Positions 1-64,000 of a stretch of 64,000 nt of DNA are shown piece by piece. The translations under genes were made by a program, and so were the position numbers. The stretch is from Flavobacterium taihuense (lineage in GTDB: Bacteria; Bacteroidota; Bacteroidia; Flavobacteriales; Flavobacteriaceae), in NCBI RefSeq assembly GCF_019351435.1, contig NZ_JAHWYN010000002.1:248001-312000 (forward strand). Reading direction: 5' to 3'. Position 1 is the stretch's first letter, and each line of letters opens with the position of its first letter. A model generated the notes under the pieces. It saw only the letters and a program-made list of their open reading frames with translations, was not told the DNA's origin and did no database searches.

Positions 1-1274
1 TTTTTTCCTGATTTTTCTTTTGTAACTTGTACTAATTCTTTAAAACAATTTTCGGCTTCCTTAAATAGTTCATCATTCAAATTTGGCTTATCTGAAAAGA
101 ATCCTTTTGCTTTTTGCCACCAGTTTTTATCTATAATTACTTTATTTCCACGATTATTTAATGCAGAAGAATAACAGTAGCTTGCTTTTGTGGATAAATA
201 CAGATTGTAAATTGCTTTCTTTTGTTTTTTTTCAGCAATAGGAATGGATTTCAATAATAAACCCGAAGCTTTTTCAAAATTTTGAAAATATAATTCGCTT
301 GCCGTAGCAAGCAAAAGGAGGCCTAAATAATTAGATGAGGTTTTACTTAACTCCGTTTTTTCATAAAGTGTAAGATTTTCTAATTGAAGTCTCATAGCTT
401 TAGATATATCTCCAACCCTTAAAGCTTGATCAGCAAAGAGCATGTTGCTGTTTATGATATAATAAACATCTTCTTGGTCGGAGTTTTTATTTAGCTCATT
501 AAGTTTACTGAAATAATTTTCCGCCTTGAAATAGTTTCCTTTTTGCAAATTAATCTCGGCCAATGAAAGAGTTGGAAATATGGCTAAATTATTCTTTTCC
601 TGTTTTAACAAATCAGAATTTACCAATTCCAATCCGGCATTAAATAATGATTCGGATTTTAAAATAAATTTTTGGTCTGACTTTAAACAATGAGCATAGC
701 TGACTAATGCAGAATATTTGTTTATTAGTTTTTGTTTTCTGTCAAAATTCGATTTACTATATAGCTTAGTAAGAAAGAGATAGTTTGGTATTTCACTCCT
801 ATTTGTCTCTTTTTCGTAGGATGACTTTGCATATTCAAAAGCTGAAGTTTTATCGCCTTCTTGTAAATATTCTTCTGTTTTATTAAGGTTACTATATTTA
901 TCAGAAAGATTTTTCGAGATATATAATGAAAAACCCGAAGCATAAAAATAGTTAAAAATAGACATAACTACTCCAAATAATAAAACTCCAAATAGTTGTA
1001 TGAATTCTTTTTTATCAGCTTGTTTTTTTAGAATTGAAATTAATGAGGAAATCAATAAACCAATAATGATGATTACAAAAACTAATATGAATAGTGCAAA
1101 AAGAGCTATTCGCAATAACTCCCAAAAATAGTTGAATCCCCAAAAACCTTCTGGATTAGCGATGTACCATATCAAGTATAAAAAGTTGATAACCAAATAC
1201 AATACAAATAGAAATACTAATAGATTTAAAATAGTAGTAGCTTTCTTTTTAACATAATCAAAATTTAAAACCAT
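1..1274 (-). CDS. TPR-type membrane protein, 3' end cut by the window
   Basis: The minus frame is open from the ATG at 1272-1274 to the window edge (about 424 residues), so the gene is partial. The N-terminus begins MVLNFDYVKKK and carries about three hydrophobic segments (roughly residues 13-37, 55-77 and 88-105). The rest is helical and rich in A/L/Y repeats, as in tetratricopeptide proteins. The start overlaps the stop of the upstream TPR protein by 10 bases, so the two are co-translated with the sigma factor ahead of them. A Bacteroidetes regulatory or sensory membrane protein is plausible. The function is not known and the C-terminal domain is outside the window. Confidence 0.8.
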   Translation of the reverse strand, partial: MVLNFDYVKKKATTILNLLVFLFVLYLVINFLYLIWYIANPEGFWGFNYFWELLRIALFALFILVFVIIIIGLLISSLISILKKQADKKEFIQLFGVLLFGVVMSIFNYFYASGFSLYISKNLSDKYSNLNKTEEYLQEGDKTSAFEYAKSSYEKETNRSEIPNYLFLTKLYSKSNFDRKQKLINKYSALVSYAHCLKSDQKFILKSESLFNAGLELVNSDLLKQEKNNLAIFPTLSLAEINLQKGNYFKAENYFSKLNELNKNSDQEDVYYIINSNMLFADQALRVGDISKAMRLQLENLTLYEKTELSKTSSNYLGLLLLATASELYFQNFEKASGLLLKSIPIAEKKQKKAIYNLYLSTKASYCYSSALNNRGNKVIIDKNWWQKAKGFFSDKPNLNDELFKEAENCFKELVQVTKEKSGK

Positions 1275-2404
1275 CTCATATTGTCTAAAATTTCCTGTGC
1301 TGTATTTGAATATTTATTATTTGTATGAACTAGAGTAATTAATAAATCTTTTGCTTTCCTCTTTTCGTTTTGATTGATGTAGCCCAAAGCTAAATGAAAC
1401 TTTACTTCATCTGCAAATTCATAATTGGTTATTGTATTAAGATATTCTAAATTAGAAACTGCTTGATTTACTTCATTTGTTTTTAATTGGGCTATGGCGA
1501 GAAACAATAAAAGCTGATTGTTTTTTTCTTTAGGGTTTAAAGTAATCAGCAATTGTTTTGACTTTTCAAAATTGTTGTTTTTAAACAACTCAATCGCTTC
1601 CATTGCTTCATCAGTTTCTGATTTTGTATAATTTTGGAATAAGATTTCTCCACCTCTTACGTCTCCTGATTCAGAAATTGTTGCCATTTTTTGATAATCT
1701 ATGGATTGGATAATTGATTCGTCAGAATTATATTGAGAAAACAGGTTATCATTAGATAACTTATTAGGTTGCCAAACCATAAATCCAATAATAAAAATTG
1801 CAACTATACTAGCATATTTCATCCAAGACAAAGAAATGACTTTCGTTTTCTCTTTTTCATTTGTCAACATAGAAATCACAGGTACTGATTCCTGTTCTCC
1901 TAATTCGGTATCCCATTGTTTGAATTTTACTCTTAAATCTTCACGACCTTTTTTTTTAATGGCGTTCGCAAGGTCGGTCTCAGAAAGTTCAAAGGTTAGT
2001 TTTTCGTAGGATGTTGGCAAATCTGCTTTAATACGCTTACGTTCCACACTTTTGATGGCTTGTTGCATCGTTTCTAAAAAGTGGACTTCCTTTAAAAAAA
2101 CTTCATTATTCGTTTTTAATAAATAGTCAGTTGCATAAGAAGTTTGTCCCAAAACAGAACTTTCTGCTTGTTCTTTTAGGAATTGAGCATAAATACTCGG
2201 TAGTTTGTCAATTACTTTTTCGGTATTAGCTAATTCTAAACTATATATACTTGCATATATAGATTGAGCATCTTTCTCGTAATGCAATAAATCAATGGTG
2301 AATTTTTCCCAAAAAGCATAATCAATTCTCTCTTTAGAAAACTTTGGGTCTTTTTCCAATTGAGGGAAAACGATATTTTTTACAATTTCAATAGCTGTTT
2401 TCAT
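1265..2404 (-). CDS. Single-pass TPR protein, probable partner of the ECF sigma factor
   Basis: 379 residues. There is a soluble helical N-terminus, one hydrophobic segment at about residues 195-211 (YASIVAIFIIGFMVW), then a C-terminal part from about 265 with TPR-like helices. It lies 2 bases downstream of the sigma-factor stop and overlaps the next gene. In Bacteroidetes, a one-helix protein encoded directly after an ECF sigma factor often acts as its membrane-bound regulator. That role is inferred from position and topology; no classical anti-sigma motif was seen. The C-terminal TPR part would lie on the side of the membrane opposite the N-terminus. Confidence 0.7.
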   Translation of the reverse strand: MKTAIEIVKNIVFPQLEKDPKFSKERIDYAFWEKFTIDLLHYEKDAQSIYASIYSLELANTEKVIDKLPSIYAQFLKEQAESSVLGQTSYATDYLLKTNNEVFLKEVHFLETMQQAIKSVERKRIKADLPTSYEKLTFELSETDLANAIKKKGREDLRVKFKQWDTELGEQESVPVISMLTNEKEKTKVISLSWMKYASIVAIFIIGFMVWQPNKLSNDNLFSQYNSDESIIQSIDYQKMATISESGDVRGGEILFQNYTKSETDEAMEAIELFKNNNFEKSKQLLITLNPKEKNNQLLLFLAIAQLKTNEVNQAVSNLEYLNTITNYEFADEVKFHLALGYINQNEKRKAKDLLITLVHTNNKYSNTAQEILDNMRWF

Positions 2405-2406
2405 TT

Positions 2407-3033
2407 CTAAGTATTCAATACATTAAAAGCTATTTTCTCTAATCGTTTTTGGCATTTTGCCTTTTGGTTTTTAGTGTTGTCTGAATTACTGTAACCAAAA
2501 TGCTGGGTCAATTCATTCATCGATTTTTTATGATACCAAAATAATGTGAGAAGTTCATAACAATGGCCTCCGGCTTCTTTCATCATTAATAAAGCACGTT
2601 CAATTGCCGTAAATTGAGATTCCTTTGGGTCTTCTATTTCATCCAAAGAATCGGTAATACTGGATTTATAACCCATTGGATTTTCATCGTCATCTTTTCC
2701 ACCATCATCGTCATAATCAGAATACAATTTCTCCTTGCCCAATTTATTTAACAACTGAAAACGGCAAACGGAATTCAAATAAGTTTGTAAGGATGCGGTT
2801 AATTCAAAATCCTCTTTGATGATTTTTTCATACAAAACCAACATCGAATCATGAAAAACATCATCCAGTTCATAATCGCTTTTAGACCCGTTGGTCATTT
2901 TTCGCATAAACTGAATGCAATATTGCTTGCATCTTTTGTAAACCTCTCCTAGATAATCTGGGTTTTGTTGAATAAGAATTACGAGTTCTTGATCCGTCAA
3001 ATGTCCAAACTTCGTTGTTGTAATCTTTGGCAT
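2407..3033 (-). CDS. ECF-type RNA polymerase sigma factor
   Basis: 208 residues from the ATG at 3031-3033 (MPKITTTKFGHLTDQ). A longer reading to 3069 adds 12 residues, but the internal ATG has an A-rich stretch just upstream and fits the family better. A region-2-like core is visible (ELDDVFHDSMLVLYEKI, then a YLNSVCRFQLLNKL helix). A C-terminal helix-turn-helix-like part follows (MNELTQHFGYSNSDNTKNQK). It is the first gene of the minus-strand operon with the two TPR proteins, so it probably directs transcription of its own operon and of envelope genes. Targets are unknown. Confidence 0.8.
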   Translation of the reverse strand: MPKITTTKFGHLTDQELVILIQQNPDYLGEVYKRCKQYCIQFMRKMTNGSKSDYELDDVFHDSMLVLYEKIIKEDFELTASLQTYLNSVCRFQLLNKLGKEKLYSDYDDDGGKDDDENPMGYKSSITDSLDEIEDPKESQFTAIERALLMMKEAGGHCYELLTLFWYHKKSMNELTQHFGYSNSDNTKNQKAKCQKRLEKIAFNVLNT

Positions 3034-3140
3034 TCTTTTATATTTTGTAAGTCGTATTAGAAACGTCACAAAATAAGAATTAATTTTTGATTAAGCCCAA
3101 ATTCCAGAAAGAATCAACTTTATAACCTAGAATAAAACAA

Positions 3141-3176
3141 ATAACAATCTCTCAAATTATTTCGAGAGATTGTTAT
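3141..3176 (-). terminator. Stem-loop terminator after the 3188-3595 lipoprotein gene
   Basis: Arms 3143-3153 (AACAATCTCTC) and 3164-3174 (GAGAGATTGTT) pair perfectly, extended by AT on both sides. On the minus strand the stem is followed by a T-rich run. Confidence 0.75.
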
Positions 3177-3187
3177 TATTCAAAGAC

Positions 3188-3595
3188 TTATTGCTTAATA
3201 AAAACAGAACCGCTAACAGCTGTCCATTCAATTTTATTATTGGCCAATTTTCTAAACGAATAAATCACCGATTGACCTGCATAATATTTTATTTCGACGG
3301 TATAAGTAGTCTCTGTATTAGTTTCTGTTACACTAACAGAATTGCCAGGTTGTCTCATTTGATTTACGTAATCCTGTTGGCATTGTTTGGCAATACCTGA
3401 ATTAGTGAAACAAAAATCATTTGCAGAGAAGCTAAATGTTACACCGGCGACTCCCGGAAGACTGCTTTGTTGTTCCCATACGCCTTGAATCCAAGATGGA
3501 GGATGAAAATCTGAATTAGGAGAATTGGTATTGTCATCAGAATTGGAACAGGAAAATAATAAGAAGATGCCAAATAAGAAGAGGAATTTTTTCAT
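3188..3595 (-). CDS. Small lipoprotein, unknown function
   Basis: 135 residues with a lipoprotein signal peptide: a hydrophobic run ending FLLFSCSNSDD, the cysteine at residue 16. The mature part has conserved-looking aromatic residues (PPSWIQGVWEQQ near its start, a C...C pair around FCFTNSGIAKQC) and beta-strand-like C-terminal segments, suggesting a small lipocalin-like or beta-sandwich fold. Membrane-anchored in the envelope. No family was recognised. It has its own terminator and sits downstream of two other small exported proteins. Confidence 0.7.
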   Translation of the reverse strand: MKKFLFLFGIFLLFSCSNSDDNTNSPNSDFHPPSWIQGVWEQQSSLPGVAGVTFSFSANDFCFTNSGIAKQCQQDYVNQMRQPGNSVSVTETNTETTYTVEIKYYAGQSVIYSFRKLANNKIEWTAVSGSVFIKQ

Positions 3596-3688
3596 GCTAA
3601 GTAATTTTTAAATTTTGATAAAACATCAATCTCTTGCTAACAATTGACAATAGATTGACAATGATTGATTTAGAGCTATTTTTTAATT

Positions 3689-4111
3689 TTAGTTAACGTA
3701 TGACTTGTTTCCGTTGCTGTTGATATAATACGTTCCGCCTCTTGGGCCAGTATAGATGGTTGGGGATGTACTATAACTTGGAGTTGAATAAGTTGTTGTA
3801 GGTGCTGTATAGGTGGGAGTATAAGTAGGAGCCGAATAAGTACTAGTATTGCTATAAGTAGGAGCATTGTAATTACTAGAACTAGTTCTTGTCGTTGTGT
3901 AACCGTCTCTCGGTTTTGTTCCTGCTTCTCCAGTGTATGGATTCACATTTCCTATCGTACTGTAATTGTCATTTCGGGTGTAATTTGGCGCTGTTCTTTG
4001 ATGAGGTTGAACATAAGTCCCGTTGCTTCTGTAATAACCGCTAACAGAAACTTGGGCAAAAGATAAAGCTGTAGTAAATAAAACTGCGATAAGGAATAAG
4101 AAATTTTTCAT
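3689..4111 (-). CDS. Secreted Ser/Thr/Tyr-rich protein with terminal GPRGGTYYI motif
   Basis: 140 residues, signal peptide MKNFLFLIAVLFTTALSFAQ. Near the N-terminus is a motif of the type SGYYRSNGTYVQPHQRT...NPYTGEAGTK, which I recall from many small exported and phage-associated proteins. The middle (about 70-115) is low complexity: repeated SNY/TYSAPTYT units. The C-terminus GPRGGTYYINSNGNKSYV resembles the small basic adaptor domain first noted in PBCV-1. Probably exported to the periplasm or surface. Function unknown. An overlapping frame at 3676-3867 is a shadow of the repeats. Confidence 0.75.
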   Translation of the reverse strand: MKNFLFLIAVLFTTALSFAQVSVSGYYRSNGTYVQPHQRTAPNYTRNDNYSTIGNVNPYTGEAGTKPRDGYTTTRTSSSNYNAPTYSNTSTYSAPTYTPTYTAPTTTYSTPSYSTSPTIYTGPRGGTYYINSNGNKSYVN

Positions 4112-4161
4112 AAGAAGTAAATTTAAAATTGTTAATGTTTATTTGTTTATATCTATTAATA

Positions 4162-4185
4162 CTGGAAAAGTAAAAAGGTAACCCT
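4162..4185. repeat. 24-bp element upstream of the 3689-4111 gene (copy 1)
   Basis: Starts CTGGAAAAGTAAAAAGG and is identical over 24 bases to 4816-4839. It lies about 50-75 bases upstream of the start of a minus-strand exported-protein gene. The bases around it (ATTAAT before, more T-rich DNA after) are also similar. The matching position before two genes suggests a shared promoter or regulator site. Confidence 0.6.
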
Positions 4186-4257
4186 CGGTTTTAATTATTT
4201 TTTCAGAAGGTTAAAAAAATCCTTTATTTATAAGAGTTTGGTATGTGTGGTAATTAT

Positions 4258-4767
4258 TTATTTATTATACACTGTTAAATCTAATGTACCCTCCATATAT
4301 CCTTTATAGACTAATACATCTAAATTTTCAGGGATAATGGTCATTTTAAAATATATGCCTTGAGGTTTATATACTTTCAGTAATTGAACTTTGGCAGTTC
4401 CTTTTTTATTGTCATAAGTATTCGTGTAACTCCATTGAAAGAAAAACTGATCAGCTTCATAATTTTCAGAATCAGCTTTTATGTGTTTTTCTTCCATTGA
4501 ATAGATGGATCCATAGCTTTGAGAATCATTCTTTCCCCAAAAATTTGCCATGCAAATTGTTTTGGTAGCCTGATCTTTATATATCACTAGATAAGCATTC
4601 TGTCCTAATAAATAAGGAGTTATATCTTCACCGTTTTTTGTACCATCTGAAATTTTAAATTTTGCGATTATTTCTTGCTTAATTTTTTCATCCTGTGAAT
4701 AAAGTGGAGTGTAAATAGATGAAATTAGCAATGAAAATAATGCTGTTAGAAAAGATGATTTTTTCAT
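4258..4767 (-). CDS. Exported protein, unknown function
   Basis: 169 residues with an N-terminal signal sequence (MKKSSFLTALFSLLISSIYT). The mature part has alternating hydrophobic residues typical of beta strands (AYLVIYKDQATKTICMANFW, GIYFKMTIIPENLDVLVY) and no recognisable catalytic motif. It is preceded by the same 24-bp element as its neighbour at 3689-4111, so the two may be co-regulated although their proteins do not look alike. Confidence 0.65.
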   Translation of the reverse strand: MKKSSFLTALFSLLISSIYTPLYSQDEKIKQEIIAKFKISDGTKNGEDITPYLLGQNAYLVIYKDQATKTICMANFWGKNDSQSYGSIYSMEEKHIKADSENYEADQFFFQWSYTNTYDNKKGTAKVQLLKVYKPQGIYFKMTIIPENLDVLVYKGYMEGTLDLTVYNK

Positions 4768-4815
4768 AAAATATAAATTTAAGTGTATATGATTATTTGT
4801 TTACTCCGATTAATC

Positions 4816-4839
4816 CTGGAAAAGTAAAAAGGTAACCCT
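4816..4839. repeat. 24-bp element upstream of the 4258-4767 gene (copy 2)
   Basis: Identical to 4162-4185 and again about 50 bases upstream of a minus-strand start codon. Confidence 0.6.
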
Positions 4840-4908
4840 TGAAGAGAGATGTTTTCTTGCTTATTGAGATGACTTTTAATATTTGGATAATATATTTAGG
4901 CTTAATTT

Positions 4909-5130
4909 TATACTTTAGCGGTAAGAAAACTCATTTCACAAGGAGAGGGAAAGCATATTGAATTCAAAAGAGCCAAGTAGTAGTGCTTTAGTCAGGGACT
5001 GATTGTTGACCAAAATCAACTTTCAATTAGCAGTCCGAACAATCCTGATTTATGAGAACCAATTGATTTAAACAGTTTTAATCTTATCCTAAAAATTCAA
5101 ACATCCAAAAGTTTTTCACGACTTTGAATG
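4909..5130 (+). pseudogene. Decayed AlbA_2/ATPase-type regulator
   Basis: Frame from 4909 reads ...KLISQGEGKHIEFKRAK and then stops at 4978-4980. The motif GEGKHIEFKRA is the start of an AlbA_2 (Schlafen-type) domain. Further on, about 5021-5130, another frame reads NQLSISSPNNPDL-stop-EPIDLNSFN, which resembles the part of the same protein family after the ATP-binding region. Most of the middle is missing, so this is a remnant with a large deletion and stop codons. An intact member of the same broad family follows at 5239. Confidence 0.55.
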
Positions 5131-5131
5131 A

Positions 5132-5160
5132 TAAGCAAGTTTTATATAGCGCTAAGCAAG
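5132..5160 (+). repeat. Pair of TAAGCAAG octamers, left of the AlbA_2 gene
   Basis: TAAGCAAG at 5132-5139 and 5153-5160, start-to-start distance 21. A matching pair with the same 21-base distance lies to the right of the next gene. Confidence 0.4.
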
Positions 5161-5173
5161 GTAAGTGGACTAG

Positions 5174-5204
5174 TTGAAAACCCTGTAAAATAAAGGGGTT
5201 TCAA
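5174..5204. other. Stem-loop between the pseudogene and the AlbA_2 gene
   Basis: TTGAAA-A-CCC pairs with GGG-G-TTTCAA across an 11-base A-rich loop. It could be a leftover terminator of the decayed gene or a recombination-site hairpin. Confidence 0.4.
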
Positions 5205-5238
5205 AGAATAAACAATAAAATAGATTAAATTAGCAAGA

Positions 5239-6699
5239 ATGAATATAGTACCTATTTCGAGTAAAAACTCAATGATCACAGAAACGTATTTGCGAACCCA
5301 AAAAGAAAATCAGTATTTTGAACGTAAAGGATTAGGAGAAAAAGACATAAAGCCAACAAAGATTGCTGAAGAATTGATTGGCATGCTCAATGCAGATGGA
5401 GGCGTTCTAGTCTTTGGAGTTTCAGATAATGGGGAATTTCAAGATTTGCGGAATTTAGGAGAAAAGCTTGATGGGTACAGAACACTGATTTTTGATTTCA
5501 TTCAGCCAGCTTGTAACATAGAGATTGAGGAAGTTGAGGTAAATGGAAATCTCATACTGCTATTTCACGTTGAACAAGAATTGGAGCGTATTTTTTGTAG
5601 AAAAGATAATGAGGATGTGTTTTTGAGGGTATTGGATACAAACAGAAAATTAAACAGAGATAGAATAAAGAAACTTGAATATGATAAAAGTATAAGACGC
5701 TTTGAGGAAGAGATTGTTAACGATTTAGATTTTGCCGATTTAGACCAAGACTTATTGAAAGAATACAGAGCAAAATTAAATTATAACGGTGAAGTTCTTG
5801 ATCTTTTGACAAAACGCTACTTAGCAAAAAAGAATGAAAATGGTTATGCATTAAAAAATGCATCTGTATTATTATTTTCAAAAGATCCTGAGAAGTATAT
5901 CCCCTCTGCGTCAGTTCGTTACATCCGCTATGATGGTGTAGTAGCATTAACCGGAGTAAACCATAATGTGGTAAAAGATGAGCGATTTGAAAATAATATT
6001 CCAAAACTTATAAATGAATTGAGAGTCTTTCTTAAAGCCTCGTTTAGAGATTATTATTTTTTGGATATGGAAGATGGAAAGTTTAGAAAAGTACCTGAAT
6101 ATCCAGAAGAGGCTTGGTTGGAAGGTGTTGTAAATGCTATGTGTCACCGTTCTTATAATGTACAGGGGAGTGCAATTTATATAAAACACTTTAACGATAG
6201 ATTAGAAATCAGCAATAGTGGCCCCCTTCCTTCACAAGTTACGATTCAAAATATCAAAACAGAGCGTTTTGCTAGAAATCCACGAATAGCCAGAGTCCTT
6301 GAAGACATGGGATATGTAAGACAACTTAATGAAGGTGTTTCTCGAATCTATGAATCGATGGAAAAATCGATGCTATCTATTCCAGAATACAAAGAAGAAA
6401 ACGGAAATGTTTATTTGATACTTCGAAATAAAATAAGCGAACATTCTAAAACAATTCATGACTCTGTGATAGAAAAAATTGAAAAAAATTGGGAATGGTA
6501 TAATGTAACTCAAAGGAGTATTTTTAATTATTTGTTTTTAAATCACCAAGCCACAATTGATGAGTTGACAAAATTTACCGCAATCAATATAAATACAATT
6601 CGCACCTATGTCAATAAGTTTCAAGAGGAAGGATTGTTGGATCGCATAAGTGAAAAACAAAGAGATAAAAATGCAATTTATATGTTTAAAAAACATTAG
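5239..6699 (+). CDS. AlbA_2 domain / HATPase_c_4 ATP-binding regulator
   Basis: 486 residues. Residues about 20-135 fit the AlbA_2 (Schlafen-like) nucleic-acid-binding domain (ENQYFERKGLG, then ADGGVLVFGVSDNG). Residues about 285-370 fit the C-terminal ATP-binding fold of this family (EGVVNAMCHRSYNVQG, NDRLEISNSGPLP). A winged-helix-like tail follows (NHQATIDELTKFTAININT). Such proteins are annotated as transcriptional regulators or RecG-like ATP-binding proteins; several Schlafen-type relatives act in defence. A start at residue 12 (MITETYL) is also possible. The gene stands alone, downstream of a decayed relative, in an accessory region. Confidence 0.85.
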   Translation: MNIVPISSKNSMITETYLRTQKENQYFERKGLGEKDIKPTKIAEELIGMLNADGGVLVFGVSDNGEFQDLRNLGEKLDGYRTLIFDFIQPACNIEIEEVEVNGNLILLFHVEQELERIFCRKDNEDVFLRVLDTNRKLNRDRIKKLEYDKSIRRFEEEIVNDLDFADLDQDLLKEYRAKLNYNGEVLDLLTKRYLAKKNENGYALKNASVLLFSKDPEKYIPSASVRYIRYDGVVALTGVNHNVVKDERFENNIPKLINELRVFLKASFRDYYFLDMEDGKFRKVPEYPEEAWLEGVVNAMCHRSYNVQGSAIYIKHFNDRLEISNSGPLPSQVTIQNIKTERFARNPRIARVLEDMGYVRQLNEGVSRIYESMEKSMLSIPEYKEENGNVYLILRNKISEHSKTIHDSVIEKIEKNWEWYNVTQRSIFNYLFLNHQATIDELTKFTAININTIRTYVNKFQEEGLLDRISEKQRDKNAIYMFKKH

Positions 6700-6707
6700 A
6701 CCTTAGT

Positions 6708-6792
6708 TAAGCAAGGAGAATAGAACGAATTTATTTCCTTTGTTTATCTAGGTTTACAAAGCTTAAGCAAGAAGTGTAATTAATTAAGCAAC
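6708..6792 (+). repeat. TAAGCAAG octamers, right of the AlbA_2 gene
   Basis: TAAGCAAG at 6708-6715 and 6764-6771, and TAAGCAAC at 6785-6792. The last two are 21 bases apart, as in the pair left of the gene. Confidence 0.4.
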
Positions 6793-7098
6793 ATCTTTGT
6801 CGTTACAAATTCATCATAATCTAGTTTCATTTAAATATTTCTGTAAAATTGTAAAAAAAAGCACGTTTTAAAGATATCGGAAGCAAAAGACTCAGGTATT
6901 TTATGAGTTTAATCCTCTGATGATTGCCTCAGTAAAGTAAAATCAATTTTCAAAACAACGTTCACGATAAAAATAACAGCAGGCAATCAAGCGGTCTCTC
7001 TCCGGTCGTTCGCTTTGTTCCGTTCGGCTGTTCCAGTCGGTCGTCGGCAGAAAAAGCCTCCTTCCTCCATTCCACAGTCCACTCGTCAGCATAGCGTC

Positions 7099-7124
7099 GG
7101 CCAGCCCTGAAAAAAGGGCAGGCC
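7099..7124. other. Stem-loop GGCC-A-GCCCT / AGGGC-A-GGCC
   Basis: Nine paired bases with one A-A mismatch around a GAAAAA loop. A smaller relative, GGC-AGAAAAA-GCC, lies at 7047-7059. Confidence 0.55.
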
Positions 7125-7462
7125 ACCACTACGCTTCCTCGCCCTCATCTCCACACGTTCTCTTCCTCCGTTCGGCGGGGCTACTACATCCACAATACAA
7201 CTTCATTCATTGCGCTTCACTCCGCGTGCCAGCTTCGTAAACTACGCAGTCACACTCCATTCAGCTCCATTCCTTCAGCAGTATTATGTCTGTCGCCCCT
7301 AGTTTTTTGGCGGTTGCTCCTTCGCACAGCCATCGGGGTTGGCACCACTCCCTACGACTGCGTTTTTAATATCTCAGGACATTATTGCAAAAATAAAACC
7401 GATTTGAATTCAATCATTTTTTCGTTCGCTGTCGTAGCTCGCTTTGCCCTGAATTAAGGAAC

Positions 7463-7483
7463 GCCCCGCAGAAAAAGCGGGGC
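7463..7483. other. Stem-loop GCCCCGC-AGAAAAA-GCGGGGC
   Basis: Perfect 7-bp GC stem with the AGAAAAA loop, followed by TGATTTT. It could terminate transcription from the left. Confidence 0.65.
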
Positions 7484-7608
7484 TGATTTTATAGTTGCCC
7501 CGCCGTTTCACGCTCATATCCGCTTCGTTTCGCTCCGTGCCTCCGCTGTACTCCCGCGTCTATGGTAGCAGTTCGATTACCGCAACCCCGCCACTGCGCT
7601 CCTCATCC

Positions 7609-7657
7609 GCAAGAAAAAGTTCCTTGCCCCAGAAAAAGGGGCACCACTTTTTCTTGC
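7609..7657. other. Two-level stem-loop with AGAAAAA loop
   Basis: Outer arms 7609-7620 (GCAAGAAAAAGT) and 7646-7657 pair perfectly over 12 bp. Inner arms GCCCC (7626-7630) and GGGGC (7638-7642) enclose the loop AGAAAAA. Confidence 0.65.
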
Positions 7658-7743
7658 TCCTTGCGGTGCTTGGGGGTGTTAATTGCCGATTTCATAAGAA
7701 CATTTGCAACCATTCTAAGAAGCATCCTGCTAAAAAAAAAATA

Positions 7744-7897
7744 AAAAAAAAGAAAGTAAAGGTAAGTTCCGGTTTCAAAAAGTAAAGTTCAAGCCCTGCG
7801 GGTTTTTGATAAAATCTCCACCCATTCGGGTTGTATTTTATCAAAAAAACTTGACTTCTTTTGAAACCTCCACTAGAGAGATGACTTTCTTTTTTTT
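7744..7897. other. Nested inverted repeat upstream of the DUF6943-like gene
   Basis: Three concentric perfect arm pairs: 7744-7757 with 7884-7897 (14 bp, ending GAAAGT / ACTTTC), 7771-7780 (GGTTTCAAAA) with 7859-7868, and 7803-7815 with 7835-7847 (13 bp, core TTGATAAAAT). A bulged pair AAGTTCAAG / CTTGACTT lies between levels two and three. Two small CCC/GGG hairpins sit at 7794-7802 and 7821-7830. The whole can fold as one branched structure of about 154 bases, either as RNA or as a cruciform. Confidence 0.6.
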
Positions 7898-7967
7898 CTT
7901 TTTTTCTTTTCAAATGTATAAGCGAAGCTTGAAAAGCGAGCAAGAGCATAATTTTAAATCCAGAATT

Positions 7968-8387
7968 ATGACTTTTCACAACGTACTGACGCACCAGCCT
8001 CAAAGACCAATTACCCAACCACACTTTTTTATTTTAAGCAAAGGAAAAAATGCAGGTAAGCCTCTAAAAGAAAGCTGTCCGAATTGCTTTTTGATTACCG
8101 TTAAAACTGAAGAGGAAACCGAAAACCTATATTGGATTGCCTATTTCCTTTGGAAATCCAACTTTTGGCACCAATATCAAATAGGATCTGTAATTCCATT
8201 TGTCAGAATTACCACTTTTAAAAGCTGTTTCCGCGATGAGGTGCTCAAAGCCTATAAGCAACATCAAAAACATCTAGATTTTATCCAGCGCATCCAGCAA
8301 CTGGAAGCGCTTCAAAATCACTATACAAAAACAGTGGAACAGATTGAAAAACTAAAATGGGCATTGCTCCAAAATCAGTTGAGGTAA
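7968..8387 (+). CDS. DUF6943-like protein, mobile-element associated
   Basis: 139 residues from the ATG at 7968 (MTFHNVLTHQPQRPIT). The open frame reaches back to 7806, but the extra N-terminus is low-complexity F/S-rich sequence derived from the palindrome. Features are FFILSKGKNAGKPLKESCPN, CPNCF, an aromatic middle (LYWIAYFLWKSNFWHQYQIG) and a C-terminal coiled coil (about residues 95-139). From memory this fits DUF6943 of Bacteroidetes, common in conjugative elements and islands; the biochemical role is unknown. A terminator follows directly. Confidence 0.6.
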   Translation: MTFHNVLTHQPQRPITQPHFFILSKGKNAGKPLKESCPNCFLITVKTEEETENLYWIAYFLWKSNFWHQYQIGSVIPFVRITTFKSCFRDEVLKAYKQHQKHLDFIQRIQQLEALQNHYTKTVEQIEKLKWALLQNQLR

Positions 8388-8396
8388 AAACAAAAA

Positions 8397-8429
8397 AAAG
8401 CCCAGTCGTTTATTATGACTAGGCTTTTC
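8397..8429 (+). terminator. Terminator after the DUF6943-like gene
   Basis: AAGCC-C-AGTC pairs with GACT-A-GGCTT (one mismatch), loop of 9 bases, followed by TTCT. Confidence 0.7.
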
Positions 8430-8440
8430 TATTTAGGATA

Positions 8441-8466
8441 TGTGGACAGTCAGGGATCGAACCTGA
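8441..8466 (-). other. tRNA 3'-end-like fragment (T-arm), possible attachment scar
   Basis: On the minus strand it reads TCAGG-TTCGATC-CCTGA followed by CTGTCCACA: a perfect 5-bp T-stem with a canonical TTCGATC loop and acceptor-like bases. The rest of a tRNA is absent. Integrative elements often leave such 3' tRNA ends. Confidence 0.4.
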
Positions 8467-8760
8467 GAGTTAACTGCAATATATTCATATCTATGGTTTT
8501 GAAAGTTTTGTTTTTTTACTTTTGGACTGCCCGCGTTAACCCAAATCCACCTTTTCAAAAAAATTCCTATTTCATTCATTACTTCAAGATTTTTAATATA
8601 GTTATAAACTGTTATTCCACCAAGGGCAAATTGGAAAAATGTAACCTGAGGACATCTAAAAAGAACTACTGACAAAACACTAAGAACTACTAATACTCGT
8701 ATTGGAATAACAAATATACATTTTAAATAACACCTAATAAACATTAATTTTTATAATGTA

Positions 8761-8790
8761 AAAAAGCCTAGTCTTCCGACTAAGCTTTTT
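8761..8790. terminator. Bidirectional terminator
   Basis: AAAAAGC-C-TAGTC pairs with GACTA-A-GCTTTTT, loop TTCC. Runs of A and T flank it on both sides. It is related in sequence to the stems at 8397 and 9808. Confidence 0.65.
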
Positions 8791-8797
8791 AAAATAA

Positions 8798-8843
8798 TCC
8801 GGAAAAGGTTACCAATCAAAACCAGATTATTTATTTTTAAATT
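8798..8843. repeat. 46-bp direct repeat, left copy
   Basis: Begins TCCGGAAAAGGTTACC and matches 9843-9888 at 45 of 46 positions. Weaker similarity continues for about 30 bases into the coding part of the 9872 gene and its truncated copy. Confidence 0.8.
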
Positions 8844-8872
8844 CAGTTATCCACTTTAAAAGAAATGAAAAC
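8827..8872 (-). pseudogene. Truncated copy of the small membrane protein's C-terminus
   Basis: The minus frame ends LLKWITEFKNK-stop, clearly related to LLKWLTKFKNK-stop at the end of the 9872-10048 gene. No start codon or upstream transmembrane part remains before the start of the plus-strand gene at 8937. Probably left by a duplication or recombination that inserted that gene. Confidence 0.6.
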
Positions 8873-8936
8873 ATATAATTTTGTAAATTAGCAAAAAAGG
8901 GTTGATATCCTGCCAATCTATATTTGGCTAATTTGT

Positions 8937-9752
8937 ATGATTCGGTCACACATATATGCCAGTTTAAAAACATTGCTACAGAATCGGATGGGAAACATTA
9001 TTGAATTCTACAAAACTAGTTTAGGAATTGACCTAAATAATTTAAAGCATCCCATTTCAATGATGGTCAGTCTTGCGATGTCAACTCACGAATTTGATCA
9101 ACAAATATTACGACATAAACTTCGAGTACTTGGGTTAGCATTAATGGATATAAAAGAACATAGTGAAGAACTCTATACTTTTTATTTGAAAAAAATAGTA
9201 AAAAATGCTGATTTATCCGTTAATGGCTTCATATTTGAAACCATACAATGTGCAAACCTAATTTCAACTGCAGTCGAATATAACATGGAATTTAAATTTG
9301 GTGATCATAATAAAAAAGAACCTGATTTTTTTCTAAATAATTGCGGATTCGAGTTAACTACTGTAAGATTTTCGCCTGAATCAAATAAACTAAACGGTGA
9401 CAAAAGATTGTTAAGTAGTTTTCGGGATAAAAATAAAAAAAAATATGCTAATGAAAATACCGCTTTATTAATCGAGGTAACCCAAATTGCTCATTATGCT
9501 AATCAACCTGAATTTCGACCGAAGTTAAGTTTTAATGATGTTCTCGAAATATTCAAAACGGATAGCAAATTTGGAGTGGTTTTGAGTTATGTTGAATTTA
9601 CTGTGCCAACAGAGAATAATATAGAATTTAAAGGGACTGTATACCCGGTTTATAGAGAAAATTGTAATGCAGAATTATTGGAAACAATCCAAAAAATTAC
9701 TAAAGGACAAATCAATAACTTTAGCAAATACCCTTTATTATCACCATACTAG
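8937..9752 (+). CDS. Unrecognised protein, possibly PD-(D/E)XK-nuclease-like
   Basis: 271 residues, soluble, no signal peptide. I recognise no family. The middle has an order of motifs suggestive of a restriction-endonuclease-like fold: a helix with a glutamate (GFIFETI), EPDFFL, then CGFELTTV and later ALLIEVTQI. The usual catalytic lysine after E-x is a threonine, so activity is uncertain. A start at the methionine of MGNIIEFY (8988) is possible. The gene lies opposite to the cassette around it, between 46-bp direct repeats, with its own terminator at 9808. It looks like inserted cargo. Confidence 0.7.
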   Translation: MIRSHIYASLKTLLQNRMGNIIEFYKTSLGIDLNNLKHPISMMVSLAMSTHEFDQQILRHKLRVLGLALMDIKEHSEELYTFYLKKIVKNADLSVNGFIFETIQCANLISTAVEYNMEFKFGDHNKKEPDFFLNNCGFELTTVRFSPESNKLNGDKRLLSSFRDKNKKKYANENTALLIEVTQIAHYANQPEFRPKLSFNDVLEIFKTDSKFGVVLSYVEFTVPTENNIEFKGTVYPVYRENCNAELLETIQKITKGQINNFSKYPLLSPY

Positions 9753-9807
9753 CAATGTTTACTAACAGCAGTATCGTATAATCCAGCCACGTAACGTTAA
9801 ACAAAAA

Positions 9808-9835
9808 AAAGCCTGATCAATTAGGATCAGGCTTT
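9808..9835. terminator. Terminator between converging 8937 and 9872 genes
   Basis: Perfect 11-bp stem AAAGCCTGATC / GATCAGGCTTT with a 6-base loop, A-run before it and T-rich after. Confidence 0.8.
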
Positions 9836-9842
9836 CTCATTC

Positions 9843-9888
9843 TCCGGAAAAGGTTACCAATCAAAACCGGATTATTTATTTTTAAATT
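9843..9888. repeat. 46-bp direct repeat, right copy
   Basis: Differs from 8798-8843 at one position. The copy includes the last codons and stop of the 9872-10048 gene. Confidence 0.8.
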
Positions 9889-10048
9889 TTGTCAACCATT
9901 TTAAAAGAAGCGAAACCGTAAAACTCACAGTCGCTCCCACTACCGCTAAGATAATAGTTTTTACAATATCTTCAGAAAGGATGTTGGGTATAATACTCAA
10001 AAACGTTCCTGATGCGGTTCCAATTCGGAGGGATATATTAGTCTCCAT
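9872..10048 (-). CDS. Small holin-like membrane protein
   Basis: 58 residues from the ATG at 10046-10048 (METNISLRIG), which overlaps the stop of the upstream gene by 11 bases. A longer reading to 10105 is possible but would overlap far into the neighbour. There are two hydrophobic segments (about residues 10-24 and 29-50) and a basic C-terminus (LLKWLTKFKNK). Size, topology and position last in a phage-like cassette suggest a holin or accessory lysis protein; this is inference. Confidence 0.5.
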   Translation of the reverse strand: METNISLRIGTASGTFLSIIPNILSEDIVKTIILAVVGATVSFTVSLLLKWLTKFKNK

Positions 10049-10298
10049 CTCGTGCCTTATTTTGGTTTTCTTTATTAGCCTGCGCAGAGCGTGACGAATT
10101 GTCAACGGTGATTTGGCTTACCGCGGAAATAACGCCACCAGCTACCGCCACATATCCTGCAACAGTAACAATCGCAACTGGCAAAGCCACTGGACTTGCA
10201 ATAACACTTCCGCTAATGGCCAGCATAGCCAATCCAATACTTCTCAAAAGCCTAAAAAACTTCGGGGTGGGCGCGTTTACTCTGTGAATTATATTCAT
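10038..10298 (-). CDS. Small Ala/Val-rich membrane protein of the phage-like cassette
   Basis: 86 residues. After RVNAPTPKFFRLLRSIG comes a long hydrophobic Ala/Val/Gly stretch (residues about 20-62), then a hydrophilic tail SSRSAQANKENQNKARDGD. Probably one helical hairpin in the membrane. It lies between the frameshifted DUF5675 gene and the holin-like gene in the same orientation. Function unknown; a lysis or holin-like role fits the context. Confidence 0.55.
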   Translation of the reverse strand: MNIIHRVNAPTPKFFRLLRSIGLAMLAISGSVIASPVALPVAIVTVAGYVAVAGGVISAVSQITVDNSSRSAQANKENQNKARDGD

Positions 10299-10305
10299 AA
10301 TTTTT

Positions 10306-10744
10306 CTACTTGTTTTTGTGCCTTGTCGTCCTGAGCGGAGTCAAAGGATTTGATTGGACAATTAATTTTACTTCTTCATTGCGATCTAACGCTTCATAAA
10401 CCAAAGCTTTCAGCTTTTCCATAGCTTTTCGGGAAAGACTTCCCTTGCCGATTCCAGTATGTTTTGTTATGGGAGCGATGCAACCCAATAATTCCCTTTT
10501 GGCGTCATTGGCGGGATGGATTAAAATTAAATCTCTTCCCGGAACATTTCTCAAATGCAAATGCCATTGAAACTTGCGGGCTAAACCGCTTCCGCAAAAC
10601 ATATTCTCCCTCGGGGATGCAGGAAACTCGTTGTTGGTTTTCCAACCAGGGCAACTCGATGGCATGACAAACTATTGTGCCGTTCCATTCTAAAGTACCC
10701 TGTGTCCCTTCGGGAAAATAAGTTCTGTTCAATATCAAAACCAT
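10306..10744 (-). pseudogene. DUF5675-family gene broken by a frameshift
   Basis: The first part (from 10744) reads MVLILNRTYFPEGTQG, NGTIVCHAIELPW, RVSCIPEGEYVLRKRFSP. The second part in another frame reads FQWHLHLRNVPGRD, LILIHPANDAKRELLGCIAP, TGIGKGSLSRKAMEKLK. Together these are one complete DUF5675 protein as I know it from Bacteroidetes and phages. The frames join at about 10576-10580, where one extra base in GCGGG would restore the family sequence RFSPKFQWHLHL. Either a true inactivating insertion or a sequencing error. Confidence 0.7.
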
Positions 10745-10745
10745 A

Positions 10746-11501
10746 CTACGCTCCGCTAACCTGAACCAATGACAATGGGTTGTAAGCTCCGTTTTTCAAC
10801 GAATACATTTTCCCGTTAACCTCTTGGTAAAACTCCACTCCCAAAGCCAAAAACAACGGCTTTGTGCTGTTTGCGGTTACCGCATTCACTTGGTTGATAT
10901 CCACTGTTGGATTTGCATCCCAAGGGAGAATAGCCGTTTCTGAATTGGCCACCACAAAAGTTTCCGCCTCAAAATCAATCTCGGCACCTGCAGAAATGAT
11001 TTTAAAATGCGTGGTTCCCCTCGGAGCGGAAATCATGTTCAGCGGGACAAAAGGGGCAATATCCACCGTGATGTCACCCGAAACTCGGTCAATACCTCCA
11101 ACAAATGGAGCAAACAAGGTAGTCCCTAATTTCCCCCCGATATTGAATTCAAAACCGACAAGCAATTCTGCTTCCCCGTCAATCACGTTACGCAATCCCC
11201 TGTCGTTGGTTGCATCCGCCTGGATCACCTTAACCATGGCCTGAGTCAATCGGCTGACCATTCTGCCATCCGCTGAATTGACAAGCAAGGTTCTCAATGC
11301 CGTTCTCAATATTTTTCCGGCCTTGCCGGCTCGGCCGAATTCGGAACCGTTCTCTCGGGTTCTCTGAAACGCAGGATCGCTCGCAATTCTGCTCGCATCG
11401 ATACCGCCTTTCTCCCTGGCCAAATGACCGTCCTTTGTTTTGTAAAAGGTAATATCCCCGATGGTACCTTTCAATTTGATTATGCCTTTCTGTCTTGCCA
11501 T
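10746..11501 (-). CDS. Conserved Bacteroidetes protein of unknown function
   Basis: 251 residues beginning MARQKGIIKLKGTIGDITFY. The N-terminal third is basic and conserved-looking (DGHLAREKGGIDASRI, DPAFQRTRENGSEFGRAGKA). The rest is beta-rich (FEFNIGGKLGTTLFAPFVGG, THFKIISAGAEIDF). No signal peptide. I recall similar proteins next to DUF5675 genes in Flavobacteriia but know no function. It is the first gene of the minus cassette, one base from the DUF5675 start. The DNA is visibly richer in GC than the chromosome around it, which suggests transfer. Confidence 0.7.
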   Translation of the reverse strand: MARQKGIIKLKGTIGDITFYKTKDGHLAREKGGIDASRIASDPAFQRTRENGSEFGRAGKAGKILRTALRTLLVNSADGRMVSRLTQAMVKVIQADATNDRGLRNVIDGEAELLVGFEFNIGGKLGTTLFAPFVGGIDRVSGDITVDIAPFVPLNMISAPRGTTHFKIISAGAEIDFEAETFVVANSETAILPWDANPTVDINQVNAVTANSTKPLFLALGVEFYQEVNGKMYSLKNGAYNPLSLVQVSGA

Positions 11502-11812
11502 AATTCCTAAAATTTAGATTAATTTTTCGTTTAAAACTCTCTCAATCATCATCCTGTTGCAACATCTTTCGATTGATTAGGAGACAAATTTTAGGAGATT
11601 AAAACAAATAAAAAAGGGTAGGGTATTCCATTTGACGCTATGCAACATAAATGGCAGAAATTGACATAAATAGCCGTTCTGGCTACCATGAATTGAAGTA
11701 AATCACCGCTTCCAAAACAAAGAAATTATTTCTTATTTTTAAAAAAGGAAAAACCTAAATCCTAATTAAGGTTTTAGGTTACTCAAAGCCTAATCAAAGC
11801 TATAGATAGAGT
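11502..11812. other. Intergenic region between divergent cassette and small DNA-binding-like gene
   Basis: Contains small stem-loops at 11671-11685 (TAGCC-GTTCT-GGCTA) and 11752-11780 (AACCTAAA / TTTAGGTT with an inner CCT/AGG pair). The second lies about 30 bases before the next start codon. No gene seen. Confidence 0.5.
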
Positions 11813-12016
11813 ATGAAAACCGAAGTAAAGAGAGTGTGTATTTATCCAAAGGACATACAGCGTATAACTGGCAAAAGTTATCGCCAAAGCATAAGAATGA
11901 TGCAAAAAATAAGAACCGACCTCAACAAGCTTGAAAACCAACTCCTGAGCATTGATGAATTCTGTCAATACACCAGTCTAAAATATGAACAAGTAGAGCC
12001 TCATATTATTGGGTAA
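11813..12016 (+). CDS. Small helical protein, possible DNA-binding
   Basis: 67 residues: MKTEVKRVCIYPKDIQRITG, then two basic helices (YRQSIRMMQKIRTDLNK) and LLSIDEFCQYTSLKYEQVEP. The layout DIQRITGKSYRQ...IDEFCQYTSLK resembles short helix-turn-helix or excisionase-like proteins found in Flavobacterium islands. No partner integrase is in the window. Function inferred only from composition and recollection of similar small proteins. Confidence 0.55.
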   Translation: MKTEVKRVCIYPKDIQRITGKSYRQSIRMMQKIRTDLNKLENQLLSIDEFCQYTSLKYEQVEPHIIG

Positions 12017-12427
12017 ATTGTTTAAAAAAGTCTTGTTCTTGATGTCATTTTGTATTTGATAATTTGAAAAAATCCATATAATTTGATTAAATTTGAGCTG
12101 TCAATACAAGTAATCAAATTGAGTCAAAAAAAAGGGTGCATAATTCGGTGCACTCATTTTGATAAGGCATGAAAGCCCAATAAATACGGTGCTTTCGAAA
12201 GAGAATAGAATCCCTTCCTCTCTGCCAGAACAAAAACTGTATTTCGCTCTTAGTAGCAGAATACGGTTTTTTTTAATTTTAAACTGTAGTATAAATAGCG
12301 CGTAAAAGTACCTATAGGTGTATTTTGTCGATATTTTTGTAGTTAGGCCTATGTTTATAGGGCTGTTCTTTAAATTTTATGTTATGTTTGTTATTCCAAA
12401 ACAAATTTAACTTAACCGCTGACGAAG
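12017..12427. other. Intergenic region with tRNA-Ser-like 3' end and terminator
   Basis: Bases 12209-12227 read AATCCCTTCCTCTCTGCCA, very like the 3' end of a bacterial tRNA-Ser including CCA, but the 5' part of a tRNA cannot be traced. A stem with arms 12234-12243 and 12260-12269 (AAACTGTATT / AATACGGTTT) followed by a T-run is a likely terminator. A TATTTTTG element at 12332-12339 may be the -7 box of the next gene. Probably the right boundary of the accessory region. Confidence 0.45.
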
Positions 12428-12775
12428 ATGTTTAAAACTACTTTATTCGGGTTTGCTTGTGCAAATTCAATCATATTTGTATTGCTTATTCTTTTCTTTA
12501 ATACCACAAAAGCGCAGTCTGTTGTTAAGACAGGTAAGATGGAAGAGAATTGCTCACAATTTTTATCATCACATAGTAGTTATGGTGATATTATTAATTG
12601 TGTTTTAATAAGGGAAAAACCTGTTTTGGTTGAAGAGACAAATAGTAGTGCTATTTGTATCAATGAACTTGCCAGTATTATTAAAGAAGAGGATGTTCTT
12701 GATATGAATTTAGAGGTTATTATGTTTGTAAGGTATTATAAGCAATTTGCAGTTTTATATAAGAACATTACATAA
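12428..12775 (+). CDS. Short exported protein, unknown function
   Basis: 115 residues with an N-terminal hydrophobic signal (ANSIIFVLLILFFNTTKAQ). The rest has no recognisable motif; two cysteines (ENCSQFL, INCVLI) and a third (AICINEL) are present. It lies right after the tRNA-like scar and has its own terminator. Confidence 0.55.
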   Translation: MFKTTLFGFACANSIIFVLLILFFNTTKAQSVVKTGKMEENCSQFLSSHSSYGDIINCVLIREKPVLVEETNSSAICINELASIIKEEDVLDMNLEVIMFVRYYKQFAVLYKNIT

Positions 12776-12791
12776 ATAGAATGTATTTAAG

Positions 12792-12817
12792 CGCTTCCGA
12801 ATCGAAGCGTTTTTTTT
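12792..12817 (+). terminator. Terminator after the 12428-12775 gene
   Basis: CGCTTC-CGAATC-GAAGCG followed by eight T. Confidence 0.8.
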
Positions 12818-12896
12818 ATGTTTAAAAAGCAGTATCTTACTTTCTGTGATTGTCTTTAATTTATTTTTAAAAAGCAGTATCAAACTATCAAAATCT

Positions 12897-12904
12897 TATA
12901 TTTG
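12897..12904 (+). promoter_or_regulatory. Flavobacterial -7 element TATATTTG
   Basis: Perfect TAnnTTTG about 70 bases before the barrel-protein gene. A clear TTG at -33 is not seen. Just upstream, a 16-base repeat (TTTAAAAAGCAGTATC) occurs at 12821-12836 and 12866-12881. Confidence 0.45.
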
Positions 12905-12976
12905 TACGTGTATTTTAAAAGTTATAACTCTTAAAATACTTTATATAAACTGGATTTTAATTTAACTCACAGGATA

Positions 12977-13684
12977 ATGATGCGATTATTTCTTGGTTGT
13001 TTACTTTTTTTATCATTTTTTAGAGTATCTTCTCAAGAGGCTGTGTTCTCAATAGATACTTTGCATATTAAGGTTGATAGTCTGTATAGAGAGGATCAGT
13101 TTTATATCGGGGTTAATTATAATTCGCTTATAAACAAGCCTGCTGGTGTGTCTCAAAATAAAATATCCTTTGGTTTTTCAGGAGGTTTTCTTAGGGATAT
13201 GCCTTTAAATAAGAGAAGGACTTTTGCAATAGCTCCTGGTTTTGGCTTTTCTTTTAATAATTATATTCAGGATATGGCCATTGTGGGGAGCAATCAGGAG
13301 CCTATTTATGGGGTGATACCGTCCACTGTTTATTTTGATAAAAACAGATTTGAACAATTAAGGCTAGAAGTTCCAATTGAAGTTAGATGGCGTAACTCAA
13401 CTCCTGCGACATATCAGTTTTTTAGGATATATGGAGGTTTTAAAGTTAGTTATTTATTGGCCGATAAGTCGGTTTATGATGATGGAATTGAAAAAATCGT
13501 TATAAAAAATAATAATGATTTTAATGAATTTCTCTATGGAGTTTATATCTCTATGGGTTATAGTGCTTTTAATCTACAAGTATATTATGGTTTGAATTCT
13601 TTTTTTAAATCGAGTGCCCAAATAAATTCAGAGCGTATTTATATGAATGCTTTGAGTCTTGGTCTTATATACTATATTTTATAG
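12977..13684 (+). CDS. PorT-family outer-membrane beta-barrel protein
   Basis: 235 residues with signal peptide ending FFRVSSQ. The motifs FYIGVNYNSLINKPAGVSQN, GFLRDMPLNKRR, LEVPIEVRWRNSTPATYQFF, RIYGGFKVSY, LQVYYGLNSFF and a terminal YYIL match the plan of PorT proteins, outer-membrane components linked to type IX secretion in Flavobacteriia. It may be the PorT of the secretion system or a paralogue. Its stop overlaps the convergent gene by 6 bases. Confidence 0.65.
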   Translation: MMRLFLGCLLFLSFFRVSSQEAVFSIDTLHIKVDSLYREDQFYIGVNYNSLINKPAGVSQNKISFGFSGGFLRDMPLNKRRTFAIAPGFGFSFNNYIQDMAIVGSNQEPIYGVIPSTVYFDKNRFEQLRLEVPIEVRWRNSTPATYQFFRIYGGFKVSYLLADKSVYDDGIEKIVIKNNNDFNEFLYGVYISMGYSAFNLQVYYGLNSFFKSSAQINSERIYMNALSLGLIYYIL

Positions 13685-14290
13685 CCATAAAAAAAGGAAG
13701 GCTAGCTGAGGAATGCTGCCCAACAGTATTCCGATAATTAATTCATTTGGGCTATGTGCTTGCATTACCAAGCGAGAAGAAGCGACAAAACCATTCATTA
13801 ATAGCAAAAAGGGCACTAAATAGATACTTCCCATTTGCAAGTGAATGTTCAATCCGAAAACAAAAACAGTTAATGCTGAAATAGCAAGCATGTGCAAACT
13901 CGCTTTGGTTTTGAGGTATAATAAACCAAGGGCTAATAAGGTGCTAAACAAAGCGCCTAAGAAGAAAAAATGCAATTCAGGGTAATATTGTAATGAGATT
14001 GTTTTTCGCAGTAATATAATGATTAAAAAACTTTGAAATACTAGTGGTATTTTACGTTGTTCCAAATTGGCTATCATTACAGAATCTACTTTGCCGGTGA
14101 ATTTCAGTAAATAATACAGCGCCATCGGAATCATAATGGTTACAACTGCTATTTGTAAAAAAAAGGTGGTAATTAATTCTATTTTGAAATCGGCTATGTG
14201 GAATAGGAAATAGAAAAAACAAGCTTGTACCGGTGTGAATATCGGATGGAAAACATAGGAAAATAAGGGAAGTATCTTTTTCAATTTCAA
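13679..14290 (-). CDS. PAP2-like integral membrane protein
   Basis: 203 residues with about six hydrophobic segments. The C-terminal motif SSRLVMQAHSPNELIIGILL resembles the last conserved motif of the PAP2 phosphatase family (S-x-x-R...H), but the earlier K-x6-RP and PSGH motifs are not visible, so phosphatase activity is doubtful. It follows rpoN on the same strand with a gap of 52 bases. Confidence 0.6.
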   Translation of the reverse strand: MKLKKILPLFSYVFHPIFTPVQACFFYFLFHIADFKIELITTFFLQIAVVTIMIPMALYYLLKFTGKVDSVMIANLEQRKIPLVFQSFLIIILLRKTISLQYYPELHFFFLGALFSTLLALGLLYLKTKASLHMLAISALTVFVFGLNIHLQMGSIYLVPFLLLMNGFVASSRLVMQAHSPNELIIGILLGSIPQLAFLFLWL

Positions 14291-14342
14291 TGTGGGTTTG
14301 AAGGGTTTTTACGTTAAACGACAACGAAAAAACGAATTGTAA

Positions 14343-15809
14343 TTATAGCTTTCTTCTCATTCTTGCAACAGGTATTTCCAGTTGTTCGCGGTATTTTGCA
14401 ATCGTTCTTCGAGCAATTGGATACCCTTTTTCTTTGAGCATTTCGGCCAAAAGATCATCTGGTAGAGGATTTTTCTTGTCTTCTTCTTCAATGGTGTTCT
14501 GTAGAATTTTCTTAATTTCAAGTGTAGAAACATCTTCGCCCTGATCGTTTTTCATGGCTTCCGAAAAGAATTCTTTGATTAGTTTTGTGCCATAGGGGGT
14601 TTCTACATATTTACTGTTGGCGACTCTGGAAACCGTTGATATGTCAAGGCCTACCATGTCGGCAATGTCTTTTAGAATCATTGGTTTCAAGCGCGTTTCA
14701 TCACCATCAAACAAATAGTCTTTTTGATAATGCATAATGGCATTCATTGTGACATATAAAGTGTCTTGACGTTGTTTTATAGCATCAATAAACCATTTGG
14801 CAGAATCCAGTTTTTGTTTGATAAATTGTACGGCATCTTTTTGTGAATGTGACTTGTCTTTCGATTCTTTATACGTTTGCATCATTTCCTGATAATCTTT
14901 GGAAATGTGTAATGAAGGTGCATTTCTGCCATTCAAGGTGAGTTCTAATTCTCCATCTACAATACGAATGGTAAAATCAGGAACCACGTTTTCTGTAATT
15001 TTGTTGTTTCCAGAAAATGAGCCTCCTGGTTTCGGATTGAGTCTTTCGATTTCGTGAATGGCATTTCTAAGCTGTTCATTAGAAATAGAAAATTTCTGAA
15101 TCAATTTATCGTAATGCTTTCTCACAAAAGCATCAAACTGTTGTTCGATAATAGCAGTGGCTAAGTCAACTGATTCTGTTGGGGTTTTGTGTTTTAATTG
15201 GAGCAATAAACATTCCTGCAAATCTCGTGCTCCAACGCCTGTGGGTTCCAACTCATGAATGATATGCAATATGGCTTCAACTTGTTTTTCAGTTGTATAA
15301 AGTCCTTGAGTGAAGGCCATGTCATCGACTAAGTCAGAAACGCTTCTTCGGATATATCCCATATCGTCAATGCTTCCCACCAGAAATTCGGCAATGTCAC
15401 GTTCTTCATCATTCAGAATGAACGTGTTTAACTGATTGATGAGGTCCTGATGAAAACTTACCGTTGCGGCAAATGGCGTTTCTTTAGTTTCATCGTCATC
15501 GCTGTAATTGTTGGCCTGCGTTTTGTAATCGGGAGTGTCGTCACTGTTTAGGTATTCGTCTATATTGATGTCTTCGGCTTCGACTCTATCTGCTTCCGAA
15601 TCGTCATAGTCGTCATATTGTTCTGTGTCGTACTCGTCTTTTTCATAAATGTCCTCCTCTTTTCCAGATTCCAAAGCAGGATTTTCATTCATTTCTTCCA
15701 ACAATCGCTGTTCAAATGCTTGCGTAGGCAACTGAATTAACTTCATCAGCTGAATTTGCTGTGGAGATAATTTCTGTGATATTTTTAAATTTAAAAACTG
15801 CTTTAGCAT
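14343..15809 (-). CDS. rpoN: RNA polymerase sigma-54 factor
   Basis: 488 residues. The glutamine-rich N-terminal region that contacts activators is present (LKISQKLSPQQIQLMKLIQL), followed by an acidic region II (about residues 55-110), the core-binding domain, a helix-turn-helix (VGLDISTVSRVANSKYV) and the C-terminal RpoN box (RRTIAKYREQ). The length is normal. It directs transcription from -24/-12 promoters and needs an AAA+ activator; none is encoded in this window. It lies downstream of asnS, separated by a repeat-rich spacer. Confidence 0.97.
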   Translation of the reverse strand: MLKQFLNLKISQKLSPQQIQLMKLIQLPTQAFEQRLLEEMNENPALESGKEEDIYEKDEYDTEQYDDYDDSEADRVEAEDINIDEYLNSDDTPDYKTQANNYSDDDETKETPFAATVSFHQDLINQLNTFILNDEERDIAEFLVGSIDDMGYIRRSVSDLVDDMAFTQGLYTTEKQVEAILHIIHELEPTGVGARDLQECLLLQLKHKTPTESVDLATAIIEQQFDAFVRKHYDKLIQKFSISNEQLRNAIHEIERLNPKPGGSFSGNNKITENVVPDFTIRIVDGELELTLNGRNAPSLHISKDYQEMMQTYKESKDKSHSQKDAVQFIKQKLDSAKWFIDAIKQRQDTLYVTMNAIMHYQKDYLFDGDETRLKPMILKDIADMVGLDISTVSRVANSKYVETPYGTKLIKEFFSEAMKNDQGEDVSTLEIKKILQNTIEEEDKKNPLPDDLLAEMLKEKGYPIARRTIAKYREQLEIPVARMRRKL

Positions 15810-15814
15810 ATTTA

Positions 15815-15875
15815 TAGTTGTTGGTTATTGGTTAATGGTTGTTGGCTAAAAACCGTCAACCATCAACCATCAACT
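15815..15875. repeat. Imperfect inverted repeat of GTTGATGG-type units
   Basis: TTGTTGGTTATTGGTTAATGG on one side and CAACCATCAACCATCAAC on the other can form a long imperfect hairpin between asnS and rpoN. Related units occur inside leuS. Confidence 0.6.
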
Positions 15876-15880
15876 CTTTA

Positions 15881-17314
15881 TTAAAATTCAGCATTCATTG
15901 GTGTTCTTGGGAAAGGAATTACGTCACGAATATTAGTCATTCCAGTTACAAACAGCACCAATCTTTCAAATCCAAGTCCGAAGCCAGAGTGAACTGCCGA
16001 ACCAAATCGTCTAGTATCCAAGTACCACCATAAATCTTCTTCTTCGATTCCTAAGGCTTTCATTTTTTCAACCAAAACATCAAAACGTTCCTCTCTTTGG
16101 GAACCTCCTACGATTTCTCCAATTCCAGGGAAAAGAATATCCATCGCACGAACTGTTTTTCCGTCTTCGTTCAAACGCATGTAAAACGCTTTGATATTGG
16201 CTGGATAATCAAACAAGATTACCGGACATTTAAAATGCTTCTCTACCAAATAACGCTCGTGTTCCGATTGTAAATCAGCTCCCCATTCGTTAATAATATA
16301 TTGAAATTTTTTCTTTTTGTTTGGAGTAGAATCTCTAAGGATATCTATCGCTTCGGTGTACGAAACACGTTTGAAATTGTTATCCATAACAAAACCTAAT
16401 TTTTCCAACAAAGGCATTTCGCTTCTTTCAGCCTGTGGTTTTGATTTTTCTTCTTCCGTCAAACGACCTTCCAGGAATTTCAAATCGTCACCGCAGTGAT
16501 CCACCGCATATTTTACTACATATTTAATGAAATCTTCGGCAAGATCCATATTGTCATTCAAATCATTGAAAGCCACTTCGGGTTCAATCATCCAGAACTC
16601 AGCCAAATGGCGAGAAGTATTCGAGTTTTCCGCTCTAAACGTTGGTCCAAAAGTATAAATCTGACCTAAAGCCATTGCAAAAGTTTCGCCTTCCAATTGA
16701 CCGGAAACTGTAAGATTCGTTTCTTTACCAAAAAAATCTTCTTTGTAATTCACTTTTCCGTCTTCGGTTCTTGGTGTGTTGTCAAATGGCAAAGCGGTAA
16801 CTTTAAACATTTCACCTGCACCTTCAGCATCCGATCCGGTGATGATTGGTGTATTTACATAAACAAAACCTTTCTGTTGAAAATAGCTGTGAACAGCAAA
16901 TGATAAAACCGAACGCACACGCATAATCGCTCCAAAAGCATTCGTACGCACACGCAAATGCGCATTTTCACGCAAGAATTCCAAAGAGTGTTTCTTTGGT
17001 TGCATTGGGAATTTCTCTGCATCCGAGTCACCAAGGATTTCTAGTTTGTTTACCTGAATCTCATATTTTTGTCCCGCACCTTTGCTTTCCACTAAGCTTC
17101 CAGTTACCGAAATCGCTGCACCAGTTGTAATTCTTTTCAAAGTTTCATCTGGCGTATTCTCAAAATCGACAACACATTGTATGTTATTAATGGTAGAACC
17201 ATCATTTAAAGCGATAAACTGATTGTTTCTAAAAGTTCTAACCCAACCTTTTGCATTGATTTCGGGTAACGTCGTTGTACTGTTTAGTAAGTCTTTAACT
17301 TTTGTGTGTCTCAT
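15881..17314 (-). CDS. asnS: Asparaginyl-tRNA synthetase
   Basis: 477 residues from the ATG at 17312-17314 ([11 protein letters not shown]); the longer frame to 17338 adds eight unlikely residues. An OB-fold anticodon-binding domain comes first ([18 protein letters not shown]), then the class II catalytic core with motif 2 ([19 protein letters not shown]) and motif 3 ([15 protein letters not shown]). The terminal signature DVIPFPRTP is typical of AsnRS. Charges tRNA-Asn in the cytoplasm. The leader carries a 13-bp perfect hairpin and a -7 element. Confidence 0.97.
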
Positions 17315-17354
17315 TTTAATTTTAGATTTTAGTCCCAATAAGTATCGGGATGAT

Positions 17355-17400
17355 TTTAGATTAAAACAAAAATCAGTGTTTTAATCTAAATGCAAATATA
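17355..17400 (-). promoter_or_regulatory. asnS leader hairpin and -7 element
   Basis: TTTAGATTAAAAC (17355-17367) and GTTTTAATCTAAA (17378-17390) are a perfect 13-bp inverted repeat with a 10-base loop. Directly upstream on the minus strand is TATATTTG (17393-17400), a perfect -7 box. If transcription starts about 7 bases after that box, the hairpin would be at or near the 5' end of the mRNA. Confidence 0.5.
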
Positions 17401-17817
17401 AAGGTTTTGTTTCAAATTGTCATTGTGAGCAATGGAGTAATCAGAGGTTATTTAACTTCGTTGAATCTTCGATTTCCTGCTACCAGCTATGTCTTTTACT
17501 TTTTAGAGCGAAAGTAAAAATATGACATTTCAAACTCAATTGAGAATGTATATAAAAAGAAAAATAAAAAATAATGGTTAGGGTTTATTTTTCGATTTTA
17601 GATATATTGATTGAAGTAAAAAAAGAATATTATTTTTTTGTTTTTTAACGCTAGATAATTGAGGTTATAGTAATGGTATATAACTATCTGACATTTTTTC
17701 AACTCAATTCTGAAAAAATGACATATTTTTCAAATGGCATATTTTTTGTTTTTCGGTATATAACTTGCGCAAGTTTAAAATAATTTTTTGTTTAACAATT
17801 TTAAAAGTAAAACAGTT
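17401..17817 (+). promoter_or_regulatory. hsp20 upstream region with several candidate control sites
   Basis: Inverted repeat 17689-17701 / 17711-17723 (TGACATTTTTTCA, 12 of 13 matching). TGGCATATTTTTTGTT at 17735-17750 fits the spacing of a sigma-54 -24/-12 site (TGGCA-N6-TTG), with T instead of C after TTG. AACTTGCGCAAGTT at 17762-17775 is a perfect 14-bp palindrome near the expected start of transcription. A partly similar TGACATTTCAAACTCAATT lies at 17523-17541. No gene is seen here. Confidence 0.4.
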
Positions 17818-18270
17818 ATGAATCTTATTAAAAGAAATGGAGGTCAAGTCCCAGCTTTACATCGTTTGTTTTTTGATGATATTTTTGGCCGTGATTTTTT
17901 CAATTGGGAAAATAACAATTTTTCAACAACTAGTACAACGCTACCCTCTGTAAACATCAAAGAGACTGCGGACAACTATGAGGTGGAAGTCGCCGCTCCA
18001 GGTATGGATAAAAATGACTTCAAGATTACACTTGATGCAAACCAATTAACGATTTCTTCGGTGAAAGAAAATGAAAAAACAACTGGGAACGAAAATTACA
18101 GTCGTAGAGAATTTAGTTACCAATCATTTCAGAGAAGTTTTGAATTGCCTAAAAACGTAGTGGACGAGGATAAAATAATTGCTCGTTATGAAAATGGACT
18201 TTTATTATTGTCCATCCCAAAACGTGAAGAGGCAAAACCAAGACCTCCACGAATGATTGAAATCTCATAA
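17818..18270 (+). CDS. Hsp20 / small heat-shock protein
   Basis: 150 residues from the ATG at 17818 (MNLIKRNGGQVPALHRLF); a TTG start at 17788 is unlikely. The alpha-crystallin domain spans about residues 42-140 (PSVNIKETADNYEVEVAAPG, then GLLLLSIPKREE with the I-x-I-like motif region). ATP-independent chaperone that holds unfolding proteins. Likely stress-induced; see the palindrome and sigma-54-like site upstream. Single gene with a terminator 23 bases after the stop. Confidence 0.93.
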   Translation: MNLIKRNGGQVPALHRLFFDDIFGRDFFNWENNNFSTTSTTLPSVNIKETADNYEVEVAAPGMDKNDFKITLDANQLTISSVKENEKTTGNENYSRREFSYQSFQRSFELPKNVVDEDKIIARYENGLLLLSIPKREEAKPRPPRMIEIS

Positions 18271-18292
18271 ATTCTCATTAATTAACTATTTT

Positions 18293-18318
18293 GAAAGCTG
18301 CTGTTTTAGGCAGCTTTC
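18293..18318 (+). terminator. Terminator after hsp20
   Basis: Perfect 9-bp stem GAAAGCTGC / GCAGCTTTC with an 8-base loop, then a T-rich tail. Confidence 0.75.
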
Positions 18319-18339
18319 TTCATTATAAAACACACACAG

Positions 18340-19515
18340 ATGTTGTCACAATTATTCTCCGGGATAGCTGTGCTGTCCTTTACGGTTTTATTATTGATAT
18401 TGCTTTTGCGACGATTAAAGCAGCCTTATTTTATTGCTTACATTATAGCAGGTTTGCTATTGGGGCCTCAAGTATTTAACGTCATTTATGAACCCGAAGT
18501 GATTTCAGAATTGGGGCAAATTGGGATTGTGCTTCTAATGTTCTCCATCGGCAATGAAATCGATCTTCATTATCTATCGCATAATTTTTACAAGCCTCTT
18601 TTAATTGCATTGGTACAGATTGTACTTAGTTTTATTTGTATGTATATTGTTGGGTCATATTTAGAATGGAAGATGTCGACTATAATTTTGACGGCTTTCA
18701 TAATAAGTTTGAGTAGTTCTGCGATTGTGTTTCAATATTTGGCAAAGACCGGTGAGATTAAAAGTCAGCTTGGAATTATTACCTGTGGCGTTTTATTGAT
18801 GCAGGACATACTCGTGGTTCCCATGATATTGACGTTGAATTTTATGTCAGGAAATAATATTTCATCTGTAGAATTGATAAAAGTCTGCGTAGGAGGCGCA
18901 TTGATCATTCTGTTTTTGAAAGCGGCGATCAGTAAAAAACTTTTCTCAATCCCTATGCGAAGAGAAATTATTGCCGATCATGAATTGCAGGTTTTCATTG
19001 GTTTCAGCATCTGTTTTGGTATGGCATGGATTAGTGAGTGGTTTGGACTGTCTCCTGCATTTGGAGCTTTTATCGCCGGTGTTCTAATTGGACACGACAA
19101 GGCGACACATTGGTTAGGTAAATCCCTAATTCCTTTCAGAGTGTTTTTTATGGCTTTCTTCTTTCTTGCAGTAGGTGTTCAGCTTGATATCAAGTTTTTT
19201 ATTGAAAATATTGGGACTATAATATGGGTTTCAGTTGCTGTGCTTTTTATAAATAGCCTGATCAATGCTATACTTTTTAAACTTACAAAAAACTCATGGC
19301 GCGATAGTTTGTATGGAGGAGCACTTTTGTCACAAATTGGAGAATTTAGTTTTGTTTTGATGACCTTGGCATCTTCTTTGCAACTTGTGGGGATTTATAC
19401 TTATCAAATAACATTGGCTGTTACAACTCTTACAATGTTTCTTAATACATTTTGGCTTATGATAATCCAGGAATTAATTTATAAACTGCCAGATTACAAA
19501 GAAAAATCTTTTTAG
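18340..19515 (+). CDS. KefB-like cation:proton antiporter (CPA2), QD type
   Basis: 391 residues with about 11-12 transmembrane segments and no C-terminal regulatory domain. CPA2 hallmarks are LRRLKQPYFIAYIIAGLLLG near the N-terminus, LGQIGIVLLMFSIGNEIDL and SSSAIVFQYLAKTGEIKSQL. The ion-binding helix reads LLMQDILVVPMIL, that is the QD pair of KefB/KefC-type potassium/proton antiporters rather than the DD pair of the two longer paralogues nearby. Lacks the RCK/TrkA-N domain, so it would need a separate regulator or be unregulated. Confidence 0.85.
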   Translation: MLSQLFSGIAVLSFTVLLLILLLRRLKQPYFIAYIIAGLLLGPQVFNVIYEPEVISELGQIGIVLLMFSIGNEIDLHYLSHNFYKPLLIALVQIVLSFICMYIVGSYLEWKMSTIILTAFIISLSSSAIVFQYLAKTGEIKSQLGIITCGVLLMQDILVVPMILTLNFMSGNNISSVELIKVCVGGALIILFLKAAISKKLFSIPMRREIIADHELQVFIGFSICFGMAWISEWFGLSPAFGAFIAGVLIGHDKATHWLGKSLIPFRVFFMAFFFLAVGVQLDIKFFIENIGTIIWVSVAVLFINSLINAILFKLTKNSWRDSLYGGALLSQIGEFSFVLMTLASSLQLVGIYTYQITLAVTTLTMFLNTFWLMIIQELIYKLPDYKEKSF

Positions 19516-19545
19516 TATTGAATTAAACCAATAAAATCAAACTGA

Positions 19546-19608
19546 TTTCAAAAGGCATATTTATAATAAAAACAACTAGTTATTTTATTATAAATATGCC
19601 TTTTGAAA
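19546..19608. terminator. Long perfect stem-loop between converging genes
   Basis: Arms of 26 bases (19546-19571 and 19583-19608, ending TTTCAAAAGGCAT / ATGCCTTTTGAAA) pair perfectly around an 11-base loop. It lies between the ends of the KefB-like gene and the RND exporter gene and probably stops both transcripts; the stem is longer than usual. Confidence 0.6.
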
Positions 19609-19623
19609 TAAAAATATTGCTGA

Positions 19624-21987
19624 TTAATGTGTATGCTCCAATTCTTCTTTCTTTGTCCTCTTTTTTTCGAATGTCAATACCAATGCGGGTAAAACCAATA
19701 AATTGGCAAACATAGCAAACATCAAGGTGCATGAAATCAGTCCGCCAAGTGCTATCGTACCGCTAAAGCTTGACAATGTGAAAGTGGCAAATCCTATAAT
19801 CAATACAATTGAAGTGTAAAAAGTACTGATTCCTGTTTCTCTCAAGGCACTAAATACTGATTTTTTTATTTTACCATTATAAAGATTCAAATCATGACGG
19901 TATTTGGCCATAAACTGAATGGCATTGTCTACAGAAATACCAAAAGCAATACTGAATACCAATATTGTAGAAGGTTTTAATGGAATGCCAAAATACCCCA
20001 TCAATCCCGATGTAATGCAAAGCGGCAGAATGTTCGTAATGACAGATGCCATTACCATTTTGGCAGAACGGAACAAGTAAGCCATTAATCCCGCAATTAG
20101 GAAAATTGCAAAAATAAGCGATTCGATAAGGTTGTCAATAAGGTAAGAAGTTCCTTTTTGGAAAACTAATGCTTTTCCGGTTAGGGTAACTTCATAGCGC
20201 TCTTTTGGGAAAACTTTGTCTATTTTGGATCTTAATTTCCCTTCTACTTTTGCCATTTCCCCTGTTCCAATGTCTTTCATGAAAGTTGTGATTCGGGCAT
20301 ATCGTCCAGTGGAATCCACATAGCTTTTCATTAAATTGCCTTTAGTGTTTTTGGTAGCATTTTTGGCATATGATAATATAAATGCTTGTTCTTGTGAAGT
20401 TGGCAATTCGTAATATTCAGGGTTGCCATTGTAATAAGCCTGCTTAGAATATTTTACCAAATTAACAACAGAAACTGGTTTTGATAATTCTGGAATCTCG
20501 GCAATGGTTTTTTGCAATTCATCCATCTTTTTCATTGTTGATAATTTCATGACCCCTTTTTTGTGTTTGGTGTCAATCATTATTTCTAAAGGCATTACCC
20601 CATTAAACTCTTTTTCAAAAAAGATAATGTCTTTAAAAAAAGAGGCCGTTTTTGGCATTTCGCCTATTAAGCTTCCTGAAACTTTCATTTGGGAAACTCC
20701 AATTACACTAAAAATCAATAATAATCCGTAAATAATATAGATCATTTTACGATGGTTTTTTACGACACTTTCTACCCAATTTAATAATGCAGAGATATAG
20801 GTTTTACTTAAATGAAGCAAATGTTTTTCTTTTGGAACGTCCATGAAACTATACACTATTGGTACAATAACAAGAGTGAGTAAATAAACAATAATTACGT
20901 TTATGGAAGTTACAAGACCAAATTCAAATAACAAATCATTTCCGGTAATCATGAAAGTGGCGAATCCAGCAGCAGTAGTCAAGTTGGTCATTAAGGTAGA
21001 AACCCCAATTGTCGAAATTACACGTTGTAAAGCTTTGGCCTGATTTTGATGTGTTTTTATTTCCTGTTGGTACTTGTTGATCAGGAAAATACAGTTTGTA
21101 ATTCCAATAACAATAATCAATGGCGGAATGATAGCGGTAAGAATTGTGATTTTATAATGAAACAAACCTAATGTCCCAAAAGACCACATTACACCAATAA
21201 TCAAAATACACATCGAGATAAAAGTAGCTCGATACGAACGGAAGAATAAAAAGAAAATTAATGACGTTATAAATAAAGCGGCACCAATAAACAAACCAAT
21301 TTCACCTTTCATGTTTTCGGCATTGATGGTTCGAATGTAAGGCATGCCCGAAACACGAAGGTCAATTCCTGTTGCTTTTTCGAACTTATCAATTTTCGGT
21401 ACTAAATTTTCTAAAATGAATGTTTTTCTGGAAGCGGTGTTTACAATTTTTTTATTGAGGTAAATTGCGGAACGGATACTTCCGGATTCTTTGTTGAATA
21501 ACAAACCTTCATAAAAAGGAAGATTATGAAATAATTCGAATTTTATTTTTTGAAGATATTCGGAATTCGTTGCTTGATTTTGATCAATAAGAGGAATCAA
21601 TTTGAATTTTTGTGCAACCGTATCTTTTTCAAGTTTTTTTAGGTCATTCAAGGAAACAACCAATTCTACTTCTTTAGAATTTTTTAAACCCGTCATTAAT
21701 TCGTTCCAGGCTGCAAATGCTTTGGGAGTAAAAAACGTCTTGTCTTTGAAGCCAATAACTATAAGATTTCCTTCTTCTCCAAATTTATTCAAGAAGTCTT
21801 GATACTGTTTATTTACGATATGTTTTTTAGGAAGTAAATTAGCTTCGGTATACGTCATGGCCAAATTTTTCCATTGAAAAGCCAGAAAAATGGTCAAAGC
21901 AAGGATAACCCCTAGTATAGTTATTCTGTTTTTAAGTACAATGCGGGCTATAGTTTCCCAAAACCCAACAGTTAATTTCTTTTTCAT
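19624..21987 (-). CDS. RND-superfamily (MMPL-type) exporter
   Basis: 787 residues from the ATG at 21985-21987 (MKKKLTVGFWETIARIVLKN). The longer frame starts upstream of it in a poor context. The plan is two repeats, each one TM helix, a large periplasmic domain and a bundle of five TM helices (first bundle about residues 225-370, second about 620-770). The motif FGISVDNAIQFMAKYRHD is typical of the RND/MMPL core. Probably exports lipids or hydrophobic compounds across the inner membrane. No membrane-fusion protein or outer-membrane channel gene is adjacent, which points to the MMPL/HpnN branch rather than drug-pump HAE1. Confidence 0.88.
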   Translation of the reverse strand: MKKKLTVGFWETIARIVLKNRITILGVILALTIFLAFQWKNLAMTYTEANLLPKKHIVNKQYQDFLNKFGEEGNLIVIGFKDKTFFTPKAFAAWNELMTGLKNSKEVELVVSLNDLKKLEKDTVAQKFKLIPLIDQNQATNSEYLQKIKFELFHNLPFYEGLLFNKESGSIRSAIYLNKKIVNTASRKTFILENLVPKIDKFEKATGIDLRVSGMPYIRTINAENMKGEIGLFIGAALFITSLIFFLFFRSYRATFISMCILIIGVMWSFGTLGLFHYKITILTAIIPPLIIVIGITNCIFLINKYQQEIKTHQNQAKALQRVISTIGVSTLMTNLTTAAGFATFMITGNDLLFEFGLVTSINVIIVYLLTLVIVPIVYSFMDVPKEKHLLHLSKTYISALLNWVESVVKNHRKMIYIIYGLLLIFSVIGVSQMKVSGSLIGEMPKTASFFKDIIFFEKEFNGVMPLEIMIDTKHKKGVMKLSTMKKMDELQKTIAEIPELSKPVSVVNLVKYSKQAYYNGNPEYYELPTSQEQAFILSYAKNATKNTKGNLMKSYVDSTGRYARITTFMKDIGTGEMAKVEGKLRSKIDKVFPKERYEVTLTGKALVFQKGTSYLIDNLIESLIFAIFLIAGLMAYLFRSAKMVMASVITNILPLCITSGLMGYFGIPLKPSTILVFSIAFGISVDNAIQFMAKYRHDLNLYNGKIKKSVFSALRETGISTFYTSIVLIIGFATFTLSSFSGTIALGGLISCTLMFAMFANLLVLPALVLTFEKKRTKKEELEHTH

Positions 21988-22136
21988 ATATGTTTTAAAA
22001 TGCATGCAAATGTACACAAAACAGTTAGAAATCACATGAAAGTGCTTTGATTTTCTGGTTGGTATTTAGGTATTTTTTTGACTTTATTTTTGTTTACAAT
22101 AAGATAATTTGTGCATTATAAATTATATATTTGAAA

Positions 22137-22152
22137 TTCTCATATTAGCACT
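22137..22152 (+). promoter_or_regulatory. TTCTCATATTAGCACT element before antiporter 1
   Basis: Differs at two of 16 positions from the element at 26356-26371, about 30 bases before each of the paralogous antiporter genes. It may be part of a shared promoter (-7-like CATATTTG in the second copy). Confidence 0.45.
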
Positions 22153-22184
22153 TTTGTTTATGGGGTAAAGAAGTCAAGAAAAGT

Positions 22185-24455
22185 ATGAAAAAGTACAGGA
22201 ATACATTGTTTTATTTGGGGGTTACGGGTGGTTTTACTGCGTTAATGTATTGGATTATAAAGGCTGGAAAACATCTTGAGGGAAATAAAACAATCGTTCA
22301 TCCTGTGGTAAGCGACAGTTCTTGGGACGATTTTCTGATTTCGATGATTCATAATGTTCAAGACCCTTTGGCTATTTTATTGGCCCAAATTATAATGATT
22401 ATTCTTGTGGCTCGCCTTTTTGGTTGGTTTTTTAAAAAAATAGGTCAACCTTCGGTAATTGGCGAAATTATCGCAGGAATTGCATTAGGCCCTTCCTTAT
22501 TGGGATTGTATTTTCCTGATTTTTTCCATGCTCTTTTTCCTGCCGATTCCTTAGAGAATTTAAAATTTTTGAGTCAGATAGGGCTGATACTTTTTATGTT
22601 TGTTATTGGTATGGAACTCGATATCAAAGTATTGAAAAACAGAGCTAAAGAAGCGGTTGTTATCAGTCATGCGAGTATTGTAATTCCGTTTGCATTAGGA
22701 ATTGGATTGGCTTATTTTGTATACAATCGTTTTGCCCCAGAGGGCGTTAAGTTTCTTTCCTTTAGTTTGTTTATGGGGATTGCCATGAGCATTACTGCCT
22801 TTCCTGTTTTGGCACGAATTGTTCAGGAAAGAGGAATGCATAAAACCAAATTGGGAGCTATCGCAATTACTTGTGCTGCTGCCGATGATATTACAGCGTG
22901 GTGTTTATTGGCTGTAGTTATTGCTATTGTAAAAGCAGGAACTTTTGAAAGTTCAATGTATATCATTTCATTGGCTGCGATTTATGTGATTGTGATGATA
23001 TTTTTAGTAAAACCTTTCTTGAAACGAATAGGGGATTTATATGGGGCCAAAGACAGTTTGAGCAAACCGGTCGTTGCGATCTTTTTTTTACTGTTGATTA
23101 TTTCGTCGTACGCTACAGAATTAGTTGGGATTCATGCCTTGTTTGGTGCCTTTATGATGGGAGCCATTATGCCTGATATTCCTAAATTCAGGACTGTTTT
23201 TATTTCGAAAGTAGAAGATGTCTCCGTGATTTTGTTATTGCCTTTGTTCTTTGTATTTACGGGTTTACGTACCGAAATCGGATTGATAAACGAACCGTAT
23301 TTATGGAAAGTAACGGGTTTTATTATTCTGGTTGCTGTAGTTGGTAAATTTTTCGGGAGTGCTTTGGCTGCTAAATTTGTTGGGCAAAGTTGGAGAAACA
23401 GCCTTATTATTGGCGCTTTGATGAATACCCGAGGCTTGATGGAATTGATTGTTTTGAATATCGGATTGGGTCTAGGAGTACTTACCACCGAGGTCTTTAC
23501 TATGATGGTGATTATGGCTCTAGTCACTACTTTTATGACCGGACCAGCTCTGAACTTAATTAATTATATTTTTAAGACTAGTGATATTACTGACCATGAT
23601 GAAGAAACAGGTCAAAATAAATATCGAATTTTGATTTCTTTTGGGAATAATGAAAAAGGGAAATCTTTATTGCGATTGGCTCATAGCTTGGTTAAAAAGC
23701 AAAATGAAACCTGCAGTATTACGGCATTGCATTTGTCTTTGAGCGATGAAGTACATACTTTCAACATGGAGGATAAAGAGAAAAGCAGTTTTAATCCGAT
23801 TATGAAAGAAGCAGTTATTTTGAAACAGGAAATCACTACTATTTTCAAAGCTACCATTGATATTGAAACCGAAATAATTGATATTGCCAATCAAGGGGAT
23901 TATGACTTGTTATTAGTTGGACTCGGAAAATCCATATTTGAAGGAACATTGCTGGGCAAAGTAATTGGGTTCACTTCCCGAATTATTAACCCCGAAAGAT
24001 TGTTGGATAAATTCACGGGAAAAGAAGGGCTATTTGTGAATTCACCTTTTGATGAAAGAACCAGACAAATTGTTTTGAAAGTCAAAATGCCGTTAGGGGT
24101 TTTGATTGATAAAGATTTGAAAGAAGTTAATCAGGTTTTTATTCCGATATATGGTTCTGAGGATTCTTTTCTGATTGAATATGCTCAAAAAATTATATTC
24201 AATAATAATGCTACGGTTGCTTTTTTGGATATGAATGGTCATGTTGAATCGAATTTTGTTATTGCAAGTGCTATTGAGTCGTTACAACAAAAATTCCCGA
24301 CGAATGTAATTTTGGATAACGAATCGATTCTGACGGAGGACTTTTTAATCAAACAAGATCTTATGATTGTGGGTCTGGAAAGTTGGAAGGACTTATTGGA
24401 TTCCCGCAGTAAATGGTTGAGTGGTGTGCCTTCGGTGTTGATTATAAAGCCTTAA
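22185..24455 (+). CDS. CPA2 sodium/proton-type antiporter with C-terminal Usp-like domain (copy 1)
   Basis: 756 residues. One extra TM helix at the N-terminus, then the CPA2 transport domain (about residues 60-470; [35 protein letters not shown]-type segment). The ion-binding pair is DD (CAAADDITAWCLL), as in electrogenic sodium/proton exchangers. Residues about 480-756 form a cytosolic domain with two universal-stress-like repeats ([40 protein letters not shown]). Likely in one transcript with the SMR gene, 2 bases downstream. Confidence 0.9.
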   Translation: MKKYRNTLFYLGVTGGFTALMYWIIKAGKHLEGNKTIVHPVVSDSSWDDFLISMIHNVQDPLAILLAQIIMIILVARLFGWFFKKIGQPSVIGEIIAGIALGPSLLGLYFPDFFHALFPADSLENLKFLSQIGLILFMFVIGMELDIKVLKNRAKEAVVISHASIVIPFALGIGLAYFVYNRFAPEGVKFLSFSLFMGIAMSITAFPVLARIVQERGMHKTKLGAIAITCAAADDITAWCLLAVVIAIVKAGTFESSMYIISLAAIYVIVMIFLVKPFLKRIGDLYGAKDSLSKPVVAIFFLLLIISSYATELVGIHALFGAFMMGAIMPDIPKFRTVFISKVEDVSVILLLPLFFVFTGLRTEIGLINEPYLWKVTGFIILVAVVGKFFGSALAAKFVGQSWRNSLIIGALMNTRGLMELIVLNIGLGLGVLTTEVFTMMVIMALVTTFMTGPALNLINYIFKTSDITDHDEETGQNKYRILISFGNNEKGKSLLRLAHSLVKKQNETCSITALHLSLSDEVHTFNMEDKEKSSFNPIMKEAVILKQEITTIFKATIDIETEIIDIANQGDYDLLLVGLGKSIFEGTLLGKVIGFTSRIINPERLLDKFTGKEGLFVNSPFDERTRQIVLKVKMPLGVLIDKDLKEVNQVFIPIYGSEDSFLIEYAQKIIFNNNATVAFLDMNGHVESNFVIASAIESLQQKFPTNVILDNESILTEDFLIKQDLMIVGLESWKDLLDSRSKWLSGVPSVLIIKP

Positions 24456-24457
24456 TC

Positions 24458-24787
24458 ATGAATTGGATTTTACTCATCATTGCCGGTTTTTTTGAAGTTG
24501 GTTTTGCCACTTGTCTGGGCAAAGCCAAAGAAACTTCCGGAATGACATCTACTTTGTGGATGGTTGGTTTTTTTGTAGCACTTTCTGTTAGCATGGCTTT
24601 ATTATACAAGGCTTCCCAAACCTTGCCAATTGGTACCGCTTATGCTGTATGGACAGGAATTGGGGCAGTAGGAACTGTTTTGGTTGGTATTTTTGTTTTC
24701 AGAGAGCCCGCAACTTTCTGGAGACTTTTCTTCTTATTCACTTTGATATCATCTATAATTGGATTGAAATTTGTCTCTGTAAATTAA
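24458..24787 (+). CDS. sugE: SugE/Gdx-like small multidrug resistance exporter
   Basis: 109 residues from the ATG at 24458 (MNWILLIIAGFFEVGFATCL), 2 bases after the antiporter stop. Four TM helices, the essential membrane glutamate (FFEVGF, residue 13) and LPIGTAYAVWTGIGAVGTVL, which is the SugE-type rather than EmrE-type sequence. SugE/Gdx proteins export guanidinium or quaternary ammonium ions in exchange for protons and act as dimers; no partner SMR gene is seen, so a homodimer is expected. No guanidine riboswitch is visible upstream. Confidence 0.88.
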   Translation: MNWILLIIAGFFEVGFATCLGKAKETSGMTSTLWMVGFFVALSVSMALLYKASQTLPIGTAYAVWTGIGAVGTVLVGIFVFREPATFWRLFFLFTLISSIIGLKFVSVN

Positions 24788-24826
24788 ATATAAAAACTTT
24801 TTTAATTATTTTAAATCAAATATAAA

Positions 24827-25591
24827 ATGGATAATGTACAAGAATACAATAGCATAGTATATGTGTTACTGGTAATTATTCTGGTATTTATTGTACTGCT
24901 TTGTTATCTTGTCTATCGATTGTTGGAATCTGGCAAAGCCAAAAAAAATATTGAAGAGCAATTTAGTTTACTCGAAATGAAAGTCAATAATCTGCAATTG
25001 GAAACATTGGAATCCAAGCTTAATCCGCATCTTTTCAAGAATATTCTCAATTCAATTCAGTCACATGCCTACCAAACTTATTTTGCCTTGGATAAATTGG
25101 CGAATGTCTTGGATTACATTTTGTACGAAAGTCAAAAAAAGTTTGTTTCGCCAAAAGAAGAAATTCAATTTGCTCTCAATTTGATTGAAATTAATAAAAT
25201 CAAGGTAAGTCCGCTTTTTGAACTGAAAGTAAAAACGAGGATTAATGACGGGGAAAAACTGTATGAGCAAAATCTTCTGGCTCCGCTGATTTCGATTGAT
25301 TTGATAGAAAATGCCTTTAAACATGCCGATTTGCAAAGTGCCGATGCCTTTATTTCGATACTATTTGAATTTAAGGATGATTGTTTCTATTTGACAGTTT
25401 CCAATAAAATTTCGGAGAAAAAAGCATTGAAAAAAGAACGTAGCGGAATTGGCGCAACAACATTAGAACAACGATTGAATATTATATACAAAAATCAGTT
25501 CAAATTGGATAAATTTGTCGAAAATGACATTTATATTGCGCATTTAAAAATCAATCTACTTGACTACAAAAATCAAATGTTTACTGCTTGA
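24827..25591 (+). CDS. LytS-type sensor histidine kinase
   Basis: 254 residues. One TM helix (residues 9-31), short coiled linker, His_kinase box with the phosphoacceptor histidine in LNPHLFKNILNSIQSH, then an ATP-binding region (DLIENAFKHADLQ; SGIGATTLEQRL). No large sensor domain, so the signal is probably sensed in the membrane or through a partner. The end overlaps the response-regulator start by 32 bases, so the pair is translationally coupled. The location between two antiporter paralogues suggests control of ion or proton exchange. Confidence 0.9.
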   Translation: MDNVQEYNSIVYVLLVIILVFIVLLCYLVYRLLESGKAKKNIEEQFSLLEMKVNNLQLETLESKLNPHLFKNILNSIQSHAYQTYFALDKLANVLDYILYESQKKFVSPKEEIQFALNLIEINKIKVSPLFELKVKTRINDGEKLYEQNLLAPLISIDLIENAFKHADLQSADAFISILFEFKDDCFYLTVSNKISEKKALKKERSGIGATTLEQRLNIIYKNQFKLDKFVENDIYIAHLKINLLDYKNQMFTA

Positions 25592-26279
25592 CGATGAATT
25601 ACCTGGATTGACTTACCTGAAAATGCTTTGTGAGCAAATTCCAGGGTTAGAAATTGTAAAAGCCTTTAATGATCCGCATAAATTACTCGACGAAGTTCCC
25701 AAACTCGATTTTGATTTGTGTATTTCGGATATCGAAATGCCGGGGATTGATGGGTTAACTTTAGCACATTTGCTTCAAAATAAATTGGTTATTTTTACCA
25801 CTGCCTACAAGAATTACGCGGCCGAAGCTTTTGATATTGACGCCGTAGATTATATCACTAAGCCAGTTACAAAAGAACGCTTGGAAAAAGCCGTTGCTAA
25901 AGCTATAGAGCGAGTCCATATACAAGATACTTCAAAGAAGTTTATTCATCTGAATACTGATAAGGGAAAGGCATTGCTGCATTTTGACCAGATTCAATTC
26001 GTTAAAACAGCATTGGTCGATAGTAGAGACAAGGAAGTACATTTACTAGACGGTAGTCTTTTGATACTTAAAAACATCAATTTCGGTTCATTATTAAATC
26101 TACTTCCCAATACGGATTTTTGTAGGGTGAATAAAAAAGAAATCGTTGCAATAAAGGCAGTGCAGTTTTTCAATCATAATGAAATTACACTCTCTCTTGA
26201 TGAAAATAAAGGAAAACCAATCGTCTTGGTTTTAAGCGAAACGTATCGTTCTGAATTTTTGACGAAAGTGAAAATCTAA
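25560..26279 (+). CDS. LytTR-type response regulator
   Basis: 239 residues. Receiver domain (about 1-120) with acidic pocket LLLDDE and the phosphorylated aspartate in CISDIEMPG, conserved threonine (VIFTTAYKNY) and lysine (YITKPVTKERL). LytTR DNA-binding domain about 140-239 (FCRVNKKEIVAIKAVQFFNH). The start is a TTG codon inside the kinase gene (TTG ACT ACA AAA ATC AAA), the only start that keeps the receiver domain intact. Confidence 0.9.
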   Translation: MTTKIKCLLLDDELPGLTYLKMLCEQIPGLEIVKAFNDPHKLLDEVPKLDFDLCISDIEMPGIDGLTLAHLLQNKLVIFTTAYKNYAAEAFDIDAVDYITKPVTKERLEKAVAKAIERVHIQDTSKKFIHLNTDKGKALLHFDQIQFVKTALVDSRDKEVHLLDGSLLILKNINFGSLLNLLPNTDFCRVNKKEIVAIKAVQFFNHNEITLSLDENKGKPIVLVLSETYRSEFLTKVKI

Positions 26280-26355
26280 CTTATTACAAAGTTTTACGCT
26301 CTTGTTACATGTAGTCAAAATTAGATTCCAAATCGTTTTATACTTTAAAAATGGG

Positions 26356-26371
26356 TTCTCATATTTGCATT
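26356..26371 (+). promoter_or_regulatory. TTCTCATATTTGCATT element before antiporter 2
   Basis: Near-identical to 22137-22152. CATATTTG is one base from the TAnnTTTG -7 consensus, about 30 bases before the start codon. Confidence 0.45.
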
Positions 26372-26399
26372 GAAATTAAATTAATTTAAAAAATGTCGT

Positions 26400-28670
26400 A
26401 TGAAGAATGTCAAAAATTCTTTTTTTTATTTAACCATTATAGGCGGGTTCTCGGCTTTGATCTATTGGATTATTCTAAAAGGGAAAACGCTGGAAATTGG
26501 TCAAAATATAATTTCTAAGCAAACAGGTAGCGGTCATTGGGATGATTTTGTAACCTCGATGGGTCACAATTTGCAAAATCCTTTGGCAATTCTTTTGGTC
26601 CAAATCATAACCATTATTTTGGTGGCTCGTTTTTTTGGTTGGATATGCAGAAAAATTGGACAGCCATCCGTAATTGGTGAAATTATTGCCGGTATTGTTT
26701 TAGGACCATCACTGATAGGGATGTATTTTCCGGAATATTCGGCTTTGTTATTCCCTAAAGATTCTTTGGGCAATTTACAGTTTTTAAGTCAAATTGGTTT
26801 GATCTTTTTCATGTTTGTTATCGGAATGGAACTGGATTTGAAAGCGTTGAAAAACAAAGCACACGATGCCGTTGTGATTAGTCATGCTAGTATTATCATT
26901 CCATTTGCACTTGGTATTGGATTGGCATATTTCATGTATCATTCGTTTGCTCCTTCTGGGGTTGAATTTGCGTCCTTTGGATTATTTATGGGAATAGCCA
27001 TGAGTATAACAGCCTTTCCCGTTTTGGCAAGAATTGTGCAGGAACGCGGGATTCATAAAACTAAATTAGGGTCTATTGTTATTACCTGCGCCGCCGCCGA
27101 TGATGTTACAGCTTGGTGTATTTTAGCAGCTGTAATTGCTATTGTAAAAGCAGGTTCCTTTACTAGTTCACTCTATGTAATGGCGATGGCTGTGTTTTAT
27201 GTTTTATTGATGTTGAAAGTGGTTCGTCCTTTTCTTAAAAAAGTAGGGGACTTGAATAGCACAAGAGAAAGTTTGAATAAACCCGTTGTGGCGATTTTCT
27301 TTTTGACTTTGTTGTTATCGTCTTATGTTACTGAGCTAATTGGGATTCATGCTTTGTTTGGTGCTTTTATGGCTGGAGCAATTATGCCTGAAAATAATAA
27401 GTTTAGAAATATTTTTATCGAAAAAGTAGAGGATGTCTCGGTGATTGTTTTGCTTCCTTTATTCTTTGTTTTTACGGGTTTAAGAACTCAAGTTGGACTG
27501 ATTGATGATCCACATTTATGGGAAATTACTGGGCTAATTATTTTGGTTGCTGTTGTGGGTAAGTTTTTCGGAAGTGCATTGGCGGCAAAGGTAGTGGGAC
27601 ATAATTGGAAAGATAGTCTCTCTATAGGTGCTTTAATGAACACAAGGGGCTTAATGGAGTTGGTGGTGTTGAACATTGGTTATGATTTAGGCGTTTTGTC
27701 CACTCAGATTTTTACCATGATGGTGATTATGGCCTTGGTCACTACTTTTATGACAGGTCCAGCCTTGGATTTGATAAACTATGTTTTTAGAGACAAACCG
27801 ACCATTGTCCCTGAAGAAATAAGCAATAGAAGTAAATTCAAAATCCTGATTTCTTTTGCCACAGCCGACAAAGGAAAAACATTGCTAAAAGTAGCCAACA
27901 GTTTGGTTAAAAAGCAAGGCGGAAATACCATAGTAACGGCAATGCATTTGTCATTAAGTTCTGAGCTGCATTCCTTTGATGTTAAAGACCATGAAAAGGA
28001 AATCTTTTTGCCTGTCCTTTCCGAATCAGAAAATCTAAATCAAAAAATTGTCACCCTTTTTAAAGTGTCCAATGACATAGATTCTGAAATAACAGAGACG
28101 GCAAATCATGGTGAATATGATTTGTTATTGGTAGGCTTGGGACAATCCATTTTTGAAGGAACATTGTTAGGGAAAGTGCTAGGTTTTACAACCCGAATCA
28201 TCAATCCAGATCGTTTGATTGATAAAATTACGGGGAAAGAGGGCTTATTCGAAAATTCTCCTTTTGATGAAAGAACCAGACAAATTATAGCCAATAGCAA
28301 AATGCCCGTTGGAATTCTGGTTGATAAAGAGTTGGAGGAAATCAATCGGGTTTTTATGCCGATTTTCAGTAAAGAAGACAGTTTTTTGATAGAATTTGCC
28401 CAAAAATTGATACATAATAATGGTTCGCAAATTACTGTTTTGGATGCAGACGATCAAGTAAAAAACAGTAGAGAAATTCAGGAGTCTGTTCGCTCGATAG
28501 AACAAATAGCACCCAATCATATCATGATGATGCAGGAAAGAATCATTAAAAAAGAATTTTTGGAACAACAAGATTTGATGATTATTAGTCTGGAAAGCTG
28601 GAAAAAACTAATTGATTCACACAGTACGTGGCTCAATAATACACCTTCGGTATTGATTATTAAACCCTAA
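26400..28670 (+). CDS. CPA2 sodium/proton-type antiporter with Usp-like domain (copy 2)
   Basis: 756 residues, the same length and domain plan as the protein at 22185 and very similar throughout ([33 protein letters not shown] with the DD ion-binding pair; [20 protein letters not shown] in the C-terminal domain; final PSVLIIKP in both). Clearly a paralogue made by duplication. The least similar parts are the N-terminal helix and parts of the soluble domain, which may mean different ion preference or regulation. It lies directly downstream of the LytS/LytTR pair. Confidence 0.9.
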
Positions 28671-28686
28671 GTATTCAAACAAGGAT

Positions 28687-28730
28687 AAATGGTTTTAAAG
28701 GTTTTATAGAAAACTTTTAAGACCATTTTT
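28687..28730. terminator. Bidirectional terminator between antiporter 2 and the DUF5686 gene
   Basis: AAATGGTTTTAAAGGTTTT pairs with AAAACTTTTAAGACCATTT (mostly perfect with G-U pairs), loop ATAG, followed by T-run. Confidence 0.65.
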
Positions 28731-31228
28731 TATATTCCCAAATCAAGAACGAAAGTTAATTTTACAGCAATATTATCTTTAAAGTTGCTTAAATGATTTG
28801 GACCATATCTGTAATAACCGCCGAGTCCTAATCCGTTGAAGATTTTATTGAGCTCAATACCCGATTCAAAGAAACCTTTATTTAGGGTTTTAAAGGGAAG
28901 CCCCATATGTTTTTCTGGGTTTTTCATATTTCCCCAAGCCATTCGAGTAACAAAATCAAGAGAAGGTTTAAGTTTATTGAAAATATAAATTCGATTAAAA
29001 CCGTGTTTAAACTGAAAGGACATGTGTTCACTGGAGAAAAACTCATTGAAGTACATGGTTTCAAAACTGTTTTTGCCGGCAAATGTAATTCGCTTAAAAA
29101 TCGTTTCTTTGTTTAAATTATTCGGAGAGTTGCTGTACAATTGAGGAAGTGGGACATCGCCAAAGGCACGACCAGCTTCAAACAGCAAAAAAGTGCGCTG
29201 ACCATTTAAATACTTGATCTGGTAGTCGGCTTTGAAGTCAATTTTGGTGTAAGTAAAATCATTATTCAAAACATCGGGAAGTGATTGTGTCATCTGAAGT
29301 GTAAATTTTGGAAACCTTTTTTCGGTTTCAATCCTTCCGGTTGGGGTTTGCATATAATCACTATACGGACTCCATTTTAAAGAGATTGTTGCCGTAGTCA
29401 TAGTGTAAGTGGTATAGGACTTGCCATTCAGGTTGTAAGTGTACTCGAATTGTGGGGTTACAAAAGTATTGGCAAGTGCAAAAACACTTTCTACTTTTGG
29501 AATAATTTTGGATTCTAACGCAATTCTCCAATGTTCATATCTATAAAAAGTATTGAAATTGATTGCACGAGGATCATAGATTTTGAATGCCTTTTTTTCG
29601 ACAACATAGTCTGTACTTGCAATGTCTCTAAGATCATCGGTATAGCTTATCCCAACCCAAGTGTTGGAAAATTTATCGACTCTGGCGCCAATTCCTAAGT
29701 TGTACTTGAACTTATAATCTCGAAGGCCATAAGCGGAATACCCTTCCAATCGGTATTTTTTGGAGAAAAAATCGTTGGTTATTCCGCCAATTCCCAGTCG
29801 TAGTCCTTCATAATTGTTATAACTTATTATTTTTCGCAAATCAAAGTCCCAAATCTTAAGAGGTAAGTAGCCAGTTAAGATTTTACGACCAAAATTCAGC
29901 CTGCTTTCAATTCTTTTTTTTATCGAAATGCTGTCTAGTGATAAATAGGTTTTCTCACTCCGGCTGTCCAAACTGTCTTTTCGGTATTCGACCCAAAAGC
30001 TTTCAGGTTTGTTTATGGCATTTTCTTTAATTTCTACTTGTACTACTGGTTTTTTGATTACCACTGGAGTGGTGTATTGGATGTCAAAATTGGTAGTTTG
30101 GGAGAGCAGATAGATGTAATCTGATTCGACTCTTTTCCTAGGGGTCAAATCTTCTTTAATGTCACCGTCAAATTGAATGGTTCCTCCAAGTATTTTTATA
30201 TCGTCATCATTGGTGCCTTTTACAATTTTAAACTTTGTAGCGGTAGGAAACCACAAATATTTTTCCGGAATAAATTGAAATTCATGAATTCCAGTAATGT
30301 CCAGTATGCCTTTGATGCGCATAATCGCTTTTGCAACAGCATAATTAATTTCATCGATGTACAGGATTCCTTCCAAGCCAGCGGCTCTTCTTTCTTTTTT
30401 GTTTTTAAAGTAAACCATGTAGGTGTTTCGACCATTTATAGGTATAGTATCTAGTAGTTTGAAGTTGTAATCGTTTAAGGCGTCATTGGCAATTGGGCTT
30501 TTGTATTTGGTTTCAAAAAGCTCGTATTTAGAATCGTATATGGAGTAGGATTGAAGGTTAAAAGTAAGGATTTCGTATACTGGTTTTTTGAATCCGGCCA
30601 TTCTCGTTCCTAAAATAGTCTCTTTTAATCTTTTGCCGTCGTATTGGTATTTTGATACTTTCTCGGTTTGAAACAAATGCTGTTTCTTGATGAGTTGTTT
30701 GAATTTGTAATCGGTTGAATCCAATTTTTTTAGATAAGTTTCATCTGAATAGGATACAAATACAGAGTCTATACTGCCATTAATGGAGTCTGGATTTGCA
30801 GTGACAATGAGTTTGTTATAGGATTTGAATTCGAAACTTTTGAGTTTTTCCTGTGGATTGTTCTGTACCTTGTTCTCAATGACTTTTTTTATAATAGCCA
30901 ATGCTGGGTTTTCATTAGAAACCAGAACTTCATTGAGTTGATTTGTTTTTTGAACAAGAGTTATTTTATAAAATACTTTATTACTTTCTATGCTAATCGC
31001 TTTTGGTAGGTAACCAATATAAGAAACCGTTATGGATGTTATTTTGTTTTTGTACAGCAAACTGAATTTTCCATCAACATCAGAGATTGTGTTGGAACCA
31101 TCATCCGAAACAATAGAGGCAAATGGAAGTGTTTTTTGAGTTGAAGCATCTTTCACAATTCCGTTTATTTGAAATTGCGCTTGAAGCGAGAGTGTAAAGA
31201 GGAAGAACAGTACAATAAAGTGCTTCAT
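28730..31228 (-). CDS. DUF5686 outer-membrane protein with carboxypeptidase-like domain
   Basis: 832 residues with signal peptide (LFTLSLQAQ). Residues about 20-100 form a CarboxypepD_reg-like beta-sandwich (GIVKDASTQKTLPFASIVSD, VDGKFSLLYKN). The large remainder fits DUF5686, a beta-barrel-forming family of Bacteroidetes (end FVLDLGI). No TonB plug is visible. Outer-membrane protein of unknown substrate. Separated from frr by a terminator. Confidence 0.85.
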   Translation of the reverse strand: MKHFIVLFFLFTLSLQAQFQINGIVKDASTQKTLPFASIVSDDGSNTISDVDGKFSLLYKNKITSITVSYIGYLPKAISIESNKVFYKITLVQKTNQLNEVLVSNENPALAIIKKVIENKVQNNPQEKLKSFEFKSYNKLIVTANPDSINGSIDSVFVSYSDETYLKKLDSTDYKFKQLIKKQHLFQTEKVSKYQYDGKRLKETILGTRMAGFKKPVYEILTFNLQSYSIYDSKYELFETKYKSPIANDALNDYNFKLLDTIPINGRNTYMVYFKNKKERRAAGLEGILYIDEINYAVAKAIMRIKGILDITGIHEFQFIPEKYLWFPTATKFKIVKGTNDDDIKILGGTIQFDGDIKEDLTPRKRVESDYIYLLSQTTNFDIQYTTPVVIKKPVVQVEIKENAINKPESFWVEYRKDSLDSRSEKTYLSLDSISIKKRIESRLNFGRKILTGYLPLKIWDFDLRKIISYNNYEGLRLGIGGITNDFFSKKYRLEGYSAYGLRDYKFKYNLGIGARVDKFSNTWVGISYTDDLRDIASTDYVVEKKAFKIYDPRAINFNTFYRYEHWRIALESKIIPKVESVFALANTFVTPQFEYTYNLNGKSYTTYTMTTATISLKWSPYSDYMQTPTGRIETEKRFPKFTLQMTQSLPDVLNNDFTYTKIDFKADYQIKYLNGQRTFLLFEAGRAFGDVPLPQLYSNSPNNLNKETIFKRITFAGKNSFETMYFNEFFSSEHMSFQFKHGFNRIYIFNKLKPSLDFVTRMAWGNMKNPEKHMGLPFKTLNKGFFESGIELNKIFNGLGLGGYYRYGPNHLSNFKDNIAVKLTFVLDLGI

Positions 31229-31290
31229 AAAAACAGTTTAAAACAAAACGTGTTTGTATTGGTTTTGTTGCAACAAAAATAGTAATAAAA

Positions 31291-31325
31291 AAATCCGCCT
31301 AGTTCCAAAAAAGCAAGACGGATTT
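31291..31325 (-). terminator. Terminator after frr
   Basis: AAATCCG (31291-31297) pairs with CGGATTT (31319-31325) plus CT/AG inside, large loop, flanked by A- and T-rich DNA. Confidence 0.5.
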
Positions 31326-31346
31326 AATAAACATTGAATTGAAAGA

Positions 31347-31910
31347 TTAAACCTTCATTATTTCAGCTTCTTTAACGGCAAGAAGTTCATCAATTTTTTT
31401 AATATAGGAATTAGTCAAGTTTTGTACTTGTTCTTCGGCACTTTTACAAATGTCTTCAGAAGTTCCTTCTTTTTCTAGTTTTTTGATATCTGTATTGGCA
31501 TCTTTTCGAGCGTTTCTAACGCCAATTTTTGCGTCTTCAGCTTCGGATTTGGCTTGTTTGGCTAAATCACGTCTTCTGTCTTCTGTAAGAGGTGGAACGC
31601 TAATTATGATCATGTCTCCATTGTTCATTGGGTTGAATCCAAGATTGGCAACCATAATTGCTTTTTCGATAGGGTGCAACATGTTTTTTTCAAAAGGTTG
31701 CAATGTAATCGTTCTGGCATCGGGTACACTAATTTTTGAAACTTGGGATAACGGAGATGCTGACCCATAATAATCAACAAAAACACTACCCAACATGGCT
31801 GGTGATGCTTTTCCAGCACGAATATTTAAAAATGCTTTTTCTAAATGTTCGATAGAACCTGACATGGATTCTTCGGTACTATCTAATATAAATTCAATTT
31901 CTTCTGTCAT
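31347..31910 (-). CDS. frr: Ribosome recycling factor
   Basis: 187 residues, usual length. N-terminal helix with EESMSGSIEHLEKAFLNIRA and GKASPAMLG; DARTITLQPFEKNMLHPIEK and the arginine-rich PPLTEDRRRDLAKQAKSEAE segment are characteristic. With EF-G it splits the post-termination ribosome. Directly follows pyrH, as in many bacteria; the spacer of 75 bases holds short TTTCAGA-type repeats. Confidence 0.97.
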   Translation of the reverse strand: MTEEIEFILDSTEESMSGSIEHLEKAFLNIRAGKASPAMLGSVFVDYYGSASPLSQVSKISVPDARTITLQPFEKNMLHPIEKAIMVANLGFNPMNNGDMIIISVPPLTEDRRRDLAKQAKSEAEDAKIGVRNARKDANTDIKKLEKEGTSEDICKSAEEQVQNLTNSYIKKIDELLAVKEAEIMKV

Positions 31911-31985
31911 TTTTTTTAAGATTTCAGAGTTTAGACTTCAGATTTCAGATTGCTGTGCTACTATCTGAAAACTGCCTACTGCTTT

Positions 31986-32693
31986 TTATATGTTAACTAC
32001 GGTTCCTATATTTTCTCCTTCACAAATTTTTAATAGATTCCCTATTTTATTCATGTCGAAAACCACTATTGGTAATTTATTTTCTTGACTTAAAGTAAAT
32101 GCAGTGGTATCCATTACATTTAATCCTTTTTTCAGTACATCTTCAAAAGAGATAAAATCAAATTTTATTGCTGATTCATTTTTCTCGGGATCACAGTCAT
32201 AAACACCATCTACACGAGTTCCTTTTAGAATCACGTCGGCATTGATTTCAATTCCACGTAAAACGGCTGCGGTATCTGTTGTGAAATATGGATTTCCAGT
32301 TCCCGCTCCAAAAATAACAATTCTTCCTTTCTCCAAATGACGATCCGCTCTTCTTTTGATATAAGGTTCTGCTATTGATTCCATTTTTAAGGCAGTTTGC
32401 AAACGGGTTTTCATGCCTTTGTCTTCAAGAGCACCTTGTAATGCCATTCCGTTAATTACGGTTGCTAGCATTCCCATATAATCTCCTTGCACTCTGTCCA
32501 TCCCAGAACTAGCTCCTGCAACACCTCGAAAAATGTTTCCTCCACCAATTACTATAGCGATTTCTACTCCTTTTGCATGAATTTGCTTGATTTCGTCGGC
32601 ATATTCGGCCAATCGTTTTGGGTCAATTCCGTATTGTAAATCGCCCATTAAAGCTTCACCACTTAATTTCAGAAGGATTCTTTTGTATTTCAT
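31986..32693 (-). CDS. pyrH: UMP kinase
   Basis: 235 residues from the ATG at 32691-32693 ([17 protein letters not shown]); a longer frame to 32750 lacks family support. Amino-acid-kinase fold: KLSGEAL for phosphate binding, [48 protein letters not shown]. Phosphorylates UMP to UDP in pyrimidine synthesis; the hexamer is typically controlled by UTP and GTP. Confidence 0.97.
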
Positions 32694-32779
32694 TAGTCCG
32701 TTTTTGTTTTTTAAGGTCTCCTTTCGTTTATCGAAAGAAAATGGCATCAATAATTGGGTTTAATGCTGCCAAATTTGTG

Positions 32780-32787
32780 CAAATATA
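32780..32787 (-). promoter_or_regulatory. -7 element TATATTTG for pyrH
   Basis: On the minus strand TATATTTG, a perfect TAnnTTTG, about 87 bases before the pyrH start. No clear -33 TTG. Confidence 0.4.
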
Positions 32788-32820
32788 GACATATTCTGTT
32801 TTTTTTGAAAATAGTGTTCC

Positions 32821-33606
32821 TTAAATATTTGAATTAAGTTTTTTGTATGTTTTTTTTGCAGATTCGTATCCAATATCAAAGATAGCTTGCATTTTTATTT
32901 TGCTGGTTTCAAAGGTGCTATAGAGTGATAAAGCTTCAGGTTCAATCAACCAGTCGCAATGATTAAATTTGTGGATGCTAGAATTCGCGGAAAATAGATC
33001 AAAGGCTCTGGCCGTTACAGATTTAATCGAATTTAAATCTTTAGCTTCTATTTTTTGGATTGGACTTACATATACTCCAATTAAAGTATCGCATTTGTCT
33101 TGCAAAATTTCGGTTGGAAAATGATTGAGAATGCCACCATCACTATACAGTTTCCCTTTGATTTCATAAGGTGACATTACTCCAGGAAAAGAGGAAGAGG
33201 CCAAAATAGCGTCGATTGTTTTGGTTTCGGGACCAAATATTTTTGATTTTCCTTTGATCATATCGGTAGCAGTAATGTGAACGGGGATTTTAAGTTCAGA
33301 TAAAGTAGTATCTTTAAAGATTTCATAGAAATACTCTTTAAAAGATTCTGAGTCAATCAATCCCGCCTTGGAGAAGGTGAAATGTTTCCAGTGAAAAAAA
33401 TAAATGGACTTGAAGAATTCCAAAATAGCCTCTGGTGATTTCCCGCTTCCGTATAAAGCGGCAACAATCGAACCAGCACTTGAACCAGCAATCTGGTGAG
33501 GTATTATGTTTTTTTCTTCCAAAAACTGTAAAACACCAGCGTGAGCAATTCCTTTTGACCCACCTCCGGATAATATTAGACCTATTGATTTTGATTTACC
33601 GTCCAT
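32821..33606 (-). CDS. Patatin-like phospholipase
   Basis: 261 residues, no signal peptide. Oxyanion loop SGGGSKGIAHAGVL, nucleophile serine in GSSAGSIVAALYGSG, catalytic aspartate in YSDGGILNHFPTE: the full Ser-Asp dyad of the patatin family. Likely a lipid acyl hydrolase in the cytoplasm or at the membrane; RssA-like size. Single gene ahead of pyrH with about 34 bases to its promoter element. Confidence 0.93.
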   Translation of the reverse strand: MDGKSKSIGLILSGGGSKGIAHAGVLQFLEEKNIIPHQIAGSSAGSIVAALYGSGKSPEAILEFFKSIYFFHWKHFTFSKAGLIDSESFKEYFYEIFKDTTLSELKIPVHITATDMIKGKSKIFGPETKTIDAILASSSFPGVMSPYEIKGKLYSDGGILNHFPTEILQDKCDTLIGVYVSPIQKIEAKDLNSIKSVTARAFDLFSANSSIHKFNHCDWLIEPEALSLYSTFETSKIKMQAIFDIGYESAKKTYKKLNSNI

Positions 33607-33780
33607 TTGATAAAAATATGCATTTTGTTTATGCTAACGTGATTTTTATCACATTTTAAATGTAAACATATCTCTAAATTTGTTTCAATAAATTTGTACA
33701 ATGAAATACGCATATCGACATTGGGCGTATACACCAATGAAGATATGTGATTTCTATATATCAAAAAAAAAATAATAGGT

Positions 33781-34398
33781 ATGAAAAGTTCAGTAGCGAA
33801 GGCGTTGTTTAATAGTTATACATACATAGAATATAAAAAAATTGTTTCCGATCTGTTGACCGACGGGAAATCGACCGGAAATGAGCAATCTGAAGATTTA
33901 TTGCATTACAGTACCTTGAATGAAACTCGTTTGAAACGCTTGGATAAAACGATAACCGTTCCTGTGGAAGTTAGTGCTAAGTTAAAAGCTTTGGAGAAAG
34001 AATATATTTGGTTGGTTATCGCTGAAGGTTGGTGTGGCGATGCCGCACAAGTACTTCCTGTATTAAATAAAATGGCTTTAGAATCTGATAAAATAGATTT
34101 GAAAATTGTATTCCGTGATTCGAATGATGATTTAATGAATCAGTTTTTGACCAATGGAGCCAGAGCGATTCCAAAACTTCTTATTATTGATAAAGAATTG
34201 GGTAAGGTTTGTAAACATTGGGGGCCAAGACCAAAAGGAGCTTCGGATTTAATAAAAAATTACAAAGAACAATTTGGGATTGTGGATGAAGATGCTAAGT
34301 CACAGTTGCAGCTTTGGTATTTGCATGATAAAGGGGTGTCTGTGCAAAATGAAGTTGTAGAAATGATGTATTCCATAATAGAGTTTGCTTGTTTATAA
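33781..34398 (+). CDS. Thioredoxin-family protein with WCGDA site
   Basis: 205 residues, no signal peptide. The thioredoxin-like core has the motif AEGWCGDAAQVLPVLNKM: a single cysteine in place of CxxC, as in a Bacteroidetes/Firmicutes family I recall annotated only as thioredoxin family protein. A cis-proline-like region follows (ARAIPKLLIID). Lack of the second cysteine means it is unlikely to be a dithiol reductase; a monothiol or binding role is possible. Confidence 0.85.
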   Translation: MKSSVAKALFNSYTYIEYKKIVSDLLTDGKSTGNEQSEDLLHYSTLNETRLKRLDKTITVPVEVSAKLKALEKEYIWLVIAEGWCGDAAQVLPVLNKMALESDKIDLKIVFRDSNDDLMNQFLTNGARAIPKLLIIDKELGKVCKHWGPRPKGASDLIKNYKEQFGIVDEDAKSQLQLWYLHDKGVSVQNEVVEMMYSIIEFACL

Positions 34399-34542
34399 CT
34401 ATAAGATTCTTTTTTTTATTTTTATTTTTTTTATATTAAAAAAAATGTAATTTAGTGACTGCTAACCAAGTCTACAATTTTGATTTACTTTTTTTTATTG
34501 GTGTGTTTAAAAATATTGTTTAACAATTAAAAAAACATCATT

Positions 34543-34620
34543 ATGAAAAATCTATTTGAAAAGGTTTATGATTATGTATCTCATTTTCTATTTGGAAATG
34601 AAAGTGCCACTCATTATTGA
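34543..34620 (+). CDS. Possible 25-residue peptide
   Basis: ATG at 34543 after an A-rich stretch: MKNLFEKVYDYVSHFLFGNE then SATHY and TGA. The sequence has an amphipathic helix pattern. It stands alone in a 332-base gap with its own space for a promoter on the left and the terminator at 34681 on the right. Coding status is uncertain. Confidence 0.35.
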   Translation: MKNLFEKVYDYVSHFLFGNESATHY

Positions 34621-34680
34621 TCAATAGCGTAGACAAGTTAAAAAAAGCAAGTATGAATTAACATTACTTTGGTTTTAGTA

Positions 34681-34722
34681 AAAACACATCACAAATTCAA
34701 TTCTGTATTTGTCATGTGTTTT
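34681..34722. terminator. Stem-loop terminator before truB end
   Basis: AAAACACAT (34681-34689) pairs with ATGTGTTTT (34714-34722) with some inner pairing (AAAT/ATTT), followed by a T-run. It can serve both directions. Confidence 0.65.
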
Positions 34723-34730
34723 TTTTTTGA

Positions 34731-35429
34731 TTACAATCCAGGGTTTAGGGTTTGTTCGAATAAATTGACATCTATTGCATCTATGACATCGTAATTCCCA
34801 ATTTTGGTGCGGCGCAAAACCGTTAGGTGCGAACCCGAGTTCATCGCTTTTCCAAAATCATAAGCTAATGAACGGATGTAAGTACCTTTGCTGCAAACGA
34901 CTCTAAAATCGACTTCGGGAAGTGCGATTCTAGTGATTTCAAATTCGTGAATGGTAGTTTTTCTGGAGGCAATTTCTACAGTTTCTCCAGCGCGCGCATG
35001 TTCGTATAAGCGAATGCCGTCTTTTTTTATAGCCGAAAAAATAGGTGGTTTTTGGTCAATTTCGCCCAAAAACTGTTTTACGGTTTCGTGTATGAGGGAT
35101 TCTGTGATATGTTCTGTTGGGAAATTTTGGTCAATTTCGGTTTCCAAATCATAGGATGGAGTAGTGGCTCCAATGTAAAAAGTTCCTATATATTCTTTGG
35201 CTTGACCTTGTAATTCGGAAATTTTTTTGGTAAATTTTCCTGTGCAAACTAATAATAATCCAGAAGCTAATGGGTCTAAAGTACCAGCGTGTCCAATCTT
35301 GAATTTTTTTGGCAATCCTGCTTTATTGATAAGCGCATATTTTAGCTTGTTTACCGCTTGGAAAGAAGTAAAATGCAAGGGTTTGTCTATCAATAGAATT
35401 TGCCCGTTTAAAAAATCTTCAGTTGTCAT
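34731..35429 (-). CDS. truB: tRNA pseudouridine(55) synthase
   Basis: 232 residues. The catalytic aspartate lies in GHAGTLDPLASGLLLVCTG. LLIDKPLHFTSFQAVNKLK-type N-terminus and the motif SKGTYIRSLAYDFG are diagnostic. Makes pseudouridine 55 in the T-loop of tRNAs. The C-terminal PUA domain is reduced. Start overlaps the uppP stop by one base (TAATG), so the two are coupled. Confidence 0.96.
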   Translation of the reverse strand: MTTEDFLNGQILLIDKPLHFTSFQAVNKLKYALINKAGLPKKFKIGHAGTLDPLASGLLLVCTGKFTKKISELQGQAKEYIGTFYIGATTPSYDLETEIDQNFPTEHITESLIHETVKQFLGEIDQKPPIFSAIKKDGIRLYEHARAGETVEIASRKTTIHEFEITRIALPEVDFRVVCSKGTYIRSLAYDFGKAMNSGSHLTVLRRTKIGNYDVIDAIDVNLFEQTLNPGL

Positions 35430-36226
35430 TAAATTACAGTCAAAGGATGAATGAAATAATGAATTGCCAACAAAACAATTCCTGCGATAATACGATAGTA
35501 ACCAAAAATTTTAAACCCGTTTTTTGTCAAAAACCCGATAAAACTTTTAATAGCCAAAAGCGCCACTATGAAAGCAATCACATTTCCTATAATCAAAAAA
35601 TTGATTTGGTCGTGAGACAATACAAAACCATCTTTGTAATAATCGTAACACTTTTTTGCTGTTGCTCCAAGCATTGTAGGTACTGCGAGAAAGAAAGAGA
35701 ATTCAGCAGCTGTTGTGCGAGACAATTTTTGTGACATTCCTCCAACAATCGTAGCGCCACTTCTGGAAACACCGGGAATCATGGCAAGGCATTGAAACAT
35801 CCCTATTTTGAAGGCTTGTAAATACGTGATTTCTTTCGTGGTTTCTGATGCGTTTGGTTTATTGAACCAATCATCGACTTTTAATAAAATAATTCCACCG
35901 ATCAAGAGTGAAACCGCTACCGTGACCGGACTTTCCAATAAGGTATCTATTTTTTTGCTGAAAAGCAGTCCGAAAACAACGGCAGGAATAAAAGCAACCA
36001 ATAATTTGAAGTAAAAATCAAATGATTGAAAAAAGCGTTTGAAATATAAAACAACCACAGATAAGATTGCTCCTAATTGAATTACGATGGTGAAAAGTTT
36101 GGTGAAAGGATCATGCTCAATTCCGAAAAATGTAGATCCAAGAATAAGATGTCCGGTTGATGAAACGGGCAAAAACTCTGTAATTCCTTCGATGATTGCA
36201 AGGAGGATAGCTTGTAATGTATTCAT
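35429..36226 (-). CDS. uppP: Undecaprenyl-diphosphatase
   Basis: 265 residues, about eight TM helices. Both family signatures are present: [19 protein letters not shown] near the N-terminus and [14 protein letters not shown] in the middle. Recycles undecaprenyl pyrophosphate to the carrier lipid for peptidoglycan synthesis; BacA-type. Second to last in the operon ftsX, DUF3098, uppP, truB. Confidence 0.97.
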
Positions 36227-36235
36227 TTTTGAGAA

Positions 36236-36301
36236 AGTTTTCAGTTTTTAGCTTTCAGTTTTCAGTCTGTTGTTAACTGAAGACTGAAATCTGAACACTG
36301 T
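36236..36301. repeat. Short TTTCAGT-type microrepeats between uppP and DUF3098 gene
   Basis: Alternating TTTTCAGTTTTTAGC and ACTGAAGACTGAAATCTGAA units that can pair imperfectly. Similar spacers lie at 31921-31980 and 36600-36650. Confidence 0.5.
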
Positions 36302-36544
36302 TTACTGTTTTTTAGTATTTTTAAGAATGGCATAAATGGTGATCCCAAAACCAATTAAAACGGTAGTTGGAGCCAGACGAATTCTTCGGAAATCAAAAAC
36401 AGAGTCGTTGAAAACATTAGGGTCGTCACTACCTCCGCCAGACATTAGTATAAAACCCAATGCAATTACACCGATTCCGATTAATAGGATTGTATAGTTT
36501 ATTTTTTCAAAAAGGAATTCGTGTTTGTGTTCTTCGTTTTTCAT
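36302..36544 (-). CDS. DUF3098 membrane protein
   Basis: 80 residues with two TM helices (about 18-34 and 58-73) joined by a loop with GGGSDDPNVFNDSVFDFRRI, the conserved part of this Bacteroidetes family. Always found between ftsX and uppP in Flavobacteriia as far as I recall, which hints at a cell-envelope role. Function unknown. Confidence 0.9.
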   Translation of the reverse strand: MKNEEHKHEFLFEKINYTILLIGIGVIALGFILMSGGGSDDPNVFNDSVFDFRRIRLAPTTVLIGFGITIYAILKNTKKQ

Positions 36545-36595
36545 TTTGTCATTGCGAGGGGTTGCGAGGCACGAAGCAAAGCAATCTCATCCTCA
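36545..36595. repeat. Dispersed repeat CATTGCGAGGGGTTGCGAGG
   Basis: The unit TCATTGCGAGG...CACGAAGCAAAGCAATCTCA is a well-known type of intergenic repeat in Flavobacterium genomes. A diverged relative may lie at 17420-17440. Confidence 0.5.
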
Positions 36596-36651
36596 GTTTT
36601 AAGTTTATGTTTTATAACTGAAATCTGCAGTTTAAAATCTGCGATCTAATA

Positions 36652-37527
36652 TTAATATAGGTCGTCTGTTCTTAAATTTAAGAAACGTTGTGTGGCAAAA
36701 TAAGTGCTTAACCAAGTAATTAAGACGCCAAGTCCAAATACGGCAACTAGTACAAGTCCAATTAGTAATTTATCATCTAAGATTCCAAGGTCAGGAAAAT
36801 TGTTTTCCAGATAAATCAAAACACCAATTAAAGCAATAATAGCAAGACCTGCACCAATCATCCCTAGTTTGATGCTTCGCATTACAAATGGTTTTCGGAT
36901 AAAAGCTTTTGTGGCGCCCACCATCTGCATTGTTTTGATAATAAATCGATTGGAATATATCGAAAGTCGCAACGAACTATTGATTAAAAGTACCGCTATA
37001 AATGTCAAGAATGCACTGATGATTAATATCCACATACTGACTTTTTTGATGTTGTCGTTTACCAAGTTTACCAATTGTTTATCGTAAACAATGTCAGAAA
37101 TCATTGGATTTTTGCGCAAACGGGACTCGATTTTTGCGATACTGTCACGAACAACGTAATCGGCTTTTAAGTGGATGTCGTATGAGTTTTGCAACGGATT
37201 TTCACCCAAGAAGGTTACAAAATCTTCGCCAATAATATCAGTATGCTCTTTGGCGGCCTGTTCTTTGGAAACATAGACAAAAGATCTGGAAAACTTGGTC
37301 GTTTTCAATTCCTGACCAAAGGCTTTTAGAATAGTGTCATTGGCTTCGTTTTTGAAAAAAACAGTCATTGCTATTTTTTCTCTGAAGTCATCGGCTAGTT
37401 TTTTGGAATTGATAATAAAAAATCCCAATATGCCTAGTAGAAACAATACTAAGAATACACTTAGTACTACTGAAAAATAAGAGGAAATTAACCTGCGTTT
37501 TTGAAACTTTTCAAAGGATGAACTCAT
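36652..37527 (-). CDS. ftsX: Cell-division permease FtsX
   Basis: 291 residues with the FtsX plan: cytoplasmic N-terminus, TM1 (about 18-38), extracellular domain (about 40-160), then three TM helices around residues 165-190, 216-236 and 255-280. The segment GATKAFIRKPFVMRSIKLGM lies between TM2 and TM3. Works with FtsE to control peptidoglycan hydrolases at the septum. ftsE is not adjacent here. First gene of the operon that continues with DUF3098, uppP and truB. Confidence 0.93.
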   Translation of the reverse strand: MSSSFEKFQKRRLISSYFSVVLSVFLVLFLLGILGFFIINSKKLADDFREKIAMTVFFKNEANDTILKAFGQELKTTKFSRSFVYVSKEQAAKEHTDIIGEDFVTFLGENPLQNSYDIHLKADYVVRDSIAKIESRLRKNPMISDIVYDKQLVNLVNDNIKKVSMWILIISAFLTFIAVLLINSSLRLSIYSNRFIIKTMQMVGATKAFIRKPFVMRSIKLGMIGAGLAIIALIGVLIYLENNFPDLGILDDKLLIGLVLVAVFGLGVLITWLSTYFATQRFLNLRTDDLY

Positions 37528-37753
37528 AGTATATCTAAATTACGGGGTAAAAATAATAAACATATTCTTTAATTTGAAGTTAATAACTCCCAAAGTTTTA
37601 ACTTTCGTACAATAAACGTAAATTTGGCACCTAAAAATAGTCATCGTGAGAAAGTCTTTGCGGCTTTGTCTCTTTGTTCCTTTGCAATTTTTATAAAAAT
37701 GACTTGAGTATGCGATAGCATGACTCCGTCAAAAAAAACATTAAGAAAGTAGA

Positions 37754-40700
37754 ATGAAATACAATCCGAACGAAATAGAAGCCAAATGGCAAAAATACTG
37801 GGCTGACAATAAAACTTTTGCAGCCAAAAACGATTCAGACAAACCAAAACATTATGTGCTGGATATGTTTCCTTATCCGTCTGGAGCGGGACTGCACGTG
37901 GGGCATCCGCTAGGGTACATCGCATCGGACGTGTATTCTAGGTACAAAAGACATCAAGGTTTTAATGTTTTGCACCCAATGGGGTATGACAGTTTTGGGT
38001 TGCCGGCGGAGCAATATGCAATTCAGACTGGGCAACGTCCTGAGGACACGACTTCGGTAAATATTGATGGTGGTGTGGACAAAGAAGGAAAAGTGATTGC
38101 AGGTTACAGAAAACAGTTGGACAAAATAGGATTTTCATTTGATTGGGATCGTGAAGTGCGTACTTCGAATCCCGATTATTACAAGCACACGCAATGGATT
38201 TTTATCCAATTGTTTAATTCTTGGTACAATAAAAATACTGATAAGGCTGAGGATATTTCGACTTTGACTTCGATTTTTTCTGCAGAAGGAAATGCGAATG
38301 TAAATGCGGTCTGTGACGATAATATTGATGTGTTTTCGGCAAATGAATGGAATGCTTTCGCAAAAGAACAACAGGAGAAAATTTTGTTGCAATACCGATT
38401 GACGTATTTGGCAGAGACCGAAGTGAACTGGTGTCCGGGATTGGGAACGGTTTTGGCGAATGACGAAATCGTAAACGGTGTTTCGGAACGTGGCGGTTAT
38501 CCTGTGATTCGTAAAAAAATGACGCAATGGAGTATGCGAATTTCGGCTTATGCAGAACGTTTGTTGCAAGGTTTAAATGATATTGACTGGAGTGAAAGTA
38601 TTAAAGAAAGCCAAAGAAACTGGATTGGAAAATCGGTAGGGGCGATGGTAGATTTCAATGTGTTGCCATCAACCAACAACCAACAACCAACAACTATTTC
38701 GGTATTCACAACTCGTCCTGATACGATTTTCGGAGTTACATTCATGACTTTGGCACCGGAACATGAATTGGTAGCACAAATCACGACTCCAGAACAAAAA
38801 GCAGCAGTTGAAGCTTATATTGAAAAAACAGCCAAACGTTCCGAAAGAGAGCGTATGGCCGATGTAAAAACTATTTCGGGAGTTTTCACTGGAGCTTTTG
38901 CAGAGCATCCGTTTACCAAAGAACCGATTCCGGTTTGGATTGGGGATTATGTTTTGGCTGGATACGGAACAGGTGCCGTGATGGCGGTTCCTTGCGGTGA
39001 CGAAAGAGATTATGCTTTTGCGAATTTTTTCAAAGGACAAAACGGAATGCAGGAAATCAAGAACATTTTTGCGAATGTGGATATTTCCAAAGAAGCTTTT
39101 GGTTCTAAAGACAATGTAGAAATTGCCAATTCGGATTTCCTAAACGGACTGAATTACAAGGAAGCAACCAAAAAGATAATTGAAGAACTTGAGAAAATAG
39201 GTCAAGGAAAAGGGAAAATCAATTACCGTTTGCGTGATGCGGTTTTCTCCCGTCAGCGTTATTGGGGAGAGCCTTTCCCTGTGTATTATGTGAATGGCTT
39301 GCCGCAAATGATCGATGCGCAACATTTGCCTATCATCTTGCCTGAAGTAGAGAAATATTTACCAACCGAAGACGGATTGCCTCCATTAGGAAATGCAACG
39401 ATTTGGGCTTGGGATAGTAAAAAGTTGATGGTTGTTGGTTGTGAGTTGATAGATAATGTGACCGTTTTTCCATTGGAATTAAACACGATGCCGGGTTGGG
39501 CGGGAAGTTCTTGGTATTGGATGCGTTATATGGATGCACATAATGAAAATGAATTTGCCAGTGCAGAAGCCTTAAAATATTGGGAAAGCGTGGATTTATA
39601 CATTGGTGGAAGTGAACATGCTACAGGTCACTTATTGTATTCCCGTTTTTGGAACAAATTCCTAAAGGATAAAGGTTTTGCACCAACCGAAGAACCATTC
39701 AAGAAGCTGATTAATCAGGGAATGATTTTGGGGATGAGTGCGTTTGTTTATAGAGTCCATGGTGTAATAATGTCTGATCCGAATGAAGGGTTTAGTGTGC
39801 TAAGTCCAGAAATGCCTACTTTATTTATTTCAAAATCAAAATATGATAAAATCAAAAAAGGAGATGAAGATGAAAGTGAGAAAACAAGAGCTATTTATTT
39901 GAAGCAGATTAATGATGCTTTTCCAAACATACACATTAATTTGGGCAGTATTGAAGTTTCTGAAATTCATGTAGATGTTTCAATGGTAAATTCTTCTGAT
40001 GAGCTGGATATTGAAAAATTTAAAGATTGGAGAGAATATTACGCTAATGCTAAATTTATTACTGAAGACAACGGAAAATATATAGTTGGTCGTGAAGTCG
40101 AAAAAATGTCGAAATCCAAATACAATGTAGTAACTCCGGATGATATTTGTAATGAATATGGAGCAGATACGTTGCGTTTGTATGAAATGTTCTTAGGACC
40201 ATTAGAACAAGCGAAACCTTGGAACACGGCTGGTATTTCGGGAGTTTTTGGTTTCTTGAAAAAACTATGTCGTTTGTATTTTGATGATAATGGTTTGATT
40301 GTTACCAATGACGAACCAACGAAAGACAACCTAAAATCATTGCACAAAACCATCAAGAAAGTGGCTGAGGATATCGAGAATTTCTCTTTCAATACTTCGG
40401 TTTCGCAGTTTATGATTTGCGTGAATGAATTGTCAGCGCAAAATTGTCATTCTCGTGCGATTTTGGAGCCATTAGCGATTGTGATTTCTCCTTATGCACC
40501 GCATATTGCCGAAGAATTATGGTCGTTGTTAGGGAATACGGATTCTATTGCAACGGTGCCTTTTCCAGCTTTGGAAGAAAAACATTTGGTAGAAAGCGAT
40601 AAGGAATATCCTGTTTCTTTCAACGGAAAAATGCGTTTTACGATCAATTTGCCTTTGGATTTAACCAAAGAACAAATTGAGGAAATCGTAATGAAAGACG

Positions 40701-40783
40701 AAAGAACCATCAAACAACTGGACGGTAAAACGCCAAATAAGGTGATTATCGTTCCGGGGAAGATTATCAATTTGGTGGGATAG
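37754..40783 (+). CDS. leuS: Leucyl-tRNA synthetase
   Basis: 1009 residues. HIGH motif as HVGH in YPSGAGLHVGHPLGY, editing domain with VFTTRPDTIFGVT, KMSKS motif in EVEKMSKSKYNVVTPDD. Two short segments in the protein appear to come from intergenic microrepeats: STNNQQPTTI before VFTTRPDT (38666-38694) and KLMVVGCELI before the LNTMPGWAGSSWYW motif (39424-39449). The extra domain before KMSKS (about residues 660-770) is usual in Flavobacteriia. Single gene, divergent from ftsX. Confidence 0.97.
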   Translation: MKYNPNEIEAKWQKYWADNKTFAAKNDSDKPKHYVLDMFPYPSGAGLHVGHPLGYIASDVYSRYKRHQGFNVLHPMGYDSFGLPAEQYAIQTGQRPEDTTSVNIDGGVDKEGKVIAGYRKQLDKIGFSFDWDREVRTSNPDYYKHTQWIFIQLFNSWYNKNTDKAEDISTLTSIFSAEGNANVNAVCDDNIDVFSANEWNAFAKEQQEKILLQYRLTYLAETEVNWCPGLGTVLANDEIVNGVSERGGYPVIRKKMTQWSMRISAYAERLLQGLNDIDWSESIKESQRNWIGKSVGAMVDFNVLPSTNNQQPTTISVFTTRPDTIFGVTFMTLAPEHELVAQITTPEQKAAVEAYIEKTAKRSERERMADVKTISGVFTGAFAEHPFTKEPIPVWIGDYVLAGYGTGAVMAVPCGDERDYAFANFFKGQNGMQEIKNIFANVDISKEAFGSKDNVEIANSDFLNGLNYKEATKKIIEELEKIGQGKGKINYRLRDAVFSRQRYWGEPFPVYYVNGLPQMIDAQHLPIILPEVEKYLPTEDGLPPLGNATIWAWDSKKLMVVGCELIDNVTVFPLELNTMPGWAGSSWYWMRYMDAHNENEFASAEALKYWESVDLYIGGSEHATGHLLYSRFWNKFLKDKGFAPTEEPFKKLINQGMILGMSAFVYRVHGVIMSDPNEGFSVLSPEMPTLFISKSKYDKIKKGDEDESEKTRAIYLKQINDAFPNIHINLGSIEVSEIHVDVSMVNSSDELDIEKFKDWREYYANAKFITEDNGKYIVGREVEKMSKSKYNVVTPDDICNEYGADTLRLYEMFLGPLEQAKPWNTAGISGVFGFLKKLCRLYFDDNGLIVTNDEPTKDNLKSLHKTIKKVAEDIENFSFNTSVSQFMICVNELSAQNCHSRAILEPLAIVISPYAPHIAEELWSLLGNTDSIATVPFPALEEKHLVESDKEYPVSFNGKMRFTINLPLDLTKEQIEEIVMKDERTIKQLDGKTPNKVIIVPGKIINLVG
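38666..38694 (+). repeat. AACCAACAACCAACAACC microrepeat inside leuS
   Basis: Reads CCATCAACCAACAACC and onward in frame, encoding STNNQQPTT between conserved parts of the editing domain. The same kind of unit stands in the asnS-rpoN spacer. Confidence 0.6.
39424..39449 (+). repeat. TTGATGGTTGTTGGTTG microrepeat inside leuS
   Basis: Reverse-oriented relative of the unit at 38666, in frame and encoding LMVVGCELI. Shorter and less certain than the first, since residues like these also occur at this place in relatives. Confidence 0.35.
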
Positions 40784-40837
40784 AAAGAAATCAAATTTCA
40801 ATTTCAATAGCAATTGATGGAGAAATAAATCCAAAAA

Positions 40838-40881
40838 ATAAATTCCAAATTCCAATTTTACGATTGGGTTTGGAATTTTTT
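40838..40881. terminator. Stem-loop after leuS (AAATTCCAAA / TTTGGAATTT)
   Basis: AAATTCCAAA and TTTGGAATTT flank a loop TTCCAATTTTACGATTGGG and are followed by a T-run. The same element recurs after the next gene at 41699-41741. Confidence 0.65.
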
Positions 40882-40991
40882 TTGGATTTTTATGTTATAG
40901 TTTAACAATAATTTACAGATGACAAGATGACATTTATTTAAATTTGGTTTGTAATTTGATGTTTGTTTAGAAACAGAAAAAAAACAAAAAT

Positions 40992-41678
40992 ATGGGAATG
41001 AGTTATTTGATTCTTGCAGGTGCGATCATGCTGGCAAGTTGGTTAGTGAGTTCTACACTAAAAAGTAAATTTGAATTTTACTCCAAAATACATTTGCAAA
41101 ACGGGATGTCGGGTGCCGAAATCGCAGAGAAAATGCTCGCCGATAACGGAATTCGGGACGTGCGGGTGATTTCAACACCAGGACAGCTGACAGATCATTA
41201 CAATCCAGTGGATAAAACAGTTAATTTAAGTGAGGCAGTTTACAATCAACGCAATGCTGCGGCTGCGGCTGTTGCGGCGCATGAATGCGGGCATGCGGTA
41301 CAGCATGCTGTGGGTTATCAATGGCTGACGATGCGTTCTCAATTGGTGCCAATTGTAAATGTGGCTTCGTCATATATGCAATGGATTTTATTGGCAGGAA
41401 TCTTGATGCTTCGAACTTTTCCGCAATTGTTATTGGTGGGGATTGTTATTTTTGCAGCAACGACTTTGTTTTCTATCATCACCTTGCCGGTAGAATATGA
41501 TGCTAGCAACAGAGCTCTGGCGTGGTTAGAGAACAAAAACATGCTGACACAGCAAGAGCAGGCTGGAGCGAAAGATTCCTTAAAATGGGCAGCCAGAACG
41601 TATGTGGTTGCAGCGTTGGGGTCGATAGCTACTTTGTTGTATTATGTCTCTATTTATATGGGAGGCAGAAGAAATTAA
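40992..41678 (+). CDS. Membrane zinc metallopeptidase, YugP type
   Basis: 228 residues with three to four TM helices. The zinc motif HEXXH variant is HECGH in AAVAAHECGHAVQHAVGYQW; glutamate ligand candidates follow in the region EYDASNRALAWLE. The start MGMSYLILAGAIMLASWLVS and GMSGAEIAEKMLADNGI match the YugP family (Zn_peptidase_2). Likely degrades membrane proteins; substrate unknown. Confidence 0.9.
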   Translation: MGMSYLILAGAIMLASWLVSSTLKSKFEFYSKIHLQNGMSGAEIAEKMLADNGIRDVRVISTPGQLTDHYNPVDKTVNLSEAVYNQRNAAAAAVAAHECGHAVQHAVGYQWLTMRSQLVPIVNVASSYMQWILLAGILMLRTFPQLLLVGIVIFAATTLFSIITLPVEYDASNRALAWLENKNMLTQQEQAGAKDSLKWAARTYVVAALGSIATLLYYVSIYMGGRRN

Positions 41679-41698
41679 AAAAGAAATAGTTCAAATAA

Positions 41699-41741
41699 AA
41701 AATTCCAAATTCCAATTTTACAATCGGGATTTGGAATTTTT
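41699..41741. terminator. Second copy of the AAATTCCAAA stem-loop
   Basis: AAATTCCAAATTCCAATTTT and ATTTGGAATTTTT, nearly identical to 40838-40881. Lies between the converging peptidase and hemD genes. Confidence 0.65.
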
Positions 41742-41784
41742 ATTGTTATTGAAATTGCAATTGTTATTGCCATTTCATAGAAAT

Positions 41785-42534
41785 CTATTTTCCTTTATTT
41801 GCTTCAGCAATATATTTTTCTAAAGCCATAGTCATCGATGGAGTTCCAGGTGTTGGAGCCATAATGTCTATTCGTAGTCCATGATCTAAGGCTTCTTTTT
41901 GGGTTGTGCTTCCAAAAACAGCAATTCGAGTATTGTTTTGTTCAAAATCAGGGAAGTTTTTGTATAATGATTTGATTCCGGTTGGACTAAAGAAAGCCAA
42001 AACATCGTAATAAACATCGGCTAAATCAGATAAGTCGCTCATAACCGTTTTATAAAAAGTAGCTGGAGTCCAATCTACTTTTAAAGCGTTTAATGTTACA
42101 GGGATATCTGCGTTTAATTGGTCTGATGCTGGTAATAGGAATTTTTCGTCTTTGTATTTTTTGATTAAAGGCGATAAATCAGCAAAATCTTTTGGGCCTA
42201 CATAAATTTTTCGTTTTCTGTATACTACGTATTTTTGCAGGTAAAATGCGATTGCTTCAGATTGGCAGAAGTATTTTAGTCCTTCAGGAACTTTATAGCG
42301 CATTTCGTCTGCTACTCTAAAAAAATGATCGACACCATTTTTACTTGTTAATATAATAGCTGTGAAGTTGTTGAGATCGATTTTTTGCAGTCTAATCTCT
42401 TTTGCGCTTACTCCTTCTACGTGAATAAAAGGTCTGAAATCAATTTTCACTTTATGCTTTTGTTGCAGCTCAAAGTATGGAGAATTTTCCACTTTAGGTT
42501 CTGGTTGTGATACCAAAATTGTTTTCACTTTCAT
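41785..42534 (-). CDS. hemD: Uroporphyrinogen-III synthase
   Basis: 249 residues. Two alternating Rossmann-like halves; the motifs FTAIILTSKNGVDHFFRVAD and DVLAFFSPTGIKSLYKNFPD, AVFGSTTQKEALDHGL are typical of HemD. Cyclises hydroxymethylbilane to uroporphyrinogen III in haem synthesis. Downstream of the DUF4271 gene with a gap of 13 bases, a neighbour pair seen in other Flavobacteriia. Confidence 0.88.
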   Translation of the reverse strand: MKVKTILVSQPEPKVENSPYFELQQKHKVKIDFRPFIHVEGVSAKEIRLQKIDLNNFTAIILTSKNGVDHFFRVADEMRYKVPEGLKYFCQSEAIAFYLQKYVVYRKRKIYVGPKDFADLSPLIKKYKDEKFLLPASDQLNADIPVTLNALKVDWTPATFYKTVMSDLSDLADVYYDVLAFFSPTGIKSLYKNFPDFEQNNTRIAVFGSTTQKEALDHGLRIDIMAPTPGTPSMTMALEKYIAEANKGK

Positions 42535-42547
42535 ATTTAAATAATTT

Positions 42548-43219
42548 CTAAACGCTACCTTTTGTAAACCAATAATACATAAAATAATAGGGTGCTATTT
42601 CAAGAGTGCAAAGGTATAAAATAAAATAAAACAACTTACCGAAAATTTCTTTTCTGTAATTTTTTATCGCGTATATATATAGTAAAATGTTCAAAACTAC
42701 TATACTATATAGAACTAGCATTGGAATATTTTTTAAAATAGATTCATAATAGAATAAAATGATGTCAATTGGCAGTAATAATAAGCCTACATAAGTGCGA
42801 TAGGTAACTTTCTGTAGGTTAAACTGTTCTATGAATTCTTCTATTTTGAATGTTGTTGCTATGATTTTTTCGATTAAAAACTTGGATAAAATGAAGTAAA
42901 TGACAAAAGTGAATATTTGGATGAATAAGATCCAGTCTGTTTTTGATCCATAGCCAAATTGGTTTAGTAAAATTTGTACAAAGAATGAAAAGGAAATAAT
43001 CTGAACAAAAAATAAAGAGATAGAAAACATCCCCATCAAGTGGCTGCTGTCTCTGTATATTCGGGTGTATTTATCGGAGAATATTAATTTAGTAAAATCT
43101 TCAAAACGGTTTTCATAAACGGATTTTGTTAAAGCAATGATGCCAAAAGCCATAATAAAAACTAGGGTTACCCAGTCATTAGTGTCGGTTATTCTAGGAT
43201 GAAGTACATGTTCTGTCAT
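42548..43219 (-). CDS. DUF4271 membrane protein
   Basis: 223 residues from the ATG at 43217-43219 (MTEHVLHPRITDTNDWVTLV); the frame extends to 43285 but the upstream part overlaps the likely promoter. About six TM helices; W-V-T-L N-terminus, SSHLMGMFSISLFFVQIISF and the end FILYLCTLEIAPYYFMYY fit DUF4271. Function unknown; conserved next to hemD in Bacteroidetes. Confidence 0.85.
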   Translation of the reverse strand: MTEHVLHPRITDTNDWVTLVFIMAFGIIALTKSVYENRFEDFTKLIFSDKYTRIYRDSSHLMGMFSISLFFVQIISFSFFVQILLNQFGYGSKTDWILFIQIFTFVIYFILSKFLIEKIIATTFKIEEFIEQFNLQKVTYRTYVGLLLLPIDIILFYYESILKNIPMLVLYSIVVLNILLYIYAIKNYRKEIFGKLFYFILYLCTLEIAPYYFMYYWFTKGSV

Positions 43220-43293
43220 AATTACAGCAAAATTAGTGATTTTTATAACATTATTTATTATAATTTTATAATAATCAAATGGCATAAAAAGGT

Positions 43294-43301
43294 TACTTTT
43301 G
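43294..43301 (+). promoter_or_regulatory. -7 element TACTTTTG for the glycosyltransferase gene
   Basis: Perfect TAnnTTTG 19 bases before the ATG at 43321. The -33 region has no clear TTG. Confidence 0.5.
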
Positions 43302-43320
43302 CACCGAAATTATACGAAAC

Positions 43321-44046
43321 ATGAACAATTCCATTGTTATAATTCCTACCTATAACGAAATTGAAAACGTTGAAAGCATTGTTAGAGCAGTGCTCTCTCA
43401 ACACAAACCTTTCCATGTCTTAATTATAGATGACAACTCTCCAGATCATACTGCAGATAAAGTGGTTTTGCTTCAGGCTGAGTTTAAGGATAGGTTGTTT
43501 TTGGAGAAAAGAGCTAAGAAATCTGGTCTTGGTACTGCTTATGTACATGGTTTTAAATGGGCATTGGAGAACAAATATGACTTTATTTTTGAAATGGATG
43601 CTGATTTTTCTCATAATCCTTATGATTTGGAGAAATTATATGATGCCTGTCATTTTGGTGATGCCGATTTGGCTATAGGCTCTCGTTATGTTACTGGGGT
43701 AAATGTTGTAAATTGGCCGTTGAGTCGCGTTTTAATGTCCTATTTTGCATCTGTTTATGTTCGAATGATTACGGGAATGAAAATACACGATGCGACTGCG
43801 GGATTTGTTTGTTATAAAAGAGCAGTGCTGGAGTCTATTAATCTGGATAAAATTAAATTTGTTGGGTATGCCTTTCAGATTGAAATGAAATACCGTACTT
43901 TTTGTAAGAAGTTCGCAATTACGGAAGTGCCCATTATCTTTACAGATAGAACCAAAGGGCAATCCAAAATGAGTAATTCGATAATAGTTGAAGCAGTATT
44001 TGGAGTGATATCACTGCGTTTAAAAAAGTTATTTAACAGTTTGTAA
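43321..44046 (+). CDS. Polyprenol-phosphate mannosyltransferase-like GT2
   Basis: 241 residues, no TM helix. GT-A fold with nucleotide-binding IIPTYNEIENVESIVR, VLIIDDNSPD and the DxD-type EMDADFSHNPYDL. The pattern and length match dolichyl-phosphate mannose synthase DPM1-type enzymes, which load a sugar on polyprenol phosphate for glycan or protein glycosylation. First of three plus-strand genes with pyrC and a DUF4296 gene. Confidence 0.88.
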   Translation: MNNSIVIIPTYNEIENVESIVRAVLSQHKPFHVLIIDDNSPDHTADKVVLLQAEFKDRLFLEKRAKKSGLGTAYVHGFKWALENKYDFIFEMDADFSHNPYDLEKLYDACHFGDADLAIGSRYVTGVNVVNWPLSRVLMSYFASVYVRMITGMKIHDATAGFVCYKRAVLESINLDKIKFVGYAFQIEMKYRTFCKKFAITEVPIIFTDRTKGQSKMSNSIIVEAVFGVISLRLKKLFNSL

Positions 44047-44154
44047 AAGAAAAGATACTATGAAATCGCTATGATTATAAACTTTGCATTAGCAAGAACA
44101 AATAAATTAAAGGCGATAACATATATGAAAACTAACAAATAAAATTCCACATAT

Positions 44155-45495
44155 ATGAATAGATATTTAATTAAAAATGCTAAAATAGTAAATGAAGGAG
44201 TTATTTTTGAAGGTGATGTACTGGTAGAGAATGAACTTATTGTAGAGGTTTCTGAAAACATTAGTCTAAAATCTTCGGATTGTATGATTATTGATGCTGA
44301 AGGGAATTATCTTTTGCCTGGCGTTATCGATGATCAAGTTCATTTTAGAGAGCCGGGACTTACCCATAAAGGGGATATTGAATCGGAATCTCGAGCTGCA
44401 GTTGCTGGAGGAATTACTTCTTATATAGAACAACCCAATACGGTTCCTAATGCGGTTACTCAAGAAATTCTGGAGGAAAAATATAAAATTGCTGCTGAAA
44501 AGTCTTTTGCCAATTATTCTTTTATGATGGGGGCTACCAATGACAATCTTGAGGAAGTGCTAAAAACAAATCCTAAGAATGTTGCTGGAATCAAAATATT
44601 TTTGGGGTCTTCTACAGGGAATATGTTGGTGGATAATGAAGCGGTTTTAGAAAAAATATTTTCTTGCACTTCAATGTTAATAGCGGTTCATTGTGAAGAT
44701 GAGACGACGGTTAAAAACAATTTAGAAAAATATAAAGAAGAATATGGTGAAGATGTACCAGTGACTGCTCACCATCTTATTCGCAGTGAAGAAGCCTGTT
44801 ATATTTCTTCTTCGAAAGCGGTTGCTTTGGCAAAAAAAACTGGAGCAAGATTGCATGTTTTTCATCTTTCGACTGCAAAAGAAATGGAATTGTTTACCAA
44901 TAAAATTCCAATTGAGGATAAAAAAATTACTGCCGAAGTTTGTGTGCATCATTTATGGTTTACCAATGAGGATTATGCAACAAAAGGGAATTTGATTAAA
45001 TGGAATCCTGCGGTAAAAACCGCTAACGATAGAAAGGTGCTATGGGAAGCGCTTAATGATGGTCGCATAGATGTAATCGCAACAGATCATGCTCCTCATA
45101 CATTGGATGAAAAAAAGCAAAAATACCTGCAAGCTCCTTCTGGAGGGCCATTAGTACAACATGCTCTTGTGGCTATGTTTGAAGCGCATCATCAAGGAAA
45201 GATAAGCGTTGAGAAAATTGTTGAAAAGATGTGTCATAATCCAGCCAAGATTTTTAAAATCGAAAAAAGAGGTTTTATTAAAGAAGGCTATTATGCCGAT
45301 TTGGTGATTATAAATTCAGGATTGCCTTGGAGTGTTAAGAAAGAAAATATATTATCAAAATGTGGTTGGTCTCCTTTTGAAGGCTTTACTTTTAAATCTA
45401 GAATTACGCATACTTTTGTAAATGGTAAGTTGGTTTATTCTGGTTTTAAAGTAAAAGACATTCGCGCTGGTCAAAGAATGTTGTTCGACAGATAA
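44155..45495 (+). CDS. pyrC: Dihydroorotase
   Basis: 446 residues. Metal site DDQVHFREPGLTHKGDI, GGITSYIEQPNT, the HCED histidine region (VHCEDETT), HVFHLSTAKE and the C-terminal ATDHAPHTLDEKK with the catalytic aspartate. These are the class I (multifunctional-complex-type) signatures. Closes carbamoyl aspartate to dihydroorotate in pyrimidine synthesis. Followed after 11 bases by the DUF4296 gene. Confidence 0.95.
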   Translation: MNRYLIKNAKIVNEGVIFEGDVLVENELIVEVSENISLKSSDCMIIDAEGNYLLPGVIDDQVHFREPGLTHKGDIESESRAAVAGGITSYIEQPNTVPNAVTQEILEEKYKIAAEKSFANYSFMMGATNDNLEEVLKTNPKNVAGIKIFLGSSTGNMLVDNEAVLEKIFSCTSMLIAVHCEDETTVKNNLEKYKEEYGEDVPVTAHHLIRSEEACYISSSKAVALAKKTGARLHVFHLSTAKEMELFTNKIPIEDKKITAEVCVHHLWFTNEDYATKGNLIKWNPAVKTANDRKVLWEALNDGRIDVIATDHAPHTLDEKKQKYLQAPSGGPLVQHALVAMFEAHHQGKISVEKIVEKMCHNPAKIFKIEKRGFIKEGYYADLVIINSGLPWSVKKENILSKCGWSPFEGFTFKSRITHTFVNGKLVYSGFKVKDIRAGQRMLFDR

Positions 45496-45506
45496 AATAC
45501 ATTTAG

Positions 45507-46013
45507 ATGAAAAAATACATATCTCTTTTTGTTTTAGTTGCCTTATTTTTGAGCTGCAATAAGGATTTGGTTGAAAAACCAGACAATCTTATTGACAAAA
45601 AAGTGATGGAAGATATTTTTTATGACATGTCACTTTTGGAAGCTTTAAAATATCAAAATCCAAATTCATTATATACCAATGGTATTAATCCAAGGACATA
45701 TATTTTTAAAAAATATAAAATAGACAGTCTCCAGTTTGCAAAAAGCAATGCCTATTATGCTGCCGATTATAGGGAATACAAAAAAATGTTTGATGATTTA
45801 AATGATAGATTGAAAAAAGAAAAAGCAGCAGTGGATTTGAAAATCAAAAAAGAAGCTAAAAAAGCCGCAGCACTGAAAAAAACAAAAGCCAAAAAAGTAC
45901 AGGATTCTATAAAAGAGGCTAAAAAAGCCAAGGATTTAAAAATTAAAAAAGAGAAAGATTCTATACTTAATGCAAAAAATGAAAAGGATTTAAAAGCTAA
46001 AACGAAGAAATAA
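45507..46013 (+). CDS. DUF4296 lipoprotein with Lys/Ala-rich tail
   Basis: 168 residues. Lipoprotein signal LVALFLSCNKDLVEKP with cysteine at 17. DUF4296 part: LIDKKVMEDIFYDMSLLEAL, YIFKKYKIDSLQFAKSNAYY. From about residue 95 the protein is almost only lysine, alanine, aspartate and glutamate (repeats KEAKKAAALKKTKAKK), a charged helix or coiled coil. Function unknown. Ends one base before the convergent epimerase gene. Confidence 0.85.
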   Translation: MKKYISLFVLVALFLSCNKDLVEKPDNLIDKKVMEDIFYDMSLLEALKYQNPNSLYTNGINPRTYIFKKYKIDSLQFAKSNAYYAADYREYKKMFDDLNDRLKKEKAAVDLKIKKEAKKAAALKKTKAKKVQDSIKEAKKAKDLKIKKEKDSILNAKNEKDLKAKTKK

Positions 46014-47003
46014 TTACAAATTTGTAATTTCCTTTATATAATCATGAACGTCTTGGAATGTAATATTCAAGGCGTTTTTTGTTTTTTCGTTTGAATATAA
46101 ATCTTTTGAATACGAAGATCTCGCTGAGGCTTTGCTTAGTTGTCTTTTTTGTCCAAAAAGGATAGAAGTAATCCAGTCTAACTTTGATAAAGTATTCATC
46201 ATAAAAGGAGTGGCGTGGTAGTTAGGTCTTTTGACTTTTAAGGCATCAGCAATAGAAAATAACAGATCTTGAAAAATAATATTCTGACCAATTAACGTAA
46301 ATCTTTCGCCACTAACGGGACTTTTCATCAATTGGTGCATTATTGACACGACATCGACGACGGTCACAAAGCCAGTTGAACCTTTAGTGTAAAAAGACAA
46401 TCCATTTTTTACTTTCGTAAAAAGTTCACCACTTCCTTGGTTCCAAAACCCAGGTCCAATAATAACACCAGGATTTACGATCACTACATCAAGGCCTTCT
46501 TGTTGCGCGCGCCAAATTTCCATTTCAGCACCGTATTTTGAAATAGCATAATCGCTATGCGGTTTTTCAGGATTCCATTCGGTCTCTTCGGTAATTATGG
46601 ATTCATGTTCGGCTAAGTCTCCAAGCGCCGCTATGGAGCTTACATGACAAAGTTTCTGAATAGTATAAGCCAAACAAAAATTGACAATGTTTGCTGTGCC
46701 TTCAATGTTGGTCTTCCGAACGAGTTCTTCATCTTTGGGATCAAATGAAATCGTAGCAGAACAATGGTATACTTGTCTTATTTCCTGAAATGCGTTTTCT
46801 AAAGCTGGAATATCTAGGATATCGGCTTGAATCCAGTGTATTGATTCATAGAGTGATTCCTTTTTGTATAATGAAAACAGTGATTTTGTTTTTTTTATAC
46901 TATCTGAATTTCTGTAAATGGCGCGAACATTTTCTCCCTTTTCTAATAAGTGAATTAAAAGATGTGCGCCCACTAAACCTGTTCCTCCTGTTACTAATAC
47001 CAT
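46014..47003 (-). CDS. NAD-dependent epimerase/dehydratase family (extended SDR)
   Basis: 329 residues. Rossmann motif VTGGTGLVGAHLLIHLLEKG, active-site YAISKYGAE (YxxxK) and SSIAALGDL for the catalytic serine. Most similar in style to dihydroflavonol-reductase-like Bacteroidetes proteins; substrate unknown. Convergent with pyrC/DUF4296; divergent from tyrS. Confidence 0.88.
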   Translation of the reverse strand: MVLVTGGTGLVGAHLLIHLLEKGENVRAIYRNSDSIKKTKSLFSLYKKESLYESIHWIQADILDIPALENAFQEIRQVYHCSATISFDPKDEELVRKTNIEGTANIVNFCLAYTIQKLCHVSSIAALGDLAEHESIITEETEWNPEKPHSDYAISKYGAEMEIWRAQQEGLDVVIVNPGVIIGPGFWNQGSGELFTKVKNGLSFYTKGSTGFVTVVDVVSIMHQLMKSPVSGERFTLIGQNIIFQDLLFSIADALKVKRPNYHATPFMMNTLSKLDWITSILFGQKRQLSKASARSSYSKDLYSNEKTKNALNITFQDVHDYIKEITNL

Positions 47004-47111
47004 ATAGACAAATATATTATTTAATGTTGATTCGTTAAATCGTTTAAGTGTTTATTTGGTATTTTTTTTCGATTAAGCGATCAAAGAAATAAGCAAATCA
47101 ACATTAAATTT

Positions 47112-47119
47112 TATCTTTG
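47112..47119 (+). promoter_or_regulatory. -7 element TATCTTTG for tyrS
   Basis: Perfect TAnnTTTG 22 bases before the tyrS ATG. Confidence 0.5.
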
Positions 47120-47141
47120 CTCAAAATTGATTATTTTATAG

Positions 47142-48440
47142 ATGAAAAATATTATTTCCGAATTACAATGGCGCGGTTTAGTTCACGATATCATGCCAGG
47201 AACCGAAGAACAGCTTTTAAAAGAAATGACAACTACCTATATTGGATTTGATCCTACGTCAGATTCATTGCATATTGGTAGTCTGGTGCCAATAATTTTA
47301 TTGGTTCATCTTAAGAATTTTGGTCACAAACCTATAGCTTTAGTGGGAGGTGCAACTGGAATGATTGGAGATCCTTCAGGTAAATCTGATGAACGAAATC
47401 TTTTGGACGAAGCTACTTTAAATCATAATGTTGAAGGAATAAAAGGTGTTTTGTCACGATTCTTAGATTTTAACGATACTGCCCTAAATGCTCCAGTTTT
47501 AGTCAATAATTACGATTGGATGAAAGGCCTGTCATTCATCAATTTTGCTCGTGACGTAGGTAAACGTATCACAGTAAATTATATGATGGCCAAAGATTCT
47601 GTGAAGAAAAGATTATCTGGAGAAGGCGAAGGAATGTCATTTACGGAGTTTACATACCAATTGATCCAAGGGTACGATTTTTATCACTTGCACAAAGAAT
47701 ATAATTGTTTGTTGCAAATGGGAGGTTCAGACCAATGGGGGAATATCACCACTGGAACTGAATTGGTTCGTAGAATGAATGTTGGTGAAGAGGCCAAAGC
47801 TTTTGCAATGACTTGTCCTTTAATTACCAAAGCTGATGGTTCTAAATTTGGAAAATCTGAAGGTGGAAACGTGTGGTTGACGGCTGATAAAACTTCAGTT
47901 TATAAATTTTACCAATTTTGGTTGAATACTACCGATGTTGATGCCGAGAAATATATTAAAATCTTTACTTTTCTGGATGAACCGACTATTAATGCTTTAA
48001 TTGAAGAGCATAAAGTAGCGCCACATTTAAGAGTTTTGCAAAGAAAATTAGCCGAAGAGTTGACAGTATTTGTTCATTCTGCCGAAGAATTAGAAAAAGC
48101 GATCAAAGCTTCGAATATTCTTTTTGGTAATGCTACAGCCGATGATTTGAAACAACTGGATGAAGCTACTTTTCTAGAAGTTTTCGATGGAGTTCCTCAG
48201 GCAGAGATTACAAGGAGCGATGTTGAAGCAGGATTGGATATCGTTACTGTCTTGAATGTAAAAACAGGATTTTTTAAATCAAATGGAGAGGCTAGAAGAG
48301 CTTTGACTGCCAATTCTATTTCAGTGAACAAAGAAAAAGTGAACGAAACATTTGTGCTTTCAACAAAAGATTTGATTAACGATCAGTTTGTTTTGTTGCA
48401 AAGTGGAAAGAAAAATTATTTTGTGATTAGGGTTGTTTAA
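47142..48440 (+). CDS. tyrS: Tyrosyl-tRNA synthetase
   Basis: 432 residues. HIGH motif as [28 protein letters not shown], the tyrosine-binding [26 protein letters not shown] and the KMSKS variant [12 protein letters not shown]4 RNA-binding domain at the C-terminus (about 350-432; [20 protein letters not shown]). Charges tRNA-Tyr. Flanked on both sides by diverged ATCGTTTA-type repeats (47025-47060 and 48450-48490). Confidence 0.97.
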
Positions 48441-48495
48441 CTGTTTTTATATGTTTAATCGATAAATCGTTTATTCGTTTGACCGATTCAACTTT

Positions 48496-49476
48496 TTAAA
48501 TAACCATCAAATTACAACCTCGAATATCAGAATTATCAAAACGTCCCAATACTTCGAAAGTGGTATTGGGATATTTTTTGCCCAGATCCTGTGTGGCAAT
48601 AAAGGAACAGGAATTGATGTTAGCAAGATCGATAACGTTAATTCCGCCTGTTTTTCCGTCTTTTATATAGGTTAAGGCATCTTCGGTGTCGCGAATGTGG
48701 ATTTGCATCCAAGAAGGGCATTCAAACACGCCGTTTCCTAGCGAATAAGCTTGAGATAGTAATTCGGTCATTCCATATTCAGAATGGATGGCAGTAACGC
48801 CAAATCCGTTGCAAAGTTGTTCGTGCAATTCTTCCCGAATTATTTCTTTACGCTTTCCTTTCATGCCGCCAGTTTCCATGATAATGGTATGTTGTAGCTG
48901 GAAAGTCTGTTTTTCGATTAAATCCAATAAGGCATAAGTAACGCCAATCAAAATTACATTTTGTCCTGCTTGGTCCAAATGAATCAGTTTTTGGATTAAT
49001 TCGTCATGATTATTTAGGTAGAACCCACTTTCGCTGTTGTTGGTCAATTGTATTAAATCTTCAACCATATAAATCAATGAGGATCCTTCTCTCTCAAGAT
49101 AGGAGGGAAGTAGAGCCAAGACAACGTAATCTTCAATATTTCCGTAAAATTGGGAAAAGCCTTTGCGATAACTTTCTTCATAAATGGAAACATCCGTTAC
49201 CAAATGTCTACTAGTGATGGTTCCCGTTGTGCCGCTACTGGTAAAAGTTGCCTGAATTGGATTGTTGTTTGAGACAACATTATGGCTTTTGAAAAATTGA
49301 ATAGGTAAAAATGGTATTTGATGCAGTGATTTTACTTTTTGTGGATTTGTTTTTAGTAAATCACAAAATTTTTGGTACACCAAATTGTTTTCATATTGAA
49401 ATCGGAATACTTTTAAAGCTATTTTTTCAAATTGCTTCTGACTGGAAATCGTAAATATGTCGCTGGCTGAAATCAA
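48496..49476 (-). CDS. LuxE/PaaK-like acyl-protein synthetase
   Basis: 326 residues. The AMP-binding loop TFTSSGTTGTITSRHLVTD and the later EYGMTELLSQAYSLGN are hallmarks of the LuxE / phenylacetate-CoA-ligase-like adenylating enzymes. The protein is shorter than PaaK and fits the LuxE-type acyl transferase that Bacteroidetes commonly encode. Substrate unknown; no luxC partner is nearby. Confidence 0.85.
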   Translation of the reverse strand: MISASDIFTISSQKQFEKIALKVFRFQYENNLVYQKFCDLLKTNPQKVKSLHQIPFLPIQFFKSHNVVSNNNPIQATFTSSGTTGTITSRHLVTDVSIYEESYRKGFSQFYGNIEDYVVLALLPSYLEREGSSLIYMVEDLIQLTNNSESGFYLNNHDELIQKLIHLDQAGQNVILIGVTYALLDLIEKQTFQLQHTIIMETGGMKGKRKEIIREELHEQLCNGFGVTAIHSEYGMTELLSQAYSLGNGVFECPSWMQIHIRDTEDALTYIKDGKTGGINVIDLANINSCSFIATQDLGKKYPNTTFEVLGRFDNSDIRGCNLMVI

Positions 49477-49585
49477 GTTCTTTTTTTTGCAAAGGTATTA
49501 TTATTTTTAGAACTATTCAGTTCGTATTTACTATTGAAAGGCGATAGAATCTAGATGATGTTAAAAACAAAATGAATCTCAGGTA

Positions 49586-49630
49586 AAATAATTTGCGCTT
49601 TTTTAAGTCATTATAAAAGCGCAATTATTT
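49586..49630. other. Stem-loop AAATAATTTGCGCTTTT / AAAAGCGCAATTATTT
   Basis: 16 pairs with a one-base bulge and a 12-base loop, between the LuxE-like gene start and the sorting-domain gene. A terminator for a minus transcript or an orphan structured site. Confidence 0.5.
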
Positions 49631-49714
49631 GGTAAATAGAATAGTGTTTGTTGCTTACGAAGATTCGCAAATTATTGAATTTTGATGTTTGTGGATTTGA
49701 AAAGGCTGCAAAAA

Positions 49715-49742
49715 AAAAGTTCCAATTGAAATTAGAACTTTT
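49715..49742 (-). terminator. Terminator after the sorting-domain gene
   Basis: AAAAGTTC / GAACTTTT with a 12-base loop; A-run on the plus strand is a T-run for the minus transcript. Confidence 0.7.
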
Positions 49743-49761
49743 ATAGTTATGTTAAGAAGAA

Positions 49762-50100
49762 TTATCGGATTATCAATTTTCGACTGCTAGTTGCGTTTTC
49801 TTCTGTGATTTTAATGATATAAACACCAGGTGACAGATTTGAGACGTTAAGCTCCTTGGTGGTAATCATAGTTTGTAATACTTTTTTTCCTAATACATCA
49901 AAAATGATAATTTCTTTTTCTAAATCATTTTTTGATGTAATGTATACTTTACCAGTGGTCACAGGGTTTGGATACAAATTTAAACCTTCAATTGAAGTGT
50001 TTTCTTGTATTTTTGGCGTTTGCTTACTGTCTTGTGCTACTGCACTAGAAGTAAAGAAAATAGCCAGTAAGAGAGTAATATAAAAGTAGTTTTTTGTCAT
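49762..50100 (-). CDS. Mini-protein made mostly of a type IX secretion sorting domain
   Basis: 112 residues from the ATG at 50098-50100 (MTKNYFYITLLLAIFFTSSA); the longer frame to 50148 lacks support. Signal peptide, about 12 linker residues, then a type A sorting domain: LNLYPNPVTTGKVYI, IIIFDVLGKKVL, NLSPGVYIIKITE, final RKLIIR. There is no cargo domain. It may be the remnant of a larger secreted enzyme, or a small surface protein. It lies just after the beta-helix lipoprotein of the phosphate locus. Confidence 0.85.
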   Translation of the reverse strand: MTKNYFYITLLLAIFFTSSAVAQDSKQTPKIQENTSIEGLNLYPNPVTTGKVYITSKNDLEKEIIIFDVLGKKVLQTMITTKELNVSNLSPGVYIIKITEENATSSRKLIIR

Positions 50101-50153
50101 TGGCTTTATATAATGATCAGTAAAGATAATAAAATATTCAAAATCCAAGCAAA

Positions 50154-50186
50154 AAAAGAGACTGTTTTTTTAGAACAGTCTCTTTT
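50154..50186 (-). terminator. Terminator after the beta-helix lipoprotein gene
   Basis: Perfect 13-bp stem AAAAGAGACTGTT / AACAGTCTCTTTT. Confidence 0.8.
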
Positions 50187-50208
50187 GTAAGTTTTTATAT
50201 TGAAATGA

Positions 50209-51390
50209 TTACAAGCCTACAGACCATCCTGAAGCCCAAGTTGGAGCAGAAACACCATTACCGGCACCAGTTGCAGTAGCTGACTCAGTCGCTACAGCAG
50301 TTACGTCAGCTGAAGTTGCGTCTGTTTTCTTTCCTTTAGTTTTTGTAGGAATAGTTGAAAAATTTACATTTGAAGCTTTTAACGATGTTCCAACACCTGC
50401 AATAGTTTCGTCGTGCTCTACGTCGATTCCTGTTTTGAAGTCACTCAATACTACGTTTGACAAAATTCCTCTCGTTCCTCTTCTCATTTTCATAGCTTGG
50501 TTTTCTGTGTAAATTGTTGCATCAGCAGCAATTCCAGCTCCAATTAATGTGATGTTTGTGATTGAAGGATTTGATAATGGAGTATTTGCAAAACCTAATT
50601 CAAAGTTGTCTGCTTCAATACCTCTGTTTCCTTTTCCGAAAGCTAATTTGCCATACCAATTAGTGTTTGTTCCCATCCAACCTTCTGTCCAGTCAAATTG
50701 ATCGTCTTCATTACCGTATGAGATAAGATTTGAAGTGTTTACAGTTCCTCCAAAAAACTCAAAGCCGTCATCAGCACCGTGATACGCTTCTACATATTCG
50801 AAAACAGTTCCAGACCCTACTGCAAATAAGGAAACGCCATTAAATTCTTTTTCGCTGTTGAAAGCGGCTCCAGCATATTCAATCCTTAAATATCTGATTG
50901 ATCCAGAATTATCATTTGCAATGGTACCACCGTAAGTTAAGTCGGCAACCTCAGATTGTGCAGTACTTGTTCCTCCAGTTACACGGTTGATTGGAGCTTT
51001 ACCACAAATTACTAAGCCTCCCCAGTCACCAGCTTTTTTAGTAACCAAACCACTTGTCATGATTACAGGATTTGCGCTAGTTCCATTTACGTTTATTTTT
51101 CCACCTTGTGATACAGCAATGTAGGATGCAGTTCCACCAGTACCCTCAATTTTAGTTCCTGCAGGAATGGTTAATGTAGCGCCTGCATTTACTTGTAATT
51201 TTCCAGTTAATTTGTATGTTGTGCTAGCTGAAAGGATAACTTCTCCATCTTTTATAGTTCCTTGAAAGTTATTAGCATCTACAACAAATGTTGATGAAGG
51301 TGTTTCATTGTTGCTGTCGCTTGAACAGCTAGTTAAGAATGATGCAGTTACAGCAAGAATTCCGAATAATTGTAAGAAAGATTTTTTCAT
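50209..51390 (-). CDS. Secreted beta-helix-like lipoprotein of the Pho locus
   Basis: 393 residues from the ATG at 51388-51390 (MKKSFLQLFGILAVTASFLT). Lipoprotein cysteine in LTSCSSDSNNETP. The mature protein has short glycine- and aspartate-rich turns repeated at even spacing (IRYLRIEYAGAAFN, FEYVEAYHGADDGFEFFGG, YGNEDDQFDWTEGW), the look of a right-handed parallel beta helix. A substrate-binding or cell-surface role beside the TonB receptor upstream is plausible. Separated from it by a terminator, so it may have its own promoter or be read through. Confidence 0.7.
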   Translation of the reverse strand: MKKSFLQLFGILAVTASFLTSCSSDSNNETPSSTFVVDANNFQGTIKDGEVILSASTTYKLTGKLQVNAGATLTIPAGTKIEGTGGTASYIAVSQGGKINVNGTSANPVIMTSGLVTKKAGDWGGLVICGKAPINRVTGGTSTAQSEVADLTYGGTIANDNSGSIRYLRIEYAGAAFNSEKEFNGVSLFAVGSGTVFEYVEAYHGADDGFEFFGGTVNTSNLISYGNEDDQFDWTEGWMGTNTNWYGKLAFGKGNRGIEADNFELGFANTPLSNPSITNITLIGAGIAADATIYTENQAMKMRRGTRGILSNVVLSDFKTGIDVEHDETIAGVGTSLKASNVNFSTIPTKTKGKKTDATSADVTAVATESATATGAGNGVSAPTWASGWSVGL

Positions 51391-51539
51391 GATTTTAATA
51401 GTTTTGTACATGTTTTTGTTAGGGCAAAGATTGCATGATTTATTTTTTTATAGGTTAAGCCATTGTGAATGTTAGTTTAATTAAACTTTACATTATCATT
51501 ACGATACTGTTTCCAATGTTAACAAAATTCACATATAAA

Positions 51540-51562
51540 AAGGGCAGTGATTAGCTGCCCTT
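51540..51562 (-). terminator. Terminator after the TonB receptor gene
   Basis: Perfect 8-bp stem AAGGGCAG / CTGCCCTT with a 7-base loop, followed by A/T-rich DNA. Confidence 0.75.
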
Positions 51563-51568
51563 AGGTTT

Positions 51569-54319
51569 TTAAAATTGATAGTTTAGGCTTAGGCTAAATG
51601 TAAGTCCCTTTTTGTATGATAAAACATTAATGTCTTCAGTTTTGTTTTCCTGAACTCTGTCAATTGTGGGGTCTAGAATATTCTTTGCTACAAAATCGAG
51701 ACCAAGTTTTTTGTTTAATTTGGTTTTTGCAATAAAGTCTAATGAGCCAAAAGCTTTGTCAACTAAATCGCCCCTGTCATTTGTCCCAATTGCATATACT
51801 CTATCGGAAAAATAAGTATAGGCAATGGTTGTGTTCAAATTACTTTCTTTGTTGTTCCATTCATTAAATAAGGAAATGTCAGCATTTAATAATAAATCAG
51901 ATGCGCCAGTAAACCTGCTTTCTTTATTTGTAAATACTACATTGTAATCTGTTTCAGCGATTACTTTTTCGGTGCTTAAATCTTGATTGCTATACAAATA
52001 AGAAGCGTTTATTCCTGCAGAAAGTTTCTTTGAGTTGGTTTCATCAATATTTAAAAGTAATTTGCGGTATTCTAATTCCGCTCCTCCAACATAACCAAAA
52101 TCTCCTGTGTTAATAAAGGAAATATCATTTGTTGAAGAGGCAATGGTAACTTCATTCATTGGGTTTTGAATGTATTTTCCAAAAGCGGTTATGGATATCA
52201 ATTCTTCACTTTTTGCGAACATTTCCCATTTTAAATCTAGGTTGTAATCATCAGAAGCATATAGGTTTGGGTTACCAACTTTTACTTCAGTAACATCTTC
52301 GTATACAAATAAGGCTCTTTCTTTGAATTGAGGTAATGTATACGTTTTGCTAAACCCAAAACGCAAGTTTTGTTTTTCGGTCAATTCATATTTCAAAGTC
52401 AAACTGGGCAAAATCGCAACTTTGTCTAATTCATTTTTCCCACCACTTGGGTCAAGTTGGGTGTTCCATTCTACATTTTGGAATACATATTCTCCTCTTA
52501 AACCAAGTACACCCGAAAGCCTCTCCCATTTGTATTCGGTGTTCAAGTAGCCGCCATTTATGTATTGTTCCCCATTGTATGTTTGAGGTTTCAATGCGTT
52601 TGAAACTTGAGAATTACCTCTAAACGTTGTGATTTCGAAGTAGCCATTGTCTAGATTTTGTTGGTTGTAAAACAAATCCAGATTGTTTGGGTCTACAATT
52701 GTGTTGGTAAAACCTTGGTTGGCTTTAAAGTTAAATTGTGTAGCTTCGAAGTCTCTTGTTTTAAATCTTCCGTTGTATCCTAAGGTAAATTTACCTTTGT
52801 ATTCGCCTTCTCCAGTTTTATTGAATTTATAATCAAAAGCTAAATTAGCTGCAGTTTCATTTTCAGATAATTTCTGGAAGTATCTATGGTTGTCTGGTGC
52901 AGAAATGCTTGATAAAACATAGCCGTTTGGTTCTTTTCTTGTAATATTTTGTGTTCTATCTGGCATGTTTCCATCGATCATATTGGCAGAAAGCCCCCAA
53001 TTGAACTTCGAACGGTCATTGAATTTGTGTTCCCCTAATAATTGATTGATCCACAAGCTGTTTTTTTCATATTTGTTTCTGCGAATAAATCCGTTTCCAT
53101 CATTAGCGATATCAACAATGTATCCAGAATATTCTTCTTTGCTTAATGATGAGGTATTTATGAAAACAGTATTGAAGTTTACTTTATTGCTGTTGTTAAT
53201 TTTATAGCTAAGATTTGTCATTGCTGTAAAATTGGTGTTATAGCTGTCAAGGGTATACGTTTTGAAATCCTTGTTAATAACTCCATTGCCATTCACGCTC
53301 CCTTTTGCGGAACCGTTATTTCTGGAAGTATAGTCATTGGTAAACGAAACAGTTGCGAAAAGATTTAATTTGCTATCGCCACCTGTATCAAATGATTTAC
53401 CACCTGTAAGAGTTATAGAACTTCCTATTGGACTTTTGGAGTCAAGCTGTAAAGTGTTGTAATTATATTGGGTTAATGGATTGCTTGGGATCGCAGGAAT
53501 ACTAAAGCCAGAAGTACTAATGTTTTTGTGTAATGAAAAGGTATCATTACCGATAGCATTGCTGTTTACTTCAGACCCAATGTCAAGTCTTAAGTATCCA
53601 TTTCCTTTGTAATCTTTGGATACAATATCGACGTTTCCTCCAGCGAAATCTCCAAACAATTTACTGTTGTACACTTTGTCTATGGAAACATATTCTAAAA
53701 TGTCTGTTGAAAAGATGTCTAAATTAAGGTTTTTCTTTTCAGGATCATTCGAAGGGATTGGTAAGCCGTTCATAGTAGTAGAATTGTAACGGTCTCCTAA
53801 ACCTCTTACAAAAATAGCGCCTGAACCTTCTTGTTTTGTGATCCCAGTTGTTTTCGTCACAGCAGTAGCAACATCACTTACCCCTTTTCTGGATAGTTCT
53901 TGTGCTCCAATAGTTTGTTTGATTTCGACTGCATTTTTTTGTTCCAATAACAAAACTGTTTCTTTTTGCCTGTTTACATTTGCTTTCACTACTACGTCTT
54001 TCAGTGTGTAACTTCCAGAACCCAATGATTTATTCAGTGTTACTGTTTCGTTGGTAACAACAGTTACAGGTACCTCTACAGATTCGTAGCCTAGAAAACT
54101 AAATTGTACAGTGTAATTTCCTGGGGCTATAGTAATTGTGTATTTTCCTTCTATGTCTGTGTTTGCGCCAATTTTTGTTCCTTTTATCAGCACATTGGCA
54201 AATGGTAAGGATTGATTTCCGGAATCTTTGTCTAGTAAAACACCTGTTATTGTTCCTTTATTTTGAGAGAAACCAATAGCGCAAATAAATAGTGTAAAGA
54301 ATAGAAATTTTAATTTCAT
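51569..54319 (-). CDS. TonB-dependent receptor with carboxypeptidase-like domain
   Basis: 916 residues. Signal peptide MKLKFLFFTLFICAIGFSQ, a CarboxypepD_reg-like domain (about 22-105; GVLLDKDSGNQSLPFANVLI), plug domain with SDVATAVTKTTGITKQEGSG and AIFVRGLGDRYNSTTMNGLP, then a 22-strand-type barrel ending in phenylalanine (LSLNYQF). No SusD partner gene follows. It starts next to a Pho-box-like array shared with phoB, so it probably imports a phosphate-containing compound under phosphate starvation; that is inference. Confidence 0.93.
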   Translation of the reverse strand: MKLKFLFFTLFICAIGFSQNKGTITGVLLDKDSGNQSLPFANVLIKGTKIGANTDIEGKYTITIAPGNYTVQFSFLGYESVEVPVTVVTNETVTLNKSLGSGSYTLKDVVVKANVNRQKETVLLLEQKNAVEIKQTIGAQELSRKGVSDVATAVTKTTGITKQEGSGAIFVRGLGDRYNSTTMNGLPIPSNDPEKKNLNLDIFSTDILEYVSIDKVYNSKLFGDFAGGNVDIVSKDYKGNGYLRLDIGSEVNSNAIGNDTFSLHKNISTSGFSIPAIPSNPLTQYNYNTLQLDSKSPIGSSITLTGGKSFDTGGDSKLNLFATVSFTNDYTSRNNGSAKGSVNGNGVINKDFKTYTLDSYNTNFTAMTNLSYKINNSNKVNFNTVFINTSSLSKEEYSGYIVDIANDGNGFIRRNKYEKNSLWINQLLGEHKFNDRSKFNWGLSANMIDGNMPDRTQNITRKEPNGYVLSSISAPDNHRYFQKLSENETAANLAFDYKFNKTGEGEYKGKFTLGYNGRFKTRDFEATQFNFKANQGFTNTIVDPNNLDLFYNQQNLDNGYFEITTFRGNSQVSNALKPQTYNGEQYINGGYLNTEYKWERLSGVLGLRGEYVFQNVEWNTQLDPSGGKNELDKVAILPSLTLKYELTEKQNLRFGFSKTYTLPQFKERALFVYEDVTEVKVGNPNLYASDDYNLDLKWEMFAKSEELISITAFGKYIQNPMNEVTIASSTNDISFINTGDFGYVGGAELEYRKLLLNIDETNSKKLSAGINASYLYSNQDLSTEKVIAETDYNVVFTNKESRFTGASDLLLNADISLFNEWNNKESNLNTTIAYTYFSDRVYAIGTNDRGDLVDKAFGSLDFIAKTKLNKKLGLDFVAKNILDPTIDRVQENKTEDINVLSYKKGLTFSLSLNYQF

Positions 54320-54370
54320 TTTGTGTAGTATTTAATTTTTTGCAAATAAATGGCAGGATTCTAGTTTTTG

Positions 54371-54425
54371 TGTTAACATCAAGTTATGAATCGATGTCAG
54401 AATTATTATAAAATTGTTAACATAT
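54371..54425. promoter_or_regulatory. Pho-box-like array between TonB receptor and phoB
   Basis: Read on the minus strand, five hexamers start every 11 bases: TTAACA, ATAATA, GACATC, ATAACT, TTAACA (54415-54420 down to 54371-54376). The outer TGTTAACA is palindromic, so the array can be read in both directions. It lies 52 bases before the TonB receptor start and about 135 before phoB. Possible minus -7 element TTTATTTG at 54343-54350. Confidence 0.55.
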
Positions 54426-54558
54426 TAAATTAAGGTTAAGTCCTTGTTTTTTGTATTGTTACTTCTGGTTTATTATTACTTTTACATTGCAATAAAAAGT
54501 CGTTGTATCCTGCTAAGGATCAAATACAATAGAAAAGCTTAATTTTTTGCTATTAAAT

Positions 54559-55242
54559 ATGAAGAAAAGAAACACCAAGATTCTTCTGGTTGATGATGAA
54601 CCAGATATTTTAGAAATTGTAGGCTATAACTTAGCGCAGGAAGGTTACCAAATAGTTACTGCCGTAAATGGTAAAGATGCTATTGAAAAAGCTAAAAAAG
54701 AATTGCCGAGCCTTATTATTATGGATGTCATGATGCCAGAAATGGACGGAATGGAGGCATGCGAGCATATTAGAAGAATTCCAGAGTTGAATAATGTGAT
54801 TATTACGTTTTTGACAGCCAGAAGCGAAGATTATTCCCAAGTTGCTGGATTTGATGCTGGTGCCGATGATTATATCACAAAACCGATTAAACCAAAATTA
54901 TTGGTTAGTAAAGTCAAGGCTTTGTTACGAAGATTGAAAGAACAAGACCAAAACAGCGAAACGCTAAATGTTGGCGGAATAGAAATCAACCGTGAAGAAT
55001 ATAAAATTGTAAAAGACAATATCGAAATTGCTTTACCAAGAAAAGAGTTCGAATTGTTTTATTTATTGGCATCCAAGCCAGGGAAAGTGTTTAAAAGAGA
55101 AGAAATTTTAGACAAAGTTTGGGGGAATGATGTTGTTGTTGGTGGTAGAACAATCGATGTTCATATTAGAAAACTTCGTGAAAAAATTGGGGATGATCTT
55201 TTCAAAACCATAAAAGGAGTTGGTTATAAATTTGAAGTTTAA
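54559..55242 (+). CDS. phoB: Phosphate regulon response regulator PhoB
   Basis: 227 residues from the ATG at 54559 (MKKRNTKILLVDDEPD); a TTG start at 54547 is unlikely. Receiver domain with phosphorylated aspartate 56 (LIIMDVMMPEMDG), DAGADDYITKPI; OmpR/PhoB-type winged helix (EFELFYLLASKPGKVFKREE, VVGGRTIDVHIRKLREKIG). Next to phoR and pst genes, which supports the PhoB call over other OmpR types. Would bind the 11-bp-spaced repeats in this region. Confidence 0.92.
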   Translation: MKKRNTKILLVDDEPDILEIVGYNLAQEGYQIVTAVNGKDAIEKAKKELPSLIIMDVMMPEMDGMEACEHIRRIPELNNVIITFLTARSEDYSQVAGFDAGADDYITKPIKPKLLVSKVKALLRRLKEQDQNSETLNVGGIEINREEYKIVKDNIEIALPRKEFELFYLLASKPGKVFKREEILDKVWGNDVVVGGRTIDVHIRKLREKIGDDLFKTIKGVGYKFEV

Positions 55243-55258
55243 ATAATTTGGTACTTTT
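55231..55258 (+). promoter_or_regulatory. Candidate flavobacterial promoter for phoR
   Basis: TTG at 55231-55233 and TACTTTTG at 55251-55258, spacer 17 bases: fits TTG-N17-23-TAnnTTTG. It lies at the end of phoB and may give phoR its own transcript. Confidence 0.5.
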
Positions 55259-55281
55259 GAAAGGTTTTTAAAATCTTTTCA

Positions 55282-56403
55282 ATGTCTATACTATCGCGTG
55301 CAATATCACAAATGAAAGTCAATTTTAAAAAGAGTTACAAATTTGCTATAAAATCATCTCTATATATCAGTTTATTTGTTTCGGGATTTTGTATGATTCT
55401 TTCAGCAATACTGTTCAAATCTTCTTTTAGTGGCATACTGTCGTTTGGTTTTATTAGTCTGTTTTTTGTTTATGTGTTTTCGTTTTTTGTGTTACAATAC
55501 CGCGTAGAACGATTTATATACCGAAGAGTTAAAAAAATATACGATGACGTTGCACTCTTAGAATCGAGTACGTTTATCAATAAGCCAATCACTACCGATA
55601 TGGAAACTTTAACCCGGGAAGTAAAGAAGTTTGCTACCGATAAAAAGTTAGAAATCGAAATGCTTCAAATACGGGAAGAATACAGAAGAGAGTTTTTAGG
55701 AAATGTTTCGCATGAGCTTAAAACTCCATTATTTACCGTTCAGGGGTATTTGTCAACTCTTATAGATGGTGCGATGGATGATAAATCCATTAGAAAAAAA
55801 TATCTGAAACGTGCCGAAAAAGGAGTAGAGCGACTTATTTATATTGTAGAAGATTTGGATATGATTACCAAATTAGAATCTGGAGATTTGAATCTGGAGT
55901 TTACAAAATTTGATATCGTAAAACTGATTCACAATGTTTTTGATTTGCTGGAAATGAAAGCCGATAAAAAGAATATCACTTTGGCATTCGAAAATGATAG
56001 CATTCAGCCCATTTTTGTTAATGGTGATAAGGATAAAATTCAGCAAGTGGTCGAAAATTTAATTGTCAATTCCATAAAGTACGGAAAAGAAGGCGGTTTG
56101 ACCGAAGTTTCAATAGTTAATTTGACTAATAAAAAAGTCTTGGTTCGCGTTACCGATAATGGAGAAGGGATTGAAGCACATAATATCCCGCGTCTTTTTG
56201 AACGCTTTTATAGAGTTGATAAAAGTGGATCTCGATCGGAGGGAGGTTCAGGTTTAGGTCTTTCCATAGTGAAACATATTATTGAAGCACATAAAGAGAA
56301 AATTTATGTGGAAAGTGAGTTTGGAATTGGCTCTGAGTTTTCGTTTACTTTAGAAAAAACATTTATCACCGATCAATTTGGCTTAAAGAAGAAATTAAAT
56401 TAA
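55282..56403 (+). CDS. phoR: Phosphate sensor histidine kinase PhoR
   Basis: 373 residues; a start at 55312 (MKVNFKKSYKF) is equally possible. Two TM helices near the N-terminus (about 25-45 and 52-72), linker, HisKA with histidine 144 (FLGNVSHELKTPLFTVQGYL), ATP-binding boxes NLIVNSIKYGKEGG, VRVTDNGEGIEAHN, GSGLGLSIVKHI. No PAS or periplasmic sensor domain, as in PhoR proteins that sense through the Pst/PhoU complex. Directly downstream of phoB. Confidence 0.93.
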   Translation: MSILSRAISQMKVNFKKSYKFAIKSSLYISLFVSGFCMILSAILFKSSFSGILSFGFISLFFVYVFSFFVLQYRVERFIYRRVKKIYDDVALLESSTFINKPITTDMETLTREVKKFATDKKLEIEMLQIREEYRREFLGNVSHELKTPLFTVQGYLSTLIDGAMDDKSIRKKYLKRAEKGVERLIYIVEDLDMITKLESGDLNLEFTKFDIVKLIHNVFDLLEMKADKKNITLAFENDSIQPIFVNGDKDKIQQVVENLIVNSIKYGKEGGLTEVSIVNLTNKKVLVRVTDNGEGIEAHNIPRLFERFYRVDKSGSRSEGGSGLGLSIVKHIIEAHKEKIYVESEFGIGSEFSFTLEKTFITDQFGLKKKLN

Positions 56404-56506
56404 ACATTTGTTAACTTTGATAAAAATTTATAAACAGCTGATTTTCAATTTAAAATTAATTTAAAAATAAGAAAATATACCTTATATTTATTTAAGAAAA
56501 AACCGA

Positions 56507-56573
56507 TTAACATTAAATTATCATCTAAATAACATTGTGTTAACTTTAACTTAACATTGCAGTATCACCTTTG
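56507..56573 (+). promoter_or_regulatory. Pho-box array and -7 element of the porin-pst operon
   Basis: Five octamers start exactly every 11 bases: TTAACATT (56507), TTATCATC (56518), ATAACATT (56529), TTAACTTT (56540), TTAACATT (56551). Five bases later CACCTTTG (56566-56573) is one base off the -7 consensus TAnnTTTG. The layout equals that of Pho boxes in other phyla: direct repeats on one DNA face ending at the promoter. About 30 bases from the -7 to the start codon. Confidence 0.7.
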
Positions 56574-56602
56574 CGCCAAATTAACATTCATATTTAAAGA
56601 AA

Positions 56603-57976
56603 ATGAAAAAAGTTATTGTTGCAATACTGGTATCGGTTTGCGGTGTGGTTAGTGCTCAAGAAGTTGAAAATGACTCAATTAAATCAATTAGTCTTGACTC
56701 ATTACAACAAGCCATTAATGAACATCAATTGAAATTTGATGCTCTAAACGAACAATTGTCGCCTATGCAAGAGCAAGTAGACAGAATGTCGAAATTAAAG
56801 ATATCAGGATATATGCAAGTTCAGTTCGAAATGTATAATTATCAAGATATACCTGTGGTAACACCTGCAAGTGGAACAACTCCCGCAAAAACCTCTTATT
56901 ATCAGCTTAAGCCAGGTACTTCTGAGACCAATGTGCCGTTGGCTACCAATTCTGTCGATGTGAACAATTCTTTTAACATAAGAAGAGCTAGGATAAAGTT
57001 TACGTATCAACCATTAGAAGGAGTGATTTTTGTTTTACAACCTAACTTTTCATTTAGTGCAGTAACTCTTAAAGATGCTTATGTTCAATTAAATGATCCT
57101 TGGATTAATAGTTTTCAATTGTGGATAGGTCAATTCAATAGACCAGATTATGAAGTTGAATTTTCTTCAAGAGATAGGATAATAATGGAAAGAAGTAGAA
57201 TGTCAGGAATTTTATATCCACAGGAAAGAGATTTAGGTGCAAAAATAAGTATGAATTTAGCAACTCAATATGAGATTCCTTTGAAAATTGACATCGCTGC
57301 ATTTAATGGTAACTTTGGAGAGGGACCAATTGCTAATCAAGTTACAGATGTGGATAGTGAAAAAGATTTTGTAATAAGAACAACTTATTCTTTACAATTT
57401 CCAAAGCAAGGTTTAGGAATTGATTTTGGAGCCAATGGATATTTTGGTAAAAATACTGTTTTTGCTGCGGGTACTTACAGTGATGTTAACAGTAATCCTT
57501 TTACAGCAGCTGTTGGAGATAAATTAAAAAAACAATGGTTTGGAGCTGAAATGCAGGTTTTTAGTGATTTACTTGGAGGTTTAGCTTTGAAATCTGAATT
57601 TAATAAAGGGGTGATTTCAGGGACGGCAGGTTCTGCTATCGTAAATAATAACCCTTCATTTAATTTTAGCGGTGAGAGAGAATTTACAGGTTATTATGTC
57701 ACATTAGAGAAAAATTTTGGAACTAAATTTCAAGCAGGTGCACGATATGATTCTTGGGATCCAAATAATAAATTGAAAGGAAATGAAGTAACTGTTGCTC
57801 AAGATTTGAAAGTTCATACTTGGGGGTTTGCTTTTCACTACTTCTTTACAACAAATACAAAAATAGGATTGGGTTATACAATGCCAATTAATGAAACAAG
57901 TACTACTGTGGGTGGTATTTATAACGACGATGTTAAAAATAATACAACAACACTAAGATTTCAAGCAAGCTTTTAA
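56603..57976 (+). CDS. OprO/OprP-like phosphate-selective porin
   Basis: 457 residues. Signal peptide ending VVSAQE, a coiled-coil stretch (about 30-65, SLQQAINEHQLKFDALNEQL) as in trimeric porins, then a 16-strand-type barrel (KISGYMQVQFEMYNY, IRRARIKFTYQPLEG, terminal FQASF with final phenylalanine). Gene order and family fit a phosphate or polyphosphate-selective porin of the outer membrane. First gene of the pst operon; 30 bases before pstS. Confidence 0.85.
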   Translation: MKKVIVAILVSVCGVVSAQEVENDSIKSISLDSLQQAINEHQLKFDALNEQLSPMQEQVDRMSKLKISGYMQVQFEMYNYQDIPVVTPASGTTPAKTSYYQLKPGTSETNVPLATNSVDVNNSFNIRRARIKFTYQPLEGVIFVLQPNFSFSAVTLKDAYVQLNDPWINSFQLWIGQFNRPDYEVEFSSRDRIIMERSRMSGILYPQERDLGAKISMNLATQYEIPLKIDIAAFNGNFGEGPIANQVTDVDSEKDFVIRTTYSLQFPKQGLGIDFGANGYFGKNTVFAAGTYSDVNSNPFTAAVGDKLKKQWFGAEMQVFSDLLGGLALKSEFNKGVISGTAGSAIVNNNPSFNFSGEREFTGYYVTLEKNFGTKFQAGARYDSWDPNNKLKGNEVTVAQDLKVHTWGFAFHYFFTTNTKIGLGYTMPINETSTTVGGIYNDDVKNNTTTLRFQASF

Positions 57977-58006
57977 AAATAAATAAAATTAATAATTTAT
58001 ATCAAA

Positions 58007-58840
58007 ATGAAAACAACAAAATTAAAAACAGTATTGATACTAATGGTTGTAATGGGAATTGGATTTTCATTCACCACTATAAATAAAGTGACCGTAAAAG
58101 GGTCTGATACAATGGTTATTTTATCTCAAAAATGGGCTGAGGTATATATGAAGAAAAACCCAGGAACTTCTATTCAAGTGACTGGTGGTGGATCTGGAGT
58201 AGGTTTGGCAGCATTAATCAATGGATCAACCGATATTGCCAATTCAAGCCGTCCTATTAAAGCTTCTGAAGTAGAGAAATTGAAAGCTAGATACGGTACA
58301 TTAGGAGTTGAAATTCCTTGTGCAAAAGATGGTTTGTCTGTTTATTTGAATAAAGCCAATCCAGTTACTACTTTAACTTTGAAACAAATCGGACAAATTT
58401 TTGCTGGAAAAATTACCAATTGGAGCCAAGTAGGAGGACCGGATGCTACAATCAAATTATACGGAAGAGAAAGTAGTTCAGGTACATTTGGATTTTTCAA
58501 AGATAACGTAGTGAGAACAGATTTTTCGCCAACTTGTCAGACATTACCTGGAACTGCTGCTATAGTAAATGCAGTAAAAAAAGATAAATATTCAATTGGC
58601 TACGGTGGAGCTGCTTATGCAGAGGGAGTAAAAGATTGTGCCGTAAAGAAAGATGATAAAAGTCCAGCTATTTTGCCTACTGCAGCAACTATTAAAAATC
58701 ATACTTATCCTATCGCAAGGTATTTATATATGTATTTGAAATCGAAACCAACTGGTGAGGCGAAAGCATTTATCGATTGGATTTTGAGCCCTGCAGGTCA
58801 GGCGATTATTGAAGAAGTGGGTTATTATCCGTTGAAATAA
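58007..58840 (+). CDS. pstS: Phosphate-binding protein PstS
   Basis: 277 residues with signal-like N-terminus (TVLILMVVMGIGFSFTTI). Phosphate site motifs: KGSDTMVILSQKW, TGGGSGVGLAALINGSTDIA, RESSSGTFGFFKDNV. Binds inorganic phosphate in the periplasm and hands it to PstCA. Second gene of the operon. Confidence 0.95.
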   Translation: MKTTKLKTVLILMVVMGIGFSFTTINKVTVKGSDTMVILSQKWAEVYMKKNPGTSIQVTGGGSGVGLAALINGSTDIANSSRPIKASEVEKLKARYGTLGVEIPCAKDGLSVYLNKANPVTTLTLKQIGQIFAGKITNWSQVGGPDATIKLYGRESSSGTFGFFKDNVVRTDFSPTCQTLPGTAAIVNAVKKDKYSIGYGGAAYAEGVKDCAVKKDDKSPAILPTAATIKNHTYPIARYLYMYLKSKPTGEAKAFIDWILSPAGQAIIEEVGYYPLK

Positions 58841-58916
58841 TAGTAAGTTAAATATTCCTCATTTTTTAAGTGGGGGATATTTGTGTTTAAACTATATGAA
58901 TTCTTAAATATATTAG

Positions 58917-60155
58917 ATGAATTCCGAATCACCTATCAAAAAAACTTTTACGCAGGAAAGTTTGAAAAAACAATTCAGGCTTTCTGAATTTCTTGCTGAG
59001 AAATTTATTTCTATGATTGCTTTTTTATCAATAGCGATTATATTTTTAATTTTCATTTTTGTTTTCAAAGAGTCATTGCCACTATTTAGTTTTGGAAGTG
59101 ATGCTAAAGCAAAAACTGAAGCTCAAGCAACAAGTGCTAATAAACCTGAAAGCTACGGTACTGAACCTGAGGGGGATTTAAAACCAGAATCCTATGGTAC
59201 TGAGAACGCGGAAGATCTAAAACCAGAATCCTATGGTACAGAAACTACTAAGGATTTGAAACCTGAAACGTATGGTTCTGAACCTGCGGACGATTTAAAG
59301 CCGGAAGTATATGGCGATGCACCAAAAGAAGATTTATCAGTTCCAGCAGAGGACGAATCAGTGGGAGCTGTTTCTGAAAATCAAGAAGGCTCAGATAAAA
59401 CCTGGAATACTTTTTTTACTTCAGAATGGGTTCCCGTTTCTGAAAATCCTAGATTTGGATTGTTGGGATTGTTAATTGGCACTTTAAAAGTGACTATTAT
59501 TGCAATGCTTATCGCTGGACCTTTAGCTGTTCTAGCGGCATTGTTTACTTCTTGTTTCGCTTCAAAGAGAGTCAAGGAAATTATCAAACCTATTATCGAA
59601 ATGCTGGCTGCGTTTCCATCTGTTGTTATTGGTTTTTTTGCCTTAATGGTTTTGGCTAGTTTTTTCCAGGACGTTTTCGGTTATGACTCCAGATTGAATG
59701 CTTTTGTAGGTGGAGTAGCGATGGCTTTGGCTGCTATTCCTATTATTTATACCATTTCAGAAGATGCATTGGCGGCGGTTCCAAAAACATACACCGAAGC
59801 AAGTTTAGCATTGGGCGCGAGCAAATGGCAAACTGCTTTTTTTGTGGTTTTACCGGCGGCAACACCTGGTATTTTTGCTGCGTTGTTATTGGGCGTGGGA
59901 AGGGTTTTTGGGGAAACCATGATTGCTTTGATGGCAACTGGAAATGCAGCTTTGGTGTCAGCCAATCCATTTGAAAGCGTGCGTACTTTTGCAGCCACTA
60001 TTGGTGCTGAAATGTCTGAGACTGTCTTTGGGGATACTCACTATAGCGTCTTGTTTTTTATAGGGTCTTTACTTTTCATCTTCTCATTTGCTTTAAATGC
60101 TGTAGCTGAGTTTTATGTTAAAGGCAAATTATTGAAAAAATTCCAAGGGAAATAA
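58917..60155 (+). CDS. pstC: Phosphate ABC transporter permease PstC with repeat insert
   Basis: 412 residues, longer than the usual about 300. TM1 at about 32-50 is followed by a periplasmic loop holding five 13-residue repeats of the form KPESYGTEPEGDL (residues 76-140). The permease part follows (FGLLGLLIGTLKVTIIAMLI, TYTEASLALGASKWQT EAA-loop, GRVFGETMIALMATG). The repeat insert is not known to me from PstC. Third operon gene, 76 bases after pstS. Confidence 0.93.
   Translation: MNSESPIKKTFTQESLKKQFRLSEFLAEKFISMIAFLSIAIIFLIFIFVFKESLPLFSFGSDAKAKTEAQATSANKPESYGTEPEGDLKPESYGTENAEDLKPESYGTETTKDLKPETYGSEPADDLKPEVYGDAPKEDLSVPAEDESVGAVSENQEGSDKTWNTFFTSEWVPVSENPRFGLLGLLIGTLKVTIIAMLIAGPLAVLAALFTSCFASKRVKEIIKPIIEMLAAFPSVVIGFFALMVLASFFQDVFGYDSRLNAFVGGVAMALAAIPIIYTISEDALAAVPKTYTEASLALGASKWQTAFFVVLPAATPGIFAALLLGVGRVFGETMIALMATGNAALVSANPFESVRTFAATIGAEMSETVFGDTHYSVLFFIGSLLFIFSFALNAVAEFYVKGKLLKKFQGK
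59142..59336 (+). repeat. 39-bp tandem repeat (five units) in pstC
   Basis: Units of 39 bases encode KPESYGTEPEGDL, KPESYGTENAEDL, KPESYGTETTKDL, KPETYGSEPADDL, KPEVYGDAPKEDL. Silent and replacement changes differ between units, so the array is not recent. Confidence 0.85.
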
Positions 60156-60157
60156 TT

Positions 60158-61102
60158 ATGGATAAAGTATTAAATGAATCAGAAGGTCACTTTTTTTCGA
60201 GTAGAAAGAGCACTTCAGATATAAAAGGGAAAATTTTTGTTGGTTTAACGCAGTTAGCCGTGATACTTATCATTTCGATCCTTTTTATTATTTTGGCGGT
60301 TATTGTTTATCAAGGACGATCTAAATTTTCTTGGGAATTTATTTCTTCTTTTCCAACAAATGGAATGACCGAGGGTGGAATTTTCCCAGCCTTAATAGGG
60401 ACTTTTATTCTTGTTATCGTTATGTCTATTGCGGCAGTGCCTTTTGGAACAATCACTGCTTTGTACTTAACAGAATATGCAAGTGAGAACTCTAAATTTG
60501 CAGCTGCGGTTCGATTCTCCGTTCGTACATTGGCAGTTGTGCCATCGATTATATTTGGTCTTTTCGGTCTTGGGTTTTTTATCCAATTTTTGGGTGCTGG
60601 TGCTGATACTGCTTTTAATGGAGGTGAATTGCGTTGGGGACAGCCTAATATTCTTTGGGCGAGCTTAACGATGGCTTTATTAACCTTACCAGTTATTATA
60701 GTGTCTGTTGAAGAGGCCTTGAAAACCATTCCTCGTGAATTGAGAGAAGCCAGTTTGGCACTTGGCGCAACCAAATGGCAAACAATAAAAAAAGTAGTGC
60801 TTCCCGGTTCTGTTTCGGGAATTATGACGGGTACTATTCTTGCTGTAAGTAGAGGTGCCGGTGAGGTTGCCCCAATATTATTTACAGGAGCAGCTTATTA
60901 TTTGGCTACACTACCAGGGTCTTTGAGTGATCAATTTATGAATTTGGGGTATCATGTTTACATTATGTCCACTCAATCTTCAGATGTAGAGAAAACCATG
61001 CCAATACAATTTGCAACCACTTTGGTATTGTTGATTTTGACATTATCATTAAATGTTGTGGCGGTAATTATTAGGTCAAGAATCAGAAGAAAAGCAAAAT
61101 AA
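60158..61102 (+). CDS. pstA: Phosphate ABC transporter permease PstA
   Basis: 314 residues, about six TM helices. EAA-type cytoplasmic loop PRELREASLALGATKWQTIK, ISRGAGEVAPILFTGAAYYL-type segment and end IIRSRIRRKAK. Pairs with PstC to form the channel. Start is 2 bases after the pstC stop. Confidence 0.95.
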   Translation: MDKVLNESEGHFFSSRKSTSDIKGKIFVGLTQLAVILIISILFIILAVIVYQGRSKFSWEFISSFPTNGMTEGGIFPALIGTFILVIVMSIAAVPFGTITALYLTEYASENSKFAAAVRFSVRTLAVVPSIIFGLFGLGFFIQFLGAGADTAFNGGELRWGQPNILWASLTMALLTLPVIIVSVEEALKTIPRELREASLALGATKWQTIKKVVLPGSVSGIMTGTILAVSRGAGEVAPILFTGAAYYLATLPGSLSDQFMNLGYHVYIMSTQSSDVEKTMPIQFATTLVLLILTLSLNVVAVIIRSRIRRKAK

Positions 61103-61243
61103 TATTCAATCGACTAAATAAATCATTATTTTAGACTCAACAAATAAACAATGAAATGAGCATCATTGTAAATAGGTTGCAAAAACTAATAATAGTAGTA
61201 ATGCGAATTACATGTGACCAATAAAAACAAGAAATATCTACAC

Positions 61244-62002
61244 ATGAAAGACATAAAAATAAAGGTTAATGATTTATCATTATACTACGGAGATAAAAAG
61301 GCCTTGAACGAAATCACAATGGATATTCCGGCCAACAAGGTAACAGCTTTAATTGGACCCTCAGGCTGTGGAAAATCAACTTTTTTGAGATGTATTAACA
61401 GGATGAATGACCTTATTCCAAGTGTTTCGATTACTGGGAAAATGTTAGTGGAAGGAGTTGATATTTACGACAAAAATGTTGATGTTGTCAATATCCGAAA
61501 GAAAATTGGTATGGTTTTTCAAAAATCAAACCCTTTCCCAAAATCGATATATGAGAATATTGCCTATGGACCTCGAATTAATGGAATGAAAGATAAAACG
61601 GAATTGGATGAAATCGTTGAAACTTCTTTGCGCCAAGCGGCTATCTGGGATGAGTTAAAAGATCGTTTGGACGATTCGGCTTTAGGGCTTTCTGGAGGTC
61701 AACAGCAACGTTTGTGTATTGCCAGAACATTGGCGGTGAGCCCTGATATTATTTTGATGGATGAACCAGCAAGTGCTTTGGATCCTATTTCAACTTCTAA
61801 AATTGAAGAATTAGTGCATCAATTAAAGGAACAATATACTATTATTATTGTGACACATAATATGCAACAAGCAGCTCGAACGAGTGATCATACAGCTTTT
61901 TTTTATATGGGTAATTTAATAGAGATGGGAAAAACAAATTCTATATTTACCAAACCAGTACAAAAACAAACGGAAGATTATATTACAGGAAGATTTGGTT
62001 AA
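61244..62002 (+). CDS. pstB: Phosphate ABC transporter ATP-binding protein PstB
   Basis: 252 residues from the ATG at 61244 ([16 protein letters not shown]); a GTG start at 61214 is less likely. Walker [10 protein letters not shown] (residues 38-46), signature [15 protein letters not shown], Walker [15 protein letters not shown]-loop [11 protein letters not shown]. Drives phosphate import with PstSCA. The gap of 141 bases to pstA is larger than the other operon gaps and contains no obvious gene. Confidence 0.96.
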
Positions 62003-62100
62003 TAGTTTTAAGTATATTAGTTTTGGTATAATAGTTGACTAAACTATTAAACTTATAGACTATTAAATTTATAAACTTCTTCAATTTTAAATAAAATACA

Positions 62101-62781
62101 ATGGCAACACATTTCGAAATGGAACTAGATAACTTAAAAAGTATTATTAAAAAGATTGGGAAATTGGCTGAAGGTCAAGTGAGCGAAGCAGTCAAAATAC
62201 TTTTACAGGAACCAGAAGCCGCTGAAGGAAAAATCATAAAAAAAACTGAAAACAAAATTGATAAATTAGATATCAAAATAGATGAGATTTGTCAAAGTAT
62301 TTTTGCTTTGCAGCAACCTGTTGCTTCTGATTTACGTTTTATTATGTCGGCGATGCAAATCAGTAATGAGATTGAGCGAATAGGAGATTTGTCCATTAGC
62401 ATTGTAAAAAAGGCAAAAAACATAAAGGAAAAACACGATTTGATTCTAAAATTTGATATTGCTGATATTGCCAGACAAGTTGAATTGATTACAGTTAAAA
62501 CCAATAATTGTTTTGCCTCACAAGATGGTAATGCAACTGGAGTGATATTTGTTTTAAACAAGGACATTAGAAACAGCTGTGAAGATGCCATTCATGATAT
62601 TATCAATGAAATGAAGGTGAATTCAAAAGCTGTGGTTTCAGGAACCAATCTGGTGATTGTTTTAAAACATTTGGAACGCATTTCGGAGCATTGTACCAAT
62701 ATCGCGGAGTATGTTTATTTTACGGTTAATGCAAAAATTATCAAACACGATAAATCGGATGATTTAAAGGCTGAGGAATAA
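62101..62781 (+). CDS. phoU: Phosphate transport regulator PhoU
   Basis: 226 residues in two three-helix-bundle repeats. Metal-binding-type motifs in both halves: SDLRFIMSAMQISNEIERIGD and VLKHLERISEHCTNIAEYVYF (E/DxxxD patterns). Links Pst transport to PhoR to keep the regulon off when phosphate is plentiful. The spacer before it (62003-62100) is full of ACTATTAAACTTATAGACTA microrepeats. Confidence 0.95.
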   Translation: MATHFEMELDNLKSIIKKIGKLAEGQVSEAVKILLQEPEAAEGKIIKKTENKIDKLDIKIDEICQSIFALQQPVASDLRFIMSAMQISNEIERIGDLSISIVKKAKNIKEKHDLILKFDIADIARQVELITVKTNNCFASQDGNATGVIFVLNKDIRNSCEDAIHDIINEMKVNSKAVVSGTNLVIVLKHLERISEHCTNIAEYVYFTVNAKIIKHDKSDDLKAEE

Positions 62782-62817
62782 TCGGCATTCAAACTTGAAT
62801 ATTGTAAATAGAAAAGG

Positions 62818-62848
62818 GTCGGAACAGTTATTTTTGTTCCGACTTTTT
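62818..62848. terminator. Terminator between phoU and the glycosyltransferase gene
   Basis: Perfect 9-bp stem GTCGGAACA / TGTTCCGAC, 8-base loop, T-run; works for both converging genes. Confidence 0.8.
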
Positions 62849-62854
62849 GTTTTT

Positions 62855-63916
62855 TTAAAAAACTTTAAATAACTCTTCCCAGTTAACATTAGTGTCCAGT
62901 TGTGGAAGTCCTTTGAATTGTTCTATTTTCGAAAGGTTTTCAATTCTAAAGTTCTCTTGGGTTGCAAAAGGAACTAAACCTTCTTTTTGCAGTTTTTCAG
63001 CCAAATAGATTTGCTCGTATTGCCCCGGAGTTGGAATAAAAAATGCTTTTTTATTGAGTTTTACCAAATCCATAATCGTTGTGTAACCGGAACGGCAAAG
63101 CACTTTTTTACTTTCGTTGAAAGTTTGCTCGAGTTGGCGGGTTTTCATGAAATTATAGTAGGTTACATTTCCTATTTGTTCCTTTTTTTGTTCGGGTTGA
63201 ATGATTCCTTTTATGAAAACTACTTTTCCTTCAAACCGTTTGACTTCTTCGGTAAGATGGGTTTCCAATAATCCGCGTTGGGGTTCAGGTCCGGATAAAA
63301 TAATCATCAAGTCATACTGTATGGGAAGTGCCATTTTGTGCATGCGACTCAATGGTCCAAGGTATTGTAGTGTTAAAGAGTTGTTTTCTAAATGTCCCAA
63401 TTTACCTGTGAGATTCAGTTTTGCATTGACATCGGGAACCCAACATGCTGAATATTTTTTGATAATTTGTTGATGTAATTTACTGGTAATCCAAGTTGTG
63501 TTTCCTGTCATGACATTCAATTGATGGGTTATGAATACTGATGGAATTTTATTGCTGAAAACCCCCAAACGATTATCGGATATGATTCCGTCTATTTCAT
63601 ATTTTTGAATCCATTTTTTTACGATTCTTTTTTCTTCCCAAATAGCTTCTAGCATTTTGGGGAGGCTTTTTATCAATTTCCATTTAAAATTTTTAGCATT
63701 TTTGGCATATTCAATTTGGTAGGAAGGTAACTCAAGGGTTTTTAAATAAGGGAATTCTTTTCGAAGTAACTCAAGAGCAATTCCATCAGAAGCAATTATT
63801 GGGGAAAAATTATTTTCTTGCAATGCTTTGATAATAGGGATGCAGCGGGTAGCGTGACCCAGTCCCCAATTCAAGGGTGCTATCAAAATGGTTTTATTTT
63901 CGGAGTTCAAATTCAT
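62855..63916 (-). CDS. MurG-like glycosyltransferase
   Basis: 353 residues. N-terminal glycine-rich start LIAPLNWGLGHATRCIPIIK and the C-terminal donor-binding RSGYTTIMDLVKLNKKAFFI, PTPGQYEQIYLAEKLQKEG are the GT-B pattern of MurG and related Bacteroidetes transferases. Not MurG itself by the differing middle; acceptor unknown. Convergent with phoU. The start MNLNSENKTILIAPL is followed upstream by 84 bases to the window end without visible genes. Confidence 0.85.
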   Translation of the reverse strand: MNLNSENKTILIAPLNWGLGHATRCIPIIKALQENNFSPIIASDGIALELLRKEFPYLKTLELPSYQIEYAKNAKNFKWKLIKSLPKMLEAIWEEKRIVKKWIQKYEIDGIISDNRLGVFSNKIPSVFITHQLNVMTGNTTWITSKLHQQIIKKYSACWVPDVNAKLNLTGKLGHLENNSLTLQYLGPLSRMHKMALPIQYDLMIILSGPEPQRGLLETHLTEEVKRFEGKVVFIKGIIQPEQKKEQIGNVTYYNFMKTRQLEQTFNESKKVLCRSGYTTIMDLVKLNKKAFFIPTPGQYEQIYLAEKLQKEGLVPFATQENFRIENLSKIEQFKGLPQLDTNVNWEELFKVF

Positions 63917-64000
63917 GTGGCAGTCTTACTTAGTAGTTGTAAGTCTAAAGATAATGGATGCTTCTTTTTTAAATGTTTGCAATGTATTACTAAAAGATTA

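Follow-up and report, generated by a model that had tools for sequence, protein, structure and literature searches.

A phased 11-bp direct-repeat array at the porin–pst promoter of Flavobacterium taihuense, a probable Pho box of the Bacteroidia

The porin–pst locus and its repeat array

The stretch of Flavobacterium taihuense DNA analysed here (64,000 nucleotides, referred to below as the window) carries a porin–pstSCAB–phoU gene cluster preceded by genes for a PhoB-type response regulator and a PhoR-type histidine kinase, with a gene for a TonB-dependent receptor lying divergent from phoB. A direct-repeat array is found between phoR and the porin gene. The features are as follows.

51423–51480, minus strand: phased units with a −7 box, the second-best site in the window (score 16.9, distance 30)
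51569–54319, minus strand: TonB-dependent receptor (PF07715, PF13715 and PF14905, the Pfam set listed for Fjoh_0545)
54343–54420, minus strand: TonB-receptor promoter with four phased units, divergent from phoB
54559–55242, plus strand: PhoB-type response regulator (top NCBIfam match TIGR02154), the proposed binder of the array
55282–56403, plus strand: PhoR-type histidine kinase (PnpS and PhoR models best, under their cut-offs)
56507–56514, 56518–56525, 56529–56536, 56540–56547 and 56551–56558, plus strand: the five array units, a proposed Pho box
56566–56573, plus strand: −7 box CACCTTTG, of the TAnnTTTG type with one mismatch
56603–57976, plus strand: Porin O/P family outer-membrane protein (PF07396), the first gene after the array
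58007–58840, plus strand: pstS (TIGR02136, above cut-off)
58917–60155, plus strand: pstC (TIGR02138, above cut-off)
60158–61102, plus strand: pstA (TIGR00974, above cut-off)
61244–62002, plus strand: pstB (TIGR00972, above cut-off)
62101–62781, plus strand: phoU (TIGR02135, above cut-off)

The two regulators are named PhoB-type and PhoR-type because their best models match under the curated cut-offs. For the PhoB-type protein, the two best of 99 NCBIfam families were TIGR02154 (218.5 bits against a cut-off of 296.2) and NF053854 (208.2 bits against 270). Both genes lie directly upstream of the array, as an earlier sequence-only reading of the window had it. In the pstC ORF, an imperfect repeat tract of the KPESYGTE type (59142–59318) is seen near the start, ahead of the PstC model match.

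The array itself comprises five TTAACATT-like octamers on the forward strand (56507–56558) with a period of exactly 11 bp: TTAACATT at 56507, TTATCATC at 56518, ATAACATT at 56529, TTAACTTT at 56540 and TTAACATT again at 56551. It thus has the at least two direct-repeat units at an 11-bp period that define membership of the Pho box class. The units match TTAACATT at 8, 6, 7, 7 and 8 of eight positions, giving a sum of 36/40, against 25–27/40 for the five-unit optimum at each of the remaining periods from 8 to 16 in the same window. An extra copy of TTAACATT, a sixth, is found at 56581 in a different phase. The near-consensus −7 box that the sequence-only reading had placed after the array is present as CACCTTTG, with the TTTG 19 nt from the start of the last unit. 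When the whole window was scanned for phased units followed by a −7 box, the pst array scored 40.9 and the runner-up, a separate site, 16.9; a score of 18.0 was also reached at periods other than 11, and the pst array alone stands out.

Could a repeat of this kind arise by chance in AT-rich intergenic DNA? The window has a GC content of 34%, which makes TTAACATT-like words common. However, across 300 sequences of 64 kb generated by a first-order Markov model, the maximum sum at period 11 was 29 (mean 25.9) against the 36 observed, and this, together with the conservation described below, refutes a chance origin, to which we give practically no weight. The five octamers and their 11-bp spacing are exactly as first read.

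Two further sites of the window have phased units. The TonB-receptor promoter has units at 54420, 54409, 54387 and 54376 (the phased position at 54398 is empty), with a TTTG 30 nt past the start of the last unit. The runner-up site (51423–51480) has its TTTG 17 nt ahead of a lipoprotein-like ORF (50209–51411) that is a 38–40% relative of the FII-type gene found at two of the related loci (L006 and L023). Taken alone, this site is weak, scores near 18 occurring at other periods in the window.

Conservation and register in relatives

A PhoR-based scan of named genomes yielded 416 confirmed relatives, of which the best 80, all Flavobacterium-group loci, were used. A pstS match was present in 26 of the 80 loci and absent from 54, and a PhoB-type match was present in 77. 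Among the regions read, the array follows phoR in pst and non-pst loci alike, with spacers and second unit strongly altered. With the period forced to 11 and TTTG to 19 nt, 59 of the 80 loci scored at least 18/24; the 21 lower loci comprise 15 at 17, two at 16, L082 at 15, L084 and L085 at 14 and L052 at 13. In some of those at 17 (L032 and L060, for example), the box was read by eye at 20 nt. At L070 (position 8403), and also at L033, L048 and L058, the interval between phoR and the gene that follows it holds two near-perfect units on the opposite strand, an inverted array.

We used an unbiased grid of three TTAACA units plus TTTG (periods 8–16, distances 12–31) to locate the preferred spacing. 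Its optimum was period 11 and distance 19 in the 26 pst promoters, the 54 non-pst porin promoters and the 72 divergent TonB promoters. For 16 pstS upstream regions belonging to other genera of the order, the grid peaked at period 11 and distance 30, that is, 19 + 11. The spacing is thus conserved upstream of pst both within the genus and in other genera of the order; its failure to be so was one of the grounds that the sequence-only reading had named for giving up its proposal.

We next took a unit matrix derived from 59 porin promoters alone and ran it over 252 period × distance cells. In TonB promoters (n = 72), the (11,19) cell ranked first at k = 3, and second and third at k = 2 and 4 after other period-11 cells. 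In TBDT–phytase promoters (n = 20), where an earlier grid of unweighted letters had not selected 11/19, it ranked first at k = 3 and 4 and ninth at k = 2. Order-level pstS regions (n = 16) gave rank 1 at k = 2, and ranks 5 and 2 at k = 3 and 4 after period-11 cells. The nine DUF47–pit promoters were selected by their array, hence only their distance is informative: this was 18–19 at k = 3 and 4, with (11,29) top and (11,19) second at k = 2.

As a control, the grid was run on every promoter group that reached 15 or more members in the 80 loci, 19 groups in all. Six of them (porin, pstS, two TonB, FII lipoprotein and glycosyltransferase) had period 11 in the lead, at a distance of 19 or 30; the porin group was the training set and, at k = 4, had (11,8) first and (11,19) second. 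Thirteen of the 19 groups, namely phoB, phoR, pstC, pstA, pstB, phoU and seven more, showed no such lead; in the pstA group, (11,25) was first at k = 3. The array is concentrated at phosphate-related promoters, before which its location is conserved in relatives, and its register over the −33/−35 region is fixed, 19 or 30 nt to TTTG being at or near the lead.

These results bear on an alternative in which the repeat would act as AT-rich, helically phased DNA, UP-like or bendable, that aids RNA polymerase without any specific regulator. Rich in A and T, the repeat does keep phase with both the helix and the −7 box. Information nevertheless peaks in the TAAC core, the C of unit 5 reaching up to 1.91 bits, and an A-tract element has no need of a conserved C; moreover, the pattern is absent from 13 of 19 promoter groups. 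We regard this explanation as very improbable.

Beyond the order, 69 pstS upstream regions from other orders of the same class (L348–L416) were analysed. Period 11 was the single best period for three units in 34 of them, against 7.7 expected (binomial 4e-15, relatedness ignored), and the grid placed distances 19 and 30 on top for two and three units and 19 for four. The spacing is therefore borne out at this level in roughly half of the regions. The remaining 35 do not have period 11 as their single best, which counts against the Pho box reading. One locus of another order (L294) exceeds the five units of the window, with six good units over eight phased positions, in two groups of three that share one phase and lie 55 bp from each other; its box distance is 30. 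Among the pstS regions taken at the level of the phylum (L206–L234), no 11-bp TTAACA array rose above the scores at other periods, one locus reaching 17; these regions, mostly from genomes of the same phylum, are taken as lying outside the range of the Pho box. By eye and unscored, the only two strong PhoX loci (L235 and L236) have TTAATATA with TTCG 30 nt on.

The proposed Pho box and its relation to known systems

Bacteroidota are abundant in the gut, in soil and in water, and have an unusual promoter; the array shows how an activator of the OmpR type may be positioned relative to the sigma factor of this phylum. We consider it very probable that the array is a phosphate-starvation operator (Pho box) of the Bacteroidia, presumably bound by phosphorylated PhoB and activating porin–pst. 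Phosphorylated PhoB would bind the TTAACA-type units head to tail, one molecule per 11-bp unit (one helical turn), would substitute for the −33 element, with units 4 and 5 flanking the −33 region, and would draw RNA polymerase to the porin–pstSCAB–phoU promoter under phosphate scarcity. The Flavobacterium −7 box TAnnTTTG is reported to span −12 to −5 (PMC9723704). By this register transcription would start near 56578, unit 5 would lie at about −27 to −20 and unit 4 at about −38 to −31, and the array would therefore occupy the place of the −33 element. Box distances cluster at 18–20 and 30–31; the two clusters differ by roughly one turn of the helix, as would fit a protein that contacts a single face of the DNA. 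The proposal of a Bacteroidetes Pho box, made by the sequence-only reading, draws support from the conserved period and register and from the recurrence of the array before DUF47–pit and before gene types reported to be induced by phosphate starvation in F. johnsoniae.

The PhoP box of Bacillus subtilis has a TTAACA-type consensus in direct repeat. Its hexamer appears to be nearly the same as that of the array; phylum and sigma factor differ. In E. coli, PhoB is described as binding head to tail to a Pho box of two 11-nucleotide direct repeats with the core CTGTCAT, and Bacillus is said to show similar features (PMC4415409). The window array resembles the E. coli Pho box in its 11-nt direct repeats, in its location upstream of pst and in lying beside a phoBR-type system. 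It differs in its unit (TTAACATT rather than CTGTCAT, which direct reading of the window array did not find), in having five units instead of two and in its placement 19 or 30 nt from a −7 box of the Bacteroidota type, TAnnTTTG.

Within the Bacteroidota, the PhoB protein of B. fragilis is reported to bind a 512-bp fragment of the pst promoter and to be required for pst and for a phosphate/sulphate permease (PMC3547664); pst is thus a target in common, and the accessible part of that report localises binding to the fragment, with the site unmapped there. The Riemerella anatipestifer PhoP motif determined by DAP-seq, with EMSA, has the core TTTAACA, is likened by its authors to that of ArcA, and belongs to a system described as up-regulated under phosphate starvation (PMC9603813). 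The core is shared with the array, and neither an 11-bp array nor a Pho box is mentioned in the accessible part of that paper. Predicted Pho boxes near plcP are mentioned elsewhere, with no sequence given in the portion at hand (PMC4796936). A literature search judged by titles and the openings of abstracts found no sequence or repeat architecture for a Bacteroidota Pho box. As far as our searches show, then, the core sequence was already in print and the 11-bp architecture, the −7 register and the spread are new.

In a R. anatipestifer double mutant, pstS is reported to rise 8-fold (PMC5399024), and this, being opposite in sign to activation, counts against the Pho box reading as far as the available text goes. 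The array might instead be an 11-bp operator of the OmpR/PhoB type read by another regulator of the family, possibly a repressor, as might be suggested by Riemerella, where PhoP binds TTTAACA and loss of the system nonetheless raises pstS in these partly available accounts, and by TTAAG-type arrays that precede a different OmpR-type regulator (L095 and L115). We think this unlikely: the array accompanies phosphate genes across several transcription units and orders, a PhoB-type gene adjoins phoR in 77 of the 80 named loci, and B. fragilis PhoB, on the published account available, directly binds pst and is required for it.

The reading of the array as a PhoB-bound Pho box can also be set against expression data for F. 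johnsoniae DSM 2064 under phosphate depletion (PMC8115612). Log2 fold changes reported there are 8.02 for the TonB receptor Fjoh_0545, 9.91 for the FII lipoprotein Fjoh_0546, 5.42 for the glycosyltransferase Fjoh_0541, 9.22 for the TBDT Fjoh_1368 and 5.76 for the phytase Fjoh_1367. Counterparts of these induced genes were matched through gene order, Pfam content and family (PF02333) rather than by accession, the F. johnsoniae locus scored being that of strain CI04; the lipoprotein group includes the gene directly behind the TonB gene at that locus (L023), the gap being 93–288 nt in 40 of 44 loci. The array is present at all four of the strongly induced units scored, a minority of the units in the Table 1 published for this experiment. 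Two genes do not fit, and both count against a Pho box. OprP (Fjoh_0542) is reported as not phosphate-induced (−1.3, adjusted p 0.245; PMC8115612), yet the array is well preserved in the CI04 porin promoter (L023). Conversely, phoB is reported as induced (3.06; PMC8115612) yet has no array in its own direction; it may be served by the one at the divergent TonB promoter.

Other arrays and a Flavobacterium small RNA

In the F. taihuense genome, a three-unit search with up to two mismatches gave a sole match besides the pst array, and this precedes DUF47–pit; with up to three mismatches, the matches were the pst array, DUF47–pit (contig C18) and one more (C67), against two in the control. The DUF47–Pit array has three units on the minus strand (C18:36545–36573, or 1501–1529 of L003) and overlaps the final 15 nt of the upstream ORF (1515–3029 of L003). 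Across 150 genomes of the genus, the three-unit pattern gave 410 matches against 269 in the control, a moderate enrichment; most matches are therefore due to chance and only the best ones are telling. A pattern of two units plus TTTG showed no enrichment in either genome searched (13 against 39 in the control for F. taihuense, 27 against 37 for the genome of L023), and the regulon therefore cannot be listed by it. The weak genome-wide enrichment counts against the Pho box reading. With the TTAACA unit, the 11-bp period and the 19 or 30 nt to the −7 box, genomes of many members of the class can be searched for the phosphate regulon, although two units alone give too weak a pattern for a genome-wide listing.

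From the matches listed, twenty places were chosen, not at random, because their arrays were strong or recurring. Of these, ten lie before genes of phosphate transport (DUF47 in seven, pstS in two and a Pit-type gene in one), two precede a small RNA (L131 and L134) and eight precede other genes or none. All seven DUF47 genes match PF01865, and the next gene is of the Pit type in the five of the seven that were checked, three of these falling under the model cut-off. The pstS cases are L124, which has a second array before pstC, and L133; the Pit-type case is L125.

Several other repeats came to light in these searches. At L095 and L115, 11-bp arrays of TTAAG-type units lie 102–103 nt ahead of an ORF for an OmpR-type response regulator that is not PhoB; the regulator may itself act on such an array, which would then be a sister operator to the Pho box, built from a different unit. 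A conserved three-unit look-alike, TTGATATTCAG / TTGATATTCAGTTAACTTTAAATTAACAT, recurs (L098, L127 and others among the matches listed) with no ORF of at least 80 codons close behind. A third pattern, 'Class C' (TTAATTTTATTTTAACATAATATTAACAT; five matches listed with up to two mismatches), was set aside as probably unrelated, its neighbours, judged by eye, being a palindromic repeat and a divergent gene.

The array also led to a small RNA that is found across the genus and is specific to it, and that may belong to the regulon. It is about 80–90 nt long, with a −7 box, a terminator-like hairpin and a conserved stretch, for example TTTGGTTTTGGTTAGTTA; no gene lies behind the array. Its operator has AAC-core units at a period of 11 bp, three or four in most of the members read, with TTTG 31 nt past the last unit. 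Nine member loci compared with Rfam gave no match. A covariance model (R1) built from nine loci, with the array left out, found the small RNA in 172 of 199 Flavobacterium genomes, that of F. taihuense included, with two or three adjacent copies in some cases; a search of 196 genomes of the order, run with filters that lose weak matches, gave 18 matches, all in Flavobacterium. A pattern search recovered the core in 47 of 50 small RNA loci, seven of which had first been found via the array, and for 51 regions upstream of core loci the best cell was period 11 and distance 31.

We tentatively suggest, as a possibility that falls somewhat short of being the probable one, that this Flavobacterium small RNA stands under a Pho box-like operator, is activated by PhoB and forms a post-transcriptional arm of the phosphate response. 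That its distance is 31 and not 30 is a reason for caution over control by PhoB. The small RNA Rfp18 of F. psychrophilum is said to pair through its third stem-loop (PMC9723704), a feature that, on the part of the account available, does not obviously fit the two hairpins of the small RNA described here. The F. taihuense copy is placed as follows.

G000:C34:30480–30569, minus strand: match to covariance model R1 (locus L328)

Its operator has four AAC/AAT cores, spaced 11, 10 and 11.
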